A stretch of DNA of 64,000 nucleotides from Candidatus Methanomethylophilaceae archaeon (GTDB lineage Archaea; Thermoplasmatota; Thermoplasmata; Methanomassiliicoccales; Methanomethylophilaceae): contig JAFXUX010000043.1 in assembly GCA_017524805.1 (NCBI GenBank), forward strand, positions 1 through 64,000, given 5' to 3'. Shown in pieces: positions 1 to 64,000 of the stretch. Below the pieces are notes generated by a model, which had not been told where the DNA came from, ran no database searches, and saw only the letters and a program-made list of their open reading frames with translations. Each line of letters begins with the position of its first letter. Within the stretch, counting starts at the first letter, position 1. The position numbers were made by a program, and so were the translations under genes.

Positions 1-399
1 AACAAGATACACGCAAGGATACCAGAACCGAACGACAATGTGACCATGACCATGGGCAACAAGTCCGTGGTGGATGCGGCGTTCGCTGACATGGGCCTGG
101 ATGATTTTCTGGATGGGCTGAAGAGGAAACAGGGCAATTCGGTCGCCGCCGAAACAGCGGCATTGGTGGCCAATTCGGTGGAGATGACAGGCATCTCCGT
201 GAACAGGATCGACCGGATCCTCGAAGAGGATGCCGTCCGTGAAGAATACGGGCTCGACGCGAATGCACCGAGGTCCGTGTACCGCACCGTGAAGCGGCTG
301 GGGATGAATTCCGATGCCATCGTGAGATATCTCGGGGATGTCCTGAAGAGGAAATACGGGTTATTAACGCTTTGTAGATATATTACAGAAAAACCTTGA
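1..399 (+). pseudogene. Truncated transposase (IS1634/IS4-like), N-terminal part
   Basis: The frame is open from the left edge to a TGA at 397-399. Its first ATG is at 40, but coding continues upstream without a stop, so the true start may lie outside the window. The segment SVYRTVKRLGMNSDAIVRYL followed by GDVLKRKYG resembles the region just before the catalytic domain of IS1634-type transposases, where an MDWTSMYFE-like block normally follows. Here the reading leaves the family after KRKYG (about 360) and stops 13 codons later. No catalytic DDE domain and no second inverted repeat are visible. I read it as an insertion-sequence remnant; the family assignment is from memory of the motif. Confidence 0.5.
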
Positions 400-537
400 C
401 AAATATCCAACCAGAACCCCTAATTGATGGGAAGATAAGAGCAGCTCATCCATATGTGCCGATCCTCCGGCAACATTGGAGAATCTCGAAAGTGCTTGCG
501 GCTCGGAGCGGCGATCGATGGCACATGAAATTGTCCC

Positions 538-562
538 CATGGGGGGCGCCGCAGCCCCCATG
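538..562 (-). terminator. Hairpin downstream of the BspA-like gene
   Basis: Perfect 8-bp inverted repeat CATGGGGG/CCCCCATG (538-545 and 555-562) with a 9-nt loop, beginning 26 nt past the stop of the minus-strand gene that ends at 588. There is no clear T-run after it on the minus strand, so it could be a 3'-end stabiliser rather than a true terminator. Confidence 0.4.
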
Positions 563-587
563 AAGAACAGTTCGGCTCAACTTGCCG

Positions 588-3500
588 TCAGCCGATAGGC
601 ACCGTCTTTACAACCAATCTGATATCACCCGACGGCACGAAATCGAATTCATTTTCCTGGCATATCGGATCCGATGCGCCGTCGATGAACCATCCGACCA
701 ATGAATACCCGTCGGCAGGCTGCGCCAGAATCTTGATTGAATTTCCGCTTTCTACAGTAGCGACGATAGAGGAGCCGAACTTCTTCTCACCATAGTAAAA
801 ATTACCGTTATCGATGGAAATGGACACGTGGAAAATCTCGGTCTTAAACATGACCGCCCCTGCGCTGACGTTCTGCGTTCCCATCGTGAACACTATACCC
901 GGAGAGCTGAGGGTACTGCCATCGATCACCCAATGGTCGAAACGGTATCCGGAATCCGGGACAGCCTTCAGCGTATGCTCCTCGCCGCAAGGAACAGCGA
1001 TGTCCATGGAACTGCCCATGTCAACACCATCAAACTCTATGGTTCCGTTGATGGCAGTGACGTGAAGGATCGCATCCTCCATTTTGGCGCATTCAGCCGT
1101 GGCATAGATGTCATTGTATCCCATGGTGAACGCAATGCCCGGAGAGCTGAGGGTACTGCCATCGAACACCCAATGGTCGAAACGGTATCCGGAATCCGGG
1201 ACAGCCTCCAAAGTATGCTCCTCGCCGCAAGGAACAGCGATGTCTATGGAGCTTCCCATATTGACCCCGTCAAACTCTATGCTTCCGTTGACGATAGTGG
1301 CGTGAAGGATAGGGCCCTCTGTACTGACGCATTCAGCCGCGGCGCGTATGTCATCGGATCCCATAGTGAACACGATGCTCTGGAAATCCGGCCCATACTT
1401 GCTGCCGTTGATGTCCCAACCGGAAAACATATAGCCGACATCAGGGGCGACGACAACCGCGAGAGACTCGCCTACGCAAAGGCTGGCTTCGTATGAGGGG
1501 CCGACATTCTCTTCATCTATTATGAGAGTTCCATGCGAGACCGTCACGGAAAGAGTATGGATCAAAGATCCGACCACCGCCTCATAATCCGCATCTCCGG
1601 TGACGACGAATTCGTACGTCTCAGAATCGGATACCACGTCGTCGCCATTCGTCCATCCTCTGAAATAATATCCATACGCGGGCTCAGCGATGACGGTCAC
1701 CGTCTCGCCCTGACGGAAAGTCCCGGAGATGGATTTGGCAGAAATTCCGTCGCCGAAAGACACCGTTCCGGCCTCTATGGATGCGGACACAGTGCGGAGA
1801 GGCGCTGCGCTCATGTATGCGATGGCATCGAAGCCTCTGCTCACATTGATTATTATAATGGAAGAATTGAACTCGGTTCCGTTGACCACCCATCTGTCGA
1901 ACTGGCATCCGATGCCGGGCACCGCCTCCAACGTGATGGAATCTCCTTTTGCGAAGGTTCCGGAATACGTTTGGCCTTCATCTACCCCATTCACGCAAAT
2001 AGCCCCGGATCCGCTGCCGGAAATCGATGCGGTAACATCGAACTGAGAGGAAGCCCTTTCCTTGAGCGTCCCGCGAAGGCCGGCGAAGATCTTCCCTGCG
2101 AGATTGTCCGCCGTTGCCGGAATCACCTTGCCATCGAGATCTTGGAAGGTCACCTTCCAGAATGCGTTGTTCCCGACAGAGGAAAGCGAACCGGGGAATG
2201 ATATCTCCGCCAATCCGACGCAGTTGGCGAAAGCGTAATCGCCGATCGAGCTGGCGGATATGGCAGCGGATAAGAGATTGGAGCAGTTGGCGAAAGCTTT
2301 GAACCCTATTTCCTGAGCCGATGTTATGTACACCATTCTCAGGGATTTGCAGCCGTAGAATGCATAGGCCCCCACGGAAACGACCTGGTATGACTTCCCG
2401 CCGCTGCTGACCGAAGAAGGAATGATTATGCTGTACGGACTTCCTGAATACCCTTCGACAGAGACTATCCCGTTCGAGACTATCGAATACGCAATCCCAT
2501 CGACGGTGAATTCCGAGGGAATGGAACTGAGAATCCTGCCAGTACCTTCGAAAATCTTTCCGGCCAAGCTTTCGGCGGAAACGGCCGGAACTCCGGACTC
2601 GTCCAAGAATTCGATGCCGTAGAACGCGCTCCTCCCGACCGAGGTCAAAACGTCGGAGAACGAAACGTAAGACAGCCCCGCACAATTGGCGAATGCGTAG
2701 TCCCCGATGGAAGATGCGCGGATATCGACGGACGCCAGCTTTCCGCAGTTCGCGAAGGCTTTGAAGCCTATATCCTGAGCCGAACCGAGATCCGCAGATT
2801 CCAACGATGAGCAACCATAGAATGCGCGCGCTTGCACGGATGCTACGCCGTATTCTTTGCCGCCTATCTGGATGGAAGCTGGCAGAACGATTGCGGACGG
2901 ACTCCCGACGTATCCGGTCACGGAAACTTTCGAAACGGAAGCAATGGAATACGTCAGACCATCTACGGTCGCATCGATCCCGCCTATCCTAAGGACTCCG
3001 CCATGGCCATCGAAACTCCCGCCTCTGAGATCTGCGGCGGAAACCGCGCGCTTGCCTGAAGAATCCAGCAGAATCGTCTTGTAGAACGCGTAATCGCCGA
3101 TCTGCCTCAGAGAAGCGGAGAAGAATGCGTGCGTCAGCGAAGAGCAGTTGGCGAAAGCGAAATCGCCTATGACCGATGCCGAAGAATCAATGGACTCCAA
3201 CGAAGAGCAATTCGCGAATGCCTTGAAGCCGATCTTCTGGGCGGAACCCAGGTCGAATCCTTTCATAGAAAGACAACCATAGAACGCATAGCTGCCTATG
3301 GCTTTGAGAGTGCCTTCAGAACCGCCCATATATACGTCGGCGAGGCCGGAGCAGAAACAGAAGGCATATGCGCCGACCGATTCGAGGGAACCGCCCATAA
3401 ACAGAGCCTTTATTCCGGAGCAATTCGCGAACGCTTTCATCCCTATGCTGCGCACATCCCCGATATCTACGGAGGTGAGGGATTTGCAGGCGTAGAACGC

Positions 3501-3779
3501 TTTGGTTCCTATCTCGGTGACCGGGACTGACACCCCATTGAAGACGACTTCCGGAGGGACTGCAAGCTCTTCCTGGAGCGTCTCAAATCCGGTAAGGGAT
3601 GCGCTCAGAGGATTGTCGGAGACTATCCTGAATGTCAGCCCTTCGGATACAACCGTATCCCCGACGGATACACCGGATTCGCTTCCATAATCCTGAGAGG
3701 CATCGGAATCTGCCGCCGCCATTGCAAACACCAATATGGCAAGCGAAATCACCGCCATGAACACCGATTTTGCGGTCAT
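588..3779 (-). CDS. Secreted BspA-type LRR protein with InlB-like repeats
   Basis: A 1063-residue protein with an N-terminal signal peptide (hydrophobic core about residues 7-22, then ADSDA). Residues about 70-600 hold three blocks of BspA-type leucine-rich repeats (LRR_5; for example IGDYAFANCSSL and IGFKAFANC), separated by beta segments of the type DGLTYSIASVSKVSVTGYVG. Residues about 620-1060 hold six repeats resembling the bacterial/InlB B-repeat (for example SGYRFDHWVFDGS). The fourth and fifth are nearly identical. There is no C-terminal membrane helix, so the protein is secreted or bound to the surface by another means. ACCTCC at 3788-3793 on the plus strand gives GGAGGT on the mRNA 8 nt before the ATG and supports the start. 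The LRR and beta modules are close relatives of those in the giant protein at 56-64 kb. Likely role: adhesion to host or other cells (inference). Confidence 0.85.
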   Translation of the reverse strand: MTAKSVFMAVISLAILVFAMAAADSDASQDYGSESGVSVGDTVVSEGLTFRIVSDNPLSASLTGFETLQEELAVPPEVVFNGVSVPVTEIGTKAFYACKSLTSVDIGDVRSIGMKAFANCSGIKALFMGGSLESVGAYAFCFCSGLADVYMGGSEGTLKAIGSYAFYGCLSMKGFDLGSAQKIGFKAFANCSSLESIDSSASVIGDFAFANCSSLTHAFFSASLRQIGDYAFYKTILLDSSGKRAVSAADLRGGSFDGHGGVLRIGGIDATVDGLTYSIASVSKVSVTGYVGSPSAIVLPASIQIGGKEYGVASVQARAFYGCSSLESADLGSAQDIGFKAFANCGKLASVDIRASSIGDYAFANCAGLSYVSFSDVLTSVGRSAFYGIEFLDESGVPAVSAESLAGKIFEGTGRILSSIPSEFTVDGIAYSIVSNGIVSVEGYSGSPYSIIIPSSVSSGGKSYQVVSVGAYAFYGCKSLRMVYITSAQEIGFKAFANCSNLLSAAISASSIGDYAFANCVGLAEISFPGSLSSVGNNAFWKVTFQDLDGKVIPATADNLAGKIFAGLRGTLKERASSQFDVTASISGSGSGAICVNGVDEGQTYSGTFAKGDSITLEAVPGIGCQFDRWVVNGTEFNSSIIIINVSRGFDAIAYMSAAPLRTVSASIEAGTVSFGDGISAKSISGTFRQGETVTVIAEPAYGYYFRGWTNGDDVVSDSETYEFVVTGDADYEAVVGSLIHTLSVTVSHGTLIIDEENVGPSYEASLCVGESLAVVVAPDVGYMFSGWDINGSKYGPDFQSIVFTMGSDDIRAAAECVSTEGPILHATIVNGSIEFDGVNMGSSIDIAVPCGEEHTLEAVPDSGYRFDHWVFDGSTLSSPGIAFTMGYNDIYATAECAKMEDAILHVTAINGTIEFDGVDMGSSMDIAVPCGEEHTLKAVPDSGYRFDHWVIDGSTLSSPGIVFTMGTQNVSAGAVMFKTEIFHVSISIDNGNFYYGEKKFGSSIVATVESGNSIKILAQPADGYSLVGWFIDGASDPICQENEFDFVPSGDIRLVVKTVPIG
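884..1320. repeat. Two-copy 240-bp tandem repeat inside the BspA-like gene
   Basis: Copies at about 884-1080 and 1124-1320 are offset by exactly 240 bp (80 codons); compare GGAGAGCTGAGGGTACTGCC at 901 and 1141. They encode adjacent, almost identical InlB-like repeats. The near identity suggests recent duplication or conversion. Confidence 0.85.
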
Positions 3780-3880
3780 GGCGTCTGACCTCCGTCTGAT
3801 GTGCTCCCATATTCGGAAGCCCTCCGATCGAAATGCTTGAGCCTCTTAAGCTCCGAAACGATGGCGCTGATTGGTTCCAT
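3776..3880 (-). CDS. Possible small ORF coupled to the BspA-like gene
   Basis: A 34-residue frame starting MEPISAIVSELKRLKHFDRR whose TGA overlaps the ATG of the BspA-like gene (ATGA at 3776-3779). A TATA-like GTATAGTTATC (minus strand, about 3900-3911) lies 21-31 nt upstream of its ATG, the spacing expected for an archaeal leaderless transcript. The frame can extend to an ATG at 3994. No family is recognised. It may only be the leader of the BspA-like gene. Confidence 0.22.
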   Translation of the reverse strand: MEPISAIVSELKRLKHFDRRASEYGSTSDGGQTP

Positions 3881-4104
3881 GGCCGTCCCTTCCGCTATGA
3901 GATAACTATACTGCAATAAGCCGATTCGCTTCCGAAGACCCCATTTCCGCGCACTTTGGGACGAAGATGCGTTTCCCACCGAATGCGTATCCAAACCACA
4001 AAAATACGTTCAAAAAAACGTTTTTCGAGTCGGATTCCAGCTGATTGACACGGTTCTGACAATATTTTTAATCGTTCAATGCATTACAGAAATGGGATGC
4101 GTGG
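3881..4104. other. Divergent intergenic region
   Basis: Lies between the BspA-like gene (minus) and the first antiporter (plus). It carries the TATA-like element for the minus strand (about 3900-3911), an A/T-rich stretch around 4000-4027, and the plus-strand TATA-like element at about 4064-4072. No RNA gene is recognised. Confidence 0.5.
4060..4072 (+). promoter_or_regulatory. TATA-like element for the antiporter operon
   Basis: CAATATTTTTAAT lies about 33-45 nt before the ATG at 4105, which predicts transcription from about 4092 with a very short leader. Confidence 0.45.
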
Positions 4105-5907
4105 ATGGATGAGACACTATTATTGACGAACTTAGCGCTGTTCACTCTTCTAGCTGGATTGTGCTCTACTGTCCTCAATAAAGTGAAATTCCCGCCTCTC
4201 ATAGGCTATCTGGTCGCCGGGATCGTCATCGCCAATGTGACGACCGTGGACGAGACCGGAGAGATAGCTGTGGAATTGCTGTCCGATATCGGACTGATTC
4301 TGCTGATGTTCTGTCTCGGATTGGAGATCAATCTGAAGAAGCTGAAAAAGCAGGGGACCGTAGCTATCAAGGTAGCAATAACCCAGCTTCCTCTGAGCGT
4401 CATCGGAGGGATGCTTGCCGGCACTCTGATGGGATTCGGTTCCGTTCAATCGCTCATATTGGGCGCCGTCTTGGCCGGATGCAGCACAGCGGTCGTCACG
4501 GCAGTCCTCTATGCCCAGAAAAATCTGGACCGCGAAAGCATCGAGACGATCATCCTGATCATGATAATGGAGGACATAGGACAGGTCATAATGCTGTCGA
4601 TTCTGACGCCCATCATGGCAGGATCGTCGATGGATACCTCCGATCTGATCGTCCTCATAACCACCATCGCGATTTTCATGGCGGGCAGCCTTTTCCTCGG
4701 CCTGAAATTCGCCCACAGGATAATCAACTGGATATCAGACAATGTGTCCGAAGAGATTCTGCTGATAATCTCGGTGGGAATGGCTTTCTTGATGGCCCTG
4801 ATCGCGAATCTCTCGGGGCTCTCCATGGCCATCGGCGCGTTCCTGATGGGAATGATAATGACCAAAGCCAGGAAGAAGAACTACATCGAGCAATCGGTGA
4901 TGCCGATGAAGAACCTGTTCATGGCGATGTTCTTCATTTCCGTGGGGATGGAAGTGAATCTGGGCACCTTGGTCTCCAACGTCGGGATGATGTTCATAAT
5001 CTACCTCCTGTTCGCTGGGCTCCTCATATTCACGGTCTCCCTGGGATTCTGGATCGCAGGAGTGGACGGACGCAAAGGATTCGTCTCTGCGGTCGGCCTC
5101 ACGGCGATGGGAGAGTTCGCGTTCATCATATCCAAGGAAGCCCTCGATTACGGGGCCGTGAACGAATCGTTCTATACGTCGGTCATCGGGGCCGCGCTGA
5201 TATCCATGATAATAATGCCCATAGCCAACAGGTATTCCGACCGCGTCTGGACCTTTTGGGAGTCCAGACGCCCCCAATTCATATCCAACTGGTCGGCGGA
5301 TGCCACGGGCTTCAGGGATAAGCTGTATAGCAACTTCTCCTCGGCATCAAGGAGATCCAAGAAGATCTACAGGAGAGGGATGGCATCCGGATACATAGAC
5401 CTCCTGGCAATAATCGTGATCGAGCTCGCTTTCTATATTGGCGCACCGATTCTCAGCCGCACCTTATACGACATTTTCGGAGGAAGCGTCTGGCTATGGA
5501 ACTTCGTGCTGCTGATAATCAATTTCATCGTCCTCATACCCCCGATATCCTATCTGGTCAGCAACATCAAGAATCTGGAGAAGATCGTCATCGGAGCCTC
5601 CAGGAACATGGCTAAGAAGGGCGGCGGCGGGGACTTGGTCAAAACCGGGGACCTCTACGAAAAGATCCTCGGCATGAGCAACCTGATCATAGTTTTGGCC
5701 ATAGACGTGGCTATAATAGCGATCATACCCAACCCGCTGGGCCTGATCGAGCATATCATGCTCCTCGCGATCGCCATCGGAGTGGCCATCGCCATCTATC
5801 TCCGCATGACCAGCAAGAAACCCAAACACACGGACGACGGGGACGACGCCGAAAAGAACTCCCATGTCGAAGAGACCGACGTCGGAATAAGGGATACGGG
5901 CGACTGA
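4105..5907 (+). CDS. CPA2-family Na+(K+)/H+ antiporter, copy 1
   Basis: A 600-residue polytopic membrane protein of the monovalent cation:proton antiporter-2 family (Na_H_Exchanger fold). Visible hallmarks are the N-terminal KFPPLIGYLVAGIVIAN segment, SGLSMAIGAFLMGMIMT in the middle, and the conserved acidic pair in IMEDIGQVIML near residue 155, the expected ion-binding site. Residues about 1-385 form the transport core. A further membrane pair (about 425-490) and a soluble linker follow, and there is a last membrane segment near residue 530-570. There is no RCK/TrkA-N domain. It exchanges protons for Na+ or K+ at the cytoplasmic membrane; the cation cannot be told from sequence. First gene of a likely three-gene operon. 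Confidence 0.85.
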   Translation: MDETLLLTNLALFTLLAGLCSTVLNKVKFPPLIGYLVAGIVIANVTTVDETGEIAVELLSDIGLILLMFCLGLEINLKKLKKQGTVAIKVAITQLPLSVIGGMLAGTLMGFGSVQSLILGAVLAGCSTAVVTAVLYAQKNLDRESIETIILIMIMEDIGQVIMLSILTPIMAGSSMDTSDLIVLITTIAIFMAGSLFLGLKFAHRIINWISDNVSEEILLIISVGMAFLMALIANLSGLSMAIGAFLMGMIMTKARKKNYIEQSVMPMKNLFMAMFFISVGMEVNLGTLVSNVGMMFIIYLLFAGLLIFTVSLGFWIAGVDGRKGFVSAVGLTAMGEFAFIISKEALDYGAVNESFYTSVIGAALISMIIMPIANRYSDRVWTFWESRRPQFISNWSADATGFRDKLYSNFSSASRRSKKIYRRGMASGYIDLLAIIVIELAFYIGAPILSRTLYDIFGGSVWLWNFVLLIINFIVLIPPISYLVSNIKNLEKIVIGASRNMAKKGGGGDLVKTGDLYEKILGMSNLIIVLAIDVAIIAIIPNPLGLIEHIMLLAIAIGVAIAIYLRMTSKKPKHTDDGDDAEKNSHVEETDVGIRDTGD

Positions 5908-5960
5908 GAGCCTTAATCCCAACGTTTTTAGCCAACCTGCTTATGGGGTCTTGACCTTAT

Positions 5961-7766
5961 ATGGAAGAGATCCCCCTGCTGACAAGCATAGCCATTTTCA
6001 CTCTCCTCGCCGGAGTGTGCTCCATCATCTTCAACAAAGCGAAGCTTCCCCCTCTTATAGGCTATCTCGTCGCAGGGATCGTCGTCGCCAACGTCATCGG
6101 GATAAACGAGATCGGGGAGGAAGCCGTGGAGATGCTCTCGGACTTCGGCCTCGTCCTTCTGATGTTCTGCATAGGGTTGGAAATCAACATAAAGAAAATC
6201 AAAAAGCAAGGCCGCTTCGCCATAATCGTAGCCGTCGTCCAGCTGCCGCTGATGGTCCTCGGAGGAATGGTGGCTGGGACCGTTATGGGATACGATTCGG
6301 TCCAAGCCATAGCTCTCGGCGCCATTATCTCCGGTTCCAGCACGGCGGCGGTTCTGGCCGTTCTTCAGTCGCAGAACAAACTCTCCAAAGAGGAGATCGA
6401 GATGCTCGTCCTCATAACCATAATGGAGGATATCGGACAGGTCATCATACTGTCGATGCTGACCCCGCTCCTGGCCGGATCCAGCATGGATATGATGGAT
6501 CTGATCGTTCTTATAGCATCCATCGCCGTATTCATGGTCGTAAGCCTGGCGGTCGGCCTGAAATACATCCCGAGAATGATCAACTGGATATCGGACAACG
6601 TGCCGAACGAGATTCTGATAGTGTTCTCGGTCGGGCTCGCCTTCGGGATGGCATGGCTGGCCACCATAGCGGGCCTGTCGATGGCCATCGGAGCGTTCCT
6701 TATGGGGATGATCATATCCGGGTGCAGGAAGAGCAAAGACCTCAACAGATCCATCGAACCCATGAAGGACCTGTTCATGGCCATGTTCTTCATTTCCGTC
6801 GGGATGGAGGTGCATCTGAACACCTTGACGGAGAACTTGGTCACGATCGTGATATTCTACCTCCTGTTCTTCTGCCTCAAAGGCTCCACCGTGTTCCTCG
6901 GCTATTGGATCGGAAAGGAGACCGGGCGCAACGGATTCATATCCGCGATAAGCCTGACAGCGATGGGAGAGTTCGCGTTCATCATATCCAAAGAAGCGCT
7001 CAATTACGGCGTCGTGAACGATTCATTCTACACATCTGTGATTGGAGCGGCCCTGCTGTCGATGATCGCTCTGCCGATAATAAGCAGGTACACCGACAGA
7101 ACCTGGGACTGGTTCTCCGCCAGAAGCCCCCAGGCTGTCGGCGGGGCCATATCGAAAGTCAACGGCATCAGAGATGGGATATACGAAGACCTGCAAATCG
7201 CCTCCAGCGTATCCAAAAAAGCAGTCAGCAAAGGCATGACCTCGATTTACATCAACTTCATCCTGATAATCATAATAGAGATCGCGTTCGCGTTCGCGAT
7301 GCCGGAATTGGCTCCGATGCTCAGCGGCATGTTGGGCGGAAGCGAGCGCACATGGTATTTCGTCTTGGTCACGCTGAACTTCGTCGCCTTGCTGCCTCCG
7401 ACCGCCATCCTGGTGTCGGGACTGAAGAACATAGACAGATTGGTGATCGACGGCTCCAGCAAAAAACAGGACGGGAACGCCAGAATCCTGATGCACAAGG
7501 AGCTGATGAGCGTCAACAAGCTGGCCATAATAGCCATTTTCGACCTGTTCATCGTCGCTCTGGTTCCAAACCCGCTGAGCTATGCGGAACAGGCGCTGAT
7601 GTTGGTGGTGGCCATAGGAATAGTGACAGCGATTTACCTCAGATTGACCAAAAACAAGCCCGACGAAGCCGATTCTGCCGTCCCAGAAGGATCGGAGCCG
7701 ACGAATAAAGAAGAAGAAACATCCTTGGCAGAGGCGGAGCCAGAAGGTTCTGAGGGAAAGATTTAA
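5961..7766 (+). CDS. CPA2-family Na+(K+)/H+ antiporter, copy 2
   Basis: A 601-residue tandem paralogue of the preceding gene, alike over its whole length: KLPPLIGYLVAGIVVAN, the acidic pair in IMEDIGQVIIL, LSMAIGAFLMGMII and the C-terminal membrane pair are all retained. It has no RCK domain. The acidic C-terminal tail (EGSEPTNKEEETSLAEAEPE) is hydrophilic and unlike copy 1. The 53-nt gap to copy 1 and 25-nt gap to the cardiolipin synthase gene indicate an operon. The two proteins may form a heterodimer or have different ion preference (inference). Confidence 0.85.
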   Translation: MEEIPLLTSIAIFTLLAGVCSIIFNKAKLPPLIGYLVAGIVVANVIGINEIGEEAVEMLSDFGLVLLMFCIGLEINIKKIKKQGRFAIIVAVVQLPLMVLGGMVAGTVMGYDSVQAIALGAIISGSSTAAVLAVLQSQNKLSKEEIEMLVLITIMEDIGQVIILSMLTPLLAGSSMDMMDLIVLIASIAVFMVVSLAVGLKYIPRMINWISDNVPNEILIVFSVGLAFGMAWLATIAGLSMAIGAFLMGMIISGCRKSKDLNRSIEPMKDLFMAMFFISVGMEVHLNTLTENLVTIVIFYLLFFCLKGSTVFLGYWIGKETGRNGFISAISLTAMGEFAFIISKEALNYGVVNDSFYTSVIGAALLSMIALPIISRYTDRTWDWFSARSPQAVGGAISKVNGIRDGIYEDLQIASSVSKKAVSKGMTSIYINFILIIIIEIAFAFAMPELAPMLSGMLGGSERTWYFVLVTLNFVALLPPTAILVSGLKNIDRLVIDGSSKKQDGNARILMHKELMSVNKLAIIAIFDLFIVALVPNPLSYAEQALMLVVAIGIVTAIYLRLTKNKPDEADSAVPEGSEPTNKEEETSLAEAEPEGSEGKI

Positions 7767-7791
7767 CCCTGCTCCAAAGAGTTCGGCTGGC

Positions 7792-9216
7792 ATGCTGTTC
7801 AATTTCGTCGTCCACGAAACGTCGATTCTGTTCTATATCATAGGATGGGCTTCGATGCTTTTCGTCCTCATCAAGGAATGGCGTTACCCGCGCAAGGCGG
7901 TGTTTTGGATAGCAGTTCTTTTCGCGCTGCCGATCGTCGGATTCGCGTTCTATCTGGTTCTTGGGCAATCCAGATACAGAAAATACTCCCTGAGCCTGCC
8001 TGAAGAGGATTCTGAGGCCCTGCACAAAATCAGAAAGGAAAGGAACGCGGGGCACGAGATCGGATTCAAAGGCAAAGAAATCGCCGATGCCTTAGAGAAA
8101 GTCGGATCAGACCTCACTTATGGCAACGATGTGAGGCTTTACACGATCGGGAACCCCAAATTCGAGGACCTGATGGCCGATATCAGGGGCGCCAAGGATC
8201 ACGTCCACCTCGAATACTACATAATACGCGACAATGACCCCCTTAGCAAGGAGCTTTTCGATCTTCTCGGCGATAAGGCGCGGAATGGGGTCGAGGTCAG
8301 GCTCATCGCGGACTGGGTCGGACTCAAGAACAACAGGGTGATGGTCAACAAGCTCAAGAATGCCGGAGCCAAGGTCAAGATCTTCAACCCTCTGCTCCCC
8401 AATCTGTTCAGCCCCAAGAAGAACAACAGGGACCACCGCAAAATCGTCGATATAGACGGGGAAACGGCGTACGTAGGCGGATTCAACATAGGCGTGGAAT
8501 ACCTCGGGCTTGGGGAATTCGGGTATTGGAGGGATTCCGGAACCAGAATCAGAGGGCCGGCGGTATCCGAAGTGATCGAAAGATTCCTGATGGATTGGAA
8601 ATACGTCAGCGGAGAGGACCTTTACGGGAATCCCAGGTACTCCTACAGAAGCTCCCCCGAAGGGAACATTCCCGTGCAGATCGTCAGCGGAGGGCCGGAC
8701 ATGGATTATCACAACCAGGTCGCGTTCCAGTATCTTATGATGATAGAGAAGGCTGAGAAGACGCTGCACATACATGCCCCGTATTTCATCCCGGACGAGA
8801 CGTTCTCCATGGCCCTGAGGGGCGCGGCGATGCGCGGAGTCGACGTGAAAGTCATAATACCCGACATCCAAGACCATCCCCTCGTATTTTGGGCCAACAG
8901 GAAATTCGCGGATGAAGTCATGAAAGACGGCGTGAAGGTGTACGAATACAACGGCGGATTCATCCATTCCAAAGCGCTCGTAGCCGATGGATGCATATGC
9001 TCCGTCGGGTCCGCCAACCTGGATGATCGCAGCCTGAAGCTCAACTTCGAGACGAACGCGATGATCTACTCGGAAGAGATCGGAAATAAAATGGAAGAGG
9101 CATTCCAAGATGACATAGCCCAGTCCACCGAATACAGCCGCGAGAAATTCTCTTCGATGACTTTGTGGGAGAGAATCATCACGAAGATCTCGTGGTTCCT
9201 CAGCGGAGAGCTGTGA
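7792..9216 (+). CDS. cls: Cardiolipin synthase-type phospholipase D protein
   Basis: A 474-residue protein with two N-terminal membrane helices (about 10-28 and 38-58, PLDc_N) followed by two PLD domains. Both catalytic HxKxxxxD motifs are present: HRKIVDID followed by GETAYVGGFN, and HSKALVAD followed by GSANLDDRS. In bacteria such enzymes join two phosphatidylglycerols. In archaea the substrates would be archaetidylglycerol-type ether lipids, giving glycerol-bridged dimeric lipids (family knowledge applied by inference). It is the last gene after the two antiporters, so membrane composition and ion homeostasis may be co-expressed. Confidence 0.85.
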   Translation: MLFNFVVHETSILFYIIGWASMLFVLIKEWRYPRKAVFWIAVLFALPIVGFAFYLVLGQSRYRKYSLSLPEEDSEALHKIRKERNAGHEIGFKGKEIADALEKVGSDLTYGNDVRLYTIGNPKFEDLMADIRGAKDHVHLEYYIIRDNDPLSKELFDLLGDKARNGVEVRLIADWVGLKNNRVMVNKLKNAGAKVKIFNPLLPNLFSPKKNNRDHRKIVDIDGETAYVGGFNIGVEYLGLGEFGYWRDSGTRIRGPAVSEVIERFLMDWKYVSGEDLYGNPRYSYRSSPEGNIPVQIVSGGPDMDYHNQVAFQYLMMIEKAEKTLHIHAPYFIPDETFSMALRGAAMRGVDVKVIIPDIQDHPLVFWANRKFADEVMKDGVKVYEYNGGFIHSKALVADGCICSVGSANLDDRSLKLNFETNAMIYSEEIGNKMEEAFQDDIAQSTEYSREKFSSMTLWERIITKISWFLSGEL

Positions 9217-9267
9217 TTCCACGAAAAGAAGAATGGAGCCCGGAATCTCCGGACCCCGGATTGCGTT

Positions 9268-10584
9268 TCATCTGAGGCAGAGCGATTTCCAGACTTCCTC
9301 GGATTCCGAGAGCACAGCATCGGCATCCAGAGTGACGTAACTGCCATTCTCCAGGACCATATCGCCCTGGCAGAAGACCGTCTTGACGTTGAAGCTGCTG
9401 CCGGAATAGACGATGTTGGCGATCATGTTCTCCGGGAGCAGAGGCCTGAGGTTGGGAGCTTTCCCATCCAAAATGACGACGTCGGCATACTTCCCAGGTT
9501 CGAGGGAGCCGATGGAATCCTGCATTCCCACGGCCTTCGCGCCGTTTACGGTGGCGAAATCCAGGAGCTCCTGTGCGGTCGCTATGGTAGGGTCCCATCT
9601 TGCAGATTTCTGCAGGAGGCCGAGGGATTTCATCTCCGCGAACATATCCAAGGTGTTGTTGGTGGTGCTCCCATCGGTTCCGATTGAGACGTTCACGCCA
9701 TGCTTCTGGAACTCAGGGACGGGAGCGACGCCTCCTGTGGCGAGCTTCATGTTGGAGACTGGGCACGACGATATCGACATCCCTGCGCTTCCCATCAGCT
9801 TTATTTCGTTCATGGTCAGCCAAGCGGAATGGGCCGCAACGCCTCTGGGTCCGAGGACGCCGATGTCGGAAAGCCATTCTGCCGGCCTCTTGCCAGTCTT
9901 CTTCTTGTGGTCGTTGACTTCGCCGCGGGTCTCGGACAGATGGAAATTCATAGGGGCGCCGACGCTGTCGGAGAATTCCTTGGCTCCGACGCAGGTTTCC
10001 TCGTTGCACACGTATACCCCTTGGAGGCCGACCCCCGGTACGATCTTCCTCTGGCCTTTGAACTTGGAATAGAAATTCTTGCAGTTCTGCAGAGGATTCC
10101 CGGTCTGGGTGGTCATCTCCTGATCGAGAACGCACCAGCACAGGACCCCTCTGATCCCGGCTTCCTGGGTGGCCTTGGCGATCACGTCTTCGGAGTAGTA
10201 GAGGTCCATGAATGTCGTGGTCCCTCCGCGCATCATCTCCATGCAGCCTAGCTTGGTGCCTATCGCGAGATCTTTGTCGGTCCTGTCAGAATCGATTTTG
10301 AACGATTTGGATAGGAAATCGGGGAAGAGAAGGTCATCCAAGGCCCCTTTCATCACAGTCATAGCGATGTGGGTATGGGTGTTGATCATCCCGGGCATGA
10401 CGATATCGCCGGAAGCGTCTATCTCCCTGTCTGCGGTTCCGCTGTATTTCGGCCCGACCGAAACGATCCTCTCGTCTTCGATGACCAGATCGCCTCTAAC
10501 AATCCTCCTTTGCGCATCCTGCGTGACTATCCAGGCGTCGCGTATGGCTGTAATCATGCCGCACGCATATTTCTGATTGGACAT
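9268..10584 (-). CDS. mtaD: Amidohydrolase, MTA/SAH deaminase-like
   Basis: A 438-residue metal-dependent hydrolase of the SsnA/TrzN/MtaD group. The metal-binding HTH motif is seen in MINTHTHIAMTVMKG, with later ligands in NFHLSE, AAHSAW and SIGTDGS. Length and motifs fit 5'-deoxyadenosine / S-adenosylhomocysteine / methylthioadenosine deaminases, which convert adenosine moieties released by SAM-dependent enzymes to inosine forms. Substrate is not resolved by sequence. The frame stays open to 10959, but the extension would overlap the next gene and is not family-like. I start at the ATG at 10584; an internal ATG at 10557 is also possible. Confidence 0.8.
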   Translation of the reverse strand: MSNQKYACGMITAIRDAWIVTQDAQRRIVRGDLVIEDERIVSVGPKYSGTADREIDASGDIVMPGMINTHTHIAMTVMKGALDDLLFPDFLSKSFKIDSDRTDKDLAIGTKLGCMEMMRGGTTTFMDLYYSEDVIAKATQEAGIRGVLCWCVLDQEMTTQTGNPLQNCKNFYSKFKGQRKIVPGVGLQGVYVCNEETCVGAKEFSDSVGAPMNFHLSETRGEVNDHKKKTGKRPAEWLSDIGVLGPRGVAAHSAWLTMNEIKLMGSAGMSISSCPVSNMKLATGGVAPVPEFQKHGVNVSIGTDGSTTNNTLDMFAEMKSLGLLQKSARWDPTIATAQELLDFATVNGAKAVGMQDSIGSLEPGKYADVVILDGKAPNLRPLLPENMIANIVYSGSSFNVKTVFCQGDMVLENGSYVTLDADAVLSESEEVWKSLCLR

Positions 10585-10760
10585 AACAGTTTTTACGGAA
10601 CTTTCCGGGTATTCGATTCGTCGAAACTTTGTGATAACACCCGTATTCCCGCAAAATACCGTGCTGGTTTCCGCAGTATTACGATAGAAGGATGATAGAA
10701 AAAGGCCACAGCGGACTGACATCCGGAACCGTGGCTTCGTTTGTATTTTGTTTTTGCACC

Positions 10761-11264
10761 TCACCAGGCCTTCGCTTCCAACGCCATCGCCACAGACAGA
10801 TAGAAATTGAATGCGAAGTTCAGCAGCGCAACAATCCCTATTATCCAGTGCCAATAATCGCCGCCGACTATGCCAGACAACCCTACGGTAAGGAACACCA
10901 ATCCTGTGGTGAGACAGATCACCGTCAGCGCTTTCGGAGTGCCTATCTTGAGCGACCATACGATCGCTACGAAATAAAGCAGAGCAAAAGTCAGATTCTC
11001 AACCGGACCCATTCCGAATCCGGTCAGCGCTACAGCGGCACCCACCAATGCAAACACGGTGAATCCGAAATTGCTTCCTGCAACGTATGCCAGCAATGCG
11101 ATGACCAATATGCAGATCCCTATCACTTTGAAGGCTTCCGCAGAAGGAAGCACTGGGAACACCGACGGATCGTTCACCAGCTGCCCCAACGCCAGCGGCA
11201 GCGATATCGCCGCGACGAAGAACAGCCCGCATGCCGTCGGATCGATCGGCTTGAATTCGTTCAT
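10761..11264 (-). CDS. Six-helix membrane protein, GPR1/FUN34/YaaH acetate transporter-like
   Basis: A 167-residue protein made almost entirely of six hydrophobic segments, with the N-terminal DPTACGLFFVAAISLPLALG block and short loops. Length and topology match the acetate/succinate uptake family (SatP/YaaH, 180-220 residues), but the diagnostic NPAPLGL-like motif is only approximate, so this is a tentative assignment. A strong ribosome-binding site (AGGAGG, 7 nt before the ATG) and a TATTTTG element about 30 nt upstream support a separately transcribed gene. Acetate is a carbon source for many Methanomassiliicoccales, which fits the context. Confidence 0.55.
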   Translation of the reverse strand: MNEFKPIDPTACGLFFVAAISLPLALGQLVNDPSVFPVLPSAEAFKVIGICILVIALLAYVAGSNFGFTVFALVGAAVALTGFGMGPVENLTFALLYFVAIVWSLKIGTPKALTVICLTTGLVFLTVGLSGIVGGDYWHWIIGIVALLNFAFNFYLSVAMALEAKAW

Positions 11265-11536
11265 TTTATTCCTCCTTGGGTTTCAACCCGCAAAATAATT
11301 GGCTTATGATTGAAAATATGTTTCTAAAACTCGATGATAATAAAAGAAATATCATATTAATAGGAATTAATATCCAATATCAATCCAAATTATTACATAA
11401 AGCATTCCGACTTGGCGGCGGCCAGTGCCTGACAGCGGAACAATCGGCAGACATGTTCCTGCGGGATCTTTGGATAGAACCATTTACAGCCGGATAAAAT
11501 GGAAAAAACCGTATATCCAGCCGTCGTTCTGTGGGC

Positions 11537-12370
11537 ATGGCATTCCGCATAACTTATCTCGGCACCGGCGGCGGGAGACACACCTCCATGTTCCAAGTGC
11601 GCAGCACCGGCGGGATGCTGATAGAGCATGACGGCCATTTCCTGCACGTGGATCCTGGACCCGGCGCCCTGACTCAGATGCACAGGATACACTACGATCC
11701 CGCGCGCACCGATTCTGTTATCGTATCCCATTGCCACCCTGACCACTACTCGGACGCGGAATCCGTCATCGAAGGCATGACCCATGGCGGCTGGGAGAAA
11801 CGCGGGCATGTTTATGGATCTGCCACGGTCGTCGAAGGAAGCGGGAAATTAGGCCCCTGCCTCTCGGCTTATCATAGGAACCTTCCTGTTAGCTGCGAAG
11901 CCGTGAGGCCTGGAGACTCCAAGAACATCGTCGGGATGAGAGTGGATTTCTTCAGGTCTATCCACAGCGACCCCACCAACGTGGGGATGACGTTCCATAC
12001 GGAATTCGGCAAGGTTTCCTATGTGAGCGACACGGAATTCGACGAGGAAATCGCCAAGCAATACATAGGGAGCAGGGTGCTTATGCTCCCAGTGACCACT
12101 CCCAGAGGCAACAGGATACATTTCCACACCTGCACCGAGGATGCGGTATTCTTCGAGGATATCATAAAACCGGAATTGACGGTGTTCATCCATCTGGGCG
12201 TGGTTATCATCAGAAAAGGCGTAGATTCCGAGGCGTCATGGGTCCAAGAGAAAACTGGGTTGCACACCATTGCTGCCCGCGACCGCATGATACTCGATGT
12301 GGGGGAAGAACTGAGCATCCATGACGCGCCATGCTTCGATGACGAATGGATACCCCCGTCCTCGGTATAA
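11537..12370 (+). CDS. Metallo-beta-lactamase-fold hydrolase
   Basis: A 277-residue protein starting MAFRITYLGTGGGRHTSMFQ with the binuclear metal motif SHCHPDHYSDAE near residues 65-75, further metal ligands in FFRSIHSD, SDTEFDE and a terminal VFIHLG. It belongs to the MBL-fold group used by RNase Z-like and phosphodiesterase-like enzymes. The arrangement resembles archaeal MBL hydrolases of unknown substrate. An in-frame GTG lies two codons upstream at 11531. GGATAAAAT at 11492-11500 is a plausible TATA element. The gene ends in TAA inside a perfect inverted repeat. Confidence 0.75.
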   Translation: MAFRITYLGTGGGRHTSMFQVRSTGGMLIEHDGHFLHVDPGPGALTQMHRIHYDPARTDSVIVSHCHPDHYSDAESVIEGMTHGGWEKRGHVYGSATVVEGSGKLGPCLSAYHRNLPVSCEAVRPGDSKNIVGMRVDFFRSIHSDPTNVGMTFHTEFGKVSYVSDTEFDEEIAKQYIGSRVLMLPVTTPRGNRIHFHTCTEDAVFFEDIIKPELTVFIHLGVVIIRKGVDSEASWVQEKTGLHTIAARDRMILDVGEELSIHDAPCFDDEWIPPSSV

Positions 12371-12407
12371 GACTATAGTGATAATCATAAGGTAAACTAT
12401 AGTCTTA
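12368..12407. terminator. Perfect 12-bp inverted repeat between convergent genes
   Basis: TAAGACTATAGT (12368-12379) and ACTATAGTCTTA (12396-12407) are exact reverse complements around a 16-nt A/T-rich loop. The left arm begins with the TAA stop of the metallo-hydrolase gene, and the convergent AlkD-like gene ends at 12446. Position suggests a bidirectional 3'-end or terminator structure. Confidence 0.55.
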
Positions 12408-12445
12408 CTGATGACCATCTGACTTATAATCAGATTTGCCCAGCT

Positions 12446-13123
12446 TCATCTCAGACTTCTGATCTCCGCTTTGACAGCATCGCTAACGCGGTACGATTCC
12501 AAGCACTTCTGCATGGCCTTGGAACGGATCCAATCGTCGACCCCGCATTCCCCGCCCAAATACCCCAAAGTGACGTCCGGGAATTTCGCCATACATTCTG
12601 ACAGACACCAAGCCGCGGCCATCCTGTAGTAATACCCTTCGCAGAGGACCCGATCGATCTCTGATATCACCTTATGAATGTGGCCCTCATCTATGAAATG
12701 GTCCAGCATCATGACGGCCGCGAACCTCATCTGATACTCCATCCCGGTGCTCAGATAAGGGACGATGAAATCCCACACCGCTTCTTTCTCGTTCTCTTTG
12801 GGCTTCCATGTGGAGCAGAACGAATCGCATACAGACCAATTGTCTATGAGGGGAATGAAATCCTGGTACAAGCGAAGCCTCTCATCCAGAGGGACTTTGG
12901 CATAGGCTGTGGCCAGACCTCTTAGCATATAATCCTCGAAGTATTCGGGCTCCCAAGCAGCCAAATACCCTTCGAGGTCGTCCTTCGCTATCCTTTTGGC
13001 CAGCTTTCTGAGCTCCGGAATCCTCGCTCCCAAAAACTTATGGTCGCATGGGGTCAGCTTCGCGCTGAACTCAGCGTTTCCGGGATCGGCCAAAACAAGG
13101 AGCTCTTCTCTGACGTTAATCAT
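12446..13123 (-). CDS. AlkD-like DNA alkylation repair protein
   Basis: A 225-residue all-helical HEAT-like protein of the DNA_alkylation family. Recognisable parts are the N-terminal GARIPELRKLAKRIAKDD segment, DNWSVCDSFCSTW (the aromatic/acidic region that in AlkD/AlkC relatives contacts damaged DNA) and the final helices MAAAWCLSECMAKFPD. Family members excise or bind alkylated bases. Its ATG overlaps the stop of the upstream BspA-type gene (ATGA, 13120-13123), so translation is coupled to the surface-protein operon, an unexpected partner for a repair enzyme. Function in this operon is unknown. Confidence 0.75.
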   Translation of the reverse strand: MINVREELLVLADPGNAEFSAKLTPCDHKFLGARIPELRKLAKRIAKDDLEGYLAAWEPEYFEDYMLRGLATAYAKVPLDERLRLYQDFIPLIDNWSVCDSFCSTWKPKENEKEAVWDFIVPYLSTGMEYQMRFAAVMMLDHFIDEGHIHKVISEIDRVLCEGYYYRMAAAWCLSECMAKFPDVTLGYLGGECGVDDWIRSKAMQKCLESYRVSDAVKAEIRSLR

Positions 13124-16062
13124 GCCTTCATCCTGTACCGGAAGGATACGATCCCTGCTATGATGAAGAAGACCAGCATCCCCAGCGTGAAGTAAGTCAG
13201 AGAATTATCTTTCTTGACATTGTCTTCCTCATCCAGTATCTCTACGTCACTATAGTGCTCTTCCCAAGATTTCCTGTCCTCGGTTTCGACATAATACTTC
13301 ACCGAACTCAGATCCAGCCCGGAGAACACCTCTTGGATGTTTGCGGGCCAAGGGCAGTGAGCCTCTATCTCGGCTATCGAAGAGCACCCCGAGAACGCGC
13401 CTGTCCCCATGGTCTTCATGCTCTCCCCGATGACGACGCATTCCAGCTCGGATGATGCCCTGGAATTGGCGAACGCATCCGAGCCTAAAGACTCCACGCC
13501 GGCAAGATCGACGTAGGTTATGTCTCCGCAGTTGTAGAAGGCGCTGTTCCCTATCGACTTCACGGAAGCCGGGAACGTTATCCCGCCCAAAGAGACGCAA
13601 TTGGCAAAGCAGCTGTCCGGAATGGCGACGATGGAATCTCCGAGCTTCACGCCCACCAGATTGGAGCACCCATAGAAAGCTGCGTCACCCATAGATTTGA
13701 GACTCCCAGGCAGAGAGACCCTTGCAAACGTCTTTGCGGAGCATCCTCTGAACCCGCCTTCGCCTATGTACAGAAGCGAATCAGGCAGCGACGGGGAGGA
13801 AAGCGAGCGGCAGCTCCCGAATGCGCCGTCCCAGATGCGGACCACGGAATCCATGCCGAACACGTTGCGGACGGTAGATCCTCTGAATGCGTCGGCCATG
13901 ATGTCTGTCACGGAAGAGGGTATCTCCACCGTCTCAAGATTGTAATCGCGATAGGACAGCCCGTAAAGCTCATAATCGGACCCTTCGGCGAGCATGAAAG
14001 CGGAATTGCCGATGGCGACGATCGGATACACGTTGCCCATGGCGGAGACGTATCTGGGTATCTGGACGTAAACGCCCGACACATACCTGTGCACTATGGC
14101 CTTCCCATCGATTATGAAATAGTAGAAAGAGAACGGGTCTTTCTTGTAGGCCCCGTCGTAAAGCAGAACCGGAACCTCGTCGGTCTCGGAATCCCAGCCG
14201 GAAGCGCCGGAAAGCCTGTGTACCGTGACCGAAGCCGGGATTTCCCCGAAGAATTCTGGCTTATCCCCGAGGAAATAGACATCCGCCACGGAATTCGACC
14301 AATTGTTCCAGCTGAATTTGGATACCGTCGCGGGGACCGCAATGGCCGGGGCGTTCCTAACATCATTAAGTGCTCCCTGAGCCACGGAGACCAGCGCGTT
14401 CGATCCCAACGACGAAGGCAGGAACAGAATATCGCCCAAGTTGTCGATGGACATGGACGTCAGCTCGGCCGCATATCCGCTTCCGACGGATACCCTGGAG
14501 AACGAGGTCTTCCCCGTGGGAACGATGACCTGCTCCTTGACTGTCCCGGCGTTCTCGCTGTCGGTTCCGACGGCATAGAACTGGATTGTGGGGGATCTGA
14601 AGCTCACTTCCCTGCCATCGTATTCCGATTCCATCTGGGTCAGGACACCTTTCGAGGAGATGTTCCATGCGGCACCGTTCAATCCCTCGGCCAGATCCAC
14701 CGGGAAAGAGAGCTTCGCTTCGGATCCCATCTCCGTCAGATCCGTGATGGAGCGGCCTCCGACCTTCAGAGCGACGCTGTAGAACGCTGAATAATTGATC
14801 CTCTTGAGGGCAGAAGCCATCCTGATGCTGGACGGTCCGTTGCTCACGGACAGGGTTATATCTCCGCCCTCGGCCAGAAGAAGCATATCCGAAGCCTTCA
14901 TGGATACGGACCCTCTGGGAACCGACATCTTCAGAAGCGTGCCGGAACCGACCTTCTCGGCAGCCAGCCTCACCGATTCCTTGTCGATGGACGCTATGAA
15001 ACCGCTCCCGAACTGGGAGATGTCGTACAGAATCGCTTCGCCGTTCTCAACTGGGATCTCTGATGCGGTCGATTGGTTGTGGGAGACGGAGATGGCATTC
15101 CCGATGACGTTCCCGGAAGCGTCTCTCTCTGCCGCATAGATTCCCGGGATCTTCTTGACGTAGACATCGGTATTTCCGATGACCACGTCGTCGACAGACA
15201 TCGGGATGGAAAGGCCGCTGTCCCTGTAGAACAGAGCGATGCCTTCGCCTTCGAAGATGTCCAGGGCGGCAGCGCCTCCAATGGGCGTGTTGTATTCCCT
15301 GACATCCTTGCGGACGACGTCGCTTCCGTGATGGAAAGACACCGTGTATTCGGCTGGGAAAGGCGCATAGTACGCGTATACGAACATGGTATCGCTCACG
15401 TCCGTGAAATGGGCCGGGCTGTTGCCGTTGGGCGTTATGCTCCATGACACGAACTCGTACCTGTATCCTACGGTCGACGGCCGTGACGGGCTCTCAGGCA
15501 AGTCTGTGAGCGTCCCGCCGTACGGGACCGATCTGGTGGCGATCAGCGAGCGGTCATAATCGAAGAATCTGATCTCGCATTCCCTCTCGGCCGCCTCGAA
15601 CACCGCCCTCACGGAGATGTCCGAAGTGACGGAGGACAGATCCTCGCTCCACCCCGCGAATACATACGAGTGCTGGCTGTCCGAAGGCTTGGTGGGTATG
15701 CCGCCGTAAACAGCGGCGTTCCCGTCAAGAACGACCTCCCTATGCAGGAATATCTCCCCGGTCTCGTCATAATAGCTAACGATGTGGGTCTCGACCCTGG
15801 ATATGAAAGTTGCCCTGAACGTCGTGTCCTGGGTTATAGGCTGCGTTACGTCGCCCCAATACATGGTCACCCCTTCGGGCACCTCTATCGCAGGGATCTC
15901 AGACAGATTGATTTGAGCCCCCGCGGCGACCTGCTGCTCCGCTATCACAGTGCCGTCCGGCAGTTCGAAGCGCACCGTGAAATGGTCTTGGGCATCGGCC
16001 TCGCCTGCCAATGGGATGGCGACCAGCGCGAGCGTCAGCAGCAGCGGCAGCATCCAGCGCAT
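13120..16062 (-). CDS. Membrane-anchored BspA-type LRR surface protein
   Basis: A 980-residue protein with a signal peptide (MRWMLPLLLTLALVAIPLAG), two or three N-terminal beta-repeat modules (FELPDGTVIAEQ...; YYDETGEIFLHREVV...FAGWSEDL), a long central region without recognised repeats, and BspA-type LRRs at about residues 660-900 (for example LKSMGDAAFYGCSNL, VKSIGNSAFYNC). A single membrane helix (about 953-972, YFTLGMLVFFIIAGIVSFRY) is followed by a short basic tail. The N-terminal modules closely resemble those of the DUF4430 protein at 21331-23016, tying it to the corrinoid-uptake operon. The start lies 1 nt after the stop of the ATPase gene. Likely a cell-surface binding protein facing outward. 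Confidence 0.8.
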   Translation of the reverse strand: MRWMLPLLLTLALVAIPLAGEADAQDHFTVRFELPDGTVIAEQQVAAGAQINLSEIPAIEVPEGVTMYWGDVTQPITQDTTFRATFISRVETHIVSYYDETGEIFLHREVVLDGNAAVYGGIPTKPSDSQHSYVFAGWSEDLSSVTSDISVRAVFEAAERECEIRFFDYDRSLIATRSVPYGGTLTDLPESPSRPSTVGYRYEFVSWSITPNGNSPAHFTDVSDTMFVYAYYAPFPAEYTVSFHHGSDVVRKDVREYNTPIGGAAALDIFEGEGIALFYRDSGLSIPMSVDDVVIGNTDVYVKKIPGIYAAERDASGNVIGNAISVSHNQSTASEIPVENGEAILYDISQFGSGFIASIDKESVRLAAEKVGSGTLLKMSVPRGSVSMKASDMLLLAEGGDITLSVSNGPSSIRMASALKRINYSAFYSVALKVGGRSITDLTEMGSEAKLSFPVDLAEGLNGAAWNISSKGVLTQMESEYDGREVSFRSPTIQFYAVGTDSENAGTVKEQVIVPTGKTSFSRVSVGSGYAAELTSMSIDNLGDILFLPSSLGSNALVSVAQGALNDVRNAPAIAVPATVSKFSWNNWSNSVADVYFLGDKPEFFGEIPASVTVHRLSGASGWDSETDEVPVLLYDGAYKKDPFSFYYFIIDGKAIVHRYVSGVYVQIPRYVSAMGNVYPIVAIGNSAFMLAEGSDYELYGLSYRDYNLETVEIPSSVTDIMADAFRGSTVRNVFGMDSVVRIWDGAFGSCRSLSSPSLPDSLLYIGEGGFRGCSAKTFARVSLPGSLKSMGDAAFYGCSNLVGVKLGDSIVAIPDSCFANCVSLGGITFPASVKSIGNSAFYNCGDITYVDLAGVESLGSDAFANSRASSELECVVIGESMKTMGTGAFSGCSSIAEIEAHCPWPANIQEVFSGLDLSSVKYYVETEDRKSWEEHYSDVEILDEEDNVKKDNSLTYFTLGMLVFFIIAGIVSFRYRMKA

Positions 16063-16063
16063 T

Positions 16064-16879
16064 TCATTCCCCGCCCCCGAACGCCTCCTCAGGCGATATG
16101 GACCTCTTCGGAAGCACGTATATCTCGCCGTCCCTGTCGACGCCGACGTGGGCTTCCACCTCGTAGACCCTTCTGATGAGGTCTTCGGTGATCACTTCCT
16201 TCGGATTGCCGATGGTGACTATGTTGCCCTTCTTCATTATGATGCATAGGTCGCAGTATCTCGCCATCAGAGAGATGTCATGCTCCGCGACCATCACTGT
16301 CATGTCGCTGCGGGCCATCTTCTGAAGGTATTCCATGACCTCCAGCTTGTATTTCATGTCAAGGTGCGAGGTCGGCTCGTCCACGAGCATCAGCTTCGGA
16401 TTCTGCACGTATGCCTTGGCGATAAGCGTGCGCTGCTTCTCTCCCGATGACAGCAGAGAGACCTGCTTCCTTCTGTAATTCTCGAGGCCGAACGTCTTGA
16501 GGGCTTCCATGACGATCTTCTCGTCGTCCTCGGATTCCCACCAGACTTTGTTCACGAACGGATACCTTCCGAGCATGACCATGTCCATCACCGAGACCCC
16601 GTACATGGATCCCACTTCGGCGGGAACGTTGGCGACTAGCTTGGCGATGTCTGGCGGGCGCATCTTGGACGTGTCGTTGCCGTCCACGACTATCTTTCCC
16701 GTCCACCCGGTATGAAGCTTGGATATGCACTTCATCATGGTGGATTTGCCGCACCCGTTGGGTCCTATCAGACCTACGAGCCTGCCTTTGGGGATGGAGA
16801 GCGAAATCCCATGGAGAGCCTCGAAGTCCCCGAACGAAATTTTGAGGTCCTCTATCTTCAAGACCTGATCATCCGTCAT
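16064..16879 (-). CDS. btuD: ABC transporter ATPase, BtuD/FepC type
   Basis: A 271-residue ATPase with Walker A GPNGCGKST, signature LLSSGEKQR, Walker B LMLVDEPTSHLD and switch histidine in VAEHDISL. This is the standard ATPase of type II importers for corrinoids, haem and siderophores. It overlaps the permease gene by 11 bp and the binding protein is two genes upstream, so the three form one importer. Sequence alone cannot separate B12 from iron-chelate import; the DUF4430 partners favour corrinoids. Confidence 0.85.
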   Translation of the reverse strand: MTDDQVLKIEDLKISFGDFEALHGISLSIPKGRLVGLIGPNGCGKSTMMKCISKLHTGWTGKIVVDGNDTSKMRPPDIAKLVANVPAEVGSMYGVSVMDMVMLGRYPFVNKVWWESEDDEKIVMEALKTFGLENYRRKQVSLLSSGEKQRTLIAKAYVQNPKLMLVDEPTSHLDMKYKLEVMEYLQKMARSDMTVMVAEHDISLMARYCDLCIIMKKGNIVTIGNPKEVITEDLIRRVYEVEAHVGVDRDGEIYVLPKRSISPEEAFGGGE

Positions 16880-18026
16880 ATTCGCGCCCCCTCTTGACCA
16901 GCATGTACGCGAAGACCGGCGTTCCGATCATCGCGGTTATCGCACCGACGGGCAGCTCCAGCGGGGCTATGGCCACCCTGGCTATGATGTCCGAGAACAG
17001 CATCAGGACAGCCCCCAGCACGATGGAGGCGGGCATGATGAGCCTGTGGTCGCTCCCCAGAAGCATCCTGCATGCGTGGGGGATGATGAGTCCGACGAAC
17101 CCTATGACCCCGACGAATGCCACGCATATGGAAGCCAGGATGGAAGCGACGACCATCATCAGAGCCTTGAATCTCCTGACGTTGAGACCCAGAAGCCTGG
17201 CCTGATCCTCTCCCGCCGTGAACACGTTGAATTCCCTGGCCCACAGCATGGCTATCAGCGATATTCCCAGCGCCGGGATCATCACCAGAAACGCGTTCTC
17301 CCAGGTGATGTTTCCGAAGGATCCGTAAAGCCACCACATGACGTTGGTCAGGTTGTCTTTGTTAAGCGACAGGAACACGGTCTGCACGGAGGAGAACGCG
17401 AATCCGACTATCACACCGGACAGGATGTAGTTCGTCGCGGAGCCTCCGGCGCCTTCGGCCACCAGCAGCGTGGCGGCGAAAGCGATCAGACCTCCGACGA
17501 TGGCGGCCACGGGGATGATGTATGCGCTGTACCCGGCGAACAGAGGGATGGAAGCCAGCATCGTGGACGCGGCCACGGCCAGACATCCGGCCCCGGAAGA
17601 CACTCCGGTGATATACGGGTCGACCATCGGGTTCCTGATGAGAGCCTGGAACATGCAGCCCGCTATCGCCAACCCCGCTCCGACGCCCACGGCCGCGACT
17701 ACCCTGGGAAGCCTCGACGAGAACACGTAAAGCTCCTCGGTGGTCAGGTTCTCCCCTCCCTTGGAAATAGCCGATATCAGAGACGAGAATGCGTCGGTTA
17801 TCGGGATTATTCCGCCCGCTGATATGGATATGGAGACCAAGAACATGACCGCGAGGAAGAATATCCCCGCTACGAGGATTATTCTGAAGCGCTTCTTCTT
17901 GGTCTTTATCTCGCTTTTGGTGGCGTTCTCAGGGCCGATGCTATCGTTCATAGCTCTGAAACCTTTGCGAAGCGTATCGATGAACCCCTTCCCGCGGGAT
18001 CCTCCGCTGTCTGCCATGCCTATCAT
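16869..18026 (-). CDS. btuC: ABC transporter permease, BtuC/FecCD type
   Basis: A 385-residue permease with an unusual cytoplasmic N-terminus of about 45 residues, then about ten membrane helices. FecCD landmarks are LPRVVAAVGVGAGLAIAGCMFQALIRNPM, GLIIPHACRMLLGSDHR and the C-terminal LPVGAITAMIGTPVFAYML. It forms the channel of the importer with the neighbouring ATPase. Its ATG overlaps the stop of the preceding PQQ-domain gene (ATGA, 18023-18026). Confidence 0.85.
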   Translation of the reverse strand: MIGMADSGGSRGKGFIDTLRKGFRAMNDSIGPENATKSEIKTKKKRFRIILVAGIFFLAVMFLVSISISAGGIIPITDAFSSLISAISKGGENLTTEELYVFSSRLPRVVAAVGVGAGLAIAGCMFQALIRNPMVDPYITGVSSGAGCLAVAASTMLASIPLFAGYSAYIIPVAAIVGGLIAFAATLLVAEGAGGSATNYILSGVIVGFAFSSVQTVFLSLNKDNLTNVMWWLYGSFGNITWENAFLVMIPALGISLIAMLWAREFNVFTAGEDQARLLGLNVRRFKALMMVVASILASICVAFVGVIGFVGLIIPHACRMLLGSDHRLIMPASIVLGAVLMLFSDIIARVAIAPLELPVGAITAMIGTPVFAYMLVKRGREYDG

Positions 18027-19921
18027 GCCCTCCTATACATCCATGCCGTGACAGCCGCGACGGCGACGGCAATAATGACCAGGGCAGCCCACGACCAGTG
18101 AGCCAGCCCTTGCGATTCGTAGTTTATCCCGGAAGTCTCTTTGCGCTCGGTCCCGGGGACCTCGGACAGCACATATACGGCGCCGTAGTCGTTCCCGACC
18201 AAGACCTTGCCGTCCACAACCGTCGGGGCGCACATGCTGTATGCCGATCCTCCGTACGGGCTCACCTTGGCCTTCCAGACGACATCCCCGTTGTCGGCGT
18301 CGATGCACCATACCCAGCCGCCCATGGAACCTTCCGACCCCGGCGAATAATCCATGCTGTAAATCCTCCCGCCGCAGTACGTTATCCCGCCCACCGAAAG
18401 CGCGTCAGTGGTTCTGGACCAGGCGACGGTGCCGTCGTCCACCCAGAAAGAATAATATCCGTTCTCCAGCGGGATCTCCGCGCCGGTATCGTGGCTGACC
18501 AGAGTCTGGGCGCCGTTCATCGAATATGTTACGTAAGAATACAATCTGCCCCCGAACACCGCCGGCTTGCTGCAGAGGACATCTTTCTCCCATATGACCG
18601 ACCCATCGGCGAGGCTGATCAGCGCTATCCCTCCGCTGGACGATACCATCCCGCCGTCCGCGAAGCATGCTATGGCCCTCTCGCCGGAGCAGATGGATAT
18701 TGCGGTCACTGCCCCGGAATGGTTGCCCTTGGAATCCGCTAGTGGCGCGTCCCATATCTTTTCGCCGGTGCACGCATCGACGCAGATCATATTCCCGGCG
18801 TAATTGCCGGATATGACGGCCTTCTTGCCTTCGACTGTGGCTATGTGGGGCGGATAGAAGTAGAAGCATCCTCTGACCGAGGAATCGGGAACGTGGGTCC
18901 AAAGCTCCCTGAAACCGTCCTCTCTATCGACGGAATAGCAACGCATGATGCCGTCAGAGCCGTTGAAATAGAGGGCACCGCTGTCATAGACGGCGTTCGA
19001 TATGCCCGAATTGTTGTGGAGCCTGTCCTTCACCACGGAAGGGTCGCTTCTGTCTACATCGTATTCGGTGGAGCGGGCTATGTTGCACTTGTCCGGAGAC
19101 GATCCCGACGGATACAGCTCGGCCACGGGATCCCCCGTGAACCTGTCCAGACAATAGATGTGCCAATTGCCTGCGGTCAGGATTATCATATCACCGATGA
19201 TGACGGGAGTCGAAATCTCGATGTTCCCTGAGTCCGAATAGCTCAGAGACCACGCAACCTGTTAGTTGACCGGGTCCAGGCAATACAGCCATGCCAAGCT
19301 GTCCATACCCACGCTTCCATACAGCCCCGCGGCGGTGTGGTATATGAGGCCGTCGGCATAGAGAATGGAGCAGTCGACTGCGCCGGGATAGGCATTGTAC
19401 CACTCAAGAGGCTGCGCTATGGAATCCGGGCCGTACGAATAGCTGACGCCATCGGACGACGAATTGCCTTTGTAACAGATCCAAACGTCTGTGTAATCTG
19501 GGTTGGACACCGGCACTATGCTCTCGGTCGGATAGAATCCCAGCGCCAAAGGGCCTCCGAAATACTGCAGGCTGGCATCCCTCGGCTCCGGCTCCCATGC
19601 CACCCCATCCCAGGAATAGATCCTCCAGACGCATTCCTGGGCTTGTTCTCCCGTGCCGATGGAAATGGACTCTTGCCCGTTTATCGACCTGATGTATTCT
19701 TCTTCTCCTGCGGCCTCAAATTCCAGGGGAACGCCGGCGGATGCCAGCGCAGAAGAGATGACGTCTTTGACGGTCTCCCCGGCAGACAGTCCGTACCAAG
19801 ACAGCTTGCCATTGCCATAGTCTACCAGCAGCCCGTCCGAATCGGCGTCCGAGACATCTGCGAACGCGAGGGGAGCCAATATCGCCAGCAAAAGCGCCGC
19901 AAACGCAATCATCTTTGCCAT
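18023..19921 (-). pseudogene. DUF4430-like plus PQQ-propeller surface protein, interrupted by TAA
   Basis: One continuous frame of 632 codons with a single in-frame TAA at 19262-19264 (codon 220). Before the stop: signal peptide (MAKMIAFAALLLAILAPLAF) and a DUF4430/transcobalamin-C-like domain (about 30-130). Across the stop a PQQ/WD-like propeller continues without a break: WLYCLDPVN, stop, QVAWSLSYSDSG, later WHIYCLDRFTG and VWCIDADNGDVVW. A C-terminal membrane helix (about 612-629) precedes YRRA. A GAA or GGA codon one or two changes away would restore it. A downstream ATG at 19189 could start only a propeller fragment without signal peptide. Because the stop is TAA, pyrrolysine readthrough does not explain it: nonsense mutation or sequencing error. 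Neighbouring overlaps of 13 and 4 bp are intact. Confidence 0.75.
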
Positions 19922-21327
19922 TCCAACAGCCCCTTCGCTTTGACATACGTCAGATACCCGTCCACCGGGTCGTTATAGCTATCGTTGTAATACTTCACGC
20001 CGACTATATCAGTGGGGTCGGCGGCCTCGAAGGATTCCGGATCCATTATCTTGGCCAGAAGCTCCAAGGATTCCGGGATCCTGGCCCCGGGCCTGGAAAG
20101 GAGACTGGCGGCGTCCCCGGAGAACACGTACACTTCCCCGCTCTCGAACGCTGGAGTCTGCTTCCACATATCGTTGAGGCCGGACAGAAGCGCCCTGTAT
20201 TCCCTTGGGGTGCTGATTTCTCCGGCATCGTAGATTATTATGATGATGTCGGGCTGCCTGTCGTAGACGGCCTCTCTGTCCACCATGAACCACGATTGGG
20301 TTCCATCCGCGAATATGTTCTCCGCGCCCAGCGACTCGATCATGTTGGTCACGTATGTGCCTGGGCCTGGCGTATATGGGGAATCGCTGATACCGAGCGA
20401 CAAGAACACCCTCTTGCCGCTGAGATCGGCGATCCTGCAGATGTTGTTGATCACTTCCTTGGCGTCTTTAATGTATGAATTCCCGTTCTCTGGGAATCCC
20501 AGTGCCGAAGCGCATACCCACAGGTTCATCATGAAATCGTTCAGGCTGTTCGCCGGATGCAGGACGACGCAATTGATCCCCGCTTTGCGGAGTTTGTCAG
20601 CCATCGTCACGTGCTCCCCGGTGCCCCCGTCCAGGAACACCAGGTCCGGCGATTCCGCCACGATCAGCTCGAAGTTGGGGTCGGTAAACCCTCCGACCAA
20701 ACGGACCTCTCCGCTGTTCTGGCGCTCCACCAAACGGTTGGGATAATCGCAATACCTATCGGTGGCGATTATGTTGTCCAGGCCCCCCACGGCGCAGACC
20801 GTCTCGGCAACGGACGGAGCCAAAGTCGCCACCCTCAGGTCCTCTCCGAAACGGTTCTTTCCTTCGGTGGCATAGCTGTAATAAGTGAACCCGGTGGCAT
20901 CGACGGCAGGCATCATCGCGCTGCCCTCGCCTGCCCGGGCCCACGAGATTATCTTCTGGCTTGAGACGTCGTATGATGAGGGATCTTCGACCTCTGCCCA
21001 ATGGGTATCCTTGCCGACACCCTCGAGGATGTACATCCCCCAGTCGACGTTGATCAGCTGGGGCACGTTCCCCACGGAATATACCGTGCCGTCCTCGTTG
21101 TACTCTATCCCGTAGCCCTTCTTGGAGCATGCCGATTCGAGCGCCCCCATGCCGGTCAGCCCATCCAGATCCAATTCTACCCATTCCACATTGTAATAGG
21201 CGAAATCAATCATCACGCCCTGCTTCTCGTCGGTCATGTCGACCGAGAAACCGATGAACGGTATCGATGCGAGGATCAGTGCGGCAATCGAGGCGGCGGT
21301 TGCCAGCTTTATAGAGGACGCTCTCAT
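19909..21327 (-). CDS. btuF: DUF4430-like domain fused to BtuF-type corrinoid-binding protein
   Basis: A 472-residue protein: N-terminal signal or membrane anchor (LATAASIAALILASIPFIGF), then a short DUF4430/transcobalamin-C-like domain (about 35-115, with WVELDLDGLTGMGALESAC and DWGMYILEGVGKDTHW), then a class III periplasmic-binding domain (Peripla_BP_2, about 165-450). The latter shows RVATLAPSVAETVCAVGGLD, SPDLVFLDGG, KRVFLSLG and QPDIIIIIYDAG. Such proteins hand corrinoids or iron chelates to BtuC-type permeases. The fusion places two corrinoid-binding folds in one chain. It overlaps the next gene by 13 bp, and the upstream gene ends 3 bp before its start. Confidence 0.8.
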   Translation of the reverse strand: MRASSIKLATAASIAALILASIPFIGFSVDMTDEKQGVMIDFAYYNVEWVELDLDGLTGMGALESACSKKGYGIEYNEDGTVYSVGNVPQLINVDWGMYILEGVGKDTHWAEVEDPSSYDVSSQKIISWARAGEGSAMMPAVDATGFTYYSYATEGKNRFGEDLRVATLAPSVAETVCAVGGLDNIIATDRYCDYPNRLVERQNSGEVRLVGGFTDPNFELIVAESPDLVFLDGGTGEHVTMADKLRKAGINCVVLHPANSLNDFMMNLWVCASALGFPENGNSYIKDAKEVINNICRIADLSGKRVFLSLGISDSPYTPGPGTYVTNMIESLGAENIFADGTQSWFMVDREAVYDRQPDIIIIIYDAGEISTPREYRALLSGLNDMWKQTPAFESGEVYVFSGDAASLLSRPGARIPESLELLAKIMDPESFEAADPTDIVGVKYYNDSYNDPVDGYLTYVKAKGLLEWQR

Positions 21328-21330
21328 GGC

Positions 21331-23016
21331 TCAGCCCTTTCTCTTCATCACGATGACGGCTATTATGGCAATGGCCACTATCGCGGCTATCGCTGCTCCC
21401 ACATAGAGCACCGTGTTGTCGGAGCCGCTCCCGGAATCCTCTCCGGTCGGAGGGATGTCCCTGCTTTCGGTCTCCCCGCATACGGAGCACGTGCGTGTCT
21501 CCGTGCCTTTGTCCTTCGAGGTGGGCTGCTTCGTGACCTTCCATTCGGACCATGAATGCCCGAGCGCGGGAATTGGCTCGGTTTTGACCTCACCGCAGGA
21601 GCAGGCGTACGTCTTCACGCCTTCCGAGACGCATGTCGCGGCCTTCGTTACGACTCCTTCGCCCCAGGAATGCTCATGCGCCAACGGGACCGCTTTGAAC
21701 ACGGGAGTCACGTCCATATCTGAAGTCACATGGGTCAGATCCGCGCTCCATCCTTCGAACTCGTATCTGAACTCGGAGGTCGGCGCTTTGTACGGGGTCG
21801 TCCCCTTGTATGTGGATGAAGAACCGCTGGCGACAGTCTCCGCATACAGGACGGCCGTCTTCGACTCGTCCCAATAGCGGACCATATACGAAGCGGCATC
21901 GATGAAATTGGCCGTGAAAGTCGTGTCGCGGACGATCGGGACGGTGGTGTCTCCCCATCCGGAGAATGTCTTGCCCTTGGGAGCCTCTGGCTCAGGAACG
22001 AGAGCCATATTCGGGGTCTCCCCATACTTCAGAACTTGGGTCGCTACTGCGGTCCCGTCGGGGAGTGCGAACGTCACGACGGGATGGTTGGAGATGCAGA
22101 TGACCTCTTCCTTATCCGGATTCGGGAGGTCCCCGCCCACGTCTATGATGTAATCGGTGCTGTAGGGATCCGGAGTGGATATCAGATAGATGCACATGAC
22201 ATACTTGTACACGGCAGGGTCATAGAATCCCAGAGTCCATTCGTTATAGCTCCAATCCCCTTCGACCCACGTCCACTGGCTCCAATAGTGCCATATGTCG
22301 TCGCTTCCTTCCTCGAGCTCGTCTCCGAGACCGAACATCGTCTTGATCCATCCCTGGATGTTGTTTCCGTTCTTGTCCTGGGTATAATTGAGCTCGACGT
22401 CGAATCCGTTCGACTTGATGGCATCGTCCAGCACTTCGGCCATGGTGGAACCGGTTCCCTTGAGCCAGAACCCTTCTTTTCTGACTTCAGATGTGAAAGC
22501 CTCGAGGACTTCGGGGATGGTCGGTATGAACCCGTTCGCGAACCTGAAGAATATGTATCCTTCGGATTCGGGCTTGAAATCCGGCGCCACATAGTCCTGA
22601 GACCCGTCGATGTTCACGCGCTCGCATATATGCAGGCAATACGAAGTCCCGGAAACCATCCCGTCAGACTTGTCCAAAGCCGTATGCTTCCAGCCCGAGG
22701 TTCCCAATGGAAGCCACTGGTGCACCCTCCAATATTTGTCGCTCTCAGGCTCCAGGCCGTCGACGGATCTCACTGCCGAGCCGTTGCTGACCAGCGCGAT
22801 GATCTTTCCTTGATCTGCCGCGGCGGCTTCTATGGCCTCTTTGACCGTGGAAACCCCTCCGACGACAGACATGTCGTATTCCCCGCTGGCGTTCTCGATG
22901 TATACCCTTATTTCGCTGTATGTGGCCGCAGAACTGTCATCCGACATAGACAATGTCGGCGCAAGGATTGCTGCCAACGCAACGGCAAAGAGAACGAATT
23001 TTCCGTAACGCATCAT
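21331..23016 (-). CDS. Membrane-anchored DUF4430-like surface protein with beta repeats
   Basis: A 561-residue first gene of the operon. Signal peptide (KFVLFAVALAAILAPTLS), a DUF4430/transcobalamin-C-like region at about 30-130 (TVKEAIEAAAADQGKIIALV), a second related segment at about 185-300 (MAEVLDDAIKSNGFDVELNY), two beta-repeat modules (about 325-440) and two copies of a C-x-C/C-x-x-C segment: TCVSEGVKTYACSCGE and TETRTCSVCGET. A C-terminal membrane helix (about 538-557) and KRKG follow. GGAGTG 6 nt before the double ATG supports the start. In Firmicutes, DUF4430 proteins occur with cobalamin uptake genes (family knowledge). A corrinoid-capturing surface role is inferred. Confidence 0.75.
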   Translation of the reverse strand: MMRYGKFVLFAVALAAILAPTLSMSDDSSAATYSEIRVYIENASGEYDMSVVGGVSTVKEAIEAAAADQGKIIALVSNGSAVRSVDGLEPESDKYWRVHQWLPLGTSGWKHTALDKSDGMVSGTSYCLHICERVNIDGSQDYVAPDFKPESEGYIFFRFANGFIPTIPEVLEAFTSEVRKEGFWLKGTGSTMAEVLDDAIKSNGFDVELNYTQDKNGNNIQGWIKTMFGLGDELEEGSDDIWHYWSQWTWVEGDWSYNEWTLGFYDPAVYKYVMCIYLISTPDPYSTDYIIDVGGDLPNPDKEEVICISNHPVVTFALPDGTAVATQVLKYGETPNMALVPEPEAPKGKTFSGWGDTTVPIVRDTTFTANFIDAASYMVRYWDESKTAVLYAETVASGSSSTYKGTTPYKAPTSEFRYEFEGWSADLTHVTSDMDVTPVFKAVPLAHEHSWGEGVVTKAATCVSEGVKTYACSCGEVKTEPIPALGHSWSEWKVTKQPTSKDKGTETRTCSVCGETESRDIPPTGEDSGSGSDNTVLYVGAAIAAIVAIAIIAVIVMKRKG

Positions 23017-23065
23017 ATCACTCCAAACGCGCGCTTGGATGGGAGCCGATCAAGGCTGGCCATCC

Positions 23066-23090
23066 GACTGGATGAATTGGGATTCCAGTC
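23066..23090. promoter_or_regulatory. Inverted repeat near the predicted transcription start of the corrinoid operon
   Basis: GACTGGA (23066-23072) and TCCAGTC (23084-23090) are exact reverse complements around 11 nt. It lies about 25-50 nt downstream of the TATA element at 23112-23121, so it sits at or just after the expected start of transcription. It could be an operator or a leader hairpin. Confidence 0.4.
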
Positions 23091-23103
23091 ATTAAGCTGT
23101 ATC

Positions 23104-23135
23104 ATCCATCCAATTATATCCTTAGAGGGATGGAT
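23104..23135 (-). promoter_or_regulatory. Promoter of the corrinoid operon with inverted repeat flanking the TATA box
   Basis: ATCCATCC (23104-23111) and GGATGGAT (23128-23135) are perfect reverse complements and bracket the minus-strand TATA-like GATATAATTGG (core 23112-23121). A dimeric repressor bound here would cover TBP/TFB sites. The leader to the first ATG is about 70 nt. Confidence 0.5.
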
Positions 23136-23369
23136 TTAGAGTTATATATTTTTCTTTGGGATGTGCTTCACGAAAAACATCTGGCCCCCGGATTGACTGG
23201 CTGCTGGCATCGCATAACGACGGAAATAGCGCCGATCGGATGTCTGGCCATCGCATGCACTTCCTGCTGGAAACACCGAAGTCGACCGCCCATCATCGCG
23301 GTTGTCAGCGATGAGGATGATAACCGCAGAATGAACGAGAATAGAAAACGCGATGGATAAGCACGAGAG

Positions 23370-23442
23370 TGGGCCCGCCCAGATTTGAACTGGAGTTACG
23401 TGCACCCCAAGCACGAAGGATACCAAGCTACCCCACGGGCCC
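23370..23442 (-). tRNA. tRNA-Pro (anticodon GGG)
   Basis: 73 nt on the minus strand. Acceptor stem GGGCCCG/CGGGCCC with discriminator A, anticodon stem CGTGC/GCACG around loop TTGGGGT (anticodon GGG, reads CCC/CCU), and T loop TTCAAAT. CCA is not encoded, as usual for many archaea. A TATA element lies 28 nt upstream. Confidence 0.95.
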
Positions 23443-23465
23443 ACAATGGCGTGATTAACTAATCG

Positions 23466-23474
23466 ATTATAAAG
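23466..23474 (-). promoter_or_regulatory. TATA box of tRNA-Pro
   Basis: CTTTATAAT on the minus strand, centred 28 nt before the tRNA 5' end. Confidence 0.65.
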
Positions 23475-23529
23475 ATTGCTATCGAGTCAGCGCCCAGAAA
23501 AACTGCGGGAAATAAAACTGAAAACAAAT

Positions 23530-23543
23530 GGGCCCGAAGGCCC
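23530..23543 (-). terminator. TTCG-loop hairpin after rpoN
   Basis: On the minus strand GGGCC-TTCG-GGCCC is followed by ATTTGTTTTCAGTTTT. It lies 39 nt past the rpoN stop. The stem, UUCG tetraloop and T-rich tail make a convincing terminator of the ribosomal protein operon. Confidence 0.65.
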
Positions 23544-23581
23544 GGTTTGAATCGCAGCGAATGATTCGCTGGCTTATGGAA

Positions 23582-23773
23582 TCATCCGAGGGGAGCGATC
23601 TCTCCGATCAGATCGGCATGCGCCACGATCATCCTGCGGCAGCAGTACCTCTCAAACCCCAGGTCGTCGAGGACCGTCTTAGGATCCTCTCCAAGCCCGA
23701 CGCGCCTTACGTATTCGGAATAGGCCGATCCGACGACCTTTCCGCACGTGAAACATCTAACCGGAATTATCAT
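23582..23773 (-). CDS. rpoN: RNA polymerase subunit Rpo10 (RpoN)
   Basis: A 63-residue protein matching archaeal/eukaryotic Rpb10: [18 protein letters not shown] with CxxC near residues 7-10, and [16 protein letters not shown] carrying the second cysteine pair and conserved CCRRM. It binds one zinc and helps anchor the Rpo3/Rpo11 assembly platform. Last gene of the rpl18e-rpl13-rps9-rpoN operon. The usual archaeal continuation (rpoK, enolase, rps2) is absent here and a terminator-like hairpin follows. Confidence 0.97.
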
Positions 23774-23782
23774 GAGACCACT

Positions 23783-24184
23783 TCAACGGTAGGACTTCTG
23801 CTTCTTGGCGCGGGCGCCAGGACCGAGGGGGTTCTTGGGAAGCTTGCGCCTGTCGTCATTGATGATGAGGGTCCTGTCGTATGTCCTGAAGACCGCTTCG
23901 AGCTCTTCGTCCTTGTAGAACTCGACGAGCCCTCTGGCGATGGCGGTCCTAGCGGCCGCGGCCTGGCCCATGACGCCTCCGCCGTTCACGAGGACGGCGA
24001 TGTCGACGTTCTGGGCTTTCTCGGGGACGAGCCCGAGAGGCTCCTCGATCTTGAGCTTCGCAAGCTCGGGCGTGAAGACTTCGATGGGAACCTTGTTGAT
24101 GGTGACCTTTCCGGTTCCGGCCTTCACAGTGGCCCTGGCAATTGCGGTCTTCCTCTTTCCGCTGGTGTTTACGCACTCAACCAT
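23783..24184 (-). CDS. rps9: Ribosomal protein uS9
   Basis: A 133-residue small-subunit protein with the S9 features GKRKTAIARATVKAGTGK near the N-terminus, GGGVMGQAAAARTAIARGLV in the middle and the basic C-terminal tail ending KKQKSYR, which reaches the P-site tRNA. Length is typical of archaeal S9. Separated from rpl13 by 4 bp. Confidence 0.97.
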   Translation of the reverse strand: MVECVNTSGKRKTAIARATVKAGTGKVTINKVPIEVFTPELAKLKIEEPLGLVPEKAQNVDIAVLVNGGGVMGQAAAARTAIARGLVEFYKDEELEAVFRTYDRTLIINDDRRKLPKNPLGPGARAKKQKSYR

Positions 24185-24188
24185 GAGA

Positions 24189-24614
24189 TCATCTCACATT
24201 GGAACCCAGGAATTTGGAAACGGCTCCCAGGGTAGTATATTTGCCGGTGATCTTCCTGCAGGCCTGCTCCGGTCTCTCTTTCTCGACATCCTCGAACTGC
24301 TTGGGGGTGCCGACGAAGACGTGAAGCCTCCTGTAAGCTTCCCTTCCGCTGGAGGAGTTCCAGGGGATCATGCCTCTGACGCATCTCTTGAAGAGAAGAT
24401 CCGCCCTGCGAGGATAGAATGGTCCTTTCCTCTTGGTAGTGTCTCCACGGTCGACTTTGGCTTTGAAGTCCCTGAAGACGTTCTCTTTGACGCCGGTGAT
24501 GACGATGGACTCCGCGTTGAGAACGACGATCTCCTCGCCGTCCATGATCCTCTCCGCTACGAGGCTGGCGAGCCTTCCGTGGATGAGGTTCCTTCCGTCG
24601 ATTACTGTTACCAT
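24189..24614 (-). CDS. rpl13: Ribosomal protein uL13
   Basis: A 141-residue large-subunit protein starting MVTVIDGRNLIHGRLASLVA, with the archaeal L13 core KRKGPFYPRRADLLFKRCVRG absent of insertions (quoted in part as RGMIPWNSSSGREAYRRLHV). The ATG at 24614 is preferred over an in-frame GTG at 24623 because GAGGTGA sits 5 nt before it. That Shine-Dalgarno sequence includes the TGA stop of rpl18e. Confidence 0.95.
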   Translation of the reverse strand: MVTVIDGRNLIHGRLASLVAERIMDGEEIVVLNAESIVITGVKENVFRDFKAKVDRGDTTKRKGPFYPRRADLLFKRCVRGMIPWNSSSGREAYRRLHVFVGTPKQFEDVEKERPEQACRKITGKYTTLGAVSKFLGSNVR

Positions 24615-24619
24615 CCAAA

Positions 24620-24979
24620 TCACCTCATAATCCTGACGCCAGTTCCCTTGGGGTTGGACTTTGCCAGTTCCTCGATGGTGAGCGTCTTTCCGCCTGCGGC
24701 GGCGATCGCTTTGGCTGCGGCTCCGGAGAAGCTGTATGCCGCCACGGTGACCTTCTTGCTGATGCTACCTGCTGCGAGAACTTTGCCGGGGACGACGATG
24801 GTCTCGCCGTCTTTGGCATACCTCTCGAGTTTGCTGAGATTCGCTTCGGCCCAGTTGCTTTTGGACTTTTCGAGCCTAAGCGCGATATCACGCCAGATAG
24901 CAGCGTCGTTCTCCCTAGTCATCGCCTTGAGGTTGTCGATGGTGGCGACGAGCTGGGGATTAGTCTTTCTGCTTGTCAT
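24620..24979 (-). CDS. rpl18e: Ribosomal protein eL18 (L18e)
   Basis: A 119-residue archaeal/eukaryotic large-subunit protein: RKTNPQLVATIDNLKAMTRE at the N-terminus, VVPGKVLAAGSISKKVTVAA in the middle and NPKGTGVRIMR at the end. First gene of the operon. GGGAGAG lies 10 nt before its ATG. Confidence 0.96.
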   Translation of the reverse strand: MTSRKTNPQLVATIDNLKAMTRENDAAIWRDIALRLEKSKSNWAEANLSKLERYAKDGETIVVPGKVLAAGSISKKVTVAAYSFSGAAAKAIAAAGGKTLTIEELAKSNPKGTGVRIMR

Positions 24980-25023
24980 ATTTCTGACTCTCCCAGTGTT
25001 GGTGAGCGGTCGTATACAGGGGT

Positions 25024-25040
25024 TACATTTAATATTAACT
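25024..25040 (-). promoter_or_regulatory. Promoter of the rpl18e operon
   Basis: TTAATATTAAATGTAA on the minus strand, 45-60 nt upstream of the rpl18e start, the only A/T-rich element in the gap. Confidence 0.5.
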
Positions 25041-25182
25041 ACATTGGGAAAAGCAGAAAGCCTTCAGAATGAACTTTTTCCGATGCCCTGAGCCGCGGGA
25101 GCCCGACGTTTAGATCGGCATATCCAGCCCCGGATGCTCCGCCCGATTCCCGTATGGGACGGGAAGTCCAACGTTTGGCGGC

Positions 25183-25193
25183 AATATAAATTA
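25183..25193 (+). promoter_or_regulatory. TATA box of the endonuclease IV-like gene
   Basis: AATATAAATTA lies 34-44 nt before the ATG at 25227 and predicts a short leader of about 10 nt. Confidence 0.55.
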
Positions 25194-25226
25194 ATAATGC
25201 GCCGAACATGGCGCCGTCGTGATCGC

Positions 25227-26273
25227 ATGATAAGATTCGGACCCGCCGGCATCCCTCTTTCCTGCAAAGGCCGCACACTACAGGACGGCATCGAAGATGT
25301 CCATAACCTCAGCCTCAGCGCCCTGGAAGTCCAGATGGTAAGGCCGATGACCCATCTCATAACCCCTGACGACGAGGAGATAGGGAACGGATTCAGGGAC
25401 ATCGAATCCAGGGACGTCGAGGAAGGATTCGCGATCAGCATCCTCAGGAACGACGAGGTCATCTGCGATCCGGATGAGCCCATCGACGAGGACGACTACA
25501 TAATCATGCTCCAATCCGACATCGTAAAGAAATACAGCGAGTTCGCGGCCATCGGGAAAAGGGCGAAATGGCTGGACGTCAACCTGTCGATCCACACGCC
25601 TTATTATATGGACCTCGGATCGGATACGGCTCTGACCGAGACCTGCCTGCAGAGCGTCCAGAACACTGCGCTGGTGCTGAACGCCCTTGACGGCGACATT
25701 GTCGTCACCAGCCTCGGGATATACGATGACGAGCGCAGAAACCGCAAAGAGATCGACGAGATGATCTACGACAACGTCGAATACCTCACCGAATGGTGGG
25801 AAGACAACAACATCAAACCAAGATTCGGCGTGGAAGTAACCGGGCAGCAGGGAGTCTTCGGATCCCTCGACCAGATTTTCGACCTCTGCAAAGAATTCCC
25901 GAGCATCACGCCTGTCATGAACTTCTCGCACTACTATTCGCGCACCAACGGCGCCCTGAAAGAGGTGGACGACTTCCGCGAGGTCTTGGATGACATCAGA
26001 AAGCACTGCAAAGGCAGGATCCACACCGCGTTCGCCGGAGTCGAGTACGAGGACGGGGACGAGAAAAGGCTCACGCCCATCAAGAAAGGCAACCTCAAAT
26101 TCGATCCGCTGGCGGAAGCCCTCATCGAGATGAAGCCGGATGCGACCGTGATCTCCACATCACCGCTTCTTGAGCACGACGCGATGTATATGAAAATCAT
26201 ATATGAGAGGGTTCTCGCCAAAAAGGTGGCCAAATCCCTCAAAGACAAGAAGAAGAGCGAATCCAGTGAATGA
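25227..26273 (+). CDS. nfo: Endonuclease IV-like TIM-barrel protein
   Basis: A 348-residue protein starting MIRFGPAGIPLSCKGRTLQD. AP endonuclease family 2 traits: an early SALEVQMVR strand, SIHTPYYMDLGS (compare the SIHAPY block of endonuclease IV), VEVTGQQGVFGSLDQIFDLC and PLAEALIEM near the end. Endonuclease IV cleaves 5' to abasic sites using three metals. The fit is to the archaeal xylose-isomerase-like barrel branch, so an alternative sugar-phosphate activity is not excluded. The frame is open upstream to 25134, but the promoter at 25183-25193 excludes that start. Confidence 0.75.
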   Translation: MIRFGPAGIPLSCKGRTLQDGIEDVHNLSLSALEVQMVRPMTHLITPDDEEIGNGFRDIESRDVEEGFAISILRNDEVICDPDEPIDEDDYIIMLQSDIVKKYSEFAAIGKRAKWLDVNLSIHTPYYMDLGSDTALTETCLQSVQNTALVLNALDGDIVVTSLGIYDDERRNRKEIDEMIYDNVEYLTEWWEDNNIKPRFGVEVTGQQGVFGSLDQIFDLCKEFPSITPVMNFSHYYSRTNGALKEVDDFREVLDDIRKHCKGRIHTAFAGVEYEDGDEKRLTPIKKGNLKFDPLAEALIEMKPDATVISTSPLLEHDAMYMKIIYERVLAKKVAKSLKDKKKSESSE

Positions 26274-26274
26274 G

Positions 26275-26805
26275 ATGCGGGAAAACCTCGGAAAAATTCT
26301 TGAAGGCTGCATGTCCGCGGTGGATTCCGTGGACAATGCGGCCAAAGACAGGCTGCTGGACCTCATCTTCTCCAGCGAAAGGATATTCATCTACGGATCC
26401 GGGAGATCGGGTCTGATAGGGCAGCTTTTCGCCGTTCGCCTGGTTCAGCTCGGCTTCGACGTCCATTTCGTCGGAGAGATGACGACCCCCATCATCGCCA
26501 GCAAGGATCTCGTCATCCTGCTGTCCAACACCGGGAAGACGTCTTCGGTCGTGCAGACGGCGAAGATCGCACGCCGCATCGGCTCCACCGTCGTCTCCCT
26601 CACATCCCAGCCGAAAAGCGAATTGTCGAAATCCTCTGATGTCACAATAGTTATCAAAACCGATTCGTCCAGCGGGACCATGCCTCTGGGATCGGCCTTC
26701 GAGGATTCCGCGCACCTGTTCTTCGAATGCTTGGTGTGCGAGATAATGGAGCGCGGCGGCATCACCGAAGAGGACATGCGCGGCCGCCACGCGATTTGGG
26801 TCTGA
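26275..26805 (+). CDS. hxlB: 6-phospho-3-hexuloisomerase (SIS domain)
   Basis: A 176-residue SIS-domain protein with the PHI signature: IFIYGSGRSGLIGQLFAVRL, GEMTTPIIASKDLVILLSNT, and PLGSAFEDSAHLFFE, ending in the typical MRGRHAIWV. PHI interconverts arabino-hex-3-ulose 6-phosphate and fructose 6-phosphate; in archaea the pathway supplies ribulose 5-phosphate in place of the oxidative pentose phosphate pathway. The partner synthase (HPS) is not in the window. The ATG lies 1 nt after the preceding stop, and an in-frame GTG at 26266 would overlap it. Confidence 0.85.
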   Translation: MRENLGKILEGCMSAVDSVDNAAKDRLLDLIFSSERIFIYGSGRSGLIGQLFAVRLVQLGFDVHFVGEMTTPIIASKDLVILLSNTGKTSSVVQTAKIARRIGSTVVSLTSQPKSELSKSSDVTIVIKTDSSSGTMPLGSAFEDSAHLFFECLVCEIMERGGITEEDMRGRHAIWV

Positions 26806-27429
26806 GCTCGCTCCCTCATCAGAACCGATGCGGGCGCTATTCCATCCTCTGAGCGCTTGTAGAACGCGATTTTCTGGGCGTAGACGTCGGCCACCATCAG
26901 TATCCCGTCGGGGAATCCTTCGAGGAACCTTCTTTCGTCATCCGGAGAAGGCTCCAAGCCCCCGCTTTCGTACGCGACGGACAGGCCGACGGCGCCGGCG
27001 GGAGAGGCGGATATGCCATTGATGAGCACGTAAGTCCCGTTGCCGTCGCGGCAGATCTCGCCCATGAGGAACGATTCCGCGTCTTCCCCGGATTCGGTGC
27101 GATCCTCCCCGACCAAGACCGCGGCTTCAACCGCGCGCGGATCCGCGATCGCATCGGCGTGCGACCCCAATCTTCCTGCCAAAATCTTCCTGCCTCCCCA
27201 TATTTGGGTCGGAATCGGGATCCGGTATCGCCTCGACGACGTCTCCGTCGGAAATGAGATCCCCGACCTTGCCATCCGCCCTCAGCAGACTGTATCCCCT
27301 GCGCAATATGAATCCTCCGCCCCAGTATTCGGATGCCGTGTCGCTGATCTCGGATATCTCCTCTTCGTTGCCGAGATCCATCTTCACCGAGACGGATCTC
27401 GCCCTGTTCCTAAGAACGAACCTAACCAT
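26806..27429 (-). pseudogene. Frameshifted gene: beta-grasp-like plus MPN/JAB-like segments
   Basis: Two minus-strand frames join into one plausible protein. The first (from ATG 27429) reads MVRFVLRNRARSVSVKMDLG, then GGFILRRGYSLL and DGDVVEAIPDP, a ubiquitin-like (beta-grasp) pattern. After about 27240-27180 coding sense moves to the +1 frame: GGRKILAGRLGSHADAIADP, AAVLVGEDRTESG, SFLMGEI, then GILMVADVYAQKIAFYKR. The second part recalls MPN/JAB domains but lacks the HxH...D metal ligands. That frame has no stop near 26806 and runs antisense into the hexuloisomerase gene to 26445. A frameshift, perhaps two, or a sequencing error is likely. Domain calls are tentative. Confidence 0.45.
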
Positions 27430-27439
27430 TGCCTTTCCT

Positions 27440-27458
27440 CCGCACCGACGGGGTGCGG
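27440..27458. promoter_or_regulatory. Inverted repeat in the divergent intergenic region
   Basis: CCGCACC (27440-27446) and GGTGCGG (27452-27458) flank a 5-nt loop, 10 nt upstream of the start of the frameshifted minus-strand gene. Possible leader hairpin or operator. A minus-strand GATTTAAA at 27479-27486 could be its TATA element. Confidence 0.3.
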
Positions 27459-27523
27459 TATGAGACCCCTCAGAAACGCTTTAAATCAAAGCCTATCCGA
27501 TTAAGATTGCTAAACAATCGTCA

Positions 27524-27534
27524 GCATAAAATAT
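27524..27534 (+). promoter_or_regulatory. TATA box of the Zn-ribbon/Sel1 gene array
   Basis: CATAAAATATC lies 22-32 nt before the ATG at 27556, the spacing of a leaderless archaeal transcript. Confidence 0.55.
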
Positions 27535-27555
27535 CGGCATTCGCTTGACAAAGAC

Positions 27556-27768
27556 ATGGCAGGAACGAGGCTCCCCGACCATTCCCACTGCAAATACTGC
27601 GGCGAGCCCATCGAATTCGGGAAGGAATACTGCGGGGAGATCTGCGAGGAATCCTTCAGAGAGAGGGAGCGCGGCGACAGGAGAAAGGAAATCGCGTTCT
27701 ATGCCGCGGCCGCCGTATCCGTGATCGTCATACTAGCCGCCGGGTTTTTGCTGCGATCTGGATGGTGA
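27556..27768 (+). CDS. Small membrane Zn-ribbon protein (DUF2116-like)
   Basis: A 70-residue protein. Cysteines in HCKYCGEPIEF and EYCGEICEESF form a four-cysteine zinc ribbon (residues about 12-32). A basic linker and one C-terminal membrane helix (about 47-66) follow. Family members are archaeal proteins of unknown role. Its stop overlaps the first Sel1-type gene by 7 bp, so the two are probably co-translated and it may anchor the array's products to the membrane (inference). Confidence 0.75.
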   Translation: MAGTRLPDHSHCKYCGEPIEFGKEYCGEICEESFRERERGDRRKEIAFYAAAAVSVIVILAAGFLLRSGW

Positions 27769-28979
27769 TTATCTTGGACAGAAGGGGCACCATCGAACCG
27801 CTGTGGCGGAAAGAAGCCGAATTCGACGTGCTGTGCGCATCCGGAGTCAGCGAAGCGGCGCTGATCCTGGGGGAATGCGGATACAAAGTCGGAAACCTGC
27901 TGGGCATCTCATTCTCGGATGGCGACATATCTTTCCCGGAAAAACGCTCGGAATGGATAGCCATTGATGTCAGATCGATATCCGGCGACTATTTCGAGAT
28001 TGACCGCGGAGGCATCAAAGAGCACGTTCCCTGCGGTAGGTTCGGATTCGAAGAGCCTGACGGTTCCGTGGGCAGGATCGGGTTCAACAGCATCCCCGGC
28101 CTGGACAACCGTCTGGACCGCATCTGCCAGGCGATAAAACGCTCTTACGGAGAGAAGGCTGTCGCCATTGACCTGAGAGATCCGCTTTACTCCATCGGCA
28201 AAGATGGCGATGTAAAATACCTCGGAGATCCCGACGAGGATGCCATAGAGTCGGCGAACGAATGCCTGCTCGGATTCGTGGACAGCCTGGGATGTTTCTG
28301 CGTGCGCACCCCAACCAACATATTGGGCTCCGACTCAGGGAGATATGCCCCCGAATTCCTCGGATACGCGGAATCCTGCCTGGACGCTATGGTAGCCGGA
28401 GGCGAAGACGCGCGCAGACGGATGATAGAGCTGGGAATCTCTATCGGAATCAGGATGGACTGCATGCGCGGGGAAAGCTACGCATTCGATCAGGACGCGA
28501 TAAGACGTCTCGACAGGCAGTGGAACGCAAGCAACAAAAAAGATGGCGTCGACGGATTGATGAGCTCAGCCATGGCCAGATACAGGAATGCCAGAAGCGC
28601 CGAAGGCAGAGGAGAGCTTGAGCGCCGCATCGGATCCATCTGGAAGGACAGGAAGGACGGCAAAGCCGATATTTCGAAGGCCGCGGAATGGATGAGGAAA
28701 TCCGCGGGTTCCGGCATCCAAAGCGCCGAAAGCGATCTTTTGGACATACTGTGGAGAGAAGGCTCCGACGATTCCCTGCTGGAGATGGTCGCCTTGGCGC
28801 GCAGGATGACCGAAAGAGGGAACGCGAAAGCCATGCTGATCCTCGGAAGGGCATACCGCGACGGGAAAGGTCTCCCCCAAAGCAAAAGCAACGCAATCAG
28901 ATGGTTGTCGAAAGCCTCCGAGAAAATCAAACAGGCCGAGATCGAGCTAAAAGAGCTTGAAGGAAAGGCTGGAGGATGA
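27762..28979 (+). CDS. Type A Sel1-repeat paralogue 1 (A1)
   Basis: A 405-residue protein, first of six tandem paralogues. Residues about 20-210 form the conserved N-terminal domain: EFDVLCASG, WIAIDVRSISGDYFEID, HVPC, YGEKAVAIDLRDPLYSI, DSLGCFCVRTPTNI. This is a diverged form of the DUF6270-like domain seen in type B neighbours, lacking their GxCxSRDxFG and YGGKTHY motifs. Residues about 285-400 carry Sel1-like repeats (GSIWKDRKDGKADISKAAEW, GRAYRDGKGLPQ). There is no signal peptide or membrane helix, so it is cytoplasmic. Function unknown. The start overlaps the Zn-ribbon gene; GTG at 27765 is an alternative. Confidence 0.75.
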   Translation: MVIILDRRGTIEPLWRKEAEFDVLCASGVSEAALILGECGYKVGNLLGISFSDGDISFPEKRSEWIAIDVRSISGDYFEIDRGGIKEHVPCGRFGFEEPDGSVGRIGFNSIPGLDNRLDRICQAIKRSYGEKAVAIDLRDPLYSIGKDGDVKYLGDPDEDAIESANECLLGFVDSLGCFCVRTPTNILGSDSGRYAPEFLGYAESCLDAMVAGGEDARRRMIELGISIGIRMDCMRGESYAFDQDAIRRLDRQWNASNKKDGVDGLMSSAMARYRNARSAEGRGELERRIGSIWKDRKDGKADISKAAEWMRKSAGSGIQSAESDLLDILWREGSDDSLLEMVALARRMTERGNAKAMLILGRAYRDGKGLPQSKSNAIRWLSKASEKIKQAEIELKELEGKAGG

Positions 28980-28983
28980 TATC

Positions 28984-30138
28984 GTGGACGAGGATTACGA
29001 ATATTACGGCGAGAAATCCCAGGCCAAAAAGAAAACGGCCTCGTTCGACATACTGGGCGTGTGCGTTTCCCGCGACATTTTCGGCCTGGCCAACGGCAAC
29101 GAGTATGATGTCGGGAAATACACGAGATTGTCTCTCCCATACTATTCTGACATGGAGAATGTGGACCCTGAACTCTGGGCGACGATGGACGATGTCAAGG
29201 GCGAGAGGGATTTCCACAAACGGCTGAAGCTGGACGACCTCAACATGAGATACGCCGACGAACTGAACGGCTCCGGGTCGGAATGGCTGCTCATAGATAC
29301 CAGATCCCTCACATTCGGATACCACGAAGCCAAATTCGGCGGAAAGACCCATTACTATACCGCCGAGAGCATTTCCGCCGATGAGATCCGCGCGGCGACG
29401 AGGAAAAAAGGCTTCGAGCCGGAGAGCATCCGCTTCGTCGAGACGGAAGACGTCCCCGGGATCGAAGGGATGATGGACGCATTCTGCGAGTTCGTCAGGG
29501 GAAGATATGGGAACAACATCATATTTATTGAGATGAGGGACGCTCTCTGGCACGTCGACAAAGAAGGCAAAGTGGGCTACATCCGCGATTATCCAGTGGA
29601 AAGAAGGCGCAGAATCACCGGAAAATACTGCGAAGCGCTGATGAAAAAGCTTGGCTGCCGCTGCATCCCCATGCCGTCGAACATCATCTGCGACTACCTC
29701 CATTTATGGGGCATGTCCAAAGGCCATTACATCCAGGAGTACTACGATTACGCGTACAGATGCCTGGACGCCATCGTGAAAGGGGCTCCTGACCTTGACC
29801 TTCTTTTGGAAAGAGAATTCCTGAAGGTATGCGCCGCCATGGATTCCATACGCTCCGGCAGGATGCTGTCCAGGAACAACACCGTAAGACGCGCGGAAAA
29901 CCATTGGAAAACCTCTGACGACGCCGACGCCTCCATCTCGAACGCCCAGCTCCTTATGGCGGAAGCCAACAACCCGCTGCTGGAGTCGGAGCTGGCCGGT
30001 ATAGTGGGCAGGATATGGCGCGACAGGACGGACGGAAAAGCCGACATGAGGAAGGCATCCATGTGGCTGAAGACGGCATCGGACGGGGGCATAGTATGGG
30101 CTTCGAAAGAGCTGGAGGAGCTTGGGGAAGGCCAATGA
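28984..30138 (+). CDS. Type B DUF6270-like/Sel1-repeat paralogue 1 (B1)
   Basis: A 384-residue protein with GTG start. GGAGG ends 8 nt before the GTG, while an in-frame TTG at 28957 lacks such a site. N-terminal domain (about 20-250): FDILGVCVSRDIFG, GKYTRLSLPYY, RLKLDDL, EWLLIDTRSL, KFGGKTHYY, MRDALWHVDKEGKVGYI, LGCRCIPMPSNIICD, and WGMSKGHYIQEYYDYAY. These match my recollection of DUF6270 (GSCVSRD at the start, HY..EYY at the end), a family thought to have an SGNH-like fold. The C-terminus has Sel1-like helices (GRIWRDRTDGKADMRKA). It follows A1 by 4 bp. Enzymatic activity is plausible but unproven. Confidence 0.75.
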   Translation: MDEDYEYYGEKSQAKKKTASFDILGVCVSRDIFGLANGNEYDVGKYTRLSLPYYSDMENVDPELWATMDDVKGERDFHKRLKLDDLNMRYADELNGSGSEWLLIDTRSLTFGYHEAKFGGKTHYYTAESISADEIRAATRKKGFEPESIRFVETEDVPGIEGMMDAFCEFVRGRYGNNIIFIEMRDALWHVDKEGKVGYIRDYPVERRRRITGKYCEALMKKLGCRCIPMPSNIICDYLHLWGMSKGHYIQEYYDYAYRCLDAIVKGAPDLDLLLEREFLKVCAAMDSIRSGRMLSRNNTVRRAENHWKTSDDADASISNAQLLMAEANNPLLESELAGIVGRIWRDRTDGKADMRKASMWLKTASDGGIVWASKELEELGEGQ

Positions 30139-30160
30139 AAGCCTGTCCAGGGGATAACGC

Positions 30161-30171
30161 TTTATTTTATG
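30161..30171 (+). promoter_or_regulatory. Possible internal promoter before A2
   Basis: TTTATTTTATG in the 81-nt gap between B1 and A2, about 49-59 nt before the A2 ATG. It is the only real gap in the six-gene array. Confidence 0.4.
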
Positions 30172-30219
30172 TAGTATACGATTCGGTGATGGCGATAGGC
30201 CGCATTCAGGAGGAGTGCT

Positions 30220-31401
30220 ATGGGCGGAAAGACTGACGGGAGAATCGTTTTCGATGTTCTGGGCGGGTGCCCCGACGGGGCGATGCTGGAGACGATGCTC
30301 ATCTGCGATTTTGGGATAGGGAACATCATAAGAGCCGAATTCGAAGCGGAGCCCATAACGCCGCCCGCGAACCCGTCGAGATGGCTGGCCATCGACATCA
30401 GATCCATCGCATGCGACCATTTCGAGGCGATCAGCGAGGACGAAGACGTGAGATACGTGCCGTGCACCGGATCGTCCGTGAGGGAGCTGAAGATGGGCGG
30501 AGCCAAATCGGTCCGCAGGATCGGGTTCGCCGACATCCCAGCCCTCGACGAATACGTCAAAGATCTCTCCTCAATCGCGCAAAAGTATGGGAAAAACGTC
30601 ATAGCCTTCGACCTGAGAGACCCGGCATGGATCTCCACCCCGGGAAGGAACGTGGTTCCCGCTGACGACCCGAATTCCGCGCGCAGGAATGAAGCCGAAG
30701 ACATGCTCTCCCTGATGCTGGTCGACTCCCTCGGATGCCATTGCATACGCACTCCCTCGAACATAGTCGGCCGCGGAAAAGACAGCGACGAGATGCCGCG
30801 CTACGGCGAGGGTTTCTACGCCTACGTCAAAGACTGCGTCAAAGTTATAGCGAGCAGAAAGCCGGAAGCCTCCAGAAAGCTCAGGACGCTGGGATTGGAG
30901 ATAGCCGACCACATGGACGCGGCCCGCAGAGCCCCGTTCCTGTCTTCGGTCTCATTCCTAGAGAGTATGGAAAAGGAAAAGGAAAGCATGGACGATTGGG
31001 ACGAGATCATCGGCATGCTCCGCAAAAAGATGGCCGTAGCCAAAAGCGAGATCCTCAAGGCAGAAATCGAGGGACGCATCGGAGCGGCATGGCGCGAGAG
31101 GGATGACGGCAAAGCGGACCTGAAGAAAGCCGTCCGCCTGCTCAGGAAATCCGCCGACTCCGGATCGATATGGGCGAGAAGGGAGCTGCTATCCGCGCTG
31201 TGGGCGGAAGGTTCCCCCAACTCCCTGCTGGAGATGGTGTCCAGAGCGTATAACTATTCCATAGAGGGGGACAAAGACGCGATGGAATTCCTCGGCTGGG
31301 CATACGAAGAGGGCGTGGGGCTGCCCAAGAACGCCGCTGAATCGAGGAGATGGCTCGCCAAAGCGGAACGGAAGACCGAAACCATATCGCTGTCGGAGTG
31401 A
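30220..31401 (+). CDS. Type A Sel1-repeat paralogue 2 (A2)
   Basis: A 393-residue protein with AGGAGG (30208-30213) 6 nt before its ATG. Same plan as A1: VFDVLGGCPDGAMLETML, WLAIDIRSIACDHFEAI, YVPC, YGKNVIAFDLRDPAWIS, DSLGCHCIRTPSNIVG, then Sel1-like repeats (GAAWRERDDGKADLKKAVRL, LGWAYEEGVGLPKNAAES). Cytoplasmic; no catalytic motif recognised. It precedes B2 by 5 bp, repeating the A-B pairing. Perhaps a non-catalytic partner of the following type B protein (inference). Confidence 0.75.
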   Translation: MGGKTDGRIVFDVLGGCPDGAMLETMLICDFGIGNIIRAEFEAEPITPPANPSRWLAIDIRSIACDHFEAISEDEDVRYVPCTGSSVRELKMGGAKSVRRIGFADIPALDEYVKDLSSIAQKYGKNVIAFDLRDPAWISTPGRNVVPADDPNSARRNEAEDMLSLMLVDSLGCHCIRTPSNIVGRGKDSDEMPRYGEGFYAYVKDCVKVIASRKPEASRKLRTLGLEIADHMDAARRAPFLSSVSFLESMEKEKESMDDWDEIIGMLRKKMAVAKSEILKAEIEGRIGAAWRERDDGKADLKKAVRLLRKSADSGSIWARRELLSALWAEGSPNSLLEMVSRAYNYSIEGDKDAMEFLGWAYEEGVGLPKNAAESRRWLAKAERKTETISLSE

Positions 31402-31406
31402 CTGCC

Positions 31407-33005
31407 ATGACCGATGACATCTCCAAAGGTCCGGCCGTGCCGGAAAGGAAACCGCCATTCGACGTGCTGGGCGTATGCATAGGGCGCGACGTGTTCGGAG
31501 TGGCCAACTGCAACGAATATGAGATAAGGAAATACACCCGCCCATCGCTCCCCAGCTTCGCGGACGACGAGCGCGTAAAAGAGAGCGAGCGCCTGGGAGA
31601 CGACGACGTCAAAGGCAAGACCAGATATCTCCGCCGCCGCAAGCTGGACGACCTCAACAGAACTTGCGAGGAAGGCCTCTGGGAATCCGGTTCCGAATGG
31701 CTTCTTCTGGAGATCAGAACTGTCTCCTACGAATACTGGGAGGCCAGATACGGCGGGAAAACGCACTATTTCCTAGGAAACACCACTACCGAGGAGGAGA
31801 TGCGCAAGGCCGTCGAAAAGAGGGGCTTGGAATTGGAGTCTCTCCGCAAAGTCAAGATCGATGACATCCCGGGGACATCGGAGATGGTGGATGCCGCCTG
31901 CGATTTCATAAGGAAGAGATACGGAAACAACGTGATCCTCCTCCAACAGAAGGAGGCCCTATGGCGCATGGACCGCTTCGGGAACGTGGCCCTGAACCGC
32001 ACCTTGGAAGCGGAATCGATGAACAGCACCATCGACAAGTTCACAAGGATGATCCTCAGAAACCTCGGCTGCCATTTCATCCGCATACCTTCCGACATCA
32101 TAAGCGATGCCTGGCAGAGGTGGGGAGATACGCCCGCCCACTACATCCAAGAATACTACGATTACGCTTATGCGTGCGTAGACGACATCGTTAGCGGGAT
32201 CCCCAATCTGGATAGGTCGCTGGAACGCAGGTTCATGGAATTCAGCGCCCAACTGAACGCGATACGCTCCGGGAAGATGCTGTCGAGAAAGAACGCCGTC
32301 AGCCGTGTGTCCGATCTTATGGAAAGAAGGGGCAACGCGGACCTCTGCATAAAAACAGCGACTCACCTCAGAAAAAGAGCCAACAGCCCTATGCTGGAAG
32401 CGGAGCTCGACGGCGCCATAGGAAAGCTGTGGCGCGACAGGGCTGATGGGAAGGCAGACCCGGAAAAGGCGATGGCTCTCATGAAATCGTCCGCGGAAAG
32501 CGGGATAGAATGGGCGCAGACCGAATATCTGGGCATGCTGAGAGCATCCGGGAACTATGAAGAGACTCTGGAGGCTGCCATAAGGTATGCTTCCCTAGGC
32601 AACGGCGAGGCCATCGGGTTCGTCGGGAGGGCCTACAAGAACGGCGAAGGCGTCGGCAAGGACAAGGCGATTGCTGAGAAGTGGCTGGAAGAGGCGTCCG
32701 TCAGGGACGTGAAATGGGCCGTCCTGGAGTACATGCAGCTCCTTTGGGAAGAGGACGCCGACATACTCGTCGAGAAAGCCCAGAGATTCGCGAACCACAG
32801 CGGAATCGCAATGGGATACCTCGGCAGGGCATACCGCTACGGCAAAGGCACGAAGAAAGACCTGGCCAAGGCGAGGGAATGCCTGTCTAAGGCAGCGGAG
32901 ATGAAAGTTCCTTGGGCCGAGAGAGAGCTGAGAAGTCTGGATGCGAATATGGCGAAAGCGCAGGAAACCAAGAGCAAACGCAGGGATGGAACGGGCGGGA
33001 AATGA
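31407..33005 (+). CDS. Type B DUF6270-like/Sel1-repeat paralogue 2 (B2)
   Basis: A 532-residue protein, the longest of the six. The ATG at 31407 is chosen; the frame is open upstream but inside A2. N-terminal domain as in B1: FDVLGVCIGRDVFG, RKYTRPSLPSF, RRKLDDLN, EWLLLEIRTVSYEYWEARYG, GGKTHYFLG, LGCHFIRIPSDIISDAWQRW, PAHYIQEYYDYAYACVDDIV. The C-terminal half (about 310-515) has more Sel1-like repeats than its paralogues, including GRAYKNGEGVGKDKAIAEKW and GRAYRYGKGTKKDLAKAREC. Its stop overlaps the A3 ATG (ATGA, 33002-33005). Confidence 0.75.
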   Translation: MTDDISKGPAVPERKPPFDVLGVCIGRDVFGVANCNEYEIRKYTRPSLPSFADDERVKESERLGDDDVKGKTRYLRRRKLDDLNRTCEEGLWESGSEWLLLEIRTVSYEYWEARYGGKTHYFLGNTTTEEEMRKAVEKRGLELESLRKVKIDDIPGTSEMVDAACDFIRKRYGNNVILLQQKEALWRMDRFGNVALNRTLEAESMNSTIDKFTRMILRNLGCHFIRIPSDIISDAWQRWGDTPAHYIQEYYDYAYACVDDIVSGIPNLDRSLERRFMEFSAQLNAIRSGKMLSRKNAVSRVSDLMERRGNADLCIKTATHLRKRANSPMLEAELDGAIGKLWRDRADGKADPEKAMALMKSSAESGIEWAQTEYLGMLRASGNYEETLEAAIRYASLGNGEAIGFVGRAYKNGEGVGKDKAIAEKWLEEASVRDVKWAVLEYMQLLWEEDADILVEKAQRFANHSGIAMGYLGRAYRYGKGTKKDLAKARECLSKAAEMKVPWAERELRSLDANMAKAQETKSKRRDGTGGK

Positions 33006-34225
33006 GCGCGAAGAAAGGCTTGCCGAAATAGATCTGGATTGACGTACTGGGGGGAGAGCCCGACGGGATAACCCTGGAAACGCTCTGCAGAAGCGGGTTC
33101 GGCGTCAAGAATTTCATAAAGGTCTCGTTGGACGGCGGAAGCAGGAAAGTCAAAGCCGATATCCCGAAGAAGAAATCAAAATGGATTGCGATCGACGTAA
33201 GGTCGCTTTCGTCCAATTGGTTCGCTGTCGACGAAGAACCTACCGTATACGTGCCTTGCGCCGGCGGATTCAGATCCGAGCTGAGGCAGAAGAATGACGA
33301 TAAACCGTTCCGCATAGCCGCGTTCTACGGCATGGAAGACTCCGATGCTTTCCTCGATTCCCTTGCCGATCTCATCGAAGAGCAGTACGGGAGCAATGCC
33401 GTGCTGCTCGACATCAGAGACGCATACTGGACCTAGACCATCGGGGCCAACGTCGTATATTATGATAACAGGGAGCAGACCCGCATGTCCCTGTCGGGGA
33501 ATGCGGTAGCCCTGAGATTGGAAGGCAGATTGGGATGCTTCTACGTCCGCACGCCGACGAACGTCATCGACTGCCCGATCAGAAGAAGCACATCGCATTA
33601 CCCTGCCGCCGTCTACGACTATATCAGCGCATGCCTGAGGGCCGTCATCGATGGTAAGGAGGACACAAGAGCCAAGATCAATGATCTGAGCATCGAAATC
33701 GCCAATAACATGGACATCCTCCGCAGCGACCCATACCTAAGGGCGCTGAACATACTGGGCGAAATAGATTCCATGGGCATGGACAATCCCGAAGAGGTTC
33801 TGGCGGTCATCGATGACTGGATGAAGATCGCGAGGAACGAAACGTTGGTATCAAGGCTGAAAGGATTCGAGGCGAGAGTTTGGCGCGACAGAGCCGATGG
33901 CAACGCCGATCTGGCGAAAGCTACGGGACTGATGCGCATATCCGCGGATTCAGGGACAAAATGGGCAAAAAATGAGCTTCTCGGCTTGCTCTGGGAGATC
34001 GATACCCCCGAATCGCTGCTGGAGATGGTCTCCCGCGCATTCGCCGATTCCCAAGAGGGGAGTTCGACGGCCAAAGGCTGCATCGGATAGGCCTACAGGG
34101 ATGGAAGGGGATTGCCCAAAAACGAGGCGAAATCCGCCGAATGGCTCCTCATGTGCAAAAAGGCGGAAGCGAAAGAGGCAAAGGTCAAATCGGAAGAAGA
34201 AGAGAGGGAGGAAGGGGAATCGTGA
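33002..34225 (+). CDS. Type A paralogue 3 (A3) with three in-frame TAG codons; candidate pyrrolysine protein
   Basis: One uninterrupted frame of 407 codons ending in TGA, the same length as A1 (405) and A2 (393), with TAG at codons 10 (33029-33031), 145 (33434-33436) and 363 (34088-34090). Between them every type A block is kept: WIDVLGGEPDGITLETL, WIAIDVRSLSSNWFAVD, YVPCAGG, YGSNAVLLDIRDAYW, GRLGCFYVRTPTNVID, ARVWRDRADGNADLAKA, then AYRDGRGLPKNEAKSAEWLL. No frameshift or deletion is seen. ATGA coupling to B2 and GTGA coupling to B3 are intact. Aligned paralogues have R, S and R/W at the three sites. No intact gene in this window ends in TAG. Either three pyrrolysines are inserted or this is a pseudogene. 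The ATG at 33485 gives only a fragment. Confidence 0.6.
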
Positions 34226-35568
34226 GCGGGACTGATGATACCCACCAGCATCCGGAGGCTCTGGCGACGATCGACATCATGGGAGTGTGCGTCAGCCGCG
34301 ATGTCTTCGGCCTCAAGGATGACCGCGAATTCCTGATCGGAAAATACGTAAGGCTGTCGATGCCCTATTTCCTGGACGAAGAAGAATTGGACGAGGACAA
34401 GCTTGCCACCGAGAGCATGCTGACCGGCAAGAAATTCATAAAGCGCTTGAAGCTGGATGAACTCAACAAAAGATACAGGTACCTCAAAACTTCCGGCTCG
34501 GATTGGGTTCTGATCGACCTCAGGGCGCTTTCGTACGGATTGTACGCGGTTAATTACGGAGGCGAGACCCACTACATCATGAAGGAAAGGCTGACCCAGC
34601 AGGAGATCTGCTCGGCCATAGAGAAAAGGGGCTATGCCGTGGAATCTATCGAAGAGATGGAATTCGAGGATGCCCCCAATCTCAATGAGATGATAGATGC
34701 CACGTGCGATTTCGTCAAAAAGAGATACGGCGACAAGATAATCCTCCTCGAAATCAGAGATGGCATCCTTAGGATGGACAGAGCTGGCAGGACTGCGCCC
34801 ATGCAGAGAGAGATAATCGAGAACAGGCGCAGGGAGATAGAAAGATACACGCTGTTATTCAAGGAAAAGCTGGGATGCCGCTGCATACGCATGCCCGCCG
34901 AGAACATCTGCGACGGCGCCCACAAGTGGGGCTACAACCCTGCGCATTTCGTCCAAGAGTACTACGACTATGCCTTCGCATGCATCGAGGACATAGTCAA
35001 AGGAGTCCCGGACCTCGACAGAGCGCTGGACAGAAGATACATGGAATTCTGCGCCCAATTGGACGCGATGCGGATCGGCGCCATGGTCTCCAGGAACAAT
35101 GGGGTCAAGCGCGTGAAAAGAAATCTCGTAACCAAGAAGTACGATGCGGCGCTCGAATTGGCATCGACGCTCAAAAACAAGGCCAACAACCCGGCGCTTG
35201 AATACGAACTGGAAGGCATGATCGGACGGATATGGTTCGAAAGGGAAGACGGCAATGCCGATGCGGAGGAAGCCGAGGCCCATATGAGAGAGGCGGCAAA
35301 GGGAGGCATATCCTGGTGCGAGACCTATCTCCTCCGCATCCTCATAGACAAGGGCGAATTGGATGAGATGGCCGAGAAAGCCGAGGAATACGCGATGAAA
35401 GGCAACTGCGAAGCCATGGGATACCTTGGAAGGGCTTACCGCGACGGGCTGGGCGTGGATAAAGACCTGGACAAAGCGAAAGAGTGGATGAAAAAATCTG
35501 CAATAAGAAGAGTCAAATGGGCCAAAAAAGAATATGCCAAGCTCATCGAGGCCGATCCAACTTCCTGA
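34222..35568 (+). CDS. Type B DUF6270-like/Sel1-repeat paralogue 3 (B3)
   Basis: A 448-residue protein with GTG start at 34222 overlapping the A3 stop (GTGA) and preceded by GGGAGG (34206-34211). The frame is open upstream to 34141 but inside A3. Domains: IDIMGVCVSRDVFGLKDDRE, GKYVRLSMPYF, RLKLDELN, DWVLIDLRALSYG, YGGETHYIM, EIRDGILRMDRAGR, LGCRCIRMPAENICDGAHKW and PAHFVQEYYDYAFACIEDIV, then Sel1-like repeats (GRIWFEREDGNADAEEAEAH, GRAYRDGLGVDKDLDKAKEW). Last gene of the array. Its 3' end overlaps the convergent folP gene by 26 bp. Confidence 0.75.
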   Translation: MSGTDDTHQHPEALATIDIMGVCVSRDVFGLKDDREFLIGKYVRLSMPYFLDEEELDEDKLATESMLTGKKFIKRLKLDELNKRYRYLKTSGSDWVLIDLRALSYGLYAVNYGGETHYIMKERLTQQEICSAIEKRGYAVESIEEMEFEDAPNLNEMIDATCDFVKKRYGDKIILLEIRDGILRMDRAGRTAPMQREIIENRRREIERYTLLFKEKLGCRCIRMPAENICDGAHKWGYNPAHFVQEYYDYAFACIEDIVKGVPDLDRALDRRYMEFCAQLDAMRIGAMVSRNNGVKRVKRNLVTKKYDAALELASTLKNKANNPALEYELEGMIGRIWFEREDGNADAEEAEAHMREAAKGGISWCETYLLRILIDKGELDEMAEKAEEYAMKGNCEAMGYLGRAYRDGLGVDKDLDKAKEWMKKSAIRRVKWAKKEYAKLIEADPTS

Positions 35569-36337
35569 CCGTCAGAGCGACATTATGCACCCTGACCATA
35601 TCCGCGCCCCATCTGACCGATTCCCATGCCGCCTCGGCGGAAGCCTCGTCGCGGTCCATGCCGGGGTAAGCCAGAGACAGAAACCTCTTCCTGGAAGAGG
35701 CCATCAGGACCGGATACCCGTCGGAGAAGAAGCGGGAGTTGCGGAGCACCATGAGATTCTGCTCCGGAGTCTTCCCGAAGCCTATCCCGGGATCCAAAGC
35801 TATCTTCTGCCTTGGGATTCCGGCCTCCAGAGCCGCCGCGGCGCGCTCCCTGAGGAAATCGCGTATCTCATCCATGTATCCGTCCCCCATCAGAGACGAA
35901 TGCTGATCTTTTGGGCCGCATGGGTTATGCATTATTATGGCGCATATGCCGGCCTCGGCGCAGAGCTCCGGCATCCCTGGGTCCCTGAGCCCGTTGACGT
36001 CGTTTATTATGTCCGCGCCCAGATCCGCCGCCTTCCTGGCCACCGCGGTTTTCATGGTGTCCACCGACACCGGCACGCTCAGAGACGGGACTATCTCCCT
36101 CAGAACGGGCGCCAAACGCGATATCTCAATCTCGGCCGAGATCGGAGACGAACCGGGACGGGTGGACTCCGCGCCCACGTCTATGATCCCTGCCCCTTGG
36201 TCCTCCATCTCGAAGGCATGGCGGGCGGCGGCGCGAGGATCCGACCAAACGCCGCCGTCGGAGAAAGAATCGGGCGTCACATTGAGGATGCCCATTACTA
36301 TAGGCCCTCCCCGGAGGGAGGCTCTTTGGAATTCCAT
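35543..36337 (-). CDS. folP: Dihydropteroate synthase-type protein
   Basis: A 264-residue TIM barrel with DHPS signatures: MGILNVTPDSFSDGG, DVGAESTRPGS, PVSVDTMKTAVARKAADLGA, INDVNGL, ALDPGIGFGKTPEQN and the C-terminal VRVHNV. In bacteria DHPS joins p-aminobenzoate to dihydropterin pyrophosphate. In methanogens the pterin is tetrahydromethanopterin or a folate, so the exact aryl substrate is uncertain. Last of a three-gene operon after larA and the Fe-S gene (2-bp gap). Confidence 0.85.
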   Translation of the reverse strand: MEFQRASLRGGPIVMGILNVTPDSFSDGGVWSDPRAAARHAFEMEDQGAGIIDVGAESTRPGSSPISAEIEISRLAPVLREIVPSLSVPVSVDTMKTAVARKAADLGADIINDVNGLRDPGMPELCAEAGICAIIMHNPCGPKDQHSSLMGDGYMDEIRDFLRERAAAALEAGIPRQKIALDPGIGFGKTPEQNLMVLRNSRFFSDGYPVLMASSRKRFLSLAYPGMDRDEASAEAAWESVRWGADMVRVHNVALTVRKLDRPR

Positions 36338-36339
36338 GC

Positions 36340-37434
36340 TCAGAGCAGCCCGTCGATGATCTCCACGAGATCCTTCACTTCGACCTTCCTGTCCCCTTTG
36401 GCGGAAGCCAGATTGTTGACGCAGAACGGGCAGGTCGTTATGATCACGTCGGCGAACGACGCCTCATCCAGCCTGGTATTGGCGATGTCCATGGACTCTT
36501 CGGGATACGCGGATCTGACTCCTCCGCCTCCTCCGCAGCAATGGCTGGTGCTGCGGTTGAATTCCATCTCCCTGAAGTCCAGGCCGGGAATCTTCTTGAT
36601 GACTTCCCTGGGCGCCTCGTACACGCCGCAGTGCCTTCCCAGATGGCAGGGGTCGTGGTAAGTGGCGACAACTCCATCCATCGGCTTCAGCTTCAGATCC
36701 TGCTCTGCGAGGAATTCGGTGATGTGGAGCACCTTGAACGGGACGTCCACGTATTTGGGGTACTCAATCTTGAACATCCTGTAGCATCCGGCGCAGGCGA
36801 GGACCAAAGTCTCTACACCCATGGCGCGGATGGCCTCGACGTTCTTCTTCATGAGCTCAGTGACGTCGTCCAGGGGCCATCCGACCCTCTGCATGACGGA
36901 TCCGCAGCATACCTCGTCCACGGCAGTGTAATCAACTCCGAGCTTGTCCAGTATGGAGAAGGTCGCCTCCGCGGTCTTCTTGGATCTGTACGTGGCGGTG
37001 CAGCCGACGAAATACCCGATCTTCGCTTTGTGCGGCTCTTTCCCCAGCGTCTGGCGCCTTGAAGCCTTCTCCCCGAAAGGGTTGCCATCGGCCAGGATGT
37101 TCTCGCACATGGCCTTGTGCTTCGGGAGGATGTTGCCGCTCTTCACGAGGTCGGCGCGGCACATCTCGATTATATCGACGATATCCACTTTGGATGGGCA
37201 TCTCCTCACGCAATCCGCGCAGGTGGTGCACGTGTACATGTTCCTGACGAGGGATTCGTCCGGCTGAAGGTCGCCGTTCAGAAGACCGTAAGTAAGCACG
37301 ATGCGTCCCCTGGAAAGAGCCGAATCCCACCCGATAGCTTTGAACGAGGGGCAGACGCTCTTGCAGAACCCGCACATGGTGCAGACGTTGACGGCCTTCC
37401 TGACCGCCTCCAGCTTGTCCGCTTCGAAAGTCAT
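36340..37434 (-). CDS. HdrD/GlcF-like iron-sulfur oxidoreductase
   Basis: A 364-residue protein. Two ferredoxin-type [4Fe-4S] motifs at the N-terminus (CTMCGFCKSVCP near residue 18, CTTCADCVRRCP near 70) and two CCG domains (EVCCGSVMQ...CAGC and SHCCGGGGG...CPFC, each with an upstream cysteine in GCTATY and CHLGRHC). This is the plan of heterodisulfide reductase subunit D and of glycolate/lactate oxidase Fe-S subunits. No methanogenesis genes are adjacent, and its ATG overlaps the lactate racemase stop (37431-37434). I therefore favour a hydroxyacid-linked electron-transfer role, with HdrD-type function as the alternative. Confidence 0.75.
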   Translation of the reverse strand: MTFEADKLEAVRKAVNVCTMCGFCKSVCPSFKAIGWDSALSRGRIVLTYGLLNGDLQPDESLVRNMYTCTTCADCVRRCPSKVDIVDIIEMCRADLVKSGNILPKHKAMCENILADGNPFGEKASRRQTLGKEPHKAKIGYFVGCTATYRSKKTAEATFSILDKLGVDYTAVDEVCCGSVMQRVGWPLDDVTELMKKNVEAIRAMGVETLVLACAGCYRMFKIEYPKYVDVPFKVLHITEFLAEQDLKLKPMDGVVATYHDPCHLGRHCGVYEAPREVIKKIPGLDFREMEFNRSTSHCCGGGGGVRSAYPEESMDIANTRLDEASFADVIITTCPFCVNNLASAKGDRKVEVKDLVEIIDGLL

Positions 37435-38675
37435 TCGGCCACCTTCGGTATGGTGACGCTTCCGTCCATGAGGACGATGACCTTCGCGGACGGGTCTTTC
37501 TTGAGGGCCTCCGCAACCGCGTCGGCAACGCTCGGATATGGAGTTATGTTGGCTTTCCTCAGGATCTCCGGGTCCAAATCGGTCACCGCGCATATGTTCG
37601 CCCAGGTGGCGATCTCGGCCATCTTGGCAGCCTTGTGGTATCCCAGCTTGTACTCGGCCTTCAGGTTCTCCAAGACTTTCTTTGGGTCCGAAGAGGAAGA
37701 CAGCTGAGTGAGGAAGGTGGCATGGCCGATGCCTTCCCTGCATTTGGAGACCATTATGATGGTTCCGCCCTCCTTCAGAGCCCATTTCCCGTTGTCCAAA
37801 GCCTTCTGCGACTGGTACAGATCGACGTCCATGGGGTAGGGGGCGACGGAGATGACGATCCCCGCTTTCTCAGGGATGGGGACCGAGAACACCTCGTTGG
37901 CCCAGCCCACGGCGCGGGCGAAGGCCTGGTTCAGGTCCCCGGAAGCCACTTTGTATATGTTCTGGTGCCTGTCGAGGACCATCTGGATGGAGAATATCTT
38001 CTTGCCCTTGACGACGGCCAGCGCATCCATCATGTCCTCGTGGACGGGGTTGCCTTCAAGAGCGAGGGACTGGGCGTCCATGCTCATCGCGAGCTTGTGG
38101 TTCGCTTCCACGGTCCTGAAGGACGCCACTCCGGGCAGGAACGACTTCCTCCCTCCGGTGTATCCGGCGAAGTAATGGGGCTCCACCGAAGTGATTATGA
38201 CGAGGCGGTCGGCATCCACGGCGATCTTGTTGACTTCCATCGGGGTGCCGTTCTTGGACGTCCCCAGATTCACGCACTCGGATTTCTTGGCGTCATGGCA
38301 GATTATGCGGTCTTTGAGCTCGGCATAGTGCGATCCGAACACGAAATCATATTCCTCAGAGGTCATATCCCTGTGGGTGCCGGTGGCTATGAGATATCTG
38401 GCCTTCCTGAGGTCCATCCTCTTGGAGAGCGCGTCCAGAACTTTGGCGGTGGGGGTGGGCCTGGTCCCGTCGTTGACTATGAAGACGATGTCTTTCCCGC
38501 CTTCGAGGAATTCCTCCAGGGAACCGCATCCCAAGGGGTTGCCGATCGACTCCCCTATGACTTCGTCCGGGTCCCCGCAAACCACATCCTTGGGATAGAA
38601 TGTGCCCAAATAGTTGGCATCGGGAATGTCCACTTTCTGGACTCCGTCTTTCCCGTATTTCACGTCGATCATCAT
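37431..38675 (-). CDS. larA: LarA-type nickel-dependent racemase/epimerase
   Basis: A 414-residue protein with LarA landmarks: VNDGTRPTPTAKVLDAL, IATGTHRDMTSEEYDFVFG, SVEPHYFAGYTGGRKSFLPG (containing the lysine that binds the nickel-pincer cofactor) and NPVHEDM. LarA racemises lactate; homologues act on other 2-hydroxy acids. The cofactor needs LarB, LarC and LarE, none of which is in the window. TTATTTATTAG at 38701-38712 lies 26-37 nt upstream as a TATA element. First gene of the larA-FeS-folP operon. Confidence 0.85.
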   Translation of the reverse strand: MMIDVKYGKDGVQKVDIPDANYLGTFYPKDVVCGDPDEVIGESIGNPLGCGSLEEFLEGGKDIVFIVNDGTRPTPTAKVLDALSKRMDLRKARYLIATGTHRDMTSEEYDFVFGSHYAELKDRIICHDAKKSECVNLGTSKNGTPMEVNKIAVDADRLVIITSVEPHYFAGYTGGRKSFLPGVASFRTVEANHKLAMSMDAQSLALEGNPVHEDMMDALAVVKGKKIFSIQMVLDRHQNIYKVASGDLNQAFARAVGWANEVFSVPIPEKAGIVISVAPYPMDVDLYQSQKALDNGKWALKEGGTIIMVSKCREGIGHATFLTQLSSSSDPKKVLENLKAEYKLGYHKAAKMAEIATWANICAVTDLDPEILRKANITPYPSVADAVAEALKKDPSAKVIVLMDGSVTIPKVAE

Positions 38676-38772
38676 GATTATCTGACCCTCTTAACAGTGC
38701 ACTAATAAATAAGGTGAGCGTCGGATGCGCCTCCGAACAACCTTTTAACAGGGAGCATGGATTCACCGTCCG

Positions 38773-39705
38773 ATGCCCCTGATAGAAGATATCGGCGAAC
38801 GCCAACTCATCGACGATTTCAGAAGTTTCATCAGGCCTGAAGGCCGGGTAGGCCCCGGGGACGACGCCGCAGTGATCGAAAAAGGGGTGGTGGTGACCAC
38901 CGACATAGTCACTTTCGACAGGCACTTCCCCGCAGGGATGACCTATGAGCAGTTCGGCTGGTATGCCGCCGCCGTCAATTTCAGCGATCTAGCCGCCATG
39001 GGAGCAAGACCTACGGGCTTCCTCGCCGCGCTCGCCCTCCCCCAGGATCTTGAGGCGCAGGCGGCATACGACATCATGAGCGGAATAGACCAATGCGCAG
39101 AATTCTGCGGCACCGGAATCGTCGGCGGCGACACCAAACCAGGCCCCGGGATCGTGGCTGGGACCGCCATCGGGAGCATGGACGACAGAAAACCTATGCT
39201 GAGAAGCGAAGCCGCCCCGGGAGATTTCGTGGCCGTCACCGGTTCCATAGGGGGCCCCGCGGCGGCGCTGGAGGCTCTGGATCTTGGCATAGAAGCTGAA
39301 GAAGCCAAGAATTCGCTTTACATGCCCATCCCAAAGGTCGCGGATGGCATGGCGCTGGCCGAATGCGGGGCCATATCATCATGCATCGACCTATCCGACG
39401 GCCTCGGCACCGCCTTGAACACTTTGTGCTCCATGTCCGGCGTTGGAATAGAGATCGAAATGGAGTTCATACCTCGCGAAGACTACGTCGAAGAGATCGC
39501 GAAAGAAGCGAAGATCCCGATAGAAAAACTCCTGTTCGATTGCGGCGGAGAGTACGAGCTCCTTTTCACCGCGAACAGGAGCAATATGAGAAAGATTTAC
39601 GAATCCGGAGTTGAATTTTCTATCATAGGGATAACGAACAGCAGCGGGAAAGCCGAGCTCATGAAGAACGGAAAAAGGAGCGTCATCTCAAATGGCCGTT
39701 ATTAA
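38773..39705 (+). CDS. thiL: Thiamine-monophosphate kinase
   Basis: A 310-residue AIR-synthase-fold kinase: GPGDDAAVIEKGVVVTTDIV near the N-terminus, AVNFSDLAAMGARPTGFLAA, GGDTKPGPGIVAGTAIG, and CIDLSDGLGTALNTLC. It phosphorylates thiamine monophosphate to the active diphosphate. CCTTTTAACAGG at about 38738-38749 is a possible promoter. Its end overlaps amrS by 14 bp. Confidence 0.9.
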   Translation: MPLIEDIGERQLIDDFRSFIRPEGRVGPGDDAAVIEKGVVVTTDIVTFDRHFPAGMTYEQFGWYAAAVNFSDLAAMGARPTGFLAALALPQDLEAQAAYDIMSGIDQCAEFCGTGIVGGDTKPGPGIVAGTAIGSMDDRKPMLRSEAAPGDFVAVTGSIGGPAAALEALDLGIEAEEAKNSLYMPIPKVADGMALAECGAISSCIDLSDGLGTALNTLCSMSGVGIEIEMEFIPREDYVEEIAKEAKIPIEKLLFDCGGEYELLFTANRSNMRKIYESGVEFSIIGITNSSGKAELMKNGKRSVISNGRY

Positions 39706-40705
39706 CGATCGCGTGGAAGCCAGATATTACGAGAAGGACGGGAGCGCCTACATATGCGGGCTGTGCCCCCACAGATGCAGGATAGCCGTCGGCAGCTACG
39801 GCAGATGCGGGTCCCGCAGGGCAGACGAGGACATGCTTGTGGCCTATTCCTACGGGAAGGTGTCGTCTCTGTGCGTCGATCCCGTGGAAAAGAAGCCGCT
39901 GTACCATTACAGGCCGGGCTCCAGATGTTTCTCCGTCGGCGGGGTGGGATGCAACATGAACTGCAAGCACTGCCAGAACTACGCCATATCCCAGCTGCCG
40001 TCCGGCAAGAAGCGCAGCACCTACAAGAAACCGGACGAGATAGTCAACCTATGCCGCAACGAGAAGCAGGATGCCATCGCGTTCACCTACAACGAGCCGA
40101 TGATCTGGTTCGAATACATCATGGACGTCATGAAAGTGGATCCGGAGCTGCAGCTGATTCTGGTGACCAACGGCCTCGTGACCGAGGAGCCGCTCAGAGA
40201 GCTGTGCAAGGTGACGGATGCCATGAACATCGACATCAAAGGGTTCACCGACGAATTCTACATGAAAGTCTGCGGAGCCCACCTGAAAGACGTCCTCAGA
40301 AGCGCGGAGATCGTCCATGAATGCGGAGTGCATCTGGAACTGACGTACTTAGTCATCCCCGGATACAACGACTCCGACGGGGAGATAGCGGAATTCTGCC
40401 GCTGGGTCAGGGACAGCCTTTCCGAAGACGTTCCCGTGCATTTCACACGGTTCCACCCCGACAACGAGATGATGGACGTGCAGTGGACTCCGGTGGAAAC
40501 GGTCATGCATTGCAGGGATATGGCCATGGAGATCGGGCTGAACTATGCGTATGTAGGCAATACCCTTACGGACAGCGCCGACGACACCTACTGCCCGGAA
40601 TGCGGGGCCACCGTAATCAGGAGGCTGGGATACCTGGTGGACCCTGTTTCCCTCGACGGAGACAGATGCGCCGCCTGCCGCCATAGGATGAATATCAGAC
40701 TTTGA
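39692..40705 (+). CDS. amrS: AmmeMemoRadiSam system radical SAM enzyme
   Basis: A 337-residue radical SAM protein. N-terminal ICGLCPHRCRIAVGSYGRCG, then the cluster motif CNMNCKHCQN near residue 88, GFTDEFYMKVCG, and a C-terminal CPECGATVIRR...CAACRH zinc-like pair. This is the architecture of AmrS, which works with AmrA (AMMECR1) and AmrB (Memo) in an uncharacterised modification. Neither AmrA nor AmrB is in the window. Co-transcribed with thiL. Confidence 0.85.
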   Translation: MAVINDRVEARYYEKDGSAYICGLCPHRCRIAVGSYGRCGSRRADEDMLVAYSYGKVSSLCVDPVEKKPLYHYRPGSRCFSVGGVGCNMNCKHCQNYAISQLPSGKKRSTYKKPDEIVNLCRNEKQDAIAFTYNEPMIWFEYIMDVMKVDPELQLILVTNGLVTEEPLRELCKVTDAMNIDIKGFTDEFYMKVCGAHLKDVLRSAEIVHECGVHLELTYLVIPGYNDSDGEIAEFCRWVRDSLSEDVPVHFTRFHPDNEMMDVQWTPVETVMHCRDMAMEIGLNYAYVGNTLTDSADDTYCPECGATVIRRLGYLVDPVSLDGDRCAACRHRMNIRL

Positions 40706-40767
40706 GCATGATTTGACCGAAAATTAACAATATGTTTGATGAATCTGATGGCATATACATCCAATAA

Positions 40768-40780
40768 AGTTTTATAGTAC
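40768..40780 (+). promoter_or_regulatory. TATA box before the hairpin RNA candidate
   Basis: AGTTTTATAGTAC, 62 nt after the amrS stop and about 20-30 nt before the hairpin that begins at 40800. Confidence 0.5.
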
Positions 40781-40797
40781 ACTACCATAATGAATAT

Positions 40798-40857
40798 CGG
40801 AGTCTGGGTCGGACAAGATCCGGAAGCCGTCCGCAACCCGGCTCTGTTTTCTTTCAA
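40798..40857 (+). ncRNA. Candidate hairpin small RNA or terminator
   Basis: A long stem: GAG/CTC (40800-40802 with 40842-40844), GGGT/ACCC (40806-40809 with 40836-40839) and CGGAC/GTCCG (40810-40814 with 40829-40833), followed by TGTTTTCTTTC. A TATA element is placed so that transcription would begin at the foot of the stem. This gives a transcript of about 50-60 nt consisting of the hairpin plus U-tract. It may instead be the terminator of thiL-amrS. The tail overlaps the 3' end of the convergent peptidase gene. Confidence 0.35.
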
Positions 40858-41717
40858 AGCAACCCGAACAACGGGTTCCCGAGGATGATCACCAAAGCGA
40901 ACCCTATCGCTATCGGCGCCACGAACGGTATCATCGGCGTCACAGTTATCTCTTCGATCCCTTCGGATTTCAGCCTGGCGTAGACAGCCTCGACATCTCC
41001 CGCAGGCCTGCGATGGACCAGCTCGCCCCCTTCCACATCCACGGCCGGCCACACGTACGATGTCTCCGCCTCCTTCAACAGCATCGGATATTCCGTGAGC
41101 ATCCTCGGCCCGAACCTGCCCTCCAGAACGTTCTTGGCTCCGATGGCTGCCATCGGAAGGAGGGATATCAAAACCGCGACGATCAGCGTTGACACCGGAA
41201 GCGAGACCACCGCGGATGCTGGATATTGAGGCGCCCATAACAGAGGCAACCCAGGTATCGAGGGGTAAGCTGGGAACGCCAGAGACAGCGAGATCAGAGC
41301 TTTGGCATCGGCGCCCCCGGCCAGAATCCCGGAGTAATACATCACCAAAAACAGGACGGAAGAGATGGCCGGCGACAGCATGGCCTCCCTCCCCGAGCAT
41401 TGCGGGCATATCAGGTACGAGACCATCGATAATGCCAGCGAAACCGCCAATGCCCAATGCCCGCCTGCCCTCTCCGAAAGCACGTAAGCCGCCATCAGCG
41501 CGGAGGAAATCGAACATATCGCCACCGGAAGGGCCGGGATGCTTCCCAGCAGGGCCAAAGCGGAGCACGGGATGCCGACCGCGCATATCGCCGCCCAATG
41601 GGTATCGCTGACCTCGCGCGTAAAGACGTCCGAGCGGGCGGCGGACAAAAGAACCAATGATACGGATATCGCGCAGACGACCCAAAGAAGGCTTTCCCAT
41701 AACATCGCGACAACCAT
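40854..41717 (-). CDS. Archaeal prepilin-type (A24) peptidase-like membrane protein
   Basis: A 287-residue protein with about eight membrane helices. The two aspartates of A24 aspartyl peptidases are visible: an N-terminal SARSDVFTREVSD and the central GGADAKALISL (GxxDxK). A soluble loop of about 60 residues (about 195-255) precedes the last helix. Archaeal members (FlaK/PibD) remove class III signal peptides from pilins and archaellins. No pilin genes are nearby. Its start is only 37 nt from that of the divergent MscS gene. Confidence 0.7.
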   Translation of the reverse strand: MVVAMLWESLLWVVCAISVSLVLLSAARSDVFTREVSDTHWAAICAVGIPCSALALLGSIPALPVAICSISSALMAAYVLSERAGGHWALAVSLALSMVSYLICPQCSGREAMLSPAISSVLFLVMYYSGILAGGADAKALISLSLAFPAYPSIPGLPLLWAPQYPASAVVSLPVSTLIVAVLISLLPMAAIGAKNVLEGRFGPRMLTEYPMLLKEAETSYVWPAVDVEGGELVHRRPAGDVEAVYARLKSEGIEEITVTPMIPFVAPIAIGFALVIILGNPLFGLL

Positions 41718-41727
41718 CGGTCATTTT

Positions 41728-41736
41728 GATATATAC
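41728..41736 (+). promoter_or_regulatory. TATA box of the MscS gene in a 37-nt divergent gap
   Basis: GATATATAC, 19-27 nt before the ATG at 41755, implying a leaderless mRNA. The element is nearly symmetric and could also serve the divergent peptidase gene whose ATG is at 41717. Confidence 0.55.
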
Positions 41737-41754
41737 CTGCAATATCCTGTTTCC

Positions 41755-43341
41755 ATGCGCGTTAAAATGGCCGTGGCGATGGCGGCGATCGCATTCGTCC
41801 TGATGGCTTCCATTCCGCTGGTCCCTTCCGATGGCCTGACCGAAGACGAATTCCGCGTTAGCATACCCGAGATAGGCTACGATTCATCGAACCCGACGTA
41901 TGCCCCTTCGATAAGCATCGAAAGCAACTCCACCAAAAGATGCACCATCTATCTGACGAACAGCTCGTCCGAAGTCATCGCTGCCGTGCTCAAGGAAGCG
42001 TCGATGAAAGACGTCGCCACGATCTCGCCGGAATCCGGCAGCATCGATGCGGCCCCCGGAAAATACGCGTCTACGAAGATCACTGTGAAGGCGGCGGAAT
42101 ACGTCAGGAGCGGAACTTACATCATTCCGTTCGAAATCTACGTTCAGAGCCTCAGCGGAGACGGGAAATTCATCGAAACCGTCGAGATAACTCTGAACGT
42201 AACTTCAACGTACAGCTCCGACAACCAATACAACAAGTTCTTCGGGCTGATCCCGAACACATTGGATGGAGTGCTGGGAGATCCTTGGTTCCCATCTTTG
42301 GTCACCATGGTCATCCTTCTGATCCTGAACGTGATCGTATGCTATGCTCTCGTCCCCCTCCTCACCAGGCTGGCGAAAGGGAACGTCAGCGAAAGGGAGA
42401 AAGTCCAGTTCAAGAGATCGGTCACCAAGATCACCGCGTTCCTGATGTTCGTGTATTCGCTGAACCTGTGCGCGCAGATAGTCGGCGCCGACCCGAGCGT
42501 TTGCTATGCTCTCGGAGCCGTCTCCACAGTCTCCTACGTTATCATAGGGTCGCTGCTGGCGTGGCGCATTTACACCTTCATCCTCCACATCCTGTTCAGG
42601 GGGATGGACAGCATAGACGTCGAAGGCGTGGATTCCTCGCTGGTGCCCCTGTTCAAGATGCTCGGGAAGATCGCCATAGCCGTGGCGGCCGTGACCGTGA
42701 TCCTCGCATCCTTCGGCGTGGATCTGGCGGGGATACTGATGAGCGCCGGAGTGGTGACCTTGGGAATAACCATGGGAGCGCAGAACGTCCTCGGCCAGTT
42801 CTTCAGCGGAATTGTCCTGCTGGCGACCAGGCCGTTCAGGAAAGGCGATTACATCAAAGTCAACGGCACCGTGTACATCGTCAAATCAGTCAAACTGATG
42901 TTCACAGAGCTGTACACATGGGAGGTGGACCAGACGATCACCATGCCAAACAACGTCCTGACATCGGCCACGATCTCCAACGTCACAAAGGAGACCAACG
43001 ACGTCAGAATCTACGTCTACATGTCGATAGCTTACGAAGCCGATCTGGAGCTCGCGAAGAAACTTATGATCCAGGCCGCGAACGAGCACCCGCATGTGGT
43101 GATCAGCGAGACGAGGTCCGCCCCTTCCACCAGGCTCACCAATTTCCTGGATTCTGGCATCGAGATCAGGCTCGCAGCCTACGTCGACGACTTCGACAGC
43201 AGCGGAAACTACGCCGGAGAACTGAGGGAACGCATGTTAGAGCTGTTCAAGGAGAATGGAGTCGAAATCCCGTACACCAAGTACGAAGTCACCATAATGA
43301 ACGCCGACGGGAAGAAGAGACCCGGGGACAACTACGATTGA
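41755..43341 (+). CDS. mscS: MscS-family mechanosensitive channel with extracellular N-terminal domain
   Basis: A 528-residue protein. Signal peptide (AVAMAAIAFVLMASIPLV), then an extracellular beta-sandwich-like domain of about 130 residues (about 30-160; KRCTIYLTNSSSEVIAAVL, SGTYIIPFEIYVQSLSG). About four membrane helices follow, the last being the pore (VDLAGILMSAGVVTLGITMG). The MscS beta domain shows GAQNVLGQFFSGIVLLATRP and FRKGDYIKVNG, ending with the C-terminal domain. The channel releases solutes on hypo-osmotic shock. The added outer domain is not found in E. coli MscS. The ATG at 41755 is preferred because the upstream frame is antisense to the peptidase gene. Confidence 0.85.
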   Translation: MRVKMAVAMAAIAFVLMASIPLVPSDGLTEDEFRVSIPEIGYDSSNPTYAPSISIESNSTKRCTIYLTNSSSEVIAAVLKEASMKDVATISPESGSIDAAPGKYASTKITVKAAEYVRSGTYIIPFEIYVQSLSGDGKFIETVEITLNVTSTYSSDNQYNKFFGLIPNTLDGVLGDPWFPSLVTMVILLILNVIVCYALVPLLTRLAKGNVSEREKVQFKRSVTKITAFLMFVYSLNLCAQIVGADPSVCYALGAVSTVSYVIIGSLLAWRIYTFILHILFRGMDSIDVEGVDSSLVPLFKMLGKIAIAVAAVTVILASFGVDLAGILMSAGVVTLGITMGAQNVLGQFFSGIVLLATRPFRKGDYIKVNGTVYIVKSVKLMFTELYTWEVDQTITMPNNVLTSATISNVTKETNDVRIYVYMSIAYEADLELAKKLMIQAANEHPHVVISETRSAPSTRLTNFLDSGIEIRLAAYVDDFDSSGNYAGELRERMLELFKENGVEIPYTKYEVTIMNADGKKRPGDNYD

Positions 43342-43415
43342 GTTCTGCGAAATCCGCAGAATACCAAACCTCTTACCCCTTTTTACGTCATAGCATCTAT
43401 GGATTCCGTTATGAA

Positions 43416-43443
43416 GGTAACGAATTACCATGATTTAAATAAC
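43416..43443 (+). promoter_or_regulatory. Palindrome and TATA box of the lysine operon
   Basis: GGTAA-CGAA-TTACC (43416-43429) is a 14-bp palindrome directly upstream of the TATA-like ATTTAAATAAC (43433-43443). The position overlaps the BRE/TFB site, suited to repression by the Lrp-type protein encoded next. Autoregulation is inferred. Confidence 0.55.
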
Positions 43444-43490
43444 AAAATTGATTTACGTCCGACGTGCTCAATGAGCAGGATGCCGGCCTT

Positions 43491-43913
43491 ATGATAGACA
43501 ACCTCGACAAAAAAATCATAGAGATCCTGAAGAAGGATTCCAGATGCCCCTTCGTCGAGATAGCGAACCAGCTGGGGGTATCGGAGGGGACCGTCCGCAG
43601 CAGAGTCCACAGGATGACCGAAGAGGGCGTCATCAGAGGATTCACCATCAAAACCAGTTCCAAGAACGTAAAGGCGCTCGTGGAGATAAGGATCGACGTG
43701 AACACCGACACCCAGCAGATCGCCAGGGAATTAGCCGGTTATGAGGGGGTAACGGAGGTATTCGAGGTCACTGGGGACCAGGACATCATCGCCATCATAG
43801 ACGTCGAGTCATCCCAGCATCTGAACGAAATAATCGAACGCGTCAGGCGCTACGACAACATCCTCAGCACCCGCACGCGCCTCATACTCAAGGAACATTT
43901 CGGGGAGGCATAA
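43491..43913 (+). CDS. Lrp/AsnC-family regulator
   Basis: A 140-residue protein. HTH at about residues 5-50 (LDKKIIEILKKDSRCPFVEI, GVSEGTVRSRVHRMTEEGVI), then a RAM domain (VEIRIDVNTDTQQIARELAG, EVFEVTGDQDIIAIIDV). The ATG at 43491 gives the normal family length. A GTG at 43464, in frame, is where a leaderless transcript from the TATA box would begin and may be the real start. It is the first gene before the lysine genes (1-nt gap to dapA), so lysine is the likely effector, as for LysM of Sulfolobus. Confidence 0.8.
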   Translation: MIDNLDKKIIEILKKDSRCPFVEIANQLGVSEGTVRSRVHRMTEEGVIRGFTIKTSSKNVKALVEIRIDVNTDTQQIARELAGYEGVTEVFEVTGDQDIIAIIDVESSQHLNEIIERVRRYDNILSTRTRLILKEHFGEA

Positions 43914-43914
43914 C

Positions 43915-44787
43915 ATGTTTGCAGGAACTGGAACGGCGATAGTAACGCCTTTCGACAGATACGGAGAGATAGACGAGGAAGCGCTAAGGAGGCTCGTCGA
44001 TTTCCAGGAGGAAAACGGGGTCGATGTGCTGGTGCCTTGCGGATCCACCGGGGAATCGGCCACCCTCAGCCACGAAGAGCACATACATGTGATCGAGATC
44101 GTCAGGGACCAGTCCAAGAGGTGCAGGATCCTCGCCGGGACCGGGAGCAACTGCACTTCCGAAGCCGTCGATCTGAGCAAGAAGGCCGCAGACCTGGGAG
44201 TGGACGGCATCCTGTCGATCACCCCCTACTACAACAAGCCCACGCAGGAAGGGCTGTACAAGCATTACGAGCAGATATCCCGCAACATAAGCTGCCCGGT
44301 CATAGTGTACAACATACCTGGAAGAACCGGATGCAACGTGAACGTCGACACCCTGATGGCTCTGGCGGAGCTCCCCGGGATCGCCGGCGTGAAGGAAGCC
44401 AGCGGAAACATGACTCAGATCCAGTCCATCCTCGCCCGCAGGCCGGAAGGATTCGAGGTCCTCAGCGGAGACGACAGCATAACCGTCCCGCTGATAAGCC
44501 TCGGTGCCGACGGTGTCATATCCGTCGCCGCCAACTGCTGCCCCGGACTCATGTCCGACATGGTTGGGAGAGCCCGCAAGGGAGAGTTCAACACCGCGAT
44601 GCAGCTTCACAACGAGCTGTTCCCGCTGTTCAACGCCCTGTTCTGCGAGACCAACCCCATTCCGATCAAGTATGTGATGAGCCGCATGGGATACGGCACC
44701 GAAACCCCCAGGCTGCCTCTGACGCCCCTCTCAGGGAAGGGAAGGGCCATCGTGGAGCCTGTCATGAGAGATCTGGGATTGCTCTGA
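43915..44787 (+). CDS. dapA: 4-hydroxy-tetrahydrodipicolinate synthase
   Basis: A 290-residue TIM barrel with all DapA marks: PCGSTGESATLSHEEH, GTGSNCTSEAVDLSKKA, PYYNKPTQEGLYKHYE (tyrosine of the proton relay), VYNIPGRTGCNV and the Schiff-base lysine in AGVKEASGNM. It condenses pyruvate with aspartate semialdehyde, the first committed step to lysine. Second gene of the operon. Confidence 0.95.
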   Translation: MFAGTGTAIVTPFDRYGEIDEEALRRLVDFQEENGVDVLVPCGSTGESATLSHEEHIHVIEIVRDQSKRCRILAGTGSNCTSEAVDLSKKAADLGVDGILSITPYYNKPTQEGLYKHYEQISRNISCPVIVYNIPGRTGCNVNVDTLMALAELPGIAGVKEASGNMTQIQSILARRPEGFEVLSGDDSITVPLISLGADGVISVAANCCPGLMSDMVGRARKGEFNTAMQLHNELFPLFNALFCETNPIPIKYVMSRMGYGTETPRLPLTPLSGKGRAIVEPVMRDLGLL

Positions 44788-44839
44788 AAAAATGCGGGTT
44801 CCGGCCCGCTGATCCCATCCATTTTGCAGAGGTCATAAG

Positions 44840-46186
44840 ATGATCACCGTAATGAAATTCGGAGGCACCAGCGTAGGTTCCCCCGAAGCTTTGAGGAGAG
44901 TCGCCGGGATAGTTTCAAACACCGAAGGCGAAAGAATAGTGGTCGCCTCGGCCATGTCGGGAGTCACGAACTTCCTCGTGTCCGCGGCCGAGAGCGATAA
45001 GATCGACATCGAAGGCGTGAAGGAGCAGTTCGCCAACAAGCACATCACCGCAGCGGAGAAACTCTTCGAGGGCGATGCCATGGACGCGTTCAGGGCGGAG
45101 TTCGACGAGAGGATGGTTGCGTTCGAAAATGCGCTGAGATCCGACAGAGCCGACCCGTACTACAAGGATGGCGTCGTATCCCAGGGCGAGCGCTTCTCCA
45201 CCCTCCTTCTGGCCCATGTTCTGAAGGGCATGGGAGTCGATGCGAAAGCCATAACGTCGGAGGATGCCGGAGTCGTGGCGGAGGGCCACCCCCTCAACGG
45301 CTCCGCCAACCTGCCGAAGAGCGAGGCGGAGATGGGGATGAGAGTCAGGCCGCTCCTTTCCATGGGCATCGTGCCGGTCATAACCGGATACTACGGGGTC
45401 ACGGCGGAAGGCAAACCGCTGACCTTCGGAAGAGGCGGATCGGATTACGCCGCGGCCGTGGTAGCCAACGCCATCGGGGCCGACATGCTGGAGATCTGGA
45501 CCGACGTGGACGGATTCATGTCCGCCGACCCCAGGATAATCCCCGACGCGAAGAAGATAGACGAGATGAATTTCGGCGAAGCGGCCGAGCTCGCCTATTT
45601 CGGCGCCAAAGTCCTCCATCCCAGAACCATAGAGCCAGTCAGGATGAGGCACATCCCCCTCAAAGTCAGGAACTCGTTCAAGCCTGAGGAGCCCGGCACT
45701 CTGATACACCACCTCAGAAAGCCGAAGAACGACCTTCTCAGAAGCGTCGCAGCCAAGACAGACCTGTCGATAATAACAATCAGCTCCGCGGAGATGGCCT
45801 ACAGGCCGGCCATGACTGCGAAGCTATTAGAAATGGTCGCCGCGGCGGACGCGATAATCTATTCCATATCGACGTCCCTGTCCACCGTCGCGTTCCTCGT
45901 GAGCAGCGTCGACGTCAAGACCACTCTGAGGCAGATAAACAGCATCGAAGGATACGACATCGAGAAGATCGATGTGAAGAGCGGGGTCGCTCTCATCTGC
46001 GCGGTAGGAGACAACCTCCTCAACAAGTGCGGCGTCTGCGGGGACATTTTCTCCGCCGTGAAGGAGGCGAACGCCAACGTGGAGATGATCTCCGAAGGCG
46101 CATCCGAAGTCTCCCTTAATTTCGTCGTCCCGATGGGCAAAGTGGTCGACGTGGTGAAGATCCTCCACAGCAAATACATGAGCTGA
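44840..46186 (+). CDS. lysC: Aspartate kinase
   Basis: A 448-residue kinase: MKFGGTSVGSPEALRRVAGI at the N-terminus, FGRGGSDYAAAVVANAIGAD, WTDVDGFMSADPRIIPDAK and EAAELAYFGAKVLHPRTIEP. Two C-terminal ACT domains (about 300-445) suggest feedback control, probably by lysine or threonine. It makes aspartyl phosphate for lysine, threonine and methionine. GAGGT lies about 7 nt before the ATG. The next enzyme, aspartate semialdehyde dehydrogenase, is not in the window. Confidence 0.93.
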   Translation: MITVMKFGGTSVGSPEALRRVAGIVSNTEGERIVVASAMSGVTNFLVSAAESDKIDIEGVKEQFANKHITAAEKLFEGDAMDAFRAEFDERMVAFENALRSDRADPYYKDGVVSQGERFSTLLLAHVLKGMGVDAKAITSEDAGVVAEGHPLNGSANLPKSEAEMGMRVRPLLSMGIVPVITGYYGVTAEGKPLTFGRGGSDYAAAVVANAIGADMLEIWTDVDGFMSADPRIIPDAKKIDEMNFGEAAELAYFGAKVLHPRTIEPVRMRHIPLKVRNSFKPEEPGTLIHHLRKPKNDLLRSVAAKTDLSIITISSAEMAYRPAMTAKLLEMVAAADAIIYSISTSLSTVAFLVSSVDVKTTLRQINSIEGYDIEKIDVKSGVALICAVGDNLLNKCGVCGDIFSAVKEANANVEMISEGASEVSLNFVVPMGKVVDVVKILHSKYMS

Positions 46187-46190
46187 TACG

Positions 46191-47450
46191 ATGATGCGCG
46201 AATTCGAGAGCGAAAATGGGCAGATGATCATCGGCGGAGTTCCGGCCGCGAAGATAGCGGAGGAATTCGGTACGCCGGTATACGTCACTGACGAGCAAAG
46301 GGTCAGGGAGAACTACAGGAACATCTGCGGTGCTTTCTCCAGGTTCATGGACACCAAGATCCATTACGCCTGCAAAGCCAACACAAACCTGGCCATACTC
46401 AGGATCCTGGAGCAGGAAGGCTCCGGCATCGACGCGGTTTCCATCGGAGAAGTGAAGGCCTGCCTCAAGGCCGGATTCACCCCCGACAGGATCATGTACA
46501 CCGGCGTCAACGTCAGCGACAGGGAGCTCAAAGAAGTCTCTGACCTGGGAGTGATGATCAACCTGGACTCGGTCTCCGAGATGGAAAGGCTGGCCAAGAT
46601 CGCGCCGGGATATCCGGTATCGTTCAGGATCACCCCCGGAGTCGGATCCGGGCACGGCGCCAAGGTCATCACCGGCAACAAGGGCGCCAAATTCGGGATC
46701 CCGCTGGACGATGTGATCGGCACCTACGCCAGAGCCAAGGACCTTGGCTTCGACATCAGGGGGATACACGCCCACATCGGTTCCGGAGGACAATCCGTGG
46801 AGCCTTTCTCGGAGATGATGGAGGTTCTGGTCGGGCTGACCAACGAAATCGCCGAGCTGGGCATAGACCTGGAATTCATCGACATGGGCGGAGGCATCGG
46901 CGTGCCGTACAGGCCCCAGGAAGAGGAGATGGACGTCGGGGAATTGGCATCGATGCTCACCGACATGATCTCCGAGGAGACGGATGTCAAGACTCTTATC
47001 CTCGAGCCCGGAAGATACATCATATGCGATTCAACGATCCTCCTGACGAAGGTGAACGACGTCAAGGACGCCGGCACCAAGAAGTACGTCGGATGCGACG
47101 CGGGATTCAACACTCTCATCAGACCTGCGATGTACGATTCCTACCACTACGTGGCTCTGGCCAACAAATTCGGCAAGGCATGCACCGCCAAATACGACGT
47201 CGTCGGCCCCATATGCGAGACAGGGGACTATCTGGCCCACGACCGCGTGCTTCCGGACCCTGTGGAGGGAGACATCGTCGCGGTGTACAACGCCGGGGCG
47301 TATGGATTCTCGATGTCCAGCAACTACAACTCCAGGCCGCTCTGCGCTGAAGTCCTCGTCAACGACGGAAAGGCTGAGCTCATACGCGAGGCCGAGACCG
47401 TCGAGGAGCAGTGGAGGCACCAGATAATACCTGAGAGGCTCAGGAAATGA
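46191..47450 (+). CDS. lysA: Diaminopimelate decarboxylase
   Basis: A 419-residue fold III PLP enzyme: PLP lysine in HYACKANTN, RGIHAHIGSGGQ, FIDMGGGIGVPY, ILEPGRYIICDS, DAGFNTLIRPAMYDSYH and PICETGDYLAHDR with the active-site cysteine. It converts meso-diaminopimelate to lysine. ATG codons at 46191 and 46194 are both possible. Its stop overlaps dapF by 4 bp. Confidence 0.95.
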   Translation: MMREFESENGQMIIGGVPAAKIAEEFGTPVYVTDEQRVRENYRNICGAFSRFMDTKIHYACKANTNLAILRILEQEGSGIDAVSIGEVKACLKAGFTPDRIMYTGVNVSDRELKEVSDLGVMINLDSVSEMERLAKIAPGYPVSFRITPGVGSGHGAKVITGNKGAKFGIPLDDVIGTYARAKDLGFDIRGIHAHIGSGGQSVEPFSEMMEVLVGLTNEIAELGIDLEFIDMGGGIGVPYRPQEEEMDVGELASMLTDMISEETDVKTLILEPGRYIICDSTILLTKVNDVKDAGTKKYVGCDAGFNTLIRPAMYDSYHYVALANKFGKACTAKYDVVGPICETGDYLAHDRVLPDPVEGDIVAVYNAGAYGFSMSSNYNSRPLCAEVLVNDGKAELIREAETVEEQWRHQIIPERLRK

Positions 47451-48271
47451 AGTTCTGGAAGTACCAGGGGATCGGGAACGACTTCATCCTGCTGGACGGC
47501 ATGGACGGCTCGCTCGAGATAGATGCCGGATGGTGCAGGAAAGCTTGCGACCGCCATTTCGGAATCGGAGCGGACGGAGTGCTCTATGTGCTCCCCGGCG
47601 CCGGCACAGACATCACCATGCGCATAATCAATGCCGACGGGAGCGAAGCGGAGATGTGCGGCAACGGCATCAGATGCGTCGCCAAGCACGCCTACGACTT
47701 CGGCATCGTCAAGAAGGAAAGGTTCTCCATACACACCCTCGCCGGAGACCTGGAGGCGGACGTCACCGTGGAAGATGGGAAGGCCCGCACCGTCAGAATA
47801 AACATGGGCGCCCCCATCCTCGAAGGAAGGGAGATCCCGATCGACCGCGGCGGAAGGTTCATAGACCAGCCTTTCGAGGCCGGAGGAGTGGAATTCAGAG
47901 CCAACGCGGTATCCATGGGCAACCCGCACTTCATCACCTTCAGCCCTCTGGACGGCCCCACGGTCGACAGATTGGGGCCCATCCTCGAATCCCACCCGTT
48001 CTTCCCCAGGAAGACCAACGTGGAGTTCTGCAGGATAGAGGACGGGAAAATCCACATAAGAGTTTACGAAAGAGGCGCCGCTTGGACCCTCGCCTGCGGC
48101 ACCGGAGCCTGCGCTTCGACGGTGGCGGCCGCCCTCAACGGCTTGGTCCCCTTCGGAGAGCCGGTGGATGTCCGCCTCCCTGGCGGATGGCTCAGGATAA
48201 CGGCCGACAGAAACCTGGGATATGTCCTCATGGAAGGTCCGGCCGAACTCGTGTTCGAGGGAAGCATCTGA
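47447..48271 (+). CDS. dapF: Diaminopimelate epimerase
   Basis: A 274-residue epimerase: YQGIGNDFILLDG, the first catalytic cysteine in EMCGNGIRC, and the second in LACGTGACASTVAA. It converts LL- to meso-diaminopimelate between DapL and LysA. Translation is coupled to lysA through ATGA. Confidence 0.95.
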   Translation: MKFWKYQGIGNDFILLDGMDGSLEIDAGWCRKACDRHFGIGADGVLYVLPGAGTDITMRIINADGSEAEMCGNGIRCVAKHAYDFGIVKKERFSIHTLAGDLEADVTVEDGKARTVRINMGAPILEGREIPIDRGGRFIDQPFEAGGVEFRANAVSMGNPHFITFSPLDGPTVDRLGPILESHPFFPRKTNVEFCRIEDGKIHIRVYERGAAWTLACGTGACASTVAAALNGLVPFGEPVDVRLPGGWLRITADRNLGYVLMEGPAELVFEGSI

Positions 48272-48280
48272 GTTGATAAT

Positions 48281-49441
48281 ATGAAATTCGAACAGGCAGA
48301 CAGGCTCAAGCAGATACCTCCGTATCTCTTCGTGAGATTGGAGCAGCTCTCGGCGGAGAAGAAGGCCGCGGGCTGGGACATGATCGACTTCGGGATCGGA
48401 GACCCGGATCTCCCAACGCCCCGGCGCATAGTCGACAGGATGCGCGAAGAGGCTGGGGTCAATGCGAACCAGAAATACTCGTCGTCCGCGGGCGAGAAGG
48501 ACCTCCGCGCCGCCGTGGCGGAATGGTACGGCAGAAGATACGGGGTCAAGGTGGACCCTGACACCCAGGTGTGCGTGACCATAGGCTCCAAAGAGGCCAT
48601 ATTCAACATCGCACAGGCGTTCGTCAACGGCGGGGAGACCATCATCGCGCCTTCGCCCGGATATCCGGTGTACTCCGGAGCGGCAACCATCTTCAACGAA
48701 GCCAAGTGCGTCAAGGTGCCGCTGAAAGCTGAGAAGGGATGGCTCCTGGACGTGGACGAGTGCCCCAAGAACGCCAGGATGCTCTATCTGAACTACCCCA
48801 ACAACCCCACCGGAGCCACCTGCGACCTCGCATATCTCAAAAAGGTCTACGACTGGTGCCAGGAGAACGGCACGATTCTATGCTACGACAACGCCTATTC
48901 AGAGATGTGCTACGACGGATACAAGGCGCCCTCCGCGCTCCAGGCCGGACCCGACTGCATAGAGTTCGGATCCTTCTCGAAGACGTTCAACATGACCGGA
49001 TTCAGGCTCGGATACGCCGTCGGGAACCCCGATCTGATCGCAGGGCTGAAGAAGTGCAAAGGGCAGACGGATTCCGGCGCGCCCATATTCATTCAGAAGG
49101 CGGGCATCGAAGCGCTGAGCATGTATGGGGAGCATGGGGAGACCCCCGAGGAGATCGCCGACAACATGAAGATCTACGCCGAAAGGAGGAAGACCTTGGT
49201 CGACGGCCTCAGAGACCTGGGATTCGACGTCCAGATGCCCAAAGGGACGTTCTACGTGTGGTTCAACTGCGGCATGTCCTCGTCGGAATTCACACAGAAG
49301 ATGATCGACGTCGGAGTGATCGTCACCCCGGGATCCGGGTTCGGAGAATCCGCCGAGGGTTACATCAGGATGACCGTCACCGAACCGGTCGAGCGCATCA
49401 AGATAGCCTTGGAAAGGATGAGACAGGGCAGATACTTCTGA
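48281..49441 (+). CDS. dapL: LL-diaminopimelate aminotransferase
   Basis: A 386-residue fold I aminotransferase: PPYLFVRLEQLSAEKKAAG, IDFGIGDPDLPTP, YPNNPTGATC, and PLP lysine in SFSKTFNMTGFRLGYAVG. The operon context (dapA, dapF, lysA) and absence of succinylase/acetylase genes point to the one-step DapL route from tetrahydrodipicolinate, common in methanogens. Last gene of the operon. Related aminotransferases of other specificity cannot be excluded from sequence alone. Confidence 0.88.
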   Translation: MKFEQADRLKQIPPYLFVRLEQLSAEKKAAGWDMIDFGIGDPDLPTPRRIVDRMREEAGVNANQKYSSSAGEKDLRAAVAEWYGRRYGVKVDPDTQVCVTIGSKEAIFNIAQAFVNGGETIIAPSPGYPVYSGAATIFNEAKCVKVPLKAEKGWLLDVDECPKNARMLYLNYPNNPTGATCDLAYLKKVYDWCQENGTILCYDNAYSEMCYDGYKAPSALQAGPDCIEFGSFSKTFNMTGFRLGYAVGNPDLIAGLKKCKGQTDSGAPIFIQKAGIEALSMYGEHGETPEEIADNMKIYAERRKTLVDGLRDLGFDVQMPKGTFYVWFNCGMSSSEFTQKMIDVGVIVTPGSGFGESAEGYIRMTVTEPVERIKIALERMRQGRYF

Positions 49442-49448
49442 TAAAACC

Positions 49449-49480
49449 GGCCTCTTCCGGTCGGGGGAGGCCTTCCTTTA
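49449..49480 (+). terminator. Hairpin after the lysine operon
   Basis: GGCCTC (49449-49454) and GAGGCC (49467-49472) form a stem followed by TTCCTTTA, 8 nt past the dapL stop. A smaller overlapping ACCGG/CCGGT hairpin is also present. Confidence 0.5.
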
Positions 49481-49575
49481 TCCGGCCGCTTCTTTTGATG
49501 GCCTGCATGTTGCTTCGACGCAGCCGCTTCCCGGATGGCAACCGATTTATCGCGCTTGCGACCTACTCCGGCACC

Positions 49576-51132
49576 ATGCGGCTCATCGCGCTCGATTCCG
49601 ACCTGACGGTTTCCGAACCAATAGCCCTGATGAACGGGGACGACTGCCTTAAGCTTGGAGTCAGCCCGGGCGACCGCATCCGCATAGCCTTCGAAGGGAC
49701 CGCGGTCACGGCCGTCCTGATCTCGGACTCCGTCAAGAAAGGGACGATAAGGATGCCCGCATCGGTGATGGAGAAATGCTCCGCGAAGCCCAGGCGCGAG
49801 GTCGAAGTCTCGTATTCCCCCCAGCCGGAATCCATCCGCTCCATCAGGAAGAAGATAAACGGCGGGAAGCTGGACAAAGAGGAGATCGATTCCATAGTGT
49901 CCGATGCCATGGAAGGCAACCTTTCCGAGAAGGAGATAATCGCCTTCGTTTCCTCGTTCAACGTCAACAACTCCGACCTGTCCGAGGTCGCATACCTCAC
50001 CAGGTCGATGGCGGACACCGGAGCCCATGTTGACTTCGGCGTGAAGCCCATTTTCGATTTCCACAGCTTGGGAGGGGTCCCAGGAAACAAGATCACCCCT
50101 ATCGTCGTCTCGATAATCGCGTCCGAAGGGCTGATAATCCCGAAGATGTCATCCCGCGCGGTCAGCAGCGCCTGCGGAACATCCGATTTCGTCGACACCT
50201 TCTGCGACGTCGAAATGGATTCCAGGCGCCTGAGAGACGCCGTATCCAAAGTGGGCGGGGTCTTCGCCTGCGGCAACGAGGATTACGCGCCGATCGGAAG
50301 CAAGCTCATAAAAGCGGAGCGCCCGATGGGGATAGACCCCTGGCCGACGATGATGGCTTCCATCATGAGCAAGAAGATATCCTTGGGGACCACGCACCTC
50401 CTGATGGACATCCCGATGGGCCCCGGATCGAAGATCCCCGACATGGACGCGGCCAAAGCGTTCTCCGATGGCATGATAGACCTCGGCACCATCCTCGGAA
50501 TTCACGTAGAATGCGCCGTGACCAGGGCGGAACAGCCGATCGGCCGCGCCATAGGCCCGATATTGGAGGCCAAAGAGTGCATAATGGCGCTCGAGAACCG
50601 CGATCCGGACCCGTACGTCGTAGACAAAGCGTGCGGATTGGCCGGAATAATTCTGGAGATGTCCGGCGAGAAGGACGGAAAAGCCCGCGCATCGGAGATA
50701 TTCAGGTCCGGAAAAGCCCGCGGAAAGTTCCTCGAGATCGTCGAGGCGCAAGGAGGGGACAGAAACCTATCTTCCGACGACCTCTCCCCGGGATCGTTCT
50801 GGAAGGATGTGCACGCAAAAAGGACTGGTGTCGTCCAGGACCTTGATGGATCCAATCTCGTGGCAATAGCAAAAGGAGCCGGGGCCCCGGCCGACGTCGG
50901 AGCGGGAATCTACCTGTTCCACAAGAAGGGCGACCGCGTGAAAGAAGGGGACACCCTCTTCAGAATATACGCCGAAAGCCGGGGGAAGCTCGATCGCGCT
51001 GTGGAATCCGCCAGATCCAGACGCCCCATGAAAGTCATTGAGGAGCCCGCTGACCCTATGCCGGAGGACATGGTAATCCGCAGGATCCCTTCGAAGGAGA
51101 TGCTGGACCTCATAAGGATGCGCGTGCGATAA
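49576..51132 (+). CDS. deoA: AMP phosphorylase
   Basis: A 518-residue protein of the archaeal AMP phosphorylase type. It has an N-terminal extra domain of about 85 residues, then the thymidine-phosphorylase-like core: KEEIDSIVSDAMEGNLSEKE, YLTRSMADTG, KHSxGG-like DFHSLGGVPGNKITP, KMSSRAVSSACGTSDFVDTF, and MGPGSKIPDMDAAKAFSDGM. It releases ribose 1,5-bisphosphate from NMPs, which passes through e2b2 and type III RuBisCO in archaea (neither in the window). The ATG at 49576 is chosen because the frame upstream is antisense-like and lies inside dapL. GATTTAT about 28 nt upstream may be the TATA element. Confidence 0.9.
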   Translation: MRLIALDSDLTVSEPIALMNGDDCLKLGVSPGDRIRIAFEGTAVTAVLISDSVKKGTIRMPASVMEKCSAKPRREVEVSYSPQPESIRSIRKKINGGKLDKEEIDSIVSDAMEGNLSEKEIIAFVSSFNVNNSDLSEVAYLTRSMADTGAHVDFGVKPIFDFHSLGGVPGNKITPIVVSIIASEGLIIPKMSSRAVSSACGTSDFVDTFCDVEMDSRRLRDAVSKVGGVFACGNEDYAPIGSKLIKAERPMGIDPWPTMMASIMSKKISLGTTHLLMDIPMGPGSKIPDMDAAKAFSDGMIDLGTILGIHVECAVTRAEQPIGRAIGPILEAKECIMALENRDPDPYVVDKACGLAGIILEMSGEKDGKARASEIFRSGKARGKFLEIVEAQGGDRNLSSDDLSPGSFWKDVHAKRTGVVQDLDGSNLVAIAKGAGAPADVGAGIYLFHKKGDRVKEGDTLFRIYAESRGKLDRAVESARSRRPMKVIEEPADPMPEDMVIRRIPSKEMLDLIRMRVR

Positions 51133-51204
51133 TCCCAGGTTTATCGGGAAACCGACGGACAGCCTTAACAACTGGCTTGGGATACGCATCGCCGGGATGA
51201 TGCC

Positions 51205-51918
51205 ATGGCGGACGGAAAGATAAGGTTCCCATGCGAGCTGGCGCTGCTGTGCGGGCTGCTGCTGGTCGCGTTCTCAGTGTGCCTGTTCATCAGGAGCGGG
51301 TACGGCACCACCGTGATATCGTCCATACCCCTGATGCTCAGCTACGCCATGCCTGAGCTGGGTTTCGGCGCGTGGAACGTCATATACCAGCTGGCGCTCA
51401 TCGGGCTGTGCATACTGATGACGAAGAAGGCCAGCGGAAGCTATGCGTTCTCCATAATCGTGGCCCTGCTGTTCAGCGCCTTCCTGGATGTCATGAAGGG
51501 CCTTCTCAGCGGCCTCCCGAAATCGACTGAGCTGGACCTGATCTACATCGTCGCCGCGCATATCCTGCTGTTCTTCGGCGTGTCCTTCTTCATGAGATGC
51601 TACATCCCCCTGCTTCCGGTGGACATATTCATCCGCGACGCCGTCATCACCTACAGGATCAGATACAGAATCGTGAAGACCGCGTTCGACCTCAGCTGCA
51701 TCTCCATATCCGCTATTATCTGCTGGCTCGCCCTGGGCAAAATCGTGGATCTGGGAATCGGAACGCTGGTATCTGCCTTCGTTACAGGGTATTTCGTAGC
51801 GTTCATAACCACCAGAATCTACGACAGATTCTTCGAGTTCGTCCCGGCTACGAGCTTCGCCGCCAGATTCCTTTCCGATGACGCCCCCTGCAAAGCGAAA
51901 TCAGAGGCTTGCCAATGA
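51205..51918 (+). CDS. YczE/YitT-like membrane protein
   Basis: A 237-residue protein with five or six membrane helices: LALLCGLLLVAFSVCLFIRS, YGTTVISSIPLMLS, FGAWNVIYQLALIGLCIL, LFFGVSFFMRCYIPLLPVDI and a C-terminal LVSAFVTGYFVAFITTRIYD. The pattern GYGT, WNVIYQ and LLPVD fits YczE/YyaS/YitT membrane proteins of unknown function. Its stop overlaps the following hydrolase gene by 4 bp, so a linked function (for example moving that enzyme's substrate or product) is possible. Confidence 0.65.
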   Translation: MADGKIRFPCELALLCGLLLVAFSVCLFIRSGYGTTVISSIPLMLSYAMPELGFGAWNVIYQLALIGLCILMTKKASGSYAFSIIVALLFSAFLDVMKGLLSGLPKSTELDLIYIVAAHILLFFGVSFFMRCYIPLLPVDIFIRDAVITYRIRYRIVKTAFDLSCISISAIICWLALGKIVDLGIGTLVSAFVTGYFVAFITTRIYDRFFEFVPATSFAARFLSDDAPCKAKSEACQ

Positions 51919-52814
51919 CCGTCAGCCTCGTGGAAGCAACCTCTGAAATCGACGCGGAAAGCGCCCGCCGCATCGCCGACAGAATGCAGACAGACATCCG
52001 CGGCTGCTCCGCCATATGCAAAGATGGATTCCTCGGCAGGAACTTCGGCATCGGCGGGAAGGACGCCGCTATAGTGAGGTCGCGCTCCGGGAACCGCGAA
52101 TCCATCGGGGTTTCGTTCGGCTCGGGGGATATGGCCGAATGGCTCATGGCCGACGGCATCAACGATTCGGGTTTCGCATGCTGCCTCAGCGGCATAGGAT
52201 GGAACGACAAAGGCCGCTCGTCCGGGAGCGCCCTCGGGAAGGATAGGATGAATGCCCTCACATGCGTGCGCTTCCTTCTGGACAACGCCGATTCCGTGGG
52301 TTCCGCTGCGAGGCTCCTATCCGAAAAGGACATCTATTCTGCGCCCGGGAATCCGGAAGTGCATTTCCTGATGGCCGACGGAAAAGATTCGGTCGCCCTG
52401 GAATTCGTCGGCGGAAGGATGACTGCGATCTACGACGCAGAATATCTGACAGATTTCCACATATCCGGTTTCGAGACGGAAGCCGACCTTCCCAACCACC
52501 CGGTCGGCTTGGAGAGATACCGCATCCTGCTCGAAGAGGAGCCTATTCCCGAGCTTCTGAGGAGGACCGCCTATTCCAACTCCGCAGGAGGCAGGGATTC
52601 CCCTTGGATCAGCGAGTGCTACGGCGACTATTCGCCGGCAGGGCTGGGCGATTTCGGGATGCGCACCCCTATGAAGGAGTGGATGCTGGACATGGCCGAC
52701 AGACTCATGTCCTCGCCTGGGAAGACCTCGCATACGTCCATATACGACCTCAGGAAAAAAGAGCTCAGAATATGCGCGGCAGAAAGCTGGGATTGGTCCG
52801 TCTTCAGCATATGA
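51915..52814 (+). CDS. Choloylglycine hydrolase-like Ntn amidase
   Basis: A 299-residue protein. IRGCSAICKDGFLGRNFGIG puts a cysteine at residue 31 in the position of the N-terminal nucleophile of linear amide C-N hydrolases (penicillin acylase V, bile salt hydrolase, acid ceramidase relatives), with the family RN after it. Later blocks GINDSGFACCLSGIGW, VRFLLDNADSVGSAARLL and EVHFLMADGKDSVALEF agree. Because the cysteine is not at position 2, 30 residues must be removed, probably autocatalytically as in acid ceramidase/NAAA. There is no signal peptide. Substrate (bile salt, N-acyl amide or beta-lactam) cannot be told. Confidence 0.7.
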   Translation: MTVSLVEATSEIDAESARRIADRMQTDIRGCSAICKDGFLGRNFGIGGKDAAIVRSRSGNRESIGVSFGSGDMAEWLMADGINDSGFACCLSGIGWNDKGRSSGSALGKDRMNALTCVRFLLDNADSVGSAARLLSEKDIYSAPGNPEVHFLMADGKDSVALEFVGGRMTAIYDAEYLTDFHISGFETEADLPNHPVGLERYRILLEEEPIPELLRRTAYSNSAGGRDSPWISECYGDYSPAGLGDFGMRTPMKEWMLDMADRLMSSPGKTSHTSIYDLRKKELRICAAESWDWSVFSI

Positions 52815-52871
52815 CGGCCGGTTTTCATTGGTAATACCCACTTTCGCACTTTCGGCGACCCCTCTGTCCCC

Positions 52872-52882
52872 TATTAAATACC
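52872..52882 (+). promoter_or_regulatory. TATA box of radA
   Basis: TATTAAATACC, 31-41 nt before the ATG at 52913. A GAGG site follows at 52902-52905. Confidence 0.6.
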
Positions 52883-52912
52883 GATTCTTGCATGGCAATC
52901 TGAGGAATCACA

Positions 52913-53854
52913 ATGGCCCACAAGACCCTTGAAGACATACCAGGAGTAGGACCAGCCATATCAGAGAAACTCCGCGAAGCAGGATACAACGATCTGATGG
53001 CCATTGCCGTAGCCTCACCGAAAGAGCTCGCAGAAACGTGCGAGATCGGCGAGAAGAAAGCAATGGACATCATCGAGGGTGCGAAGCTTTGCGCGGACAT
53101 TGGCGGATTCGAAACCGGAACCGACATCCTTGAGAGAAGGAGAACGATAACCAAGCTCACGACCGGCTCCAAAGCGTTCGACGAGCTCCTCGCCGGAGGC
53201 CTGGAAAGCCAGTCCATCGTCGAGTTTTTCGGTGAGTTCGGAAGCTGCAAGACTCAGGTCTGCTTCCAGCTCGCGGTGAACGCCACCCTGCCAGAGGACA
53301 GGGGCGGGCTCGACTCGGACGTCATCATCATAGACAGCGAGAACACTTTCAGGCCGGAGAGAATCATACAGATGGCGAATTACCTTGGCGTCGACCCGGA
53401 CCAGACGCTGAGCAGGATACACGTCGCCAGAGCGTTCAACTCCCAGCACCAGGTCCTCCTCGTCGACAAGGCGATGGAGATGGCGCAGACCATGAAGGTC
53501 AGGCTCCTCATAGTGGACTCGCTCACATCCCATTTCAGGGCGGAATACGTCGGAAGGGGATCTTTGGCCGAGAGGCAGCAGATCCTCAACCGCCATATGC
53601 ACGACCTCCTCAACTTCGCCACGGTCAACAACGCCGTCATAGCCGTCACCAACCAGGTCGCGGCCAAACCTGACGCGTTCTTCGGCGACCCGACCAGACC
53701 CATCGGCGGGAACATCGTGGGCCACACAGCCACCTTCCGTATCTACCTCAGAAAAGGAAAGGCCGGCAAGAGAATCGCAAGGCTCATCGATTCGCCCAAC
53801 CTCCCCGAGGGAGAGGCCGTCTTCACCGTGACCGAAGATGGTATTAAGGACTGA
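52913..53854 (+). CDS. radA: DNA repair and recombination protein RadA
   Basis: A 313-residue archaeal RadA: N-terminal helix-hairpin-helix ([20 protein letters not shown]), the linker polymerisation motif region around [31 protein letters not shown], Walker [16 protein letters not shown], the L1/L2 region [34 protein letters not shown] and PIGGNIVGH. The Walker A reads GEFGSCKTQ, with Cys (TGC) where archaeal RadA normally has the Gly of the GK(T/S) dipeptide. One base (GGC to TGC) explains it. The rest is intact, so the protein should fold; ATP handling may differ, or this could be a lineage trait or base error. Confidence 0.95.
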
Positions 53855-53869
53855 AACTTAACCGGGGGC

Positions 53870-54868
53870 GTGACCTGCCCCCATTTTCTCTTCGAGCTCA
53901 GCGGCGAATCCAAAGACATGCCCAAGGCCGAAGTCGAGGGCTGCCTCAAAGCCGTGACGGATTGCCACAGAATAACGTCCTCCGGACCCGGGTATGTCAT
54001 AGCGCAATTCGACGCCCGCTTCTTCGATGAGATCGCCGACCGTTTGGGGATGACCCACAGCCTCGGCCGCTATCTCGGCGCTTATGATCCTGGCGACGTC
54101 TCCGGATTGGAGAGCGCCGAACTCCCTGAGGGGACGTTCGCGGTCAGGGGGAAGAGATTCGAAGGCATGATGAGGGACGTGGATTCCCAGGCTCTCGTCC
54201 GCAAGGTCGGAGGTCTGCTGTCGAAGCATAACGACGTCGACCTCAAGCATCCCGATGTCATCGTCAAAATGCTGATGAGCGACAGAGTCCACATTTTCAT
54301 AGAGGAGAGAGTAACCGAAACCGACCTCCTCAACAAAAGGAAAGTCAGCGAGAGACCGTTCTTCTCGCCGATATCGCTCCATCCGAAATACGCCCGCGCG
54401 CTCATAAACATGGCTTGCGTGAGGACAGGCGGCACAGTTTTGGACCCGTTCTGCGGGACCGGAGGCATCGTCATAGAGGCGGCATCCATGGGGATGAAAG
54501 CCATCGCGTCCGATTTCGACGAAGAGATGGTCATCGGGTGCCGTGAGAACATGGATTTCTACGGCATGAAGCTGAGCGATTGCGACGTTCTGGACATAGG
54601 CGAGATAGGGGACAGATTCTCTGACTTGGACGCTGTCTGCACCGACCCGCCGTATGGAAGATCCACTAAAACCGGCGGCGAGGACATAGACCGCATATAC
54701 AGAAGAGCCGGGGAGGCAATACCGAAGGTCCTCAAACATGGGGCGAGAGCCGGGATCGTCCTCCCGCATCCGATGGAGCTGAGCACCATGAGCCTCGAAC
54801 GCATGTGCGTCCAAAGGGTCCACAGCTCCCTGTCCAGGCATTACCACGTGTTCAGGAACGATCTCTGA
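53870..54868 (+). CDS. trmG10: tRNA (guanine-10-N2)-methyltransferase, THUMP type
   Basis: A 332-residue protein with a GTG start giving FLFELSGESKDMPKAEVEGC, the N-terminal block typical of this family. THUMP region about 45-150, then a Rossmann methyltransferase: FFSPISLHPKYARALINMAC, DPFCGTGGIVIEAASMGMKA and the catalytic TDPPYGRSTKTGG (D/NPPY motif of N2-guanine methyltransferases). It dimethylates G10 in tRNA. A G-rich stretch (GGGGG) lies just before the GTG. The gene follows radA by 15 bp and probably shares its transcript. Confidence 0.85.
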   Translation: MTCPHFLFELSGESKDMPKAEVEGCLKAVTDCHRITSSGPGYVIAQFDARFFDEIADRLGMTHSLGRYLGAYDPGDVSGLESAELPEGTFAVRGKRFEGMMRDVDSQALVRKVGGLLSKHNDVDLKHPDVIVKMLMSDRVHIFIEERVTETDLLNKRKVSERPFFSPISLHPKYARALINMACVRTGGTVLDPFCGTGGIVIEAASMGMKAIASDFDEEMVIGCRENMDFYGMKLSDCDVLDIGEIGDRFSDLDAVCTDPPYGRSTKTGGEDIDRIYRRAGEAIPKVLKHGARAGIVLPHPMELSTMSLERMCVQRVHSSLSRHYHVFRNDL

Positions 54869-54928
54869 GAACCGGTATAGCCAAACTGAGAAGAGAAAGG
54901 GCCATCCGGTGCAACATACACGCACCGT

Positions 54929-55882
54929 ATGGGCTTTATCCTCTCCGCCGGAAGTTTCCTCGGCATGATTAAGGAGGAGGACTCGGAGCTGCGTTTGGAC
55001 CAGCTGTACAAGCTGACGCTGGAAGACCCGCGCGTTCTCGCGATGCATCTGAGGCTCCTCAAAGAATTCGAAGGCATGAGCGATGAGGAAGTGCTTGGAT
55101 GCGTAGATTTGACTCCTGCCGGTAAGGCCATGAAGATCAATACAGAACTTTATTCCCCCGAGGGACCTTTGCATGCCGACAACGCATTCCACATCCGCAT
55201 GCCGGATGGCAAGCAGAAAATGATAGCGTTCATCGAGGGGCAGGGCTGGATAGGGAACTGGGATGAGCTTTACAATCGGATGCTCATCTATGGATTCCGT
55301 TTTCTGGACGCGGCAAGACGCACCGACATCGCGGACCACAGCCATGGGAACCTGCCATTGGTTCGGGGAATGATCGTTGTTTTCAACCCTCCGGCTAGGC
55401 TTAGGAACAAAACTATCAAGGCTGAAATGGCGATAGTAAAAGGCAAGGGATTGTTTCGGTCGAGCGTCCCGATCCGTCTGACGTTCCTGTTCCTGGGGAT
55501 GGCCGGGGACCTCCCCGGAACGGATCTGGGCGGGCTGAATCTGCTGTACGCCAGAGGGATCGGAAAGAAAGAGAGGGCTAAACGCCTTTGGGAAGATTAC
55601 AAAATAAAGATCAACGCATTGATAGGCGAGGAGGATGACATCATGAACATTGCAGCGAGCTTCCGTTACGACGGAAAGATGGAGGGCATAGCCATAGGAA
55701 GGGAAGAGGGAAAGAACGAGATGGCAGAGTACATGACTGATGCATTCGCCAAACAGATTGTCAATTACGCCAAGAATAATGGGATAACCATCGAAGAAGC
55801 TATGGCTTGCTTGAGCCTTCCCGAAGAATACGCTGACACAATAGAGCGCAAAGCTCGCAAGCTGATGTCGGATTCGGAGTGA
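54929..55882 (+). CDS. Rpn-like PD-(D/E)XK nuclease/transposase-family protein
   Basis: A 317-residue protein. ADNAFHIRMPDGKQKMIAFIEGQGW fits the D...ExQ core of PD-(D/E)XK proteins of the Rpn/PDDEXK_2 type (quoted in parts: DNAFHIRMPD and AFIEGQ). LRLDQLYKLTLEDPRVLAMH and the C-terminal FRYDGKMEGIAIGREEGKNE are typical of the family, whose helical tail often has GxxxGREEG repeats. Such proteins promote RecA-independent recombination or are relics of transposition. No terminal repeats are visible. They are common multi-copy genes in gut archaea and bacteria. Confidence 0.65.
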   Translation: MGFILSAGSFLGMIKEEDSELRLDQLYKLTLEDPRVLAMHLRLLKEFEGMSDEEVLGCVDLTPAGKAMKINTELYSPEGPLHADNAFHIRMPDGKQKMIAFIEGQGWIGNWDELYNRMLIYGFRFLDAARRTDIADHSHGNLPLVRGMIVVFNPPARLRNKTIKAEMAIVKGKGLFRSSVPIRLTFLFLGMAGDLPGTDLGGLNLLYARGIGKKERAKRLWEDYKIKINALIGEEDDIMNIAASFRYDGKMEGIAIGREEGKNEMAEYMTDAFAKQIVNYAKNNGITIEEAMACLSLPEEYADTIERKARKLMSDSE

Positions 55883-55989
55883 GACTCCTAAGTCTGAGGG
55901 GATTATGGGGCAATACCGCTCATAGTGTGTGTCTAGCCCGATTATTTATACGGATCCCAAAGAAACCAAACGTTTTTGAAAGATAATGG

Positions 55990-56006
55990 GAGGGGAAAGT
56001 CCCCTC
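55990..56006 (-). terminator. Hairpin after the giant surface-protein gene
   Basis: GAGGGG (55990-55995) and CCCCTC (56001-56006) with loop AAAGT, 14 nt past the minus-strand stop, then ATTATCTTTC on the minus strand. A likely terminator. Confidence 0.55.
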
Positions 56007-56020
56007 GTTTATGAAAGGTT

Positions 56021-59000
56021 TCAAATCTCGGCGAGGACGCCGCCGGATCCGGAGAACGTCTTGCCGGCGAGGTTGCCCGCGGTCTGAGAAATCGCTTTTC
56101 CATCGGCGCCCACGAAGGAAATCCCGTAGAACGCGTTCTTCCCGAGAGCATTGAGACTCTCGGAGAATGATACGCTATTCAGCCCGGAACATCCGGAGAA
56201 GGCGCTGACACCGATGCTGCTGGCGGCGGAAAGGTCTGCCCCAGATAGAGATGAGCATCCCATGAAGGCGTATCCGCCGATGATATCCGCGGAGAGCGTG
56301 ACGCTCTTGAGAGAAGAGCATTTGGCGAAAGCCTTCAGGCCGATTTCCCTCACGGATCCGAGGTCTGCGCTCTTCAGAGCGGAGCAGCCATAGAACGCGC
56401 TGCTGCCTATCGAATCGACGGAATAAGATTCGCCGGCATAGGATATCCCATCGGGAATGGCTATGGCGATCGGGGCGCCGCTGTATCCGGTTACGGACAG
56501 CAAGTTGTCTTCCTCCGAGGTTATGGTGTATTGCAATCCGTCCAGCATGAAGGAGTGCCCGTCAGAAACCAGCTCAAGCTTCCCATCGGACCCTACGAAT
56601 CTCTGCCCGGCCAGATTCTCGGCTGTGGCTTTGATCGAGTTTCCTTTGGCATCTGCGAACGAGAGGCTGCGGAGGGCATCCTTCCCAATGGAAGAGAGGC
56701 TCTCAGAGAACGATGCATATCCGACCTTAGGGCATCCGTAGAACGCCCATCCGCCTATCGAATCGGCAGACAGCGACATCGATGCGAGATTGGCACAGTT
56801 GGCGAAGGCCTTCATCCCTATGGACGAGACGTACGGGAGATCGATCGACACCAAGCTTGAGCATCCGTAGAACGCTTTATCGCCCACGGAGACGACCCTC
56901 AGGGATTTCCCGTTGAATTTAACGGTCTCCGGCAGGGATAACGAAGCGGGGCTGCCCTCATAGCCTTTGACCGAGGCGGTCATGTCCACTGCAGAAAGGA
57001 CAGAGAAAATCAGCCCATCGGCCATGAACTCCGTCCCGTCTCCAAACTCGGAGAGCTTGCCCGCAGATCCGGAGAAGGTCCTGCCGGCAAGGTTGCCCGC
57101 GGTCTGGGCGATCGCTTTTCCGTCGGCGCCCACGAAAGTGATTCCGTAGAACGCATTCTTCCCAAGTGTTGTGAGGTTCTCAGAGAATGATACGCTCTTC
57201 AGCCCGGAACATCCGGAGAAGGCGCTGACGCCGATACTGCTGGCGGCGGAAAGATCTGCCCCGGAGAGGGATGAGCATCCCATGAAGGCGTATCCGCCGA
57301 TGGTCTCCGCAGAAAGCGTGACGCTCTTGAGCGAACTGCATGATGCGAATGCCTTCAATCCTATCTCTTTCGAAGAGCCCAGATCAGCGCTGATCAGGCT
57401 GGAGCATCCGTAAAACGCTTTATCGCCCACGGAAACGACGCTGAGGGCCATTCCGTTGAATTGGACGGCATCCGGCAGGGATATCGAAACAGGGCTGCCT
57501 TCGTAGCCGATAACCGAGGCGGTCATGTCCGCGGCGGAAATGACGGAGAAGATCAGACCGTCAGCCTTGAACTCCATCCCGTCTCCAAACTCGGAGAGCT
57601 TGCCCGCAGATCCGGAGAACGTCTTTCCGGCTAGGTTGCTGGCCGTAGGAGAAAGACTCTTACCGCTCGCGTCTGTGAAGGAAACCCCGTAGAACGCATT
57701 CTTCCCAAGTGTTGTGAGGTTCTCAGAGAATGATACGCTCTTCAGCCCGGAGCATCCGGAGAAGGCGCTGGCGCCGATTGATTTGGCATTGGGAAGACTG
57801 AGCTCCTCCAGGGAAGCGCATCCGAGGAACGCCCATCCGCCGATGCTCTCAGAGGATATGAAAGCCTTCCTCAGGCCCTTGCAATCGGCGAACGCCTTGG
57901 CATCTATGCTCACCCCTTCCTCGACCCAAAGGGATTCTATGGCAGATCCCATGAATGCTTTTGTAGCGATGCCTACCACATCGTAATCGACGCCGTTGTG
58001 AGACACGGTTGCGGGAATGACGACGTCTTTCTGAAGGCCTACTCCATATCCTGTGACTTCAACCGTCTGCCCGCTGGCAATGGTGTATTCCACCCCGCCG
58101 ATGGCGAACGCGGATTCGAGTTCTGTGGATATCGCGGCGAAGGAGACATCTTTCGCAGGCATGACGAATTTGCCGTTGCTCACGGCAACATCTGAAGTGG
58201 CCCAATCGCTCACGGAGTATCCGGCTTTCTGGTACGCAGGGCGCACGCTTACCGTCTCTCCGGGCAGATGGTTCTCAGTGAATACGGCGGCTCCATCGAG
58301 AGCATAGGTTACTGCGTACTCTTTGGACGCCCAAATCGCCACATACGCGATGTTCCCGGTCACGGTTGCTTTGACGGAAGGGGACCATCCGGCGAATTCG
58401 TATCCAGCTTCGCATGAGGGGACACCCACGAACGCTGGAGTCGCTTTGCCATACTCAACAGAATATGTCTGCGCCTGGAAAGTTCCGTGCTCTCCCGGCA
58501 GATATCTGACGCTGTATGTGCGCTTGATCGCATCGAACGTCGCGGCGTATGTGGCATCTTCGGTTGCGACGAGCACATCGGGAGTCCAGCCTGCGAATCT
58601 GTAGGAATATTCCGCGGTCGCTGCCCTTGTCGGAGAGGCACCGGAATAAGTCGGGACGCTGCCATAGGCCACGGTATCGGTTTCGAGGACAGAACCGTCC
58701 CAGTTCTTCCAGGTGATTGTGAAGGAAGTCTGCTGAGTGTACGCGTTGAATACCACATTCTTGGCAGGCATGACGAACTTTCCGCTGGATACGGTGGCAT
58801 CGGATGTGGTCCAGGGGGTCACATTGTAACCATCTTTCACGTATGGGGCGCGGACGCTCACGGTCTCGCCGATCTGGTGGGTCTCGGAGGCGATCCTCGA
58901 TCCGTCGACGCGATACGTGACAGTGTAGCTGTTAGCCGACCACTGCGCGGTATAGGCGGCGTTGCCTGTGACGATCTGGCCTACGGACGGGCTCCATCCT

Positions 59001-62000
59001 GCGAACGAGTAACCTTCCTCTCCCGCGGCTGTCCCTTCGAAAGCCGGAGTTTCCACGCCATATCTGACGGTGTAAGTCTGGCTCTCGAAAGTTCCGTGCT
59101 CTCCGGGCAGATATGTTATGGAATACATCACGTACGATGTGGTGTATTTCGCGGTGTACGTGGCATCCGCAGTCGCGGCAGATACCTGGGGGTCCCATCC
59201 GGCGAACGTGTAGCTGTACACGGAATTCGGAGCTCTGGCCGGCGCCGATCCGGGGTAAGACGGCATCTCGCCGAAAGCGACCGTAGTCGTAGCCAGGACC
59301 GCTCCGTTCCAGTTCTTCCAGGTTACCGTGAAGGAGGATTGCTGCGCATAAGCGTTGAATCTCACGCTCTTGGCCGGCATGACGAACATGCCGTTTGATA
59401 CTGAGACATCCGAAGAAGACCAAGCACTGACTTCGTACCCGTCTTTCACATACGGTGCGCGGACGCTCACGGTCTCGCCGACCCTGTGGGACTCGGAAGC
59501 CACTATGGTCCCATCCACAAGATAAGAAACGGAGTAGGACATCGGAGTCCAGAGGGCCACATACTCCGCGTTGCCGGTCACTATCTGGCCGACCGAAGGG
59601 GACCAACCGGCGAACGCGTATCCTGTCTCTCCCGTAGCGGTGCCTTCGAATGACGGAATTTCCATGCCGTATCTGCTGGTGTAAGTCTGGCTCTCGAAAG
59701 TTCCGTGCTCTCCGGGCAGATATGTTATGGAATACATCACGTACGATGCAGAGAATTTCGCAGTGTACGTGGCATCCGCCGCCGCAGAGGTTATCTCGGG
59801 ATCCCACCCAGCAAACATGTACGCATAGATTGAGTTGGACGCCCGGGTAGGCTCGGCTCCGGAATATGATGGCGTCTCGCCGGAAGCGACCGTAGTCGTG
59901 GCAAGAACCGCTCCGTTCCAGTTCTTCCAGGTTATAGTGAAAGAGGATTGCTGCGCATATGCGTTGAATCTCACGCTCTTGGCCGGCATGACGAACATGC
60001 CGTTGGACGCTGAGACATCCGACGTCGACCAGAAGCTGACTTCGTACCCATCTTTCACATATTGAGCGCGGACGCTCACGGTCTCGCCGAAGCGATGGGT
60101 CTCCGATGACACCAGAGATCCGTCGACATAATACGACACGGCGTAGTTGTTCGGCGTCCAGAGGGCGGTGTATGTGGCGTTGCCCGTGACAGTCTGCGAT
60201 ACCGAAGGCGACCATCCGGCAAAGCTGTATCCGGCCTCTCCCGCCGGAGTGCCGGAGAACGCCGGAGTCGCATTCCCATACTGGGCGGAATAGGTCTGCG
60301 AGGTGAACGTCCCGTGCTCTCCGGGCAGGTATTTGATGGTGTATCCCACGGTCGATGTGGTGAAGACCGCGGTGTATGTGGCGTTGCTGGATGCGACGGT
60401 TACGGTTGGGTTCCATCCCGAGAACGTGTAGCTCACGGAAGAGGATGATGCTCTCGTCGGAGTGGGTCCGCTGTATGAGGGCAAAACACCTGAAGCTACA
60501 GTATCCGTCGCGAGGGTCGTTCCGTCCCAGTTCTTCCAGGTTATGGTGTAATTCTGCGTTTTCGCCTTGACGGTGACGACGCAAGTCGCCGTGTAGCCTC
60601 CATCGTTCGTCTTCGCGGTTATCGTGGTTGTGCCGGCGGAAACCGCGGTCACGATGCCGTTGCTGACGGTGGCGATGGACGTATCAGCGCTGCTCCAGAT
60701 CACGCTGCGGTCGGAAGCGTTCTGGGGAAGGACAGTCGCATTCAAAGTCAGGGAGCTTCCCTGATCCATCGTCGCCGATGTCTTGTCAAGGGAGATCGAA
60801 GTGACATGGGTCTGCTGCCCGCCTACCGTTACTACGCAGGACGCGCTCAGGCTTCCGCATTTGACGGTTATCGTCGCGGTCCCGGCGGAAACCGCGGCCA
60901 CTATGCCGTTCTCGACGGTGGCCACGGATTTGTTGCTGCTGGTCCATTCCTCTGTCCTGGTCCCGCTGTTGGACGGGGTGAATTCGGTGTCGAGCGCGAT
61001 GGTCTCGCCGGGCTGCATTGACACGGACGTCCTGTCAAGAGACAGGCTCTGGGCCGGAGATCCATGCCTTATGCAGAACATCCTTCCGCTGTCGTTCACA
61101 TAGACGATGCTTCCGTCGCTGAGGAAGTGGGGCTGCTGCCCGGTGTACTGCTTGATGGTGACTTCCTTCAGCTCAGTGACCGTGAGCATGTTGGTGCTCA
61201 GATTGTGTTCGACGACGAATATGGATGACGAATTGTTGTACGGGACGATGTACGCGCAGGCTTTCCCGGCGTGCCCCGTGGATACGACCATGCTTCCGTG
61301 CCCATAGAAGTTGGTGTTGTCGACGGATGCCACCGGCTCCATGCTTTCCATTTCGTATACAGTGAATGTGCCGTCCGAGAACACATAACCGTATCCGCCG
61401 TTGACTATCAGCGCGGAGCTGAGGCCGTTGTATTCCCCGTTGGACCTGACCTTGAGGGTGGCGTGGCTGAATCTCCCGTCATCGCTGATCTTCACGGAGG
61501 CAACGTTGAAGATCTTCTCTTTGGCGGAGCCTCCCATCAGCTCGCCTTTGTAGGTCGTGAGAGTCGCGTATCCTTCGTTGAGGTCGATGTATCCCTTGTT
61601 GATGTAATTGCCTTTGAATTCTGGGATGTAGATCTTATCGATCATAGAGCCGTCGGAGATTTTGCTCGTCTGAAGGAAAACGGATCCGTCGCCGTCGAAT
61701 CCGGCGGTCATGAGGAATCCTTCGCCGAACAGCAGCTGGGTCCCGCCCTCGTAGGCGGTTATGAAAGATCCGGTGTTCTTCGTCCAGACAGGGCCCTGGA
61801 CGTTGTATGGGTCTGACGGATTCTTGTCGGCGGCTTCGAAACAGCAGGTCCCTGCGGAAGTCTGCACAAAGAAGTACCCGTCATGATAGAACGTCTTGGC
61901 GATGAGGCTGGCCGACAGGGCAAACACCTGGTTCAGATCCGTGTCGAAAACCTTTCCGGAATAGGAGTCCAGGACCAGGCCGTTTCCTACGGTCACATAC

Positions 62001-64000
62001 TCATAGTATCCGCTGAATCTGTCCGTTGTTGTGACGCTTTTCAGAATCCTTCCGTCATCGGCGTCTATCTTCAGCAGGATATTGTCGTTTTTGGCGAAGA
62101 TATAGTCTCCGATGACCGCGGGGGCGTAGGTCATGCCCTTGAACACCATCCCGCCGACGTTGCTGTTCCCTTCCCCGCAGATCCATGACTGGACGTAGCT
62201 GGAAGAGGTCGGGGTATCCGTATCCACCCTGTTGATGAACGAGCCGGTGGCGTAGTATTCTGATGAAGCGTGGGCAGCTGTATCACCCGACACGGTCACG
62301 AACATAGATGACGAGGGATAGTCGTAGGCCGTGCCGTTCACGGTCCACGAGACTATTTCGTATCCCATCCTCGCATCGAATACCAGCTCGACGAGGGATC
62401 CGGCGGTAACATAGGAGCCGGATGTCAGTTTGGTCGGAGAGCCGTTGACATATGCGTATGCAGTCCCGTTTTCAGCGGAAAGGGTAAGCTTGCATTTCGC
62501 CGCCGATTGGGGGGCCCATTTGGCGTATGCTGTCTCGTTCTTGGTAACCGGCCCGAACCCATAGAGCTCGGTAAGGCTTGAGGACGAGTACCATCCTAAG
62601 AATGTGTAACCGCTCTTCGTCGGATCCGCTGGCATAGTAGCCGAAGCCCCGGAAAGAACGGTTTGGCTCGCGACCGAAGAGCCTCCGTTGGAGGAGAAGG
62701 TCACGGTGTACGACGATTTCGCCGTAATCCCGGACACGGAGATGGAGCTGTTGCGGTAAATCACGAACGAATACACGCTGTATTCGGACGTCTGATAGTC
62801 GGGAGAGATCGAAGAGCCGTTGACCTTTACGGAGAACGAGGATGATTTCTGGTATCCCGGGAGGCAGCGGACCTCGAAGATGACTTTCGAACCGTACGGG
62901 ACATTTTTGCTCTGGGACACCTCCAGCGAATATCCGGTCCCGGCGGAGAAACTCACATCATAAGTGTTCAGCTTGACGCCGGTGATCGAAACCGAAGTCC
63001 CATCGGCCACATTGCTGATGACGTACATGCCAGAAACGTCATACGATCCCATTTTGGTCCCCTGGGATGCGGGAGAGATGGTTTTTCCTCCTGAGGTGAC
63101 AGCAATCTTGGATTCATCGTATCCCTGCGAGAATGACACTCCGAAAGCCATGGAATTTCCGTATGTCTTGATGGAAATCCCCGTGTGCTTGGCGTCATTG
63201 GATTCGAAGAGGACGCGTCCGGAAGAGGTGTCTGCATAGTAGCCGGAGAGCGGAAGGCTGCCGCATTTTTCCTCGTCATAATTTCCAGGGGCGAAGTACG
63301 CGCGTGCAGTGCCGATGTCCATGGCGTACATATCAAGCGTTGGGCTGCCGCAGATCACGACGGTTTTGAGCTTCTTCGCCGTCATGAGCGCGTAAGATCC
63401 TATCTTGTCTACCGAAGACGGGATAGTTATGTCCGCCGCCGTGGAGAGGGTAGCCATCGATTTTGCGGCGATGGTTTCCGTCCCCTCCTTTATCGATATG
63501 GAAGCCGAGGAAGGCAGGACGTACAGAAGCTCGGTGCCATAATAGACAGCTTTGTTTGCGTACGAAATCTTGCTGTTGGCGGAGGTCAGGCTCTTCCCGG
63601 AACCGACGGAATCAGCGAGCGCCTTGTTGGAGAATCCCACGCAATCCGATCCGGCCTGGATTCCTGAGGAACTCGCTTCCACGATAATCTTTCCGGAACT
63701 TCCGTTGGCGGTTTTCACTTCGACGTATTTGTATCCCTGAGAACTGTCGGTCTTCAAGAGATTTTTCACAGGGCTGTCGGCAAAAATAGAGGAGTCTTCG
63801 AACGGTATGGACGTATGTACGATGATATTCGTCAGTTTATCGCAATTGCCAAAAGAATTTCCGCCGGCGGCTTTCAGCATCCCATAGGTCTCTATTTCGG
63901 TCAGCGCTTTACAGTAATTGAAACAATTTGGGGATATGTATGTGTAAGAGCCTTCAAAAATGACTTTGGCAAGAGATTCACAATAATAGAATGCATTACT
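56021..64000 (-). CDS. Giant BspA/InlB-repeat/Big_2 surface protein, 5' end outside the window
   Basis: The frame is open to the right edge and gives 2659 residues; the start and any signal peptide are missing. N-terminal BspA-type LRR region (64.0 to about 63.3 kb, SNAFYYCESLAKVIFEG). An InlB/Flg_new-like module follows near 62.6-62.5 kb (VTFSSNGGSSVASQTVLSGA). Next come a PQQ-like propeller (about 62.2-61.1 kb), two Ig-like Big_2 domains (about 61.05-60.57 kb, SLSLDRTSVSMQPGETIALD) and four 203-residue units (about 60.55-58.1 kb). The C-terminal part has about four blocks of BspA LRRs, each led by a beta strand module (DGLIFSVLSAVDMTASVKGY). The protein ends FSGSGGVLAEI without a membrane helix. 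An extracellular adhesin or glycan-binding role is inferred. Confidence 0.85.
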   Translation of the reverse strand, partial: SNAFYYCESLAKVIFEGSYTYISPNCFNYCKALTEIETYGMLKAAGGNSFGNCDKLTNIIVHTSIPFEDSSIFADSPVKNLLKTDSSQGYKYVEVKTANGSSGKIIVEASSSGIQAGSDCVGFSNKALADSVGSGKSLTSANSKISYANKAVYYGTELLYVLPSSASISIKEGTETIAAKSMATLSTAADITIPSSVDKIGSYALMTAKKLKTVVICGSPTLDMYAMDIGTARAYFAPGNYDEEKCGSLPLSGYYADTSSGRVLFESNDAKHTGISIKTYGNSMAFGVSFSQGYDESKIAVTSGGKTISPASQGTKMGSYDVSGMYVISNVADGTSVSITGVKLNTYDVSFSAGTGYSLEVSQSKNVPYGSKVIFEVRCLPGYQKSSSFSVKVNGSSISPDYQTSEYSVYSFVIYRNSSISVSGITAKSSYTVTFSSNGGSSVASQTVLSGASATMPADPTKSGYTFLGWYSSSSLTELYGFGPVTKNETAYAKWAPQSAAKCKLTLSAENGTAYAYVNGSPTKLTSGSYVTAGSLVELVFDARMGYEIVSWTVNGTAYDYPSSSMFVTVSGDTAAHASSEYYATGSFINRVDTDTPTSSSYVQSWICGEGNSNVGGMVFKGMTYAPAVIGDYIFAKNDNILLKIDADDGRILKSVTTTDRFSGYYEYVTVGNGLVLDSYSGKVFDTDLNQVFALSASLIAKTFYHDGYFFVQTSAGTCCFEAADKNPSDPYNVQGPVWTKNTGSFITAYEGGTQLLFGEGFLMTAGFDGDGSVFLQTSKISDGSMIDKIYIPEFKGNYINKGYIDLNEGYATLTTYKGELMGGSAKEKIFNVASVKISDDGRFSHATLKVRSNGEYNGLSSALIVNGGYGYVFSDGTFTVYEMESMEPVASVDNTNFYGHGSMVVSTGHAGKACAYIVPYNNSSSIFVVEHNLSTNMLTVTELKEVTIKQYTGQQPHFLSDGSIVYVNDSGRMFCIRHGSPAQSLSLDRTSVSMQPGETIALDTEFTPSNSGTRTEEWTSSNKSVATVENGIVAAVSAGTATITVKCGSLSASCVVTVGGQQTHVTSISLDKTSATMDQGSSLTLNATVLPQNASDRSVIWSSADTSIATVSNGIVTAVSAGTTTITAKTNDGGYTATCVVTVKAKTQNYTITWKNWDGTTLATDTVASGVLPSYSGPTPTRASSSSVSYTFSGWNPTVTVASSNATYTAVFTTSTVGYTIKYLPGEHGTFTSQTYSAQYGNATPAFSGTPAGEAGYSFAGWSPSVSQTVTGNATYTALWTPNNYAVSYYVDGSLVSSETHRFGETVSVRAQYVKDGYEVSFWSTSDVSASNGMFVMPAKSVRFNAYAQQSSFTITWKNWNGAVLATTTVASGETPSYSGAEPTRASNSIYAYMFAGWDPEITSAAADATYTAKFSASYVMYSITYLPGEHGTFESQTYTSRYGMEIPSFEGTATGETGYAFAGWSPSVGQIVTGNAEYVALWTPMSYSVSYLVDGTIVASESHRVGETVSVRAPYVKDGYEVSAWSSSDVSVSNGMFVMPAKSVRFNAYAQQSSFTVTWKNWNGAVLATTTVAFGEMPSYPGSAPARAPNSVYSYTFAGWDPQVSAATADATYTAKYTTSYVMYSITYLPGEHGTFESQTYTVRYGVETPAFEGTAAGEEGYSFAGWSPSVGQIVTGNAAYTAQWSANSYTVTYRVDGSRIASETHQIGETVSVRAPYVKDGYNVTPWTTSDATVSSGKFVMPAKNVVFNAYTQQTSFTITWKNWDGSVLETDTVAYGSVPTYSGASPTRAATAEYSYRFAGWTPDVLVATEDATYAATFDAIKRTYSVRYLPGEHGTFQAQTYSVEYGKATPAFVGVPSCEAGYEFAGWSPSVKATVTGNIAYVAIWASKEYAVTYALDGAAVFTENHLPGETVSVRPAYQKAGYSVSDWATSDVAVSNGKFVMPAKDVSFAAISTELESAFAIGGVEYTIASGQTVEVTGYGVGLQKDVVIPATVSHNGVDYDVVGIATKAFMGSAIESLWVEEGVSIDAKAFADCKGLRKAFISSESIGGWAFLGCASLEELSLPNAKSIGASAFSGCSGLKSVSFSENLTTLGKNAFYGVSFTDASGKSLSPTASNLAGKTFSGSAGKLSEFGDGMEFKADGLIFSVISAADMTASVIGYEGSPVSISLPDAVQFNGMALSVVSVGDKAFYGCSSLISADLGSSKEIGLKAFASCSSLKSVTLSAETIGGYAFMGCSSLSGADLSAASSIGVSAFSGCSGLKSVSFSENLTTLGKNAFYGITFVGADGKAIAQTAGNLAGRTFSGSAGKLSEFGDGTEFMADGLIFSVLSAVDMTASVKGYEGSPASLSLPETVKFNGKSLRVVSVGDKAFYGCSSLVSIDLPYVSSIGMKAFANCANLASMSLSADSIGGWAFYGCPKVGYASFSESLSSIGKDALRSLSFADAKGNSIKATAENLAGQRFVGSDGKLELVSDGHSFMLDGLQYTITSEEDNLLSVTGYSGAPIAIAIPDGISYAGESYSVDSIGSSAFYGCSALKSADLGSVREIGLKAFAKCSSLKSVTLSADIIGGYAFMGCSSLSGADLSAASSIGVSAFSGCSGLNSVSFSESLNALGKNAFYGISFVGADGKAISQTAGNLAGKTFSGSGGVLAEI
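56045..57420. repeat. Long direct repeats in the LRR part of the giant gene
   Basis: Segments of about 350 bp at 56045-56400 and 57065-57420 are highly alike with an offset of 1020 bp (340 codons); for example GAGAATGATACGCT at 56163 and 57183. A shorter third copy begins near 57700. They encode near-identical LRR blocks. Confidence 0.8.
58090..60560. repeat. Four tandem 609-bp units in the giant gene
   Basis: The WKNW codons recur at 60527, 59918, 59309 and 58700, a spacing of exactly 609 bp three times (203 residues). Each unit has three InlB-like modules starting TWKNW(D/N)G, (I/V)(K/R)YLPGEHGTF and a YxVDGxxxxSE(T/S)H-like segment. Units 2 and 3 are closest to each other. The exact period suggests tandem duplication. 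Confidence 0.9.

Follow-up and report, generated by a model that had tools for sequence, protein, structure and literature searches.

A conserved BtuFCD-type import operon with transcobalamin-like domains in a rumen methanogen, and its probable corrinoid cargo

What does an ABC importer take up when its genes share one operon with surface proteins that carry a common domain, and what part could that domain play? We addressed this question for a Candidatus Methanomethylophilaceae archaeon, a methane-producing archaeon of the rumen (assembly GCA_017524805.1; 1.95 Mb, here G000). The window, the whole stretch of DNA analysed, comprises 64,000 nt (JAFXUX010000043.1, positions 1-64,000, forward strand). 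Seven co-directional genes occupy positions 12446-23016 of its minus strand and, according to the list of open reading frames, overlap or are spaced by 1-3 nt, just as the first-pass annotation had described. Pfam domains were assigned for six of the seven genes, and matches to Peripla_BP_2, FecCD, ABC_tran, LRR_5 and DNA_alkylation bear out its naming of BtuF, BtuC, BtuD, LRR and AlkD genes. The occurrence of the first three domains in one operon supports the reading of an importer of the BtuFCD type.

The first gene (21331-23016; all operon coordinates are on the minus strand) encodes a surface protein of 561 aa, for which alignment, structure prediction, fold comparison and hydropathy indicate a signal peptide, two copies of the domain that we call D (D1, 22606-22920; D2, 22171-22569), List-Bact/InlB-like repeats, Cys-rich repeats and a C-terminal membrane helix. 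It had been described as a stand-alone domain with beta repeats; the repeats hold, and the finer picture is one of two D domains, List-Bact/InlB-type repeats and a Cys-rich C-terminus. The second gene (19909-21327) encodes D-BtuF (472 aa), which has a membrane anchor at its N-terminus, then a D domain (20860-21222) and a BtuF-like substrate-binding protein (Peripla_BP_2, 9.7e-27). The third, D-PQQ (18023-19921), encodes a signal peptide, a D domain, a beta-propeller (PQQ_2, 4.4e-16) and a C-terminal membrane helix, and contains an in-frame TAA stop (19262-19264) that interrupts it. These are followed by genes for a FecCD/BtuC-like permease (16869-18026; FecCD, 9.8e-85), a BtuD-like ABC ATPase (16064-16879; ABC_tran), a BspA-type LRR surface protein with List-Bact-like repeats (13120-16062; LRR_5, 5e-62) and an AlkD-like DNA alkylation repair protein (12446-13123; DNA_alkylation, 1e-14). 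AlkD is also the final gene in the nearest relatives (loci L103, L106, L108 and L109). By hydropathy, all three D-proteins have a hydrophobic N-terminus and are secreted or surface-anchored, a trait of the transcobalamin-like SLBB clade, and the surface protein and D-PQQ also have a C-terminal helix.

A tRNA-Pro (ggg) gene lies just upstream of the operon (23369-23442, minus strand; ARAGORN and a short Rfam scan). No credible riboswitch was identified at the operon leader with Rfam; the gathering scan of the whole window was empty and overlooked this tRNA-Pro too, and is hence weak alone. Six leaders align poorly, one near-identical copy excepted, and a conserved leader RNA was not seen among them. 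Elsewhere in the window (58514-60550, minus strand), List-Bact-type repeats in a 3156-residue open frame resemble those of the surface protein.

The three D-proteins had been proposed to carry domains like DUF4430. No window protein matches the Pfam model (PF14478) at E<=0.1, and relatives scanned singly gave 0/41, 0/34 and 1/15 matches (the one at E 0.0098), so that membership by the Pfam cut-off fails. Profile-profile comparison gives a different result. We aligned profiles from the D column alignments A1, A2 and A3 with 11 genuine DUF4430 regions of the same order using hhalign, and obtained probabilities of 96.4% for D_BtuF, 88.3% for D_PQQ, 86.9% for SD1 and 35.0% for SD2, the last being weak alone. 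The D domains also match each other (D_BtuF-D_PQQ 97.9%, D_PQQ-SD1 97.9%, SD1-SD2 96.7%). For each of the four profiles, 0/60 column shuffles scored at or above the real alignment; reversed profiles reached at most 0.35%, four other domains of the operon at most 1.01%, and 18 fragments of these domains stayed at or below 1.3%. Judged by their profiles, the D domains are thus remote relatives of DUF4430, homologous to the transcobalamin-like SLBB clade. A PDB sequence search returned no match for the D_BtuF profile and three chance-level matches for D_PQQ. A DUF4430 protein encoded in a different family of the order adjoins a propeller protein (L150, L151) whose N-terminus is matched by the D_BtuF profile and by a local DUF4430 profile, not by the Pfam model. 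A run of several propeller proteins, also outside the family of the window (G043:C30; L148, L149), includes genuine DUF4430-propeller and DUF4430-LRR proteins.

Predicted structures point the same way. AlphaFold2 models of the tandem-D protein (pLDDT 93.1, pTM 0.89) and of D-BtuF (pLDDT 90.5, pTM 0.85) both have the order S1-S2-H-hairpin-S3-S4-S5, a five-stranded beta-grasp with a hairpin inserted after the helix (D1, strands and helix within model residues 4-104; D-BtuF, E37-41 E47-51 H59-70 E74-76 E82-85 E94-102 E109-113 E126-133). Such a hairpin marks the transcobalamin-like clade and touches B12 in transcobalamin, according to the available text of Burroughs 2007 (PMC1796856). Two conserved glycines characterise the clade, one after strand 2 and one before strand 3; G22, G155 and G197 are nearly invariant in alignment A6, and the glycines are not invariant in D_BtuF. 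In a VIA-align search with the tandem-D model, ranks 1-15 (Z 8.9-11.1) are taken by haptocorrin (Z 11.1), intrinsic factor (10.4), transcobalamin (8.9-10.2) and the bacterial structure 3u7z (9.0), and the best other fold, SAMP1, comes at rank 16 (Z 7.5). D1 gave the haptocorrin match (rmsd 2.0, 92 aligned) and D2 that to intrinsic factor (rmsd 2.5, 102 aligned). The top six Foldseek matches are likewise transcobalamin or 3u7z (prob 1.00), with E of 1.6e-3 to 3.7e-3 and none <=0.001. The fold search with whole D-BtuF is uninformative on D because the BtuF part fills the match list. The comparison with the transcobalamin C domain suggested by the first-pass annotation therefore favours its view, the 15 best matches being B12 carriers and 3u7z; the lack of a DUF4430 match, which it had named as a refutation of its domain assignment on three proteins, holds for the Pfam HMMs and is overturned by profile comparison and predicted structure.

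A shared fold does not imply that D binds a ligand. The D domains could be beta-grasp modules for protein-protein contact or surface adhesion that hold a complex together, with ligand bound by BtuF only; beta-grasp domains often mediate protein contacts, as described in the accessible part of PMC1949818, all three D-proteins are encoded in one operon, and the surface partners contain repeats of the LRR and List-Bact kinds. However, D ranks with the beta domains of B12 carriers, well above other beta-grasp folds, and has the hairpin that contacts B12 in transcobalamin (PMC1796856, as far as its text was available). We regard a purely structural role as rather unlikely, and favour a role for D in capturing the cargo.

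The arrangement is not peculiar to the window. D-BtuF-like matches were found in 73 of 80 related genomes, although many are plain BtuF. Scanning of named genomes confirmed 99 loci, of which we kept 80, nearly all from gut, rumen or termite Methanomassiliicoccales; of the 80, 75 encode D-BtuF and 69 also encode D-PQQ, fused to the permease in 36 cases and split from it in 33. The pairing of D-BtuF with D-PQQ goes beyond chance in these 80 loci, which were found by homology. We divided the loci by a score cut into type I (the kind in the window; 32 loci) and type II (43 loci, mostly with a D-propeller-permease protein of ~980 aa); L187, where a single reading frame encodes two D-BtuF domains, was placed in type II manually. 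Immediately upstream of D-BtuF, 12/32 type I and 24/43 type II loci have a tandem-D gene, and the tandem-D part is fused to the LRR gene in seven further type I loci. The tandem-D protein, D-BtuF, D-propeller, FecCD permease and ATPase form a conserved module across Methanomassiliicoccales.

Hydropathy places the propeller outside the cell: a signal peptide, D, the propeller and a helix are followed by the end of the chain in type I or by a linker to the permease in type II, and in all 12 fused proteins checked this additional membrane helix separates the propeller from the permease. The single N-terminal helix of D-BtuF is its tether. Several type II loci (L206, L209, L213, L220, L226 and L227, and also L120, L135 and L136) encode two permeases, one fused to the D-propeller and one free, which suggests a heterodimer with a single propeller. 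In L139 (genome G038), a 1045-aa protein has propeller repeats at its N-terminus and a D-BtuF-like region at its C-terminus, and adjoins a permease, an ATPase and the cob operon; here the parts are fused in another way.

The cargo is best approached through type II. These loci often run on into genes for a cobC-like aminotransferase, cbiB, cbiZ, cobS and a nucleotidyltransferase, which we take to be cobY. The cobC-cbiB-cbiZ-cobS genes lie beside 12/43 type II and 0/32 type I loci (Fisher p 0.0008, the loci not being independent), and plain BtuFCD systems of other families (L244, L246) occur in the same cob context. In a permease tree (94 rows, rooted at the midpoint, with some long branches), type I (15 rows, 100/99) is sister to type II (43 rows, 98/84), the two being joined at 100/99. 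Next out is the cob-linked L139, followed by a group that includes the plain BtuC of L244 and L246, which are cob-linked too. Both types are thus nested among cob-linked BtuC. Ten of the 23 other FecCD permeases of G000 were included, and all ten fall outside the type I/II grouping.

FecCD import by itself says little about cargo, because G000 has 24 FecCD permeases. These importers are greatly expanded in G000 and in two further genomes (41 matches in G001 and 37 in G011), the count being 1-5 in 13 of 16 genomes from other families of the order. NCBIfam equivalog cut-offs for BtuF, BtuC and BtuD were not reached by the window proteins (BtuF, 72.8 of 234 bits; BtuC, 208.3 of 334 bits). The two D-BtuF proteins of G000 score highest of all Peripla_BP_2 matches in the genome, and among the 50 best fold matches listed for D-BtuF, E. 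coli BtuF has the lowest rmsd (2.2-2.4 A) and the highest identity (26-28%); on overall Z it is equalled by YiuA and iron/haem proteins. Y192, W346 and E352 are conserved in 61/61 D-BtuF sequences and E220 in 60/61. By alignment, we take Y192, W346 and Glu220/352 to be the counterparts of Tyr50, Trp196 and the docking glutamates of E. coli BtuF. Position 214, which falls on Trp66 of E. coli BtuF (alignment via the W66Y and W66F crystal entries), is always aromatic (47 Tyr, 14 Phe; Phe214 in the window). The conserved positions are mostly kept in cob-linked plain BtuF and mostly not in unrelated binding proteins.

Corrinoid is well supported as the substrate of type II, and for type I we infer the same cargo. 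The proposed corrinoid link gains from the cob-linked sister type and the permease tree, and loses from the 0/32 type I loci beside cob genes. The same machine could have been re-purposed in type I, from cob-linked type II, for haem, a siderophore, another tetrapyrrole or a cobalt chelate. The difference in cob linkage (0/32 vs 12/43), the coexistence of both types in several genomes, the wealth of FecCD permeases in G000 and the BtuF-like fold scores of haem and siderophore proteins are all consistent with this, as is a zinc-ribbon-rich protein encoded after or near the importer in 12/32 named type I loci (e.g., L118:14520-15773, L171, L178, L179) and 0/43 type II loci. However, the invariant Tyr and Trp and the docking Glu positions are common to both types, which are sister groups in the permease tree, and G000, where D-BtuF provides the two best Peripla_BP_2 matches, has no type II copy. 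Tyrosine is the usual ligand of haem proteins at the position equivalent to 214; here this potential haem-ligating residue is not kept, being Phe in 14/61 sequences including that of the window. Phe214, where BtuF has Trp66, leans against haem, which the first-pass annotation had named as an alternative that would undo its reading. A change of cargo seems distinctly improbable, and we retain corrinoid as the probable cargo of type I as well.

The fusion of D to a PQQ propeller in the window is well founded in its domains (PQQ_2 by Pfam, D by hhalign), but the gene is not intact: it is a single frame broken by the internal TAA, at codon 220. At this site none of 33 aligned relatives has a stop codon (mostly Lys, Arg or Gly), although that sample was drawn from open frames and broken copies would escape it. 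All 24 other members of the best 25 D-PQQ matches listed have open frames of at least 547 aa. Members of the Methanomassiliicoccales use TAG for pyrrolysine; read-through of D-PQQ by this route is ruled out, as its stop codon is TAA. Broken D-propeller copies occur elsewhere, by TAG in L206 and by frame breaks in L168 and L197. The TAG of L206 (positions 1867-1869), from a horse-faeces MAG, lies inside the D domain of a D-propeller-BtuC gene and may be read through, given the use of this codon in the order.

The window copy might be decaying, with D-PQQ disabled by a nonsense mutation and the operon being lost, while a second type I copy does the work; the in-frame TAA and an intact type I copy on another contig of the genome (G000:C29) fit such a loss. 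However, relative to the nearest relative (G026), the codon differences after the stop are mostly silent (129 silent vs 35 replacing over 412 codons; before the stop, 75 vs 49 over 219 codons), so that the stop is either recent or an error. The permease and ATPase are intact, and the metagenome contig could carry a base or assembly error. We consider decay of the operon doubtful.

Why G000 would import corrinoids is a separate matter. The genome encodes CbiC, CbiD and a CobC-CbiB-CbiZ-CobS-CobY cluster, and appears able to make corrinoids. Uptake would therefore serve salvage or remodelling, not a strict need, and the suggestion that these cells scavenge B12 out of dependence is not supported. 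That the cells lack an outer membrane is also doubtful for this order: Methanomassiliicoccus luminyensis most likely has one, according to the available text of a review, on the basis of poor images (PMC4243693).

We conclude that the operon probably encodes a membrane-anchored system for the capture and import of corrinoids (cobamides or cobinamide). The direct basis is its gene order and domain content, the distant relationship and modelled fold of the D domains, the fusions, the cob linkage of type II and the position in the tree. From these we infer the corrinoid cargo of type I, ligand binding by D, the order of hand-over and a lid function of D. The BtuF-, BtuC- and BtuD-like proteins would form the ABC importer, and the three membrane-anchored proteins would present beta-grasp domains akin to the beta domain at the C-terminus of the B12 carriers transcobalamin, haptocorrin and intrinsic factor. 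Corrinoid would be caught outside the cell by the surface D domains, perhaps together with the propeller in a BtuG-like role, and passed to D-BtuF, tethered by its N-terminal helix, where D may close over the BtuF site in the manner of the transcobalamin beta domain. Loaded D-BtuF would then dock on the propeller-capped BtuC, with BtuD driving uptake by ATP. More tentatively, one re-used transcobalamin beta domain could have given rise to an archaeal relay from surface to cytoplasm, serving as capture protein, as BtuF lid and on a BtuC-fused propeller, with receptor and permease in one polypeptide and the corrinoid held between D and BtuF as in the animal carriers; this is conceivable, but the less likely side of the question.

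The arrangement itself is real, conserved and mostly unnamed, a form of BtuFCD import that incorporates transcobalamin-like domains. One domain here joins the B12 carriers of animals and prokaryotic ABC import, and the fusion of a propeller to an ABC permease is a compact case of a surface receptor feeding an importer. It also offers a testable answer to a puzzle of 2007, the purpose of transcobalamin-like proteins in euryarchaea, which can often make B12 (PMC1796856, available text). The order matters for methane from ruminants.

Parts of the system resemble known ones. Neither D-BtuF nor a propeller-BtuC fusion is named in any title or abstract found in our literature search, most subscription papers lying outside its reach. 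A 2024 genome study reports unusually many BtuC in the order, an absence of pqqE, and, in the rumen isolate LGM-RCC1, btuCDF beside adhesin-like proteins, for which specialised capture of exogenous B12 was suggested (PMC10804542). A reading of D-PQQ as a PQQ enzyme was set aside. The order and the adjacency of importer genes to surface proteins are the same as here, but the available text of that account names no transcobalamin-like domain, propeller or fusion (PMC10804542).

BtuG of gut Bacteroides is likewise a surface beta-propeller in a B12 uptake locus; it binds B12 with femtomolar affinity and has the outer-membrane BtuB as its partner, according to the part of the source at hand (PMC6143338). 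The D-PQQ propeller has 51 sequence matches at E<=0.01, none of them BtuG2 (3DSM); homology is not seen by sequence, and BtuG is at most an analogue in role.

The transcobalamin-like SLBB clade has in common with the system the hairpin-insert fold (predicted here), secretion, several paralogues per operon and a propeller fusion. Burroughs 2007 proposed B12 scavenging as the role of the secreted members and reported a fusion to a propeller in Clostridium as well as members in euryarchaea; for archaea, another metabolite was put forward as a possible ligand (PMC1796856, available text). In that text BtuF is absent and CbiO/CbiQ transporters are linked instead (PMC1796856), whereas in the present loci D is joined to BtuF and, through the propeller, to BtuC, and the D domains of the window are too remote for the PF14478 model. 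The core is shared with BtuFCD of E. coli and others, in the substrate-binding protein, FecCD permease, ATPase and docking Glu positions; unlike in those systems, the substrate-binding protein is anchored in the membrane by its N-terminus and includes a D domain, and the permease lies beside a D-propeller or is fused to it.

Follow-up and report, generated by a model that had tools for sequence, protein, structure and literature searches.

Organization of the array

The window analyzed, a stretch of 64,000 nucleotides from a Candidatus Methanomethylophilaceae archaeon, a gut methanogen, carries on its forward strand six genes in the order A1-B1-A2-B2-A3-B3 (positions 27762-35568). The coordinates were re-derived and bear out both the strict alternation of two gene types on one strand and the three tight A-to-B couplings that a previous sequence-only reading had described. 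A1 (27762..28979) encodes 405 amino acids comprising a degenerate DUF6270-like domain and Sel1 repeats, and is followed after 4 nt by B1 (28984..30138), which starts with GTG and encodes a DUF6270 domain with all invariant residues of the family. A2 (30220..31401; 393 aa) has the same composition as A1 and lies 5 nt ahead of B2 (31407..33005; 532 aa), which combines DUF6270 with Sel1. A3 (33002..34225), a further degenerate DUF6270-like gene of 407 aa when TAG is read, has a 4-bp overlap (GTGA) with B3 (34222..35568; 448 aa), a second DUF6270-Sel1 gene, which starts with GTG. The earlier account left out the step from B2 to A3, an ATGA overlap at 33002-33005 that is as tight as any A-to-B coupling.

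The sole real gap between array genes, on the same strand, is that between B1 and A2 (30139..30219; 81 bp). It contains the AT-rich stretch CTTTATTTTATG, which, judged by eye, may be a second promoter; its counterpart in genome G012, also identified by eye, is TTTTTTTATATC. A scan with a sigma-70 promoter model, which is ill-suited to archaea, returned hits at chance level only. To the left, the start of A1 overlaps the stop of a gene on the same strand (27556..27768) for a 70-aa protein with a DUF2116 zinc ribbon (PF09889, E 3.5e-12) and one membrane helix. To the right, on the reverse strand, lies a gene named from its sequence as dihydropteroate synthase (35543..36337), which is arranged tail-to-tail with B3.

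Insertion site, distribution and phylogeny

The zinc-ribbon gene had been proposed to head the unit. However, it is a conserved host gene that directly neighbors the dihydropteroate synthase gene, with no array between them, in 24 of the 31 genomes of the genus, which rules out a role as leader of the array; the array sits exactly between these two genes, both of which are conserved housekeeping genes. It is confined to two sister species. The sister species Tb.RUG.172 has two A-B pairs at the same site, again with tight A-to-B coupling, so that the A-B pairs looked for in other genomes do recur; in G012 the third pair was lost or was never present. Outside the array, solo DUF6270-Sel1 genes without an A gene are the rule, and B therefore needs no A in general. 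The composition of the array (GC 0.555, against 0.567 in the flanks) gives no sign of a foreign origin, and transfer by viruses was rejected as well, as viral contigs and phage records contained no relatives.

In the phylogenetic tree the A proteins and the array B proteins form separate clades with support values of 100/100 and 99/99, in agreement with the two types initially distinguished. The idea that an A-B pair was amplified as a unit fared less well: A3 groups with A2 (89/75) but B3 with B1 (94/94). By AU tests, duplication of the pairs as units is neither demonstrated nor rejected.

The DUF6270 domain of the B proteins and its degenerate counterpart in the A proteins

All three B proteins match the complete DUF6270 model (PF19786, positions 1-222 of 222), with 44.4 bits for B1 (E 2.4e-11), 41.3 for B2 (E 2.1e-10) and 46.3 for B3 (E 6.3e-12), compared to a curated cut-off of 27.5. 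The motifs GxCxxRDxFG, (F/Y)GGxTHY and H(Y/F)xQEYYDYA were found in B1-B3 and are missing in A1-A3; the sequence-only reading had remarked on the lack of GxCxxRD and YGGxTHY in A. Alignment with two DUF6270 sequences from Oerskovia defined a set of invariant residues shared with the B proteins, namely, G21, C23, R26, D27, D231, W236, G237, H242 and E246 in the numbering of B3. Sel1 repeats (PF08238) scored above the Pfam cut-off in A1, A2, B2 (E 7.9e-13) and B3, whereas B1 and A3 had no Sel1 match at E <= 1. The literature searched describes no function for DUF6270. With the conserved residues of the family retained, the B proteins are the likely enzymes.

The suggested search of the N-terminal domains against DUF6270 thus succeeded for B but not for A: the five A domains matched no Pfam family at E <= 10. 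Nevertheless, A and B are clearly homologous. Profile comparison of the two domains with hhalign, which had been named as a check, gave a probability of 99.9% (E 8.6e-31, 233 columns), and BLASTP aligned A2 with B3 at E 2e-33. The full-length AlphaFold2 models of A2 and B3 (mean pLDDT 84 and 86, respectively) show the same strand order in the N-terminal domains, except that A is devoid of the helices found at 48-89 in B. Searches for the fold of the N-terminal domain, WcbI and SGNH-type enzymes included, were taken up by the Sel1 part: the PDB, queried with either full-length model, and viral folds, queried with that of B3, returned Sel1/TPR repeats only. A PDB profile search with the N-terminal domain gave chance-level matches only.

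The residues invariant in DUF6270 (GxCxxRD, D231, WG, H242 and E246) are missing from A. Between this genome and G012, dN/dS was 0.24 for A1 and 0.21 for A2, compared to 0.16 for B1 and 0.21 for B2; A is under purifying selection (dN/dS of about 0.2) and is therefore a maintained paralogue. As far as can be judged from its sequence, A is probably a maintained, catalytically dead paralogue of B. The loss of the DUF6270 invariants fits the non-catalytic character that the original suggestion had given to A as a possible partner of B. Another degenerate DUF6270-like Sel1 gene is present elsewhere in the genome, with no B neighbor listed.

TAG codons in A3 and the pyrrolysine machinery

The A3 frame is open only when TAG is read through. 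Its three in-frame TAGs, which went unremarked in the sequence-only reading, are located on the forward strand at codon 10 (33029..33031; K/R/E in the other A proteins), codon 145 (33434..33436; S/A/I/M) and codon 363 (34088..34090; W/R), the latter inside a Sel1-like repeat; A1, A2 and B1-B3 have none. Initiation further downstream was discarded as an explanation, as the next in-frame start after the first TAG is a TTG at 33128, from which the protein would lose its first strand and helix.

The genome encodes tRNA-Pyl(CUA), identified with ARAGORN, and PylS (TIGR02367, 252.9 bits). Beside pylS there is a PylC-like domain (E 3.2e-5, below its own cut-off), and pylB and pylD were recognized by eye in the same cluster; two mtmB genes each contain one TAG. 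Genes were predicted with a home-made gene caller in some 485 kb, or one quarter of the genome; TAG ends only 15 of the 339 genes called there, and 12 of these 15 are followed by a coding-like in-frame continuation. TAG is mostly a sense codon in this genome. In line with this, codon 487 of the solo DUF6270-Sel1 gene is a TAG that recurs at the corresponding position in G012, the sequences beyond it being 76% identical, and all 11 in-frame stops in genus-wide matches of the array family are TAG (chance about 1e-4). Because tRNA-Pyl, PylS and a PylC-like domain are encoded and TAG is mostly sense, A3 is, on the codons themselves, best read as a protein with three pyrrolysines.

Possible function of the A-B pairs

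The account that we tentatively favor is that of a lineage-specific DUF6270/Sel1 array, the products of which would be co-translated A-B complexes with B as the catalytic member, acting in surface-polysaccharide modification, and with A3 decoded via pyrrolysine. A would have arisen from the DUF6270 family and have lost the DUF6270 residues and a helical segment, while purifying selection keeps it. Made from neighboring and often overlapping frames, A and B would most likely bind each other, and the A member may shape, activate or target its B, with the Sel1 repeats serving as a scaffold. The pair would carry out a modification step on a surface polysaccharide, a role proposed because bacterial DUF6270 genes are found in or near surface-polysaccharide gene clusters; the array itself lies outside any glycan cluster. 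A3 protein would be produced by decoding the three TAGs as pyrrolysine. Besides this location, several observations sit uneasily with the account: solo DUF6270-Sel1 genes do without A, the pairs may not have duplicated as units, B2 and A3 are coupled as tightly as A and B, the conserved A-specific VPC and DxRD may point to a role independent of B, and the presence of three TAGs in one gene may yet reflect decay.

An unlikely but serious alternative is that A acts alone, for example, as a binding or decoy protein that uses the old substrate pocket, and is co-expressed with B for dosage only, with no complex formed. This would agree with the faster evolution of A compared to its B neighbor (identity to the orthologs in G012/L062 of 66% for A1 and 67% for A2, against 78% for B1 and 73% for B2), with the absence in A of the 48-89 helices of B, with the independence of solo B genes from A and with the additional degenerate gene mentioned above. 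However, in both species A was found solely next to B, in overlapping or nearly overlapping frames, which speaks against this alternative.

It is improbable that A3 is a decaying pseudogene, belonging to a third pair on its way out, with TAGs that are ordinary nonsense mutations. All three TAGs of the array fall in A3, the chance that three stops alone are all TAG is 0.09, and the state of the third pair in G012 would be compatible with decay. On the other hand, the 1.2 kb of A3 contain no TAA, TGA or frameshift, codon usage is normal throughout, including after each TAG, the coding score of 0.25 per codon equals that of A1 (genome mean 0.27), and A3 retains 69% of the columns that do not vary among A1, A2 and the remaining two A proteins; the prevalence of TAG as a sense codon and its conservation in the related solo gene point in the same direction. 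Quite improbable, too, is a neofunctionalized A with a new active site on the A-specific YVPC, DxRD and RTPxN: D131-R133-D134, C82 and R177-T178-P179-N181 are invariant in five of five A proteins, and B conserves neither VPC nor the complete DxRD, but this invariance is weak evidence because there are only five A sequences, and their N-terminal domains match no Pfam family even at E 10.

An extension of the favored account, which we consider highly improbable, is a pyrrolysine-gated segment: ribosomes would pass codon 10 of A3 only with pyrrolysyl-tRNA, during growth on methylamines, and the synthesis of A3 and, through the GTGA overlap, of part of B3 would be limited to those conditions. If true, such gating would tie a surface-modification pair to the supply of methylamines.

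Relation to known systems

By matching the whole DUF6270 model and keeping its invariants, the B proteins resemble the products of bacterial polysaccharide-cluster genes, and their Sel1 fusion is shared with solo archaeal DUF6270-Sel1 genes of the same methanogen family. Elsewhere, however, DUF6270 genes are single, whereas in this array each of the three copies is preceded by a degenerate paralogue, the A protein, which no longer matches the model. A similarity in mode of action only is seen with WcbI of capsule biosynthesis, for which an additional, as yet unnamed partner protein has been postulated (PMC4104973): it has a Cys ending strand 1, a C-terminal His and a polysaccharide context, but, unlike for the A-B array, no array or paralogue partner has been described (PMC4104973). 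No sequence match of the array proteins to WcbI was found, the PF18588 search having been run without a positive control. Another example is the trypanosomatid deoxyhypusine synthase, which is activated by a catalytically dead paralogue (PMC3663545). There, too, an inactive paralogue is needed for the active subunit; the proteins are unrelated, and the partnership that was demonstrated in that case is inferred for A and B. The array, in which an intact and a degenerate paralogue recur as two or three pairs at a single known insertion site of two species, is a natural set for testing how an enzyme family gains a dead partner.

With respect to A3, the Sel-1 protein AGI86303.1 is among the proteins that putatively contain pyrrolysine in 'Ca. 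Methanomethylophilus alvus' (PMC4153887). That species likewise has TAG-containing genes other than those for methyltransferases, one of them with Sel1, and rarely uses TAG as a stop (PMC4153887), but A3 has three TAGs in one gene within an operon-like array. A3 adds a three-TAG gene outside the methylamine methyltransferases, and its TAGs, together with the species-conserved TAG of the related solo gene, bear on how freely gut methanogens employ pyrrolysine like any other amino acid.

Layout and distribution of the array

The array is real, unusual, and confined to two species, and it adds a new variant to the DUF6270/Sel1 family. The six genes, all on the plus strand, are A1 (27762-28979), B1 (28984-30138, GTG start), A2 (30220-31401), B2 (31407-33005), A3 (33002-34225), and B3 (34222-35568, GTG start); these re-derived coordinates agree with those of the sequence-only reading of this DNA. 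The tight coupling of each A to the following B also held (A1 to B1, +4 nt; A2 to B2, +5 nt; A3 to B3, a 4-bp overlap), and the B2-A3 junction likewise overlaps (ATGA). The sole real gap, 81 bp between B1 and A2, is AT-rich in both species having it and could contain a second promoter.

Among 31 genus, 102 family, and 400 class genomes, A-type proteins were found only in the source genome and in 'Methanomassiliicoccaceae archaeon Tb.RUG.172' (G012), a sister species. A-B pairs thus exist elsewhere: G012 has two at the corresponding site, in the order Z-A1-B1-A2-B2. Of the 102 family genomes, 11 carry DUF6270 genes proper, and those examined elsewhere in the family lie outside such arrays. The array is flanked by the zinc-ribbon gene Z (27556-27768, plus strand) and a dihydropteroate synthase gene (35543-36337, minus strand). 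In 24 of the 31 genus genomes, these two genes are direct tail-to-tail neighbors, with a spacing of about -10 to +35 bp. The array was therefore inserted, or arose, between two conserved genes, and Z stands outside the unit that it had been proposed to lead. The gain or origin falls in the stem of the two-species clade. In G012 (L050:6253-7143), the zinc-ribbon frame continues into the A1 gene with no stop before A1.

Relationship between A and B proteins

B1 to B3 matched Pfam DUF6270 over its full length (E values 1e-10 to 1e-12), and an alignment with two Oerskovia DUF6270 proteins showed that G21, C23, R26, D27, D231, W236, G237, H242, and E246 are invariant. A1 to A3 have lost these residues and did not match DUF6270, and their N-terminal part matched no Pfam family. 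The claimed N-terminal likeness of the two types was nevertheless evident in profile-profile comparison (probability 99.9% across 233 columns) and BLASTP (A2 versus B3, 2e-33). In the AlphaFold2 models of A2 and B3 (mean pLDDT 84 and 86), the N-terminal domain has strands and helices in identical order, the helices at B3 48-89 being absent from A. A carries its own conserved motifs (YVPC, DxRD, and RTPxN). The Sel1 label, given to all six genes, applies by Pfam to A1, A2, B2, and B3; no repeats were matched in B1 and A3.

History and selection

A and the array B proteins form separate clades (support 100/100 and 99/99), as the sequence-only reading required, and A1, B1, A2, and B2 each pair with their G012 ortholog (100/99). 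The three-fold split is therefore older than the two species, and G012, which lacks the third pair, most plausibly lost it. Had pairs been copied as units, the A and B trees would be expected to match in order; in the best tree, however, A3 groups with A2 (89/75) and B3 with B1 (94/94), although B2+B3 (p 0.135) and A1+A3 (p 0.143) both stayed compatible with the data in AU tests, so that the pairs may still have been duplicated together. Between the two species, NG86 dN/dS is 0.24 for A1 and 0.21 for A2, and A is thus under purifying selection; the values for B1 and B2 are 0.16 and 0.21. A evolves faster than B, and the flanking genes, at about 90% identity between the species, are much more conserved than A.

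TAG codons

The most testable side of the array is A3, in which codons 10, 145, and 363 are in-frame TAG and which is otherwise free of stops and frameshifts. The source genome encodes tRNA-Pyl(CUA), PylS, and a PylC-like gene, as well as two mtmB genes with one TAG apiece. The 339 genes called in about 485 kb end in TGA (279), TAA (45), or TAG (15), and a coding-like in-frame continuation follows TAG in 12 of these 15, including mtmB, a LicD-Sel1 gene, and an AIPR gene. Genus-wide, all in-frame stops in family hits are TAG (11/11; chance about 1e-4). Every segment of A3 delimited by the TAGs has a normal coding score, and A3 retains 69% of the columns invariant in the four other A proteins versus 25% of the variable columns. 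Since the TAG sites are variable positions in A, they suggest tolerated mutations rather than a catalytic pyrrolysine. In 'Ca. M. alvus', 1.6% of stops are TAG and 16 putative extra pyrrolysine proteins include one Sel1 protein; Borrel et al. argue that this organism tolerates TAG mutations (PMC4153887), a picture with which A3 is consistent.

Putative function

The bacterial DUF6270 genes found in this analysis neighbor glycosyltransferases, WecB/WecC, nucleotide-sugar dehydrogenase, ABC exporters, and capsule genes, or have polysaccharide genes nearby. From this location in or near polysaccharide clusters, we infer that B may be an enzyme of surface-glycan modification. B resembles WcbI, in which Cys14 and His201 hold acetyl-CoA and for which a partner protein was postulated (PMC4104973), in having a Cys directly after strand 1 and a C-terminal His. 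This likeness is one of residue placement; neither a PDB profile search with the N-terminal domain nor a PF18588 search (no positive control) established homology. Given the co-translation of A and B in both species, their joint restriction to a single locus, and the purifying selection on A, the most likely interpretation is a putative complex in which B is active and A inactive. Such an A would compare with the dead trypanosomatid paralogue that activates its relative (PMC3663545).

Other TAG-containing and Sel1 genes

A solo DUF6270-Sel1 gene (L011:5507-7723, contig 33, minus strand), cut into two by the standard gene call, has an in-frame TAG at codon 487, in the identical place in G012 (L063), and the downstream part shows 76% identity and low dN between the species. 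The LicD-family gene fused to Sel1 repeats (L079:5682-7730, minus strand; TAG at codon 227) is a candidate for another surface-glycan enzyme on a Sel1 scaffold. The AIPR (abortive infection) gene (L083:10333-12357, minus strand) has its TAG close to the end. A large Sel1 protein (L013:2514-5069) has TAG at codon 641, and its N-terminal part had no Pfam match. The N-terminal part of a further Sel1 gene (L074:2942-4201, minus strand) resembles a degenerate DUF6270 domain (GSSIGKD); the neighboring gene encodes a large repeat protein and has an in-frame TAG. Finally, one open reading frame in the window (56021-63880, minus strand) is very long, at 2619 aa.

Follow-up and report, generated by a model that had tools for sequence, protein, structure and literature searches.

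A Sel1-type archaeal gene with three in-frame UAG codons that probably specify pyrrolysine

Is a gene interrupted by three in-frame TAG codons, in an archaeon equipped for pyrrolysine (Pyl), a dead gene or one that is translated from end to end? The question is posed by A3, a Sel1-type gene within a three-fold A-B cluster (A1-B1-A2-B2-A3-B3) of a Candidatus Methanomethylophilaceae archaeon. The window, meaning the whole stretch of 64,000 nucleotides that was analysed, belongs to contig C43 (JAFXUX010000043.1) of a 1.95-Mb draft genome in 47 contigs that is 98% complete. A first-pass annotation had described A3 as a frame of 407 codons in which codons 10, 145 and 363 are TAG, with overlaps tying its start to B2 and its stop to B3. 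Both descriptions hold: each overlap is 4 nt long (ATGA and GTGA), the likeliest B3 start being GTG 34222, and a scan of the frame found no TAA or TGA inside it and no frameshift (Table 1). The accompanying claim that A3 and its paralogues share the same length without indels was only partly correct, as A1, A2 and A3 run to 405, 393 and 407 codons and their alignment contains several gaps, all of them in frame. Likewise, the residues aligned with the TAGs do differ among themselves, but at the first two codons they are more varied than originally named: codon 10 aligns with E/R/K/K, codon 145 with I/S/M/A and codon 363 with R/W, the last encoded in the paralogues by AGG (R) or by TGG (W), which is one step from TAG.

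Table 1. Positions of the cluster genes and A3 features (window coordinates) and of TAG-bearing Sel1 genes in other records
Feature	Position	Strand	Remarks
A1	27762..28979	+	paralogue without TAG; orthologue in genome G012 at 66% identity
B1	28957..30138	+	DUF6270 protein
A2	30220..31401	+	closest A3 paralogue, without TAG; 36% to A3 (tool alignment)
B2	31407..33005	+	DUF6270 + Sel1 protein; putative start
A3	33002..34225	+	Sel1-type, read through three TAGs; ATG at 33002, TGA at 34223-34225; from frame reading, structure model and fold matches
B2 stop/A3 start overlap	33002..33005	+	ATGA
A3 TAG, codon 10	33029..33031	+	low-confidence N-terminus, just before first predicted strand (12-17)
A3 TAG, codon 145	33434..33436	+	end of short strand/loop in model
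A3 TAG, codon 363	34088..34090	+	inside Sel1 helix 355-367
A3 stop/B3 start overlap	34222..34225	+	GTGA; B3 start putative
B3	34222..35568	+	DUF6270 + Sel1 protein; putative GTG start
C33 DUF6270-Sel1 gene	L049 11503-13722	-	one TAG
C33-gene orthologue	L050 8777-10996
C33-gene orthologue	L046 8217-10493
C33-gene orthologue	L081 1453-3702
C38 Sel1 gene	L044 6513-9071; L045 10069-12774		TAG in two species

As the Pyl reading of A3 supposes, the source genome carries a complete pylTSBCD cassette. On contig C25 a tRNA-Pyl with the anticodon CUA is followed by pylS (of the C-terminal type), pylB, pylC and pylD, the last two assigned by their position in the cassette and by sequence rather than by family search. 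A search of the genome for the N-terminal domain of PylS gave no match, as expected for this order, whose PylS is not known to carry that domain. MtmB and MtbB (PF05369 and PF09505) adjoin the cassette and each spans one TAG over its full Pfam model, which makes the two genes a positive control, within the genome of A3, for the decoding of TAG as Pyl. In these enzymes Pyl is catalytic and conserved, a role that probably distinguishes them from A3.

Given that few genes end in TAG and that those which do so frequently continue beyond it, TAG is mostly a sense codon in this genome. Gene calling by codon usage in a 539-kb sample, or 28% of the genome, returned 472 genes, of which 400 end in TGA, 53 in TAA and 19 in TAG. 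Coding sequence ran on for at least 30 codons past the stop in 12 of the 19 TAG-ended genes (two of the 12 being pieces of A3) versus 35 of the 453 that end in TAA or TGA (Fisher p 7e-9), and the latter continuations mostly resemble a following gene that has a start of its own. Real TAG stops account for about 1% of genes in the sample; in Candidatus Methanomethylophilus alvus the figure is 1.6% (PMC4153887). Among the genes that contain TAG are those for MtmB, MtbB, a TetR regulator, a methyltransferase-domain protein, a PHP-domain protein, a LicD-Sel1 protein (to which relatives can be aligned only beyond the TAG) and two Sel1 proteins. Sel1 genes contain TAG in about 4 of 15 cases versus 8 of 457 other genes (p 3e-4), a comparison that is indicative only, as the Sel1 genes were counted by hand. 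Within the matches to A3 and to two further Sel1-containing genes, on contigs C33 and C38, genus and family searches revealed in-frame stops that are all TAG, never TAA or TGA. The use of TAG as a general Pyl sense codon is a feature that the A3 genome has in common with the archaeal code that Kivenson et al. reportedly described in Science in 2025, in which all TAG codons mean Pyl, in other lineages.

The DUF6270-Sel1 gene on C33 makes a stronger case for Pyl than A3 does. Its only TAG is codon 487 (of 739), and in four of four species, at 43-69% protein identity, the TAG occupies the same alignment column, within ARYGL[CA]-O at the Sel1 tyrosine position. The orthologues come from separately assembled MAGs (named Methanomethylophilaceae, Methanomassiliicoccaceae and Thermoplasmata), among which one has a sheep rumen origin, so that the window most probably stems from a gut member of the Methanomethylophilaceae; pylS was found in all four genomes that have the gene. 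Sequence downstream of the TAG is under purifying selection, with dN/dS of 0.32 before the TAG and 0.21 after it in the closest pair (the genome of the window, G000, and G012). By a rough Jukes-Cantor estimate, the chance that a free codon would stay unchanged in all four genes is about 0.002-0.02, a figure that is indicative only, the site having been picked post hoc. The structure model of a C33 orthologue is of low confidence in its first half. In the C38 Sel1 gene, TAG is present in two species at 88% identity, and at the same position four other homologues have GAC, CAG, TAC and TAC (Asp, Gln, Tyr) in frames that stay open; because it alternates with sense codons, the C38 TAG behaves like a missense change. 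Elsewhere, Sel1/DUF6270-type frames with several TAGs occur in genome G020 (three in L047 6710-9604, two in L043 3165-5159), and a Sel1 gene with a TAG (L048 888-2636) occurs in G013, a MAG that is 82% complete and has no pylS above the cut-off, probably because that sequence is absent from the assembly.

As to what the A3 protein would be, its sequence falls below the Pfam cut-offs for both PF08238 (Sel1) and PF19786 (DUF6270), and the Pfam comparison found no domain. Its structure model (mean pLDDT 80) comprises an N-terminal alpha/beta domain at about 1-183 and a helical Sel1-like part at about 202-405, and the best fold matches are Sel1 structures (4bwr, 8sxq, 6deh), so that A3 resembles Sel1-repeat proteins in modelled fold while failing their Pfam model. 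B1-B3, unlike A3, pass the DUF6270 cut-off. In alignment, the A-type genes lack the GVCxxRD motif present in the DUF6270 B type, and A is therefore taken as a non-catalytic partner of B; A3 is probably a helical-repeat partner of the co-encoded B-type DUF6270 proteins, as judged from gene pairing only. The three Pyl sites fall in an N-terminal tail, in a loop and at a place in a Sel1 helix where the residue varies; such positions are permissive, and Pyl is probably tolerated there as a replacement rather than catalytic or required.

The history of the cluster bears on whether A3 is alive. In the tree A3 stands beside A2, and their split predates the G000-G012 divergence, which makes the A3-B3 pair old; G012 has probably lost it. 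The distance of A3 from A1 does not exceed that of A2 (dN 0.74 vs 0.76), and its branch from the common A2/A3 node is about 1.3 times as long as that of A2 (1.13 vs 0.85), which hints at mild relaxation. At the corresponding locus of G012 (window 32930-35408) the A3-B3 pair is absent and the end of B2 is apparently joined to the end of B3, in what looks like a deletion between Sel1 repeats. Further upstream, window 21239-25043 is 98% identical to G012 C37:1-3805, with only 78-86% identity downstream of it, reflecting either recent exchange or an unusually conserved block.

It is likely, in our judgement, that A3, within its three-fold A-B cluster, is an intact Sel1-type gene of an archaeon whose UAG means Pyl, with Pyl at three sites that probably tolerate it and a partner role with the B type. 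Ribosomes leaving B2 would start A3 at the overlapping ATG, tRNA-Pyl(CUA) would insert Pyl at all three codons, and translation would end at the TGA that overlaps the B3 start. From the anatomy of the gene, the pyl cassette, the rarity of TAG stops and the conserved TAGs in related Sel1 genes, all of them observed, we infer that A3 is translated full length and carries Pyl. The original proposal of a Pyl protein thereby gains good though indirect support, coming from the cassette, from TAG as a mostly sense codon and from related genes that keep their TAG. A3 itself has no orthologue among 102 genomes of the family or in a genome contig collection, a near-identity search of plasmids gave no match, and the dS of A3 to A1 and A2 is saturated, so that the dN/dS comparison once proposed for A3 is uninformative.

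Counting against this reading is the strong excess of three TAGs in one gene over the genome rate: with about 13 internal TAGs in 158,000 sampled codons, three in a gene of the length of A3 have a P of about 6e-6 per gene. That excess is what would be expected if A3 had recently died and its TAGs were nonsense mutations partly masked by suppression, with other damage yet to appear. The mildly long branch speaks for such a death, as does the absence of the A3-B3 pair from G012, from which it follows that the pair is dispensable at the genus level. Even so, a recent pseudogene fits poorly and is unlikely. The initial argument that three TAGs of three stops are improbable by chance is weak when taken alone (P = 0.07-0.10), TAG representing 41-46% of the one-step nonsense mutations of the A3 sequence; joined with the lack of TAA, TGA and frameshifts, it strengthens to about 0.002 or less under assumed indel rates. 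No more than about 1.8% of simulated neutral-decay runs yield three TAGs without TAA or TGA, and the decay needed, 40-80 substitutions, would usually be accompanied by indels. Furthermore, A3 shows no acceleration relative to A1 and has preserved its overlaps at both ends.

A live gene might also use UAG as a switch between termination and Pyl insertion, such that full-length A3 and the coupled B3 would be made only when Pyl is plentiful, during methylamine use. The supply of Pyl does depend on the pyl genes, and termination at codon 10 would silence the whole A3 product together with the coupled B3 start, but the rarity of real TAG stops suggests the constitutive, efficient reading of UAG that has been argued for Candidatus M. 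alvus (PMC4153887), and a switch is accordingly quite improbable. Least probable are sequencing or assembly errors, to which a draft of 47 contigs might be prone, since three independent errors, each yielding TAG in one open frame, are improbable, and TAGs of related genes reappear at one codon across records that were assembled separately.

The intact-gene reading of A3 places it among proteins already predicted for the order. The first-pass annotation had taken a Pyl protein of the Sel1 type to be without precedent, and in this it was mistaken: the 16 predicted Pyl proteins of Candidatus M. alvus outside the methylamine methyltransferases, published in 2014, include a 389-aa Sel-1 protein, AGI86303.1 (PMC4153887, Table 7), which can be likened to A3 by description only, and ISO4-H5 has 46 genes with an in-frame amber codon (PMC5011839). 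Both genomes belong to the same order as that of A3 and resemble it in a complete pyl cassette, in the scarcity of TAG stops and in genes that are intact except for an in-frame TAG. A3 thus adds to the Sel1/Pyl proteins of the order, and differs from those predictions in its three TAGs, an unusual number of Pyl sites. The earlier predictions were, moreover, made per genome, whereas the TAG site of the C33 gene is conserved in four species and does not appear to be described in PMC4153887 or PMC5011839.

If this interpretation is true, standard pipelines mis-annotate such genomes wherever TAG falls within genes, and the Sel1 repeat set of gut Methanomassiliicoccales, regarded as adhesion factors (PMC7883539), is under-counted or split. 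These genes also offer a test of drift versus use for Pyl outside the methyltransferases, with C33 kept in four species, C38 flipping among Pyl, Tyr, Gln and Asp, and A3 having three sites. That Pyl is functionally required in the Sel1/DUF6270 family of gut Methanomethylophilaceae, the C33 UAG being selected to stay Pyl and the A3 family using Pyl repeatedly outside the methylamine methyltransferases, is a tentative and rather doubtful proposition. More modestly, a TAG kept in four species suggests that Pyl may matter outside the methylamine enzymes.
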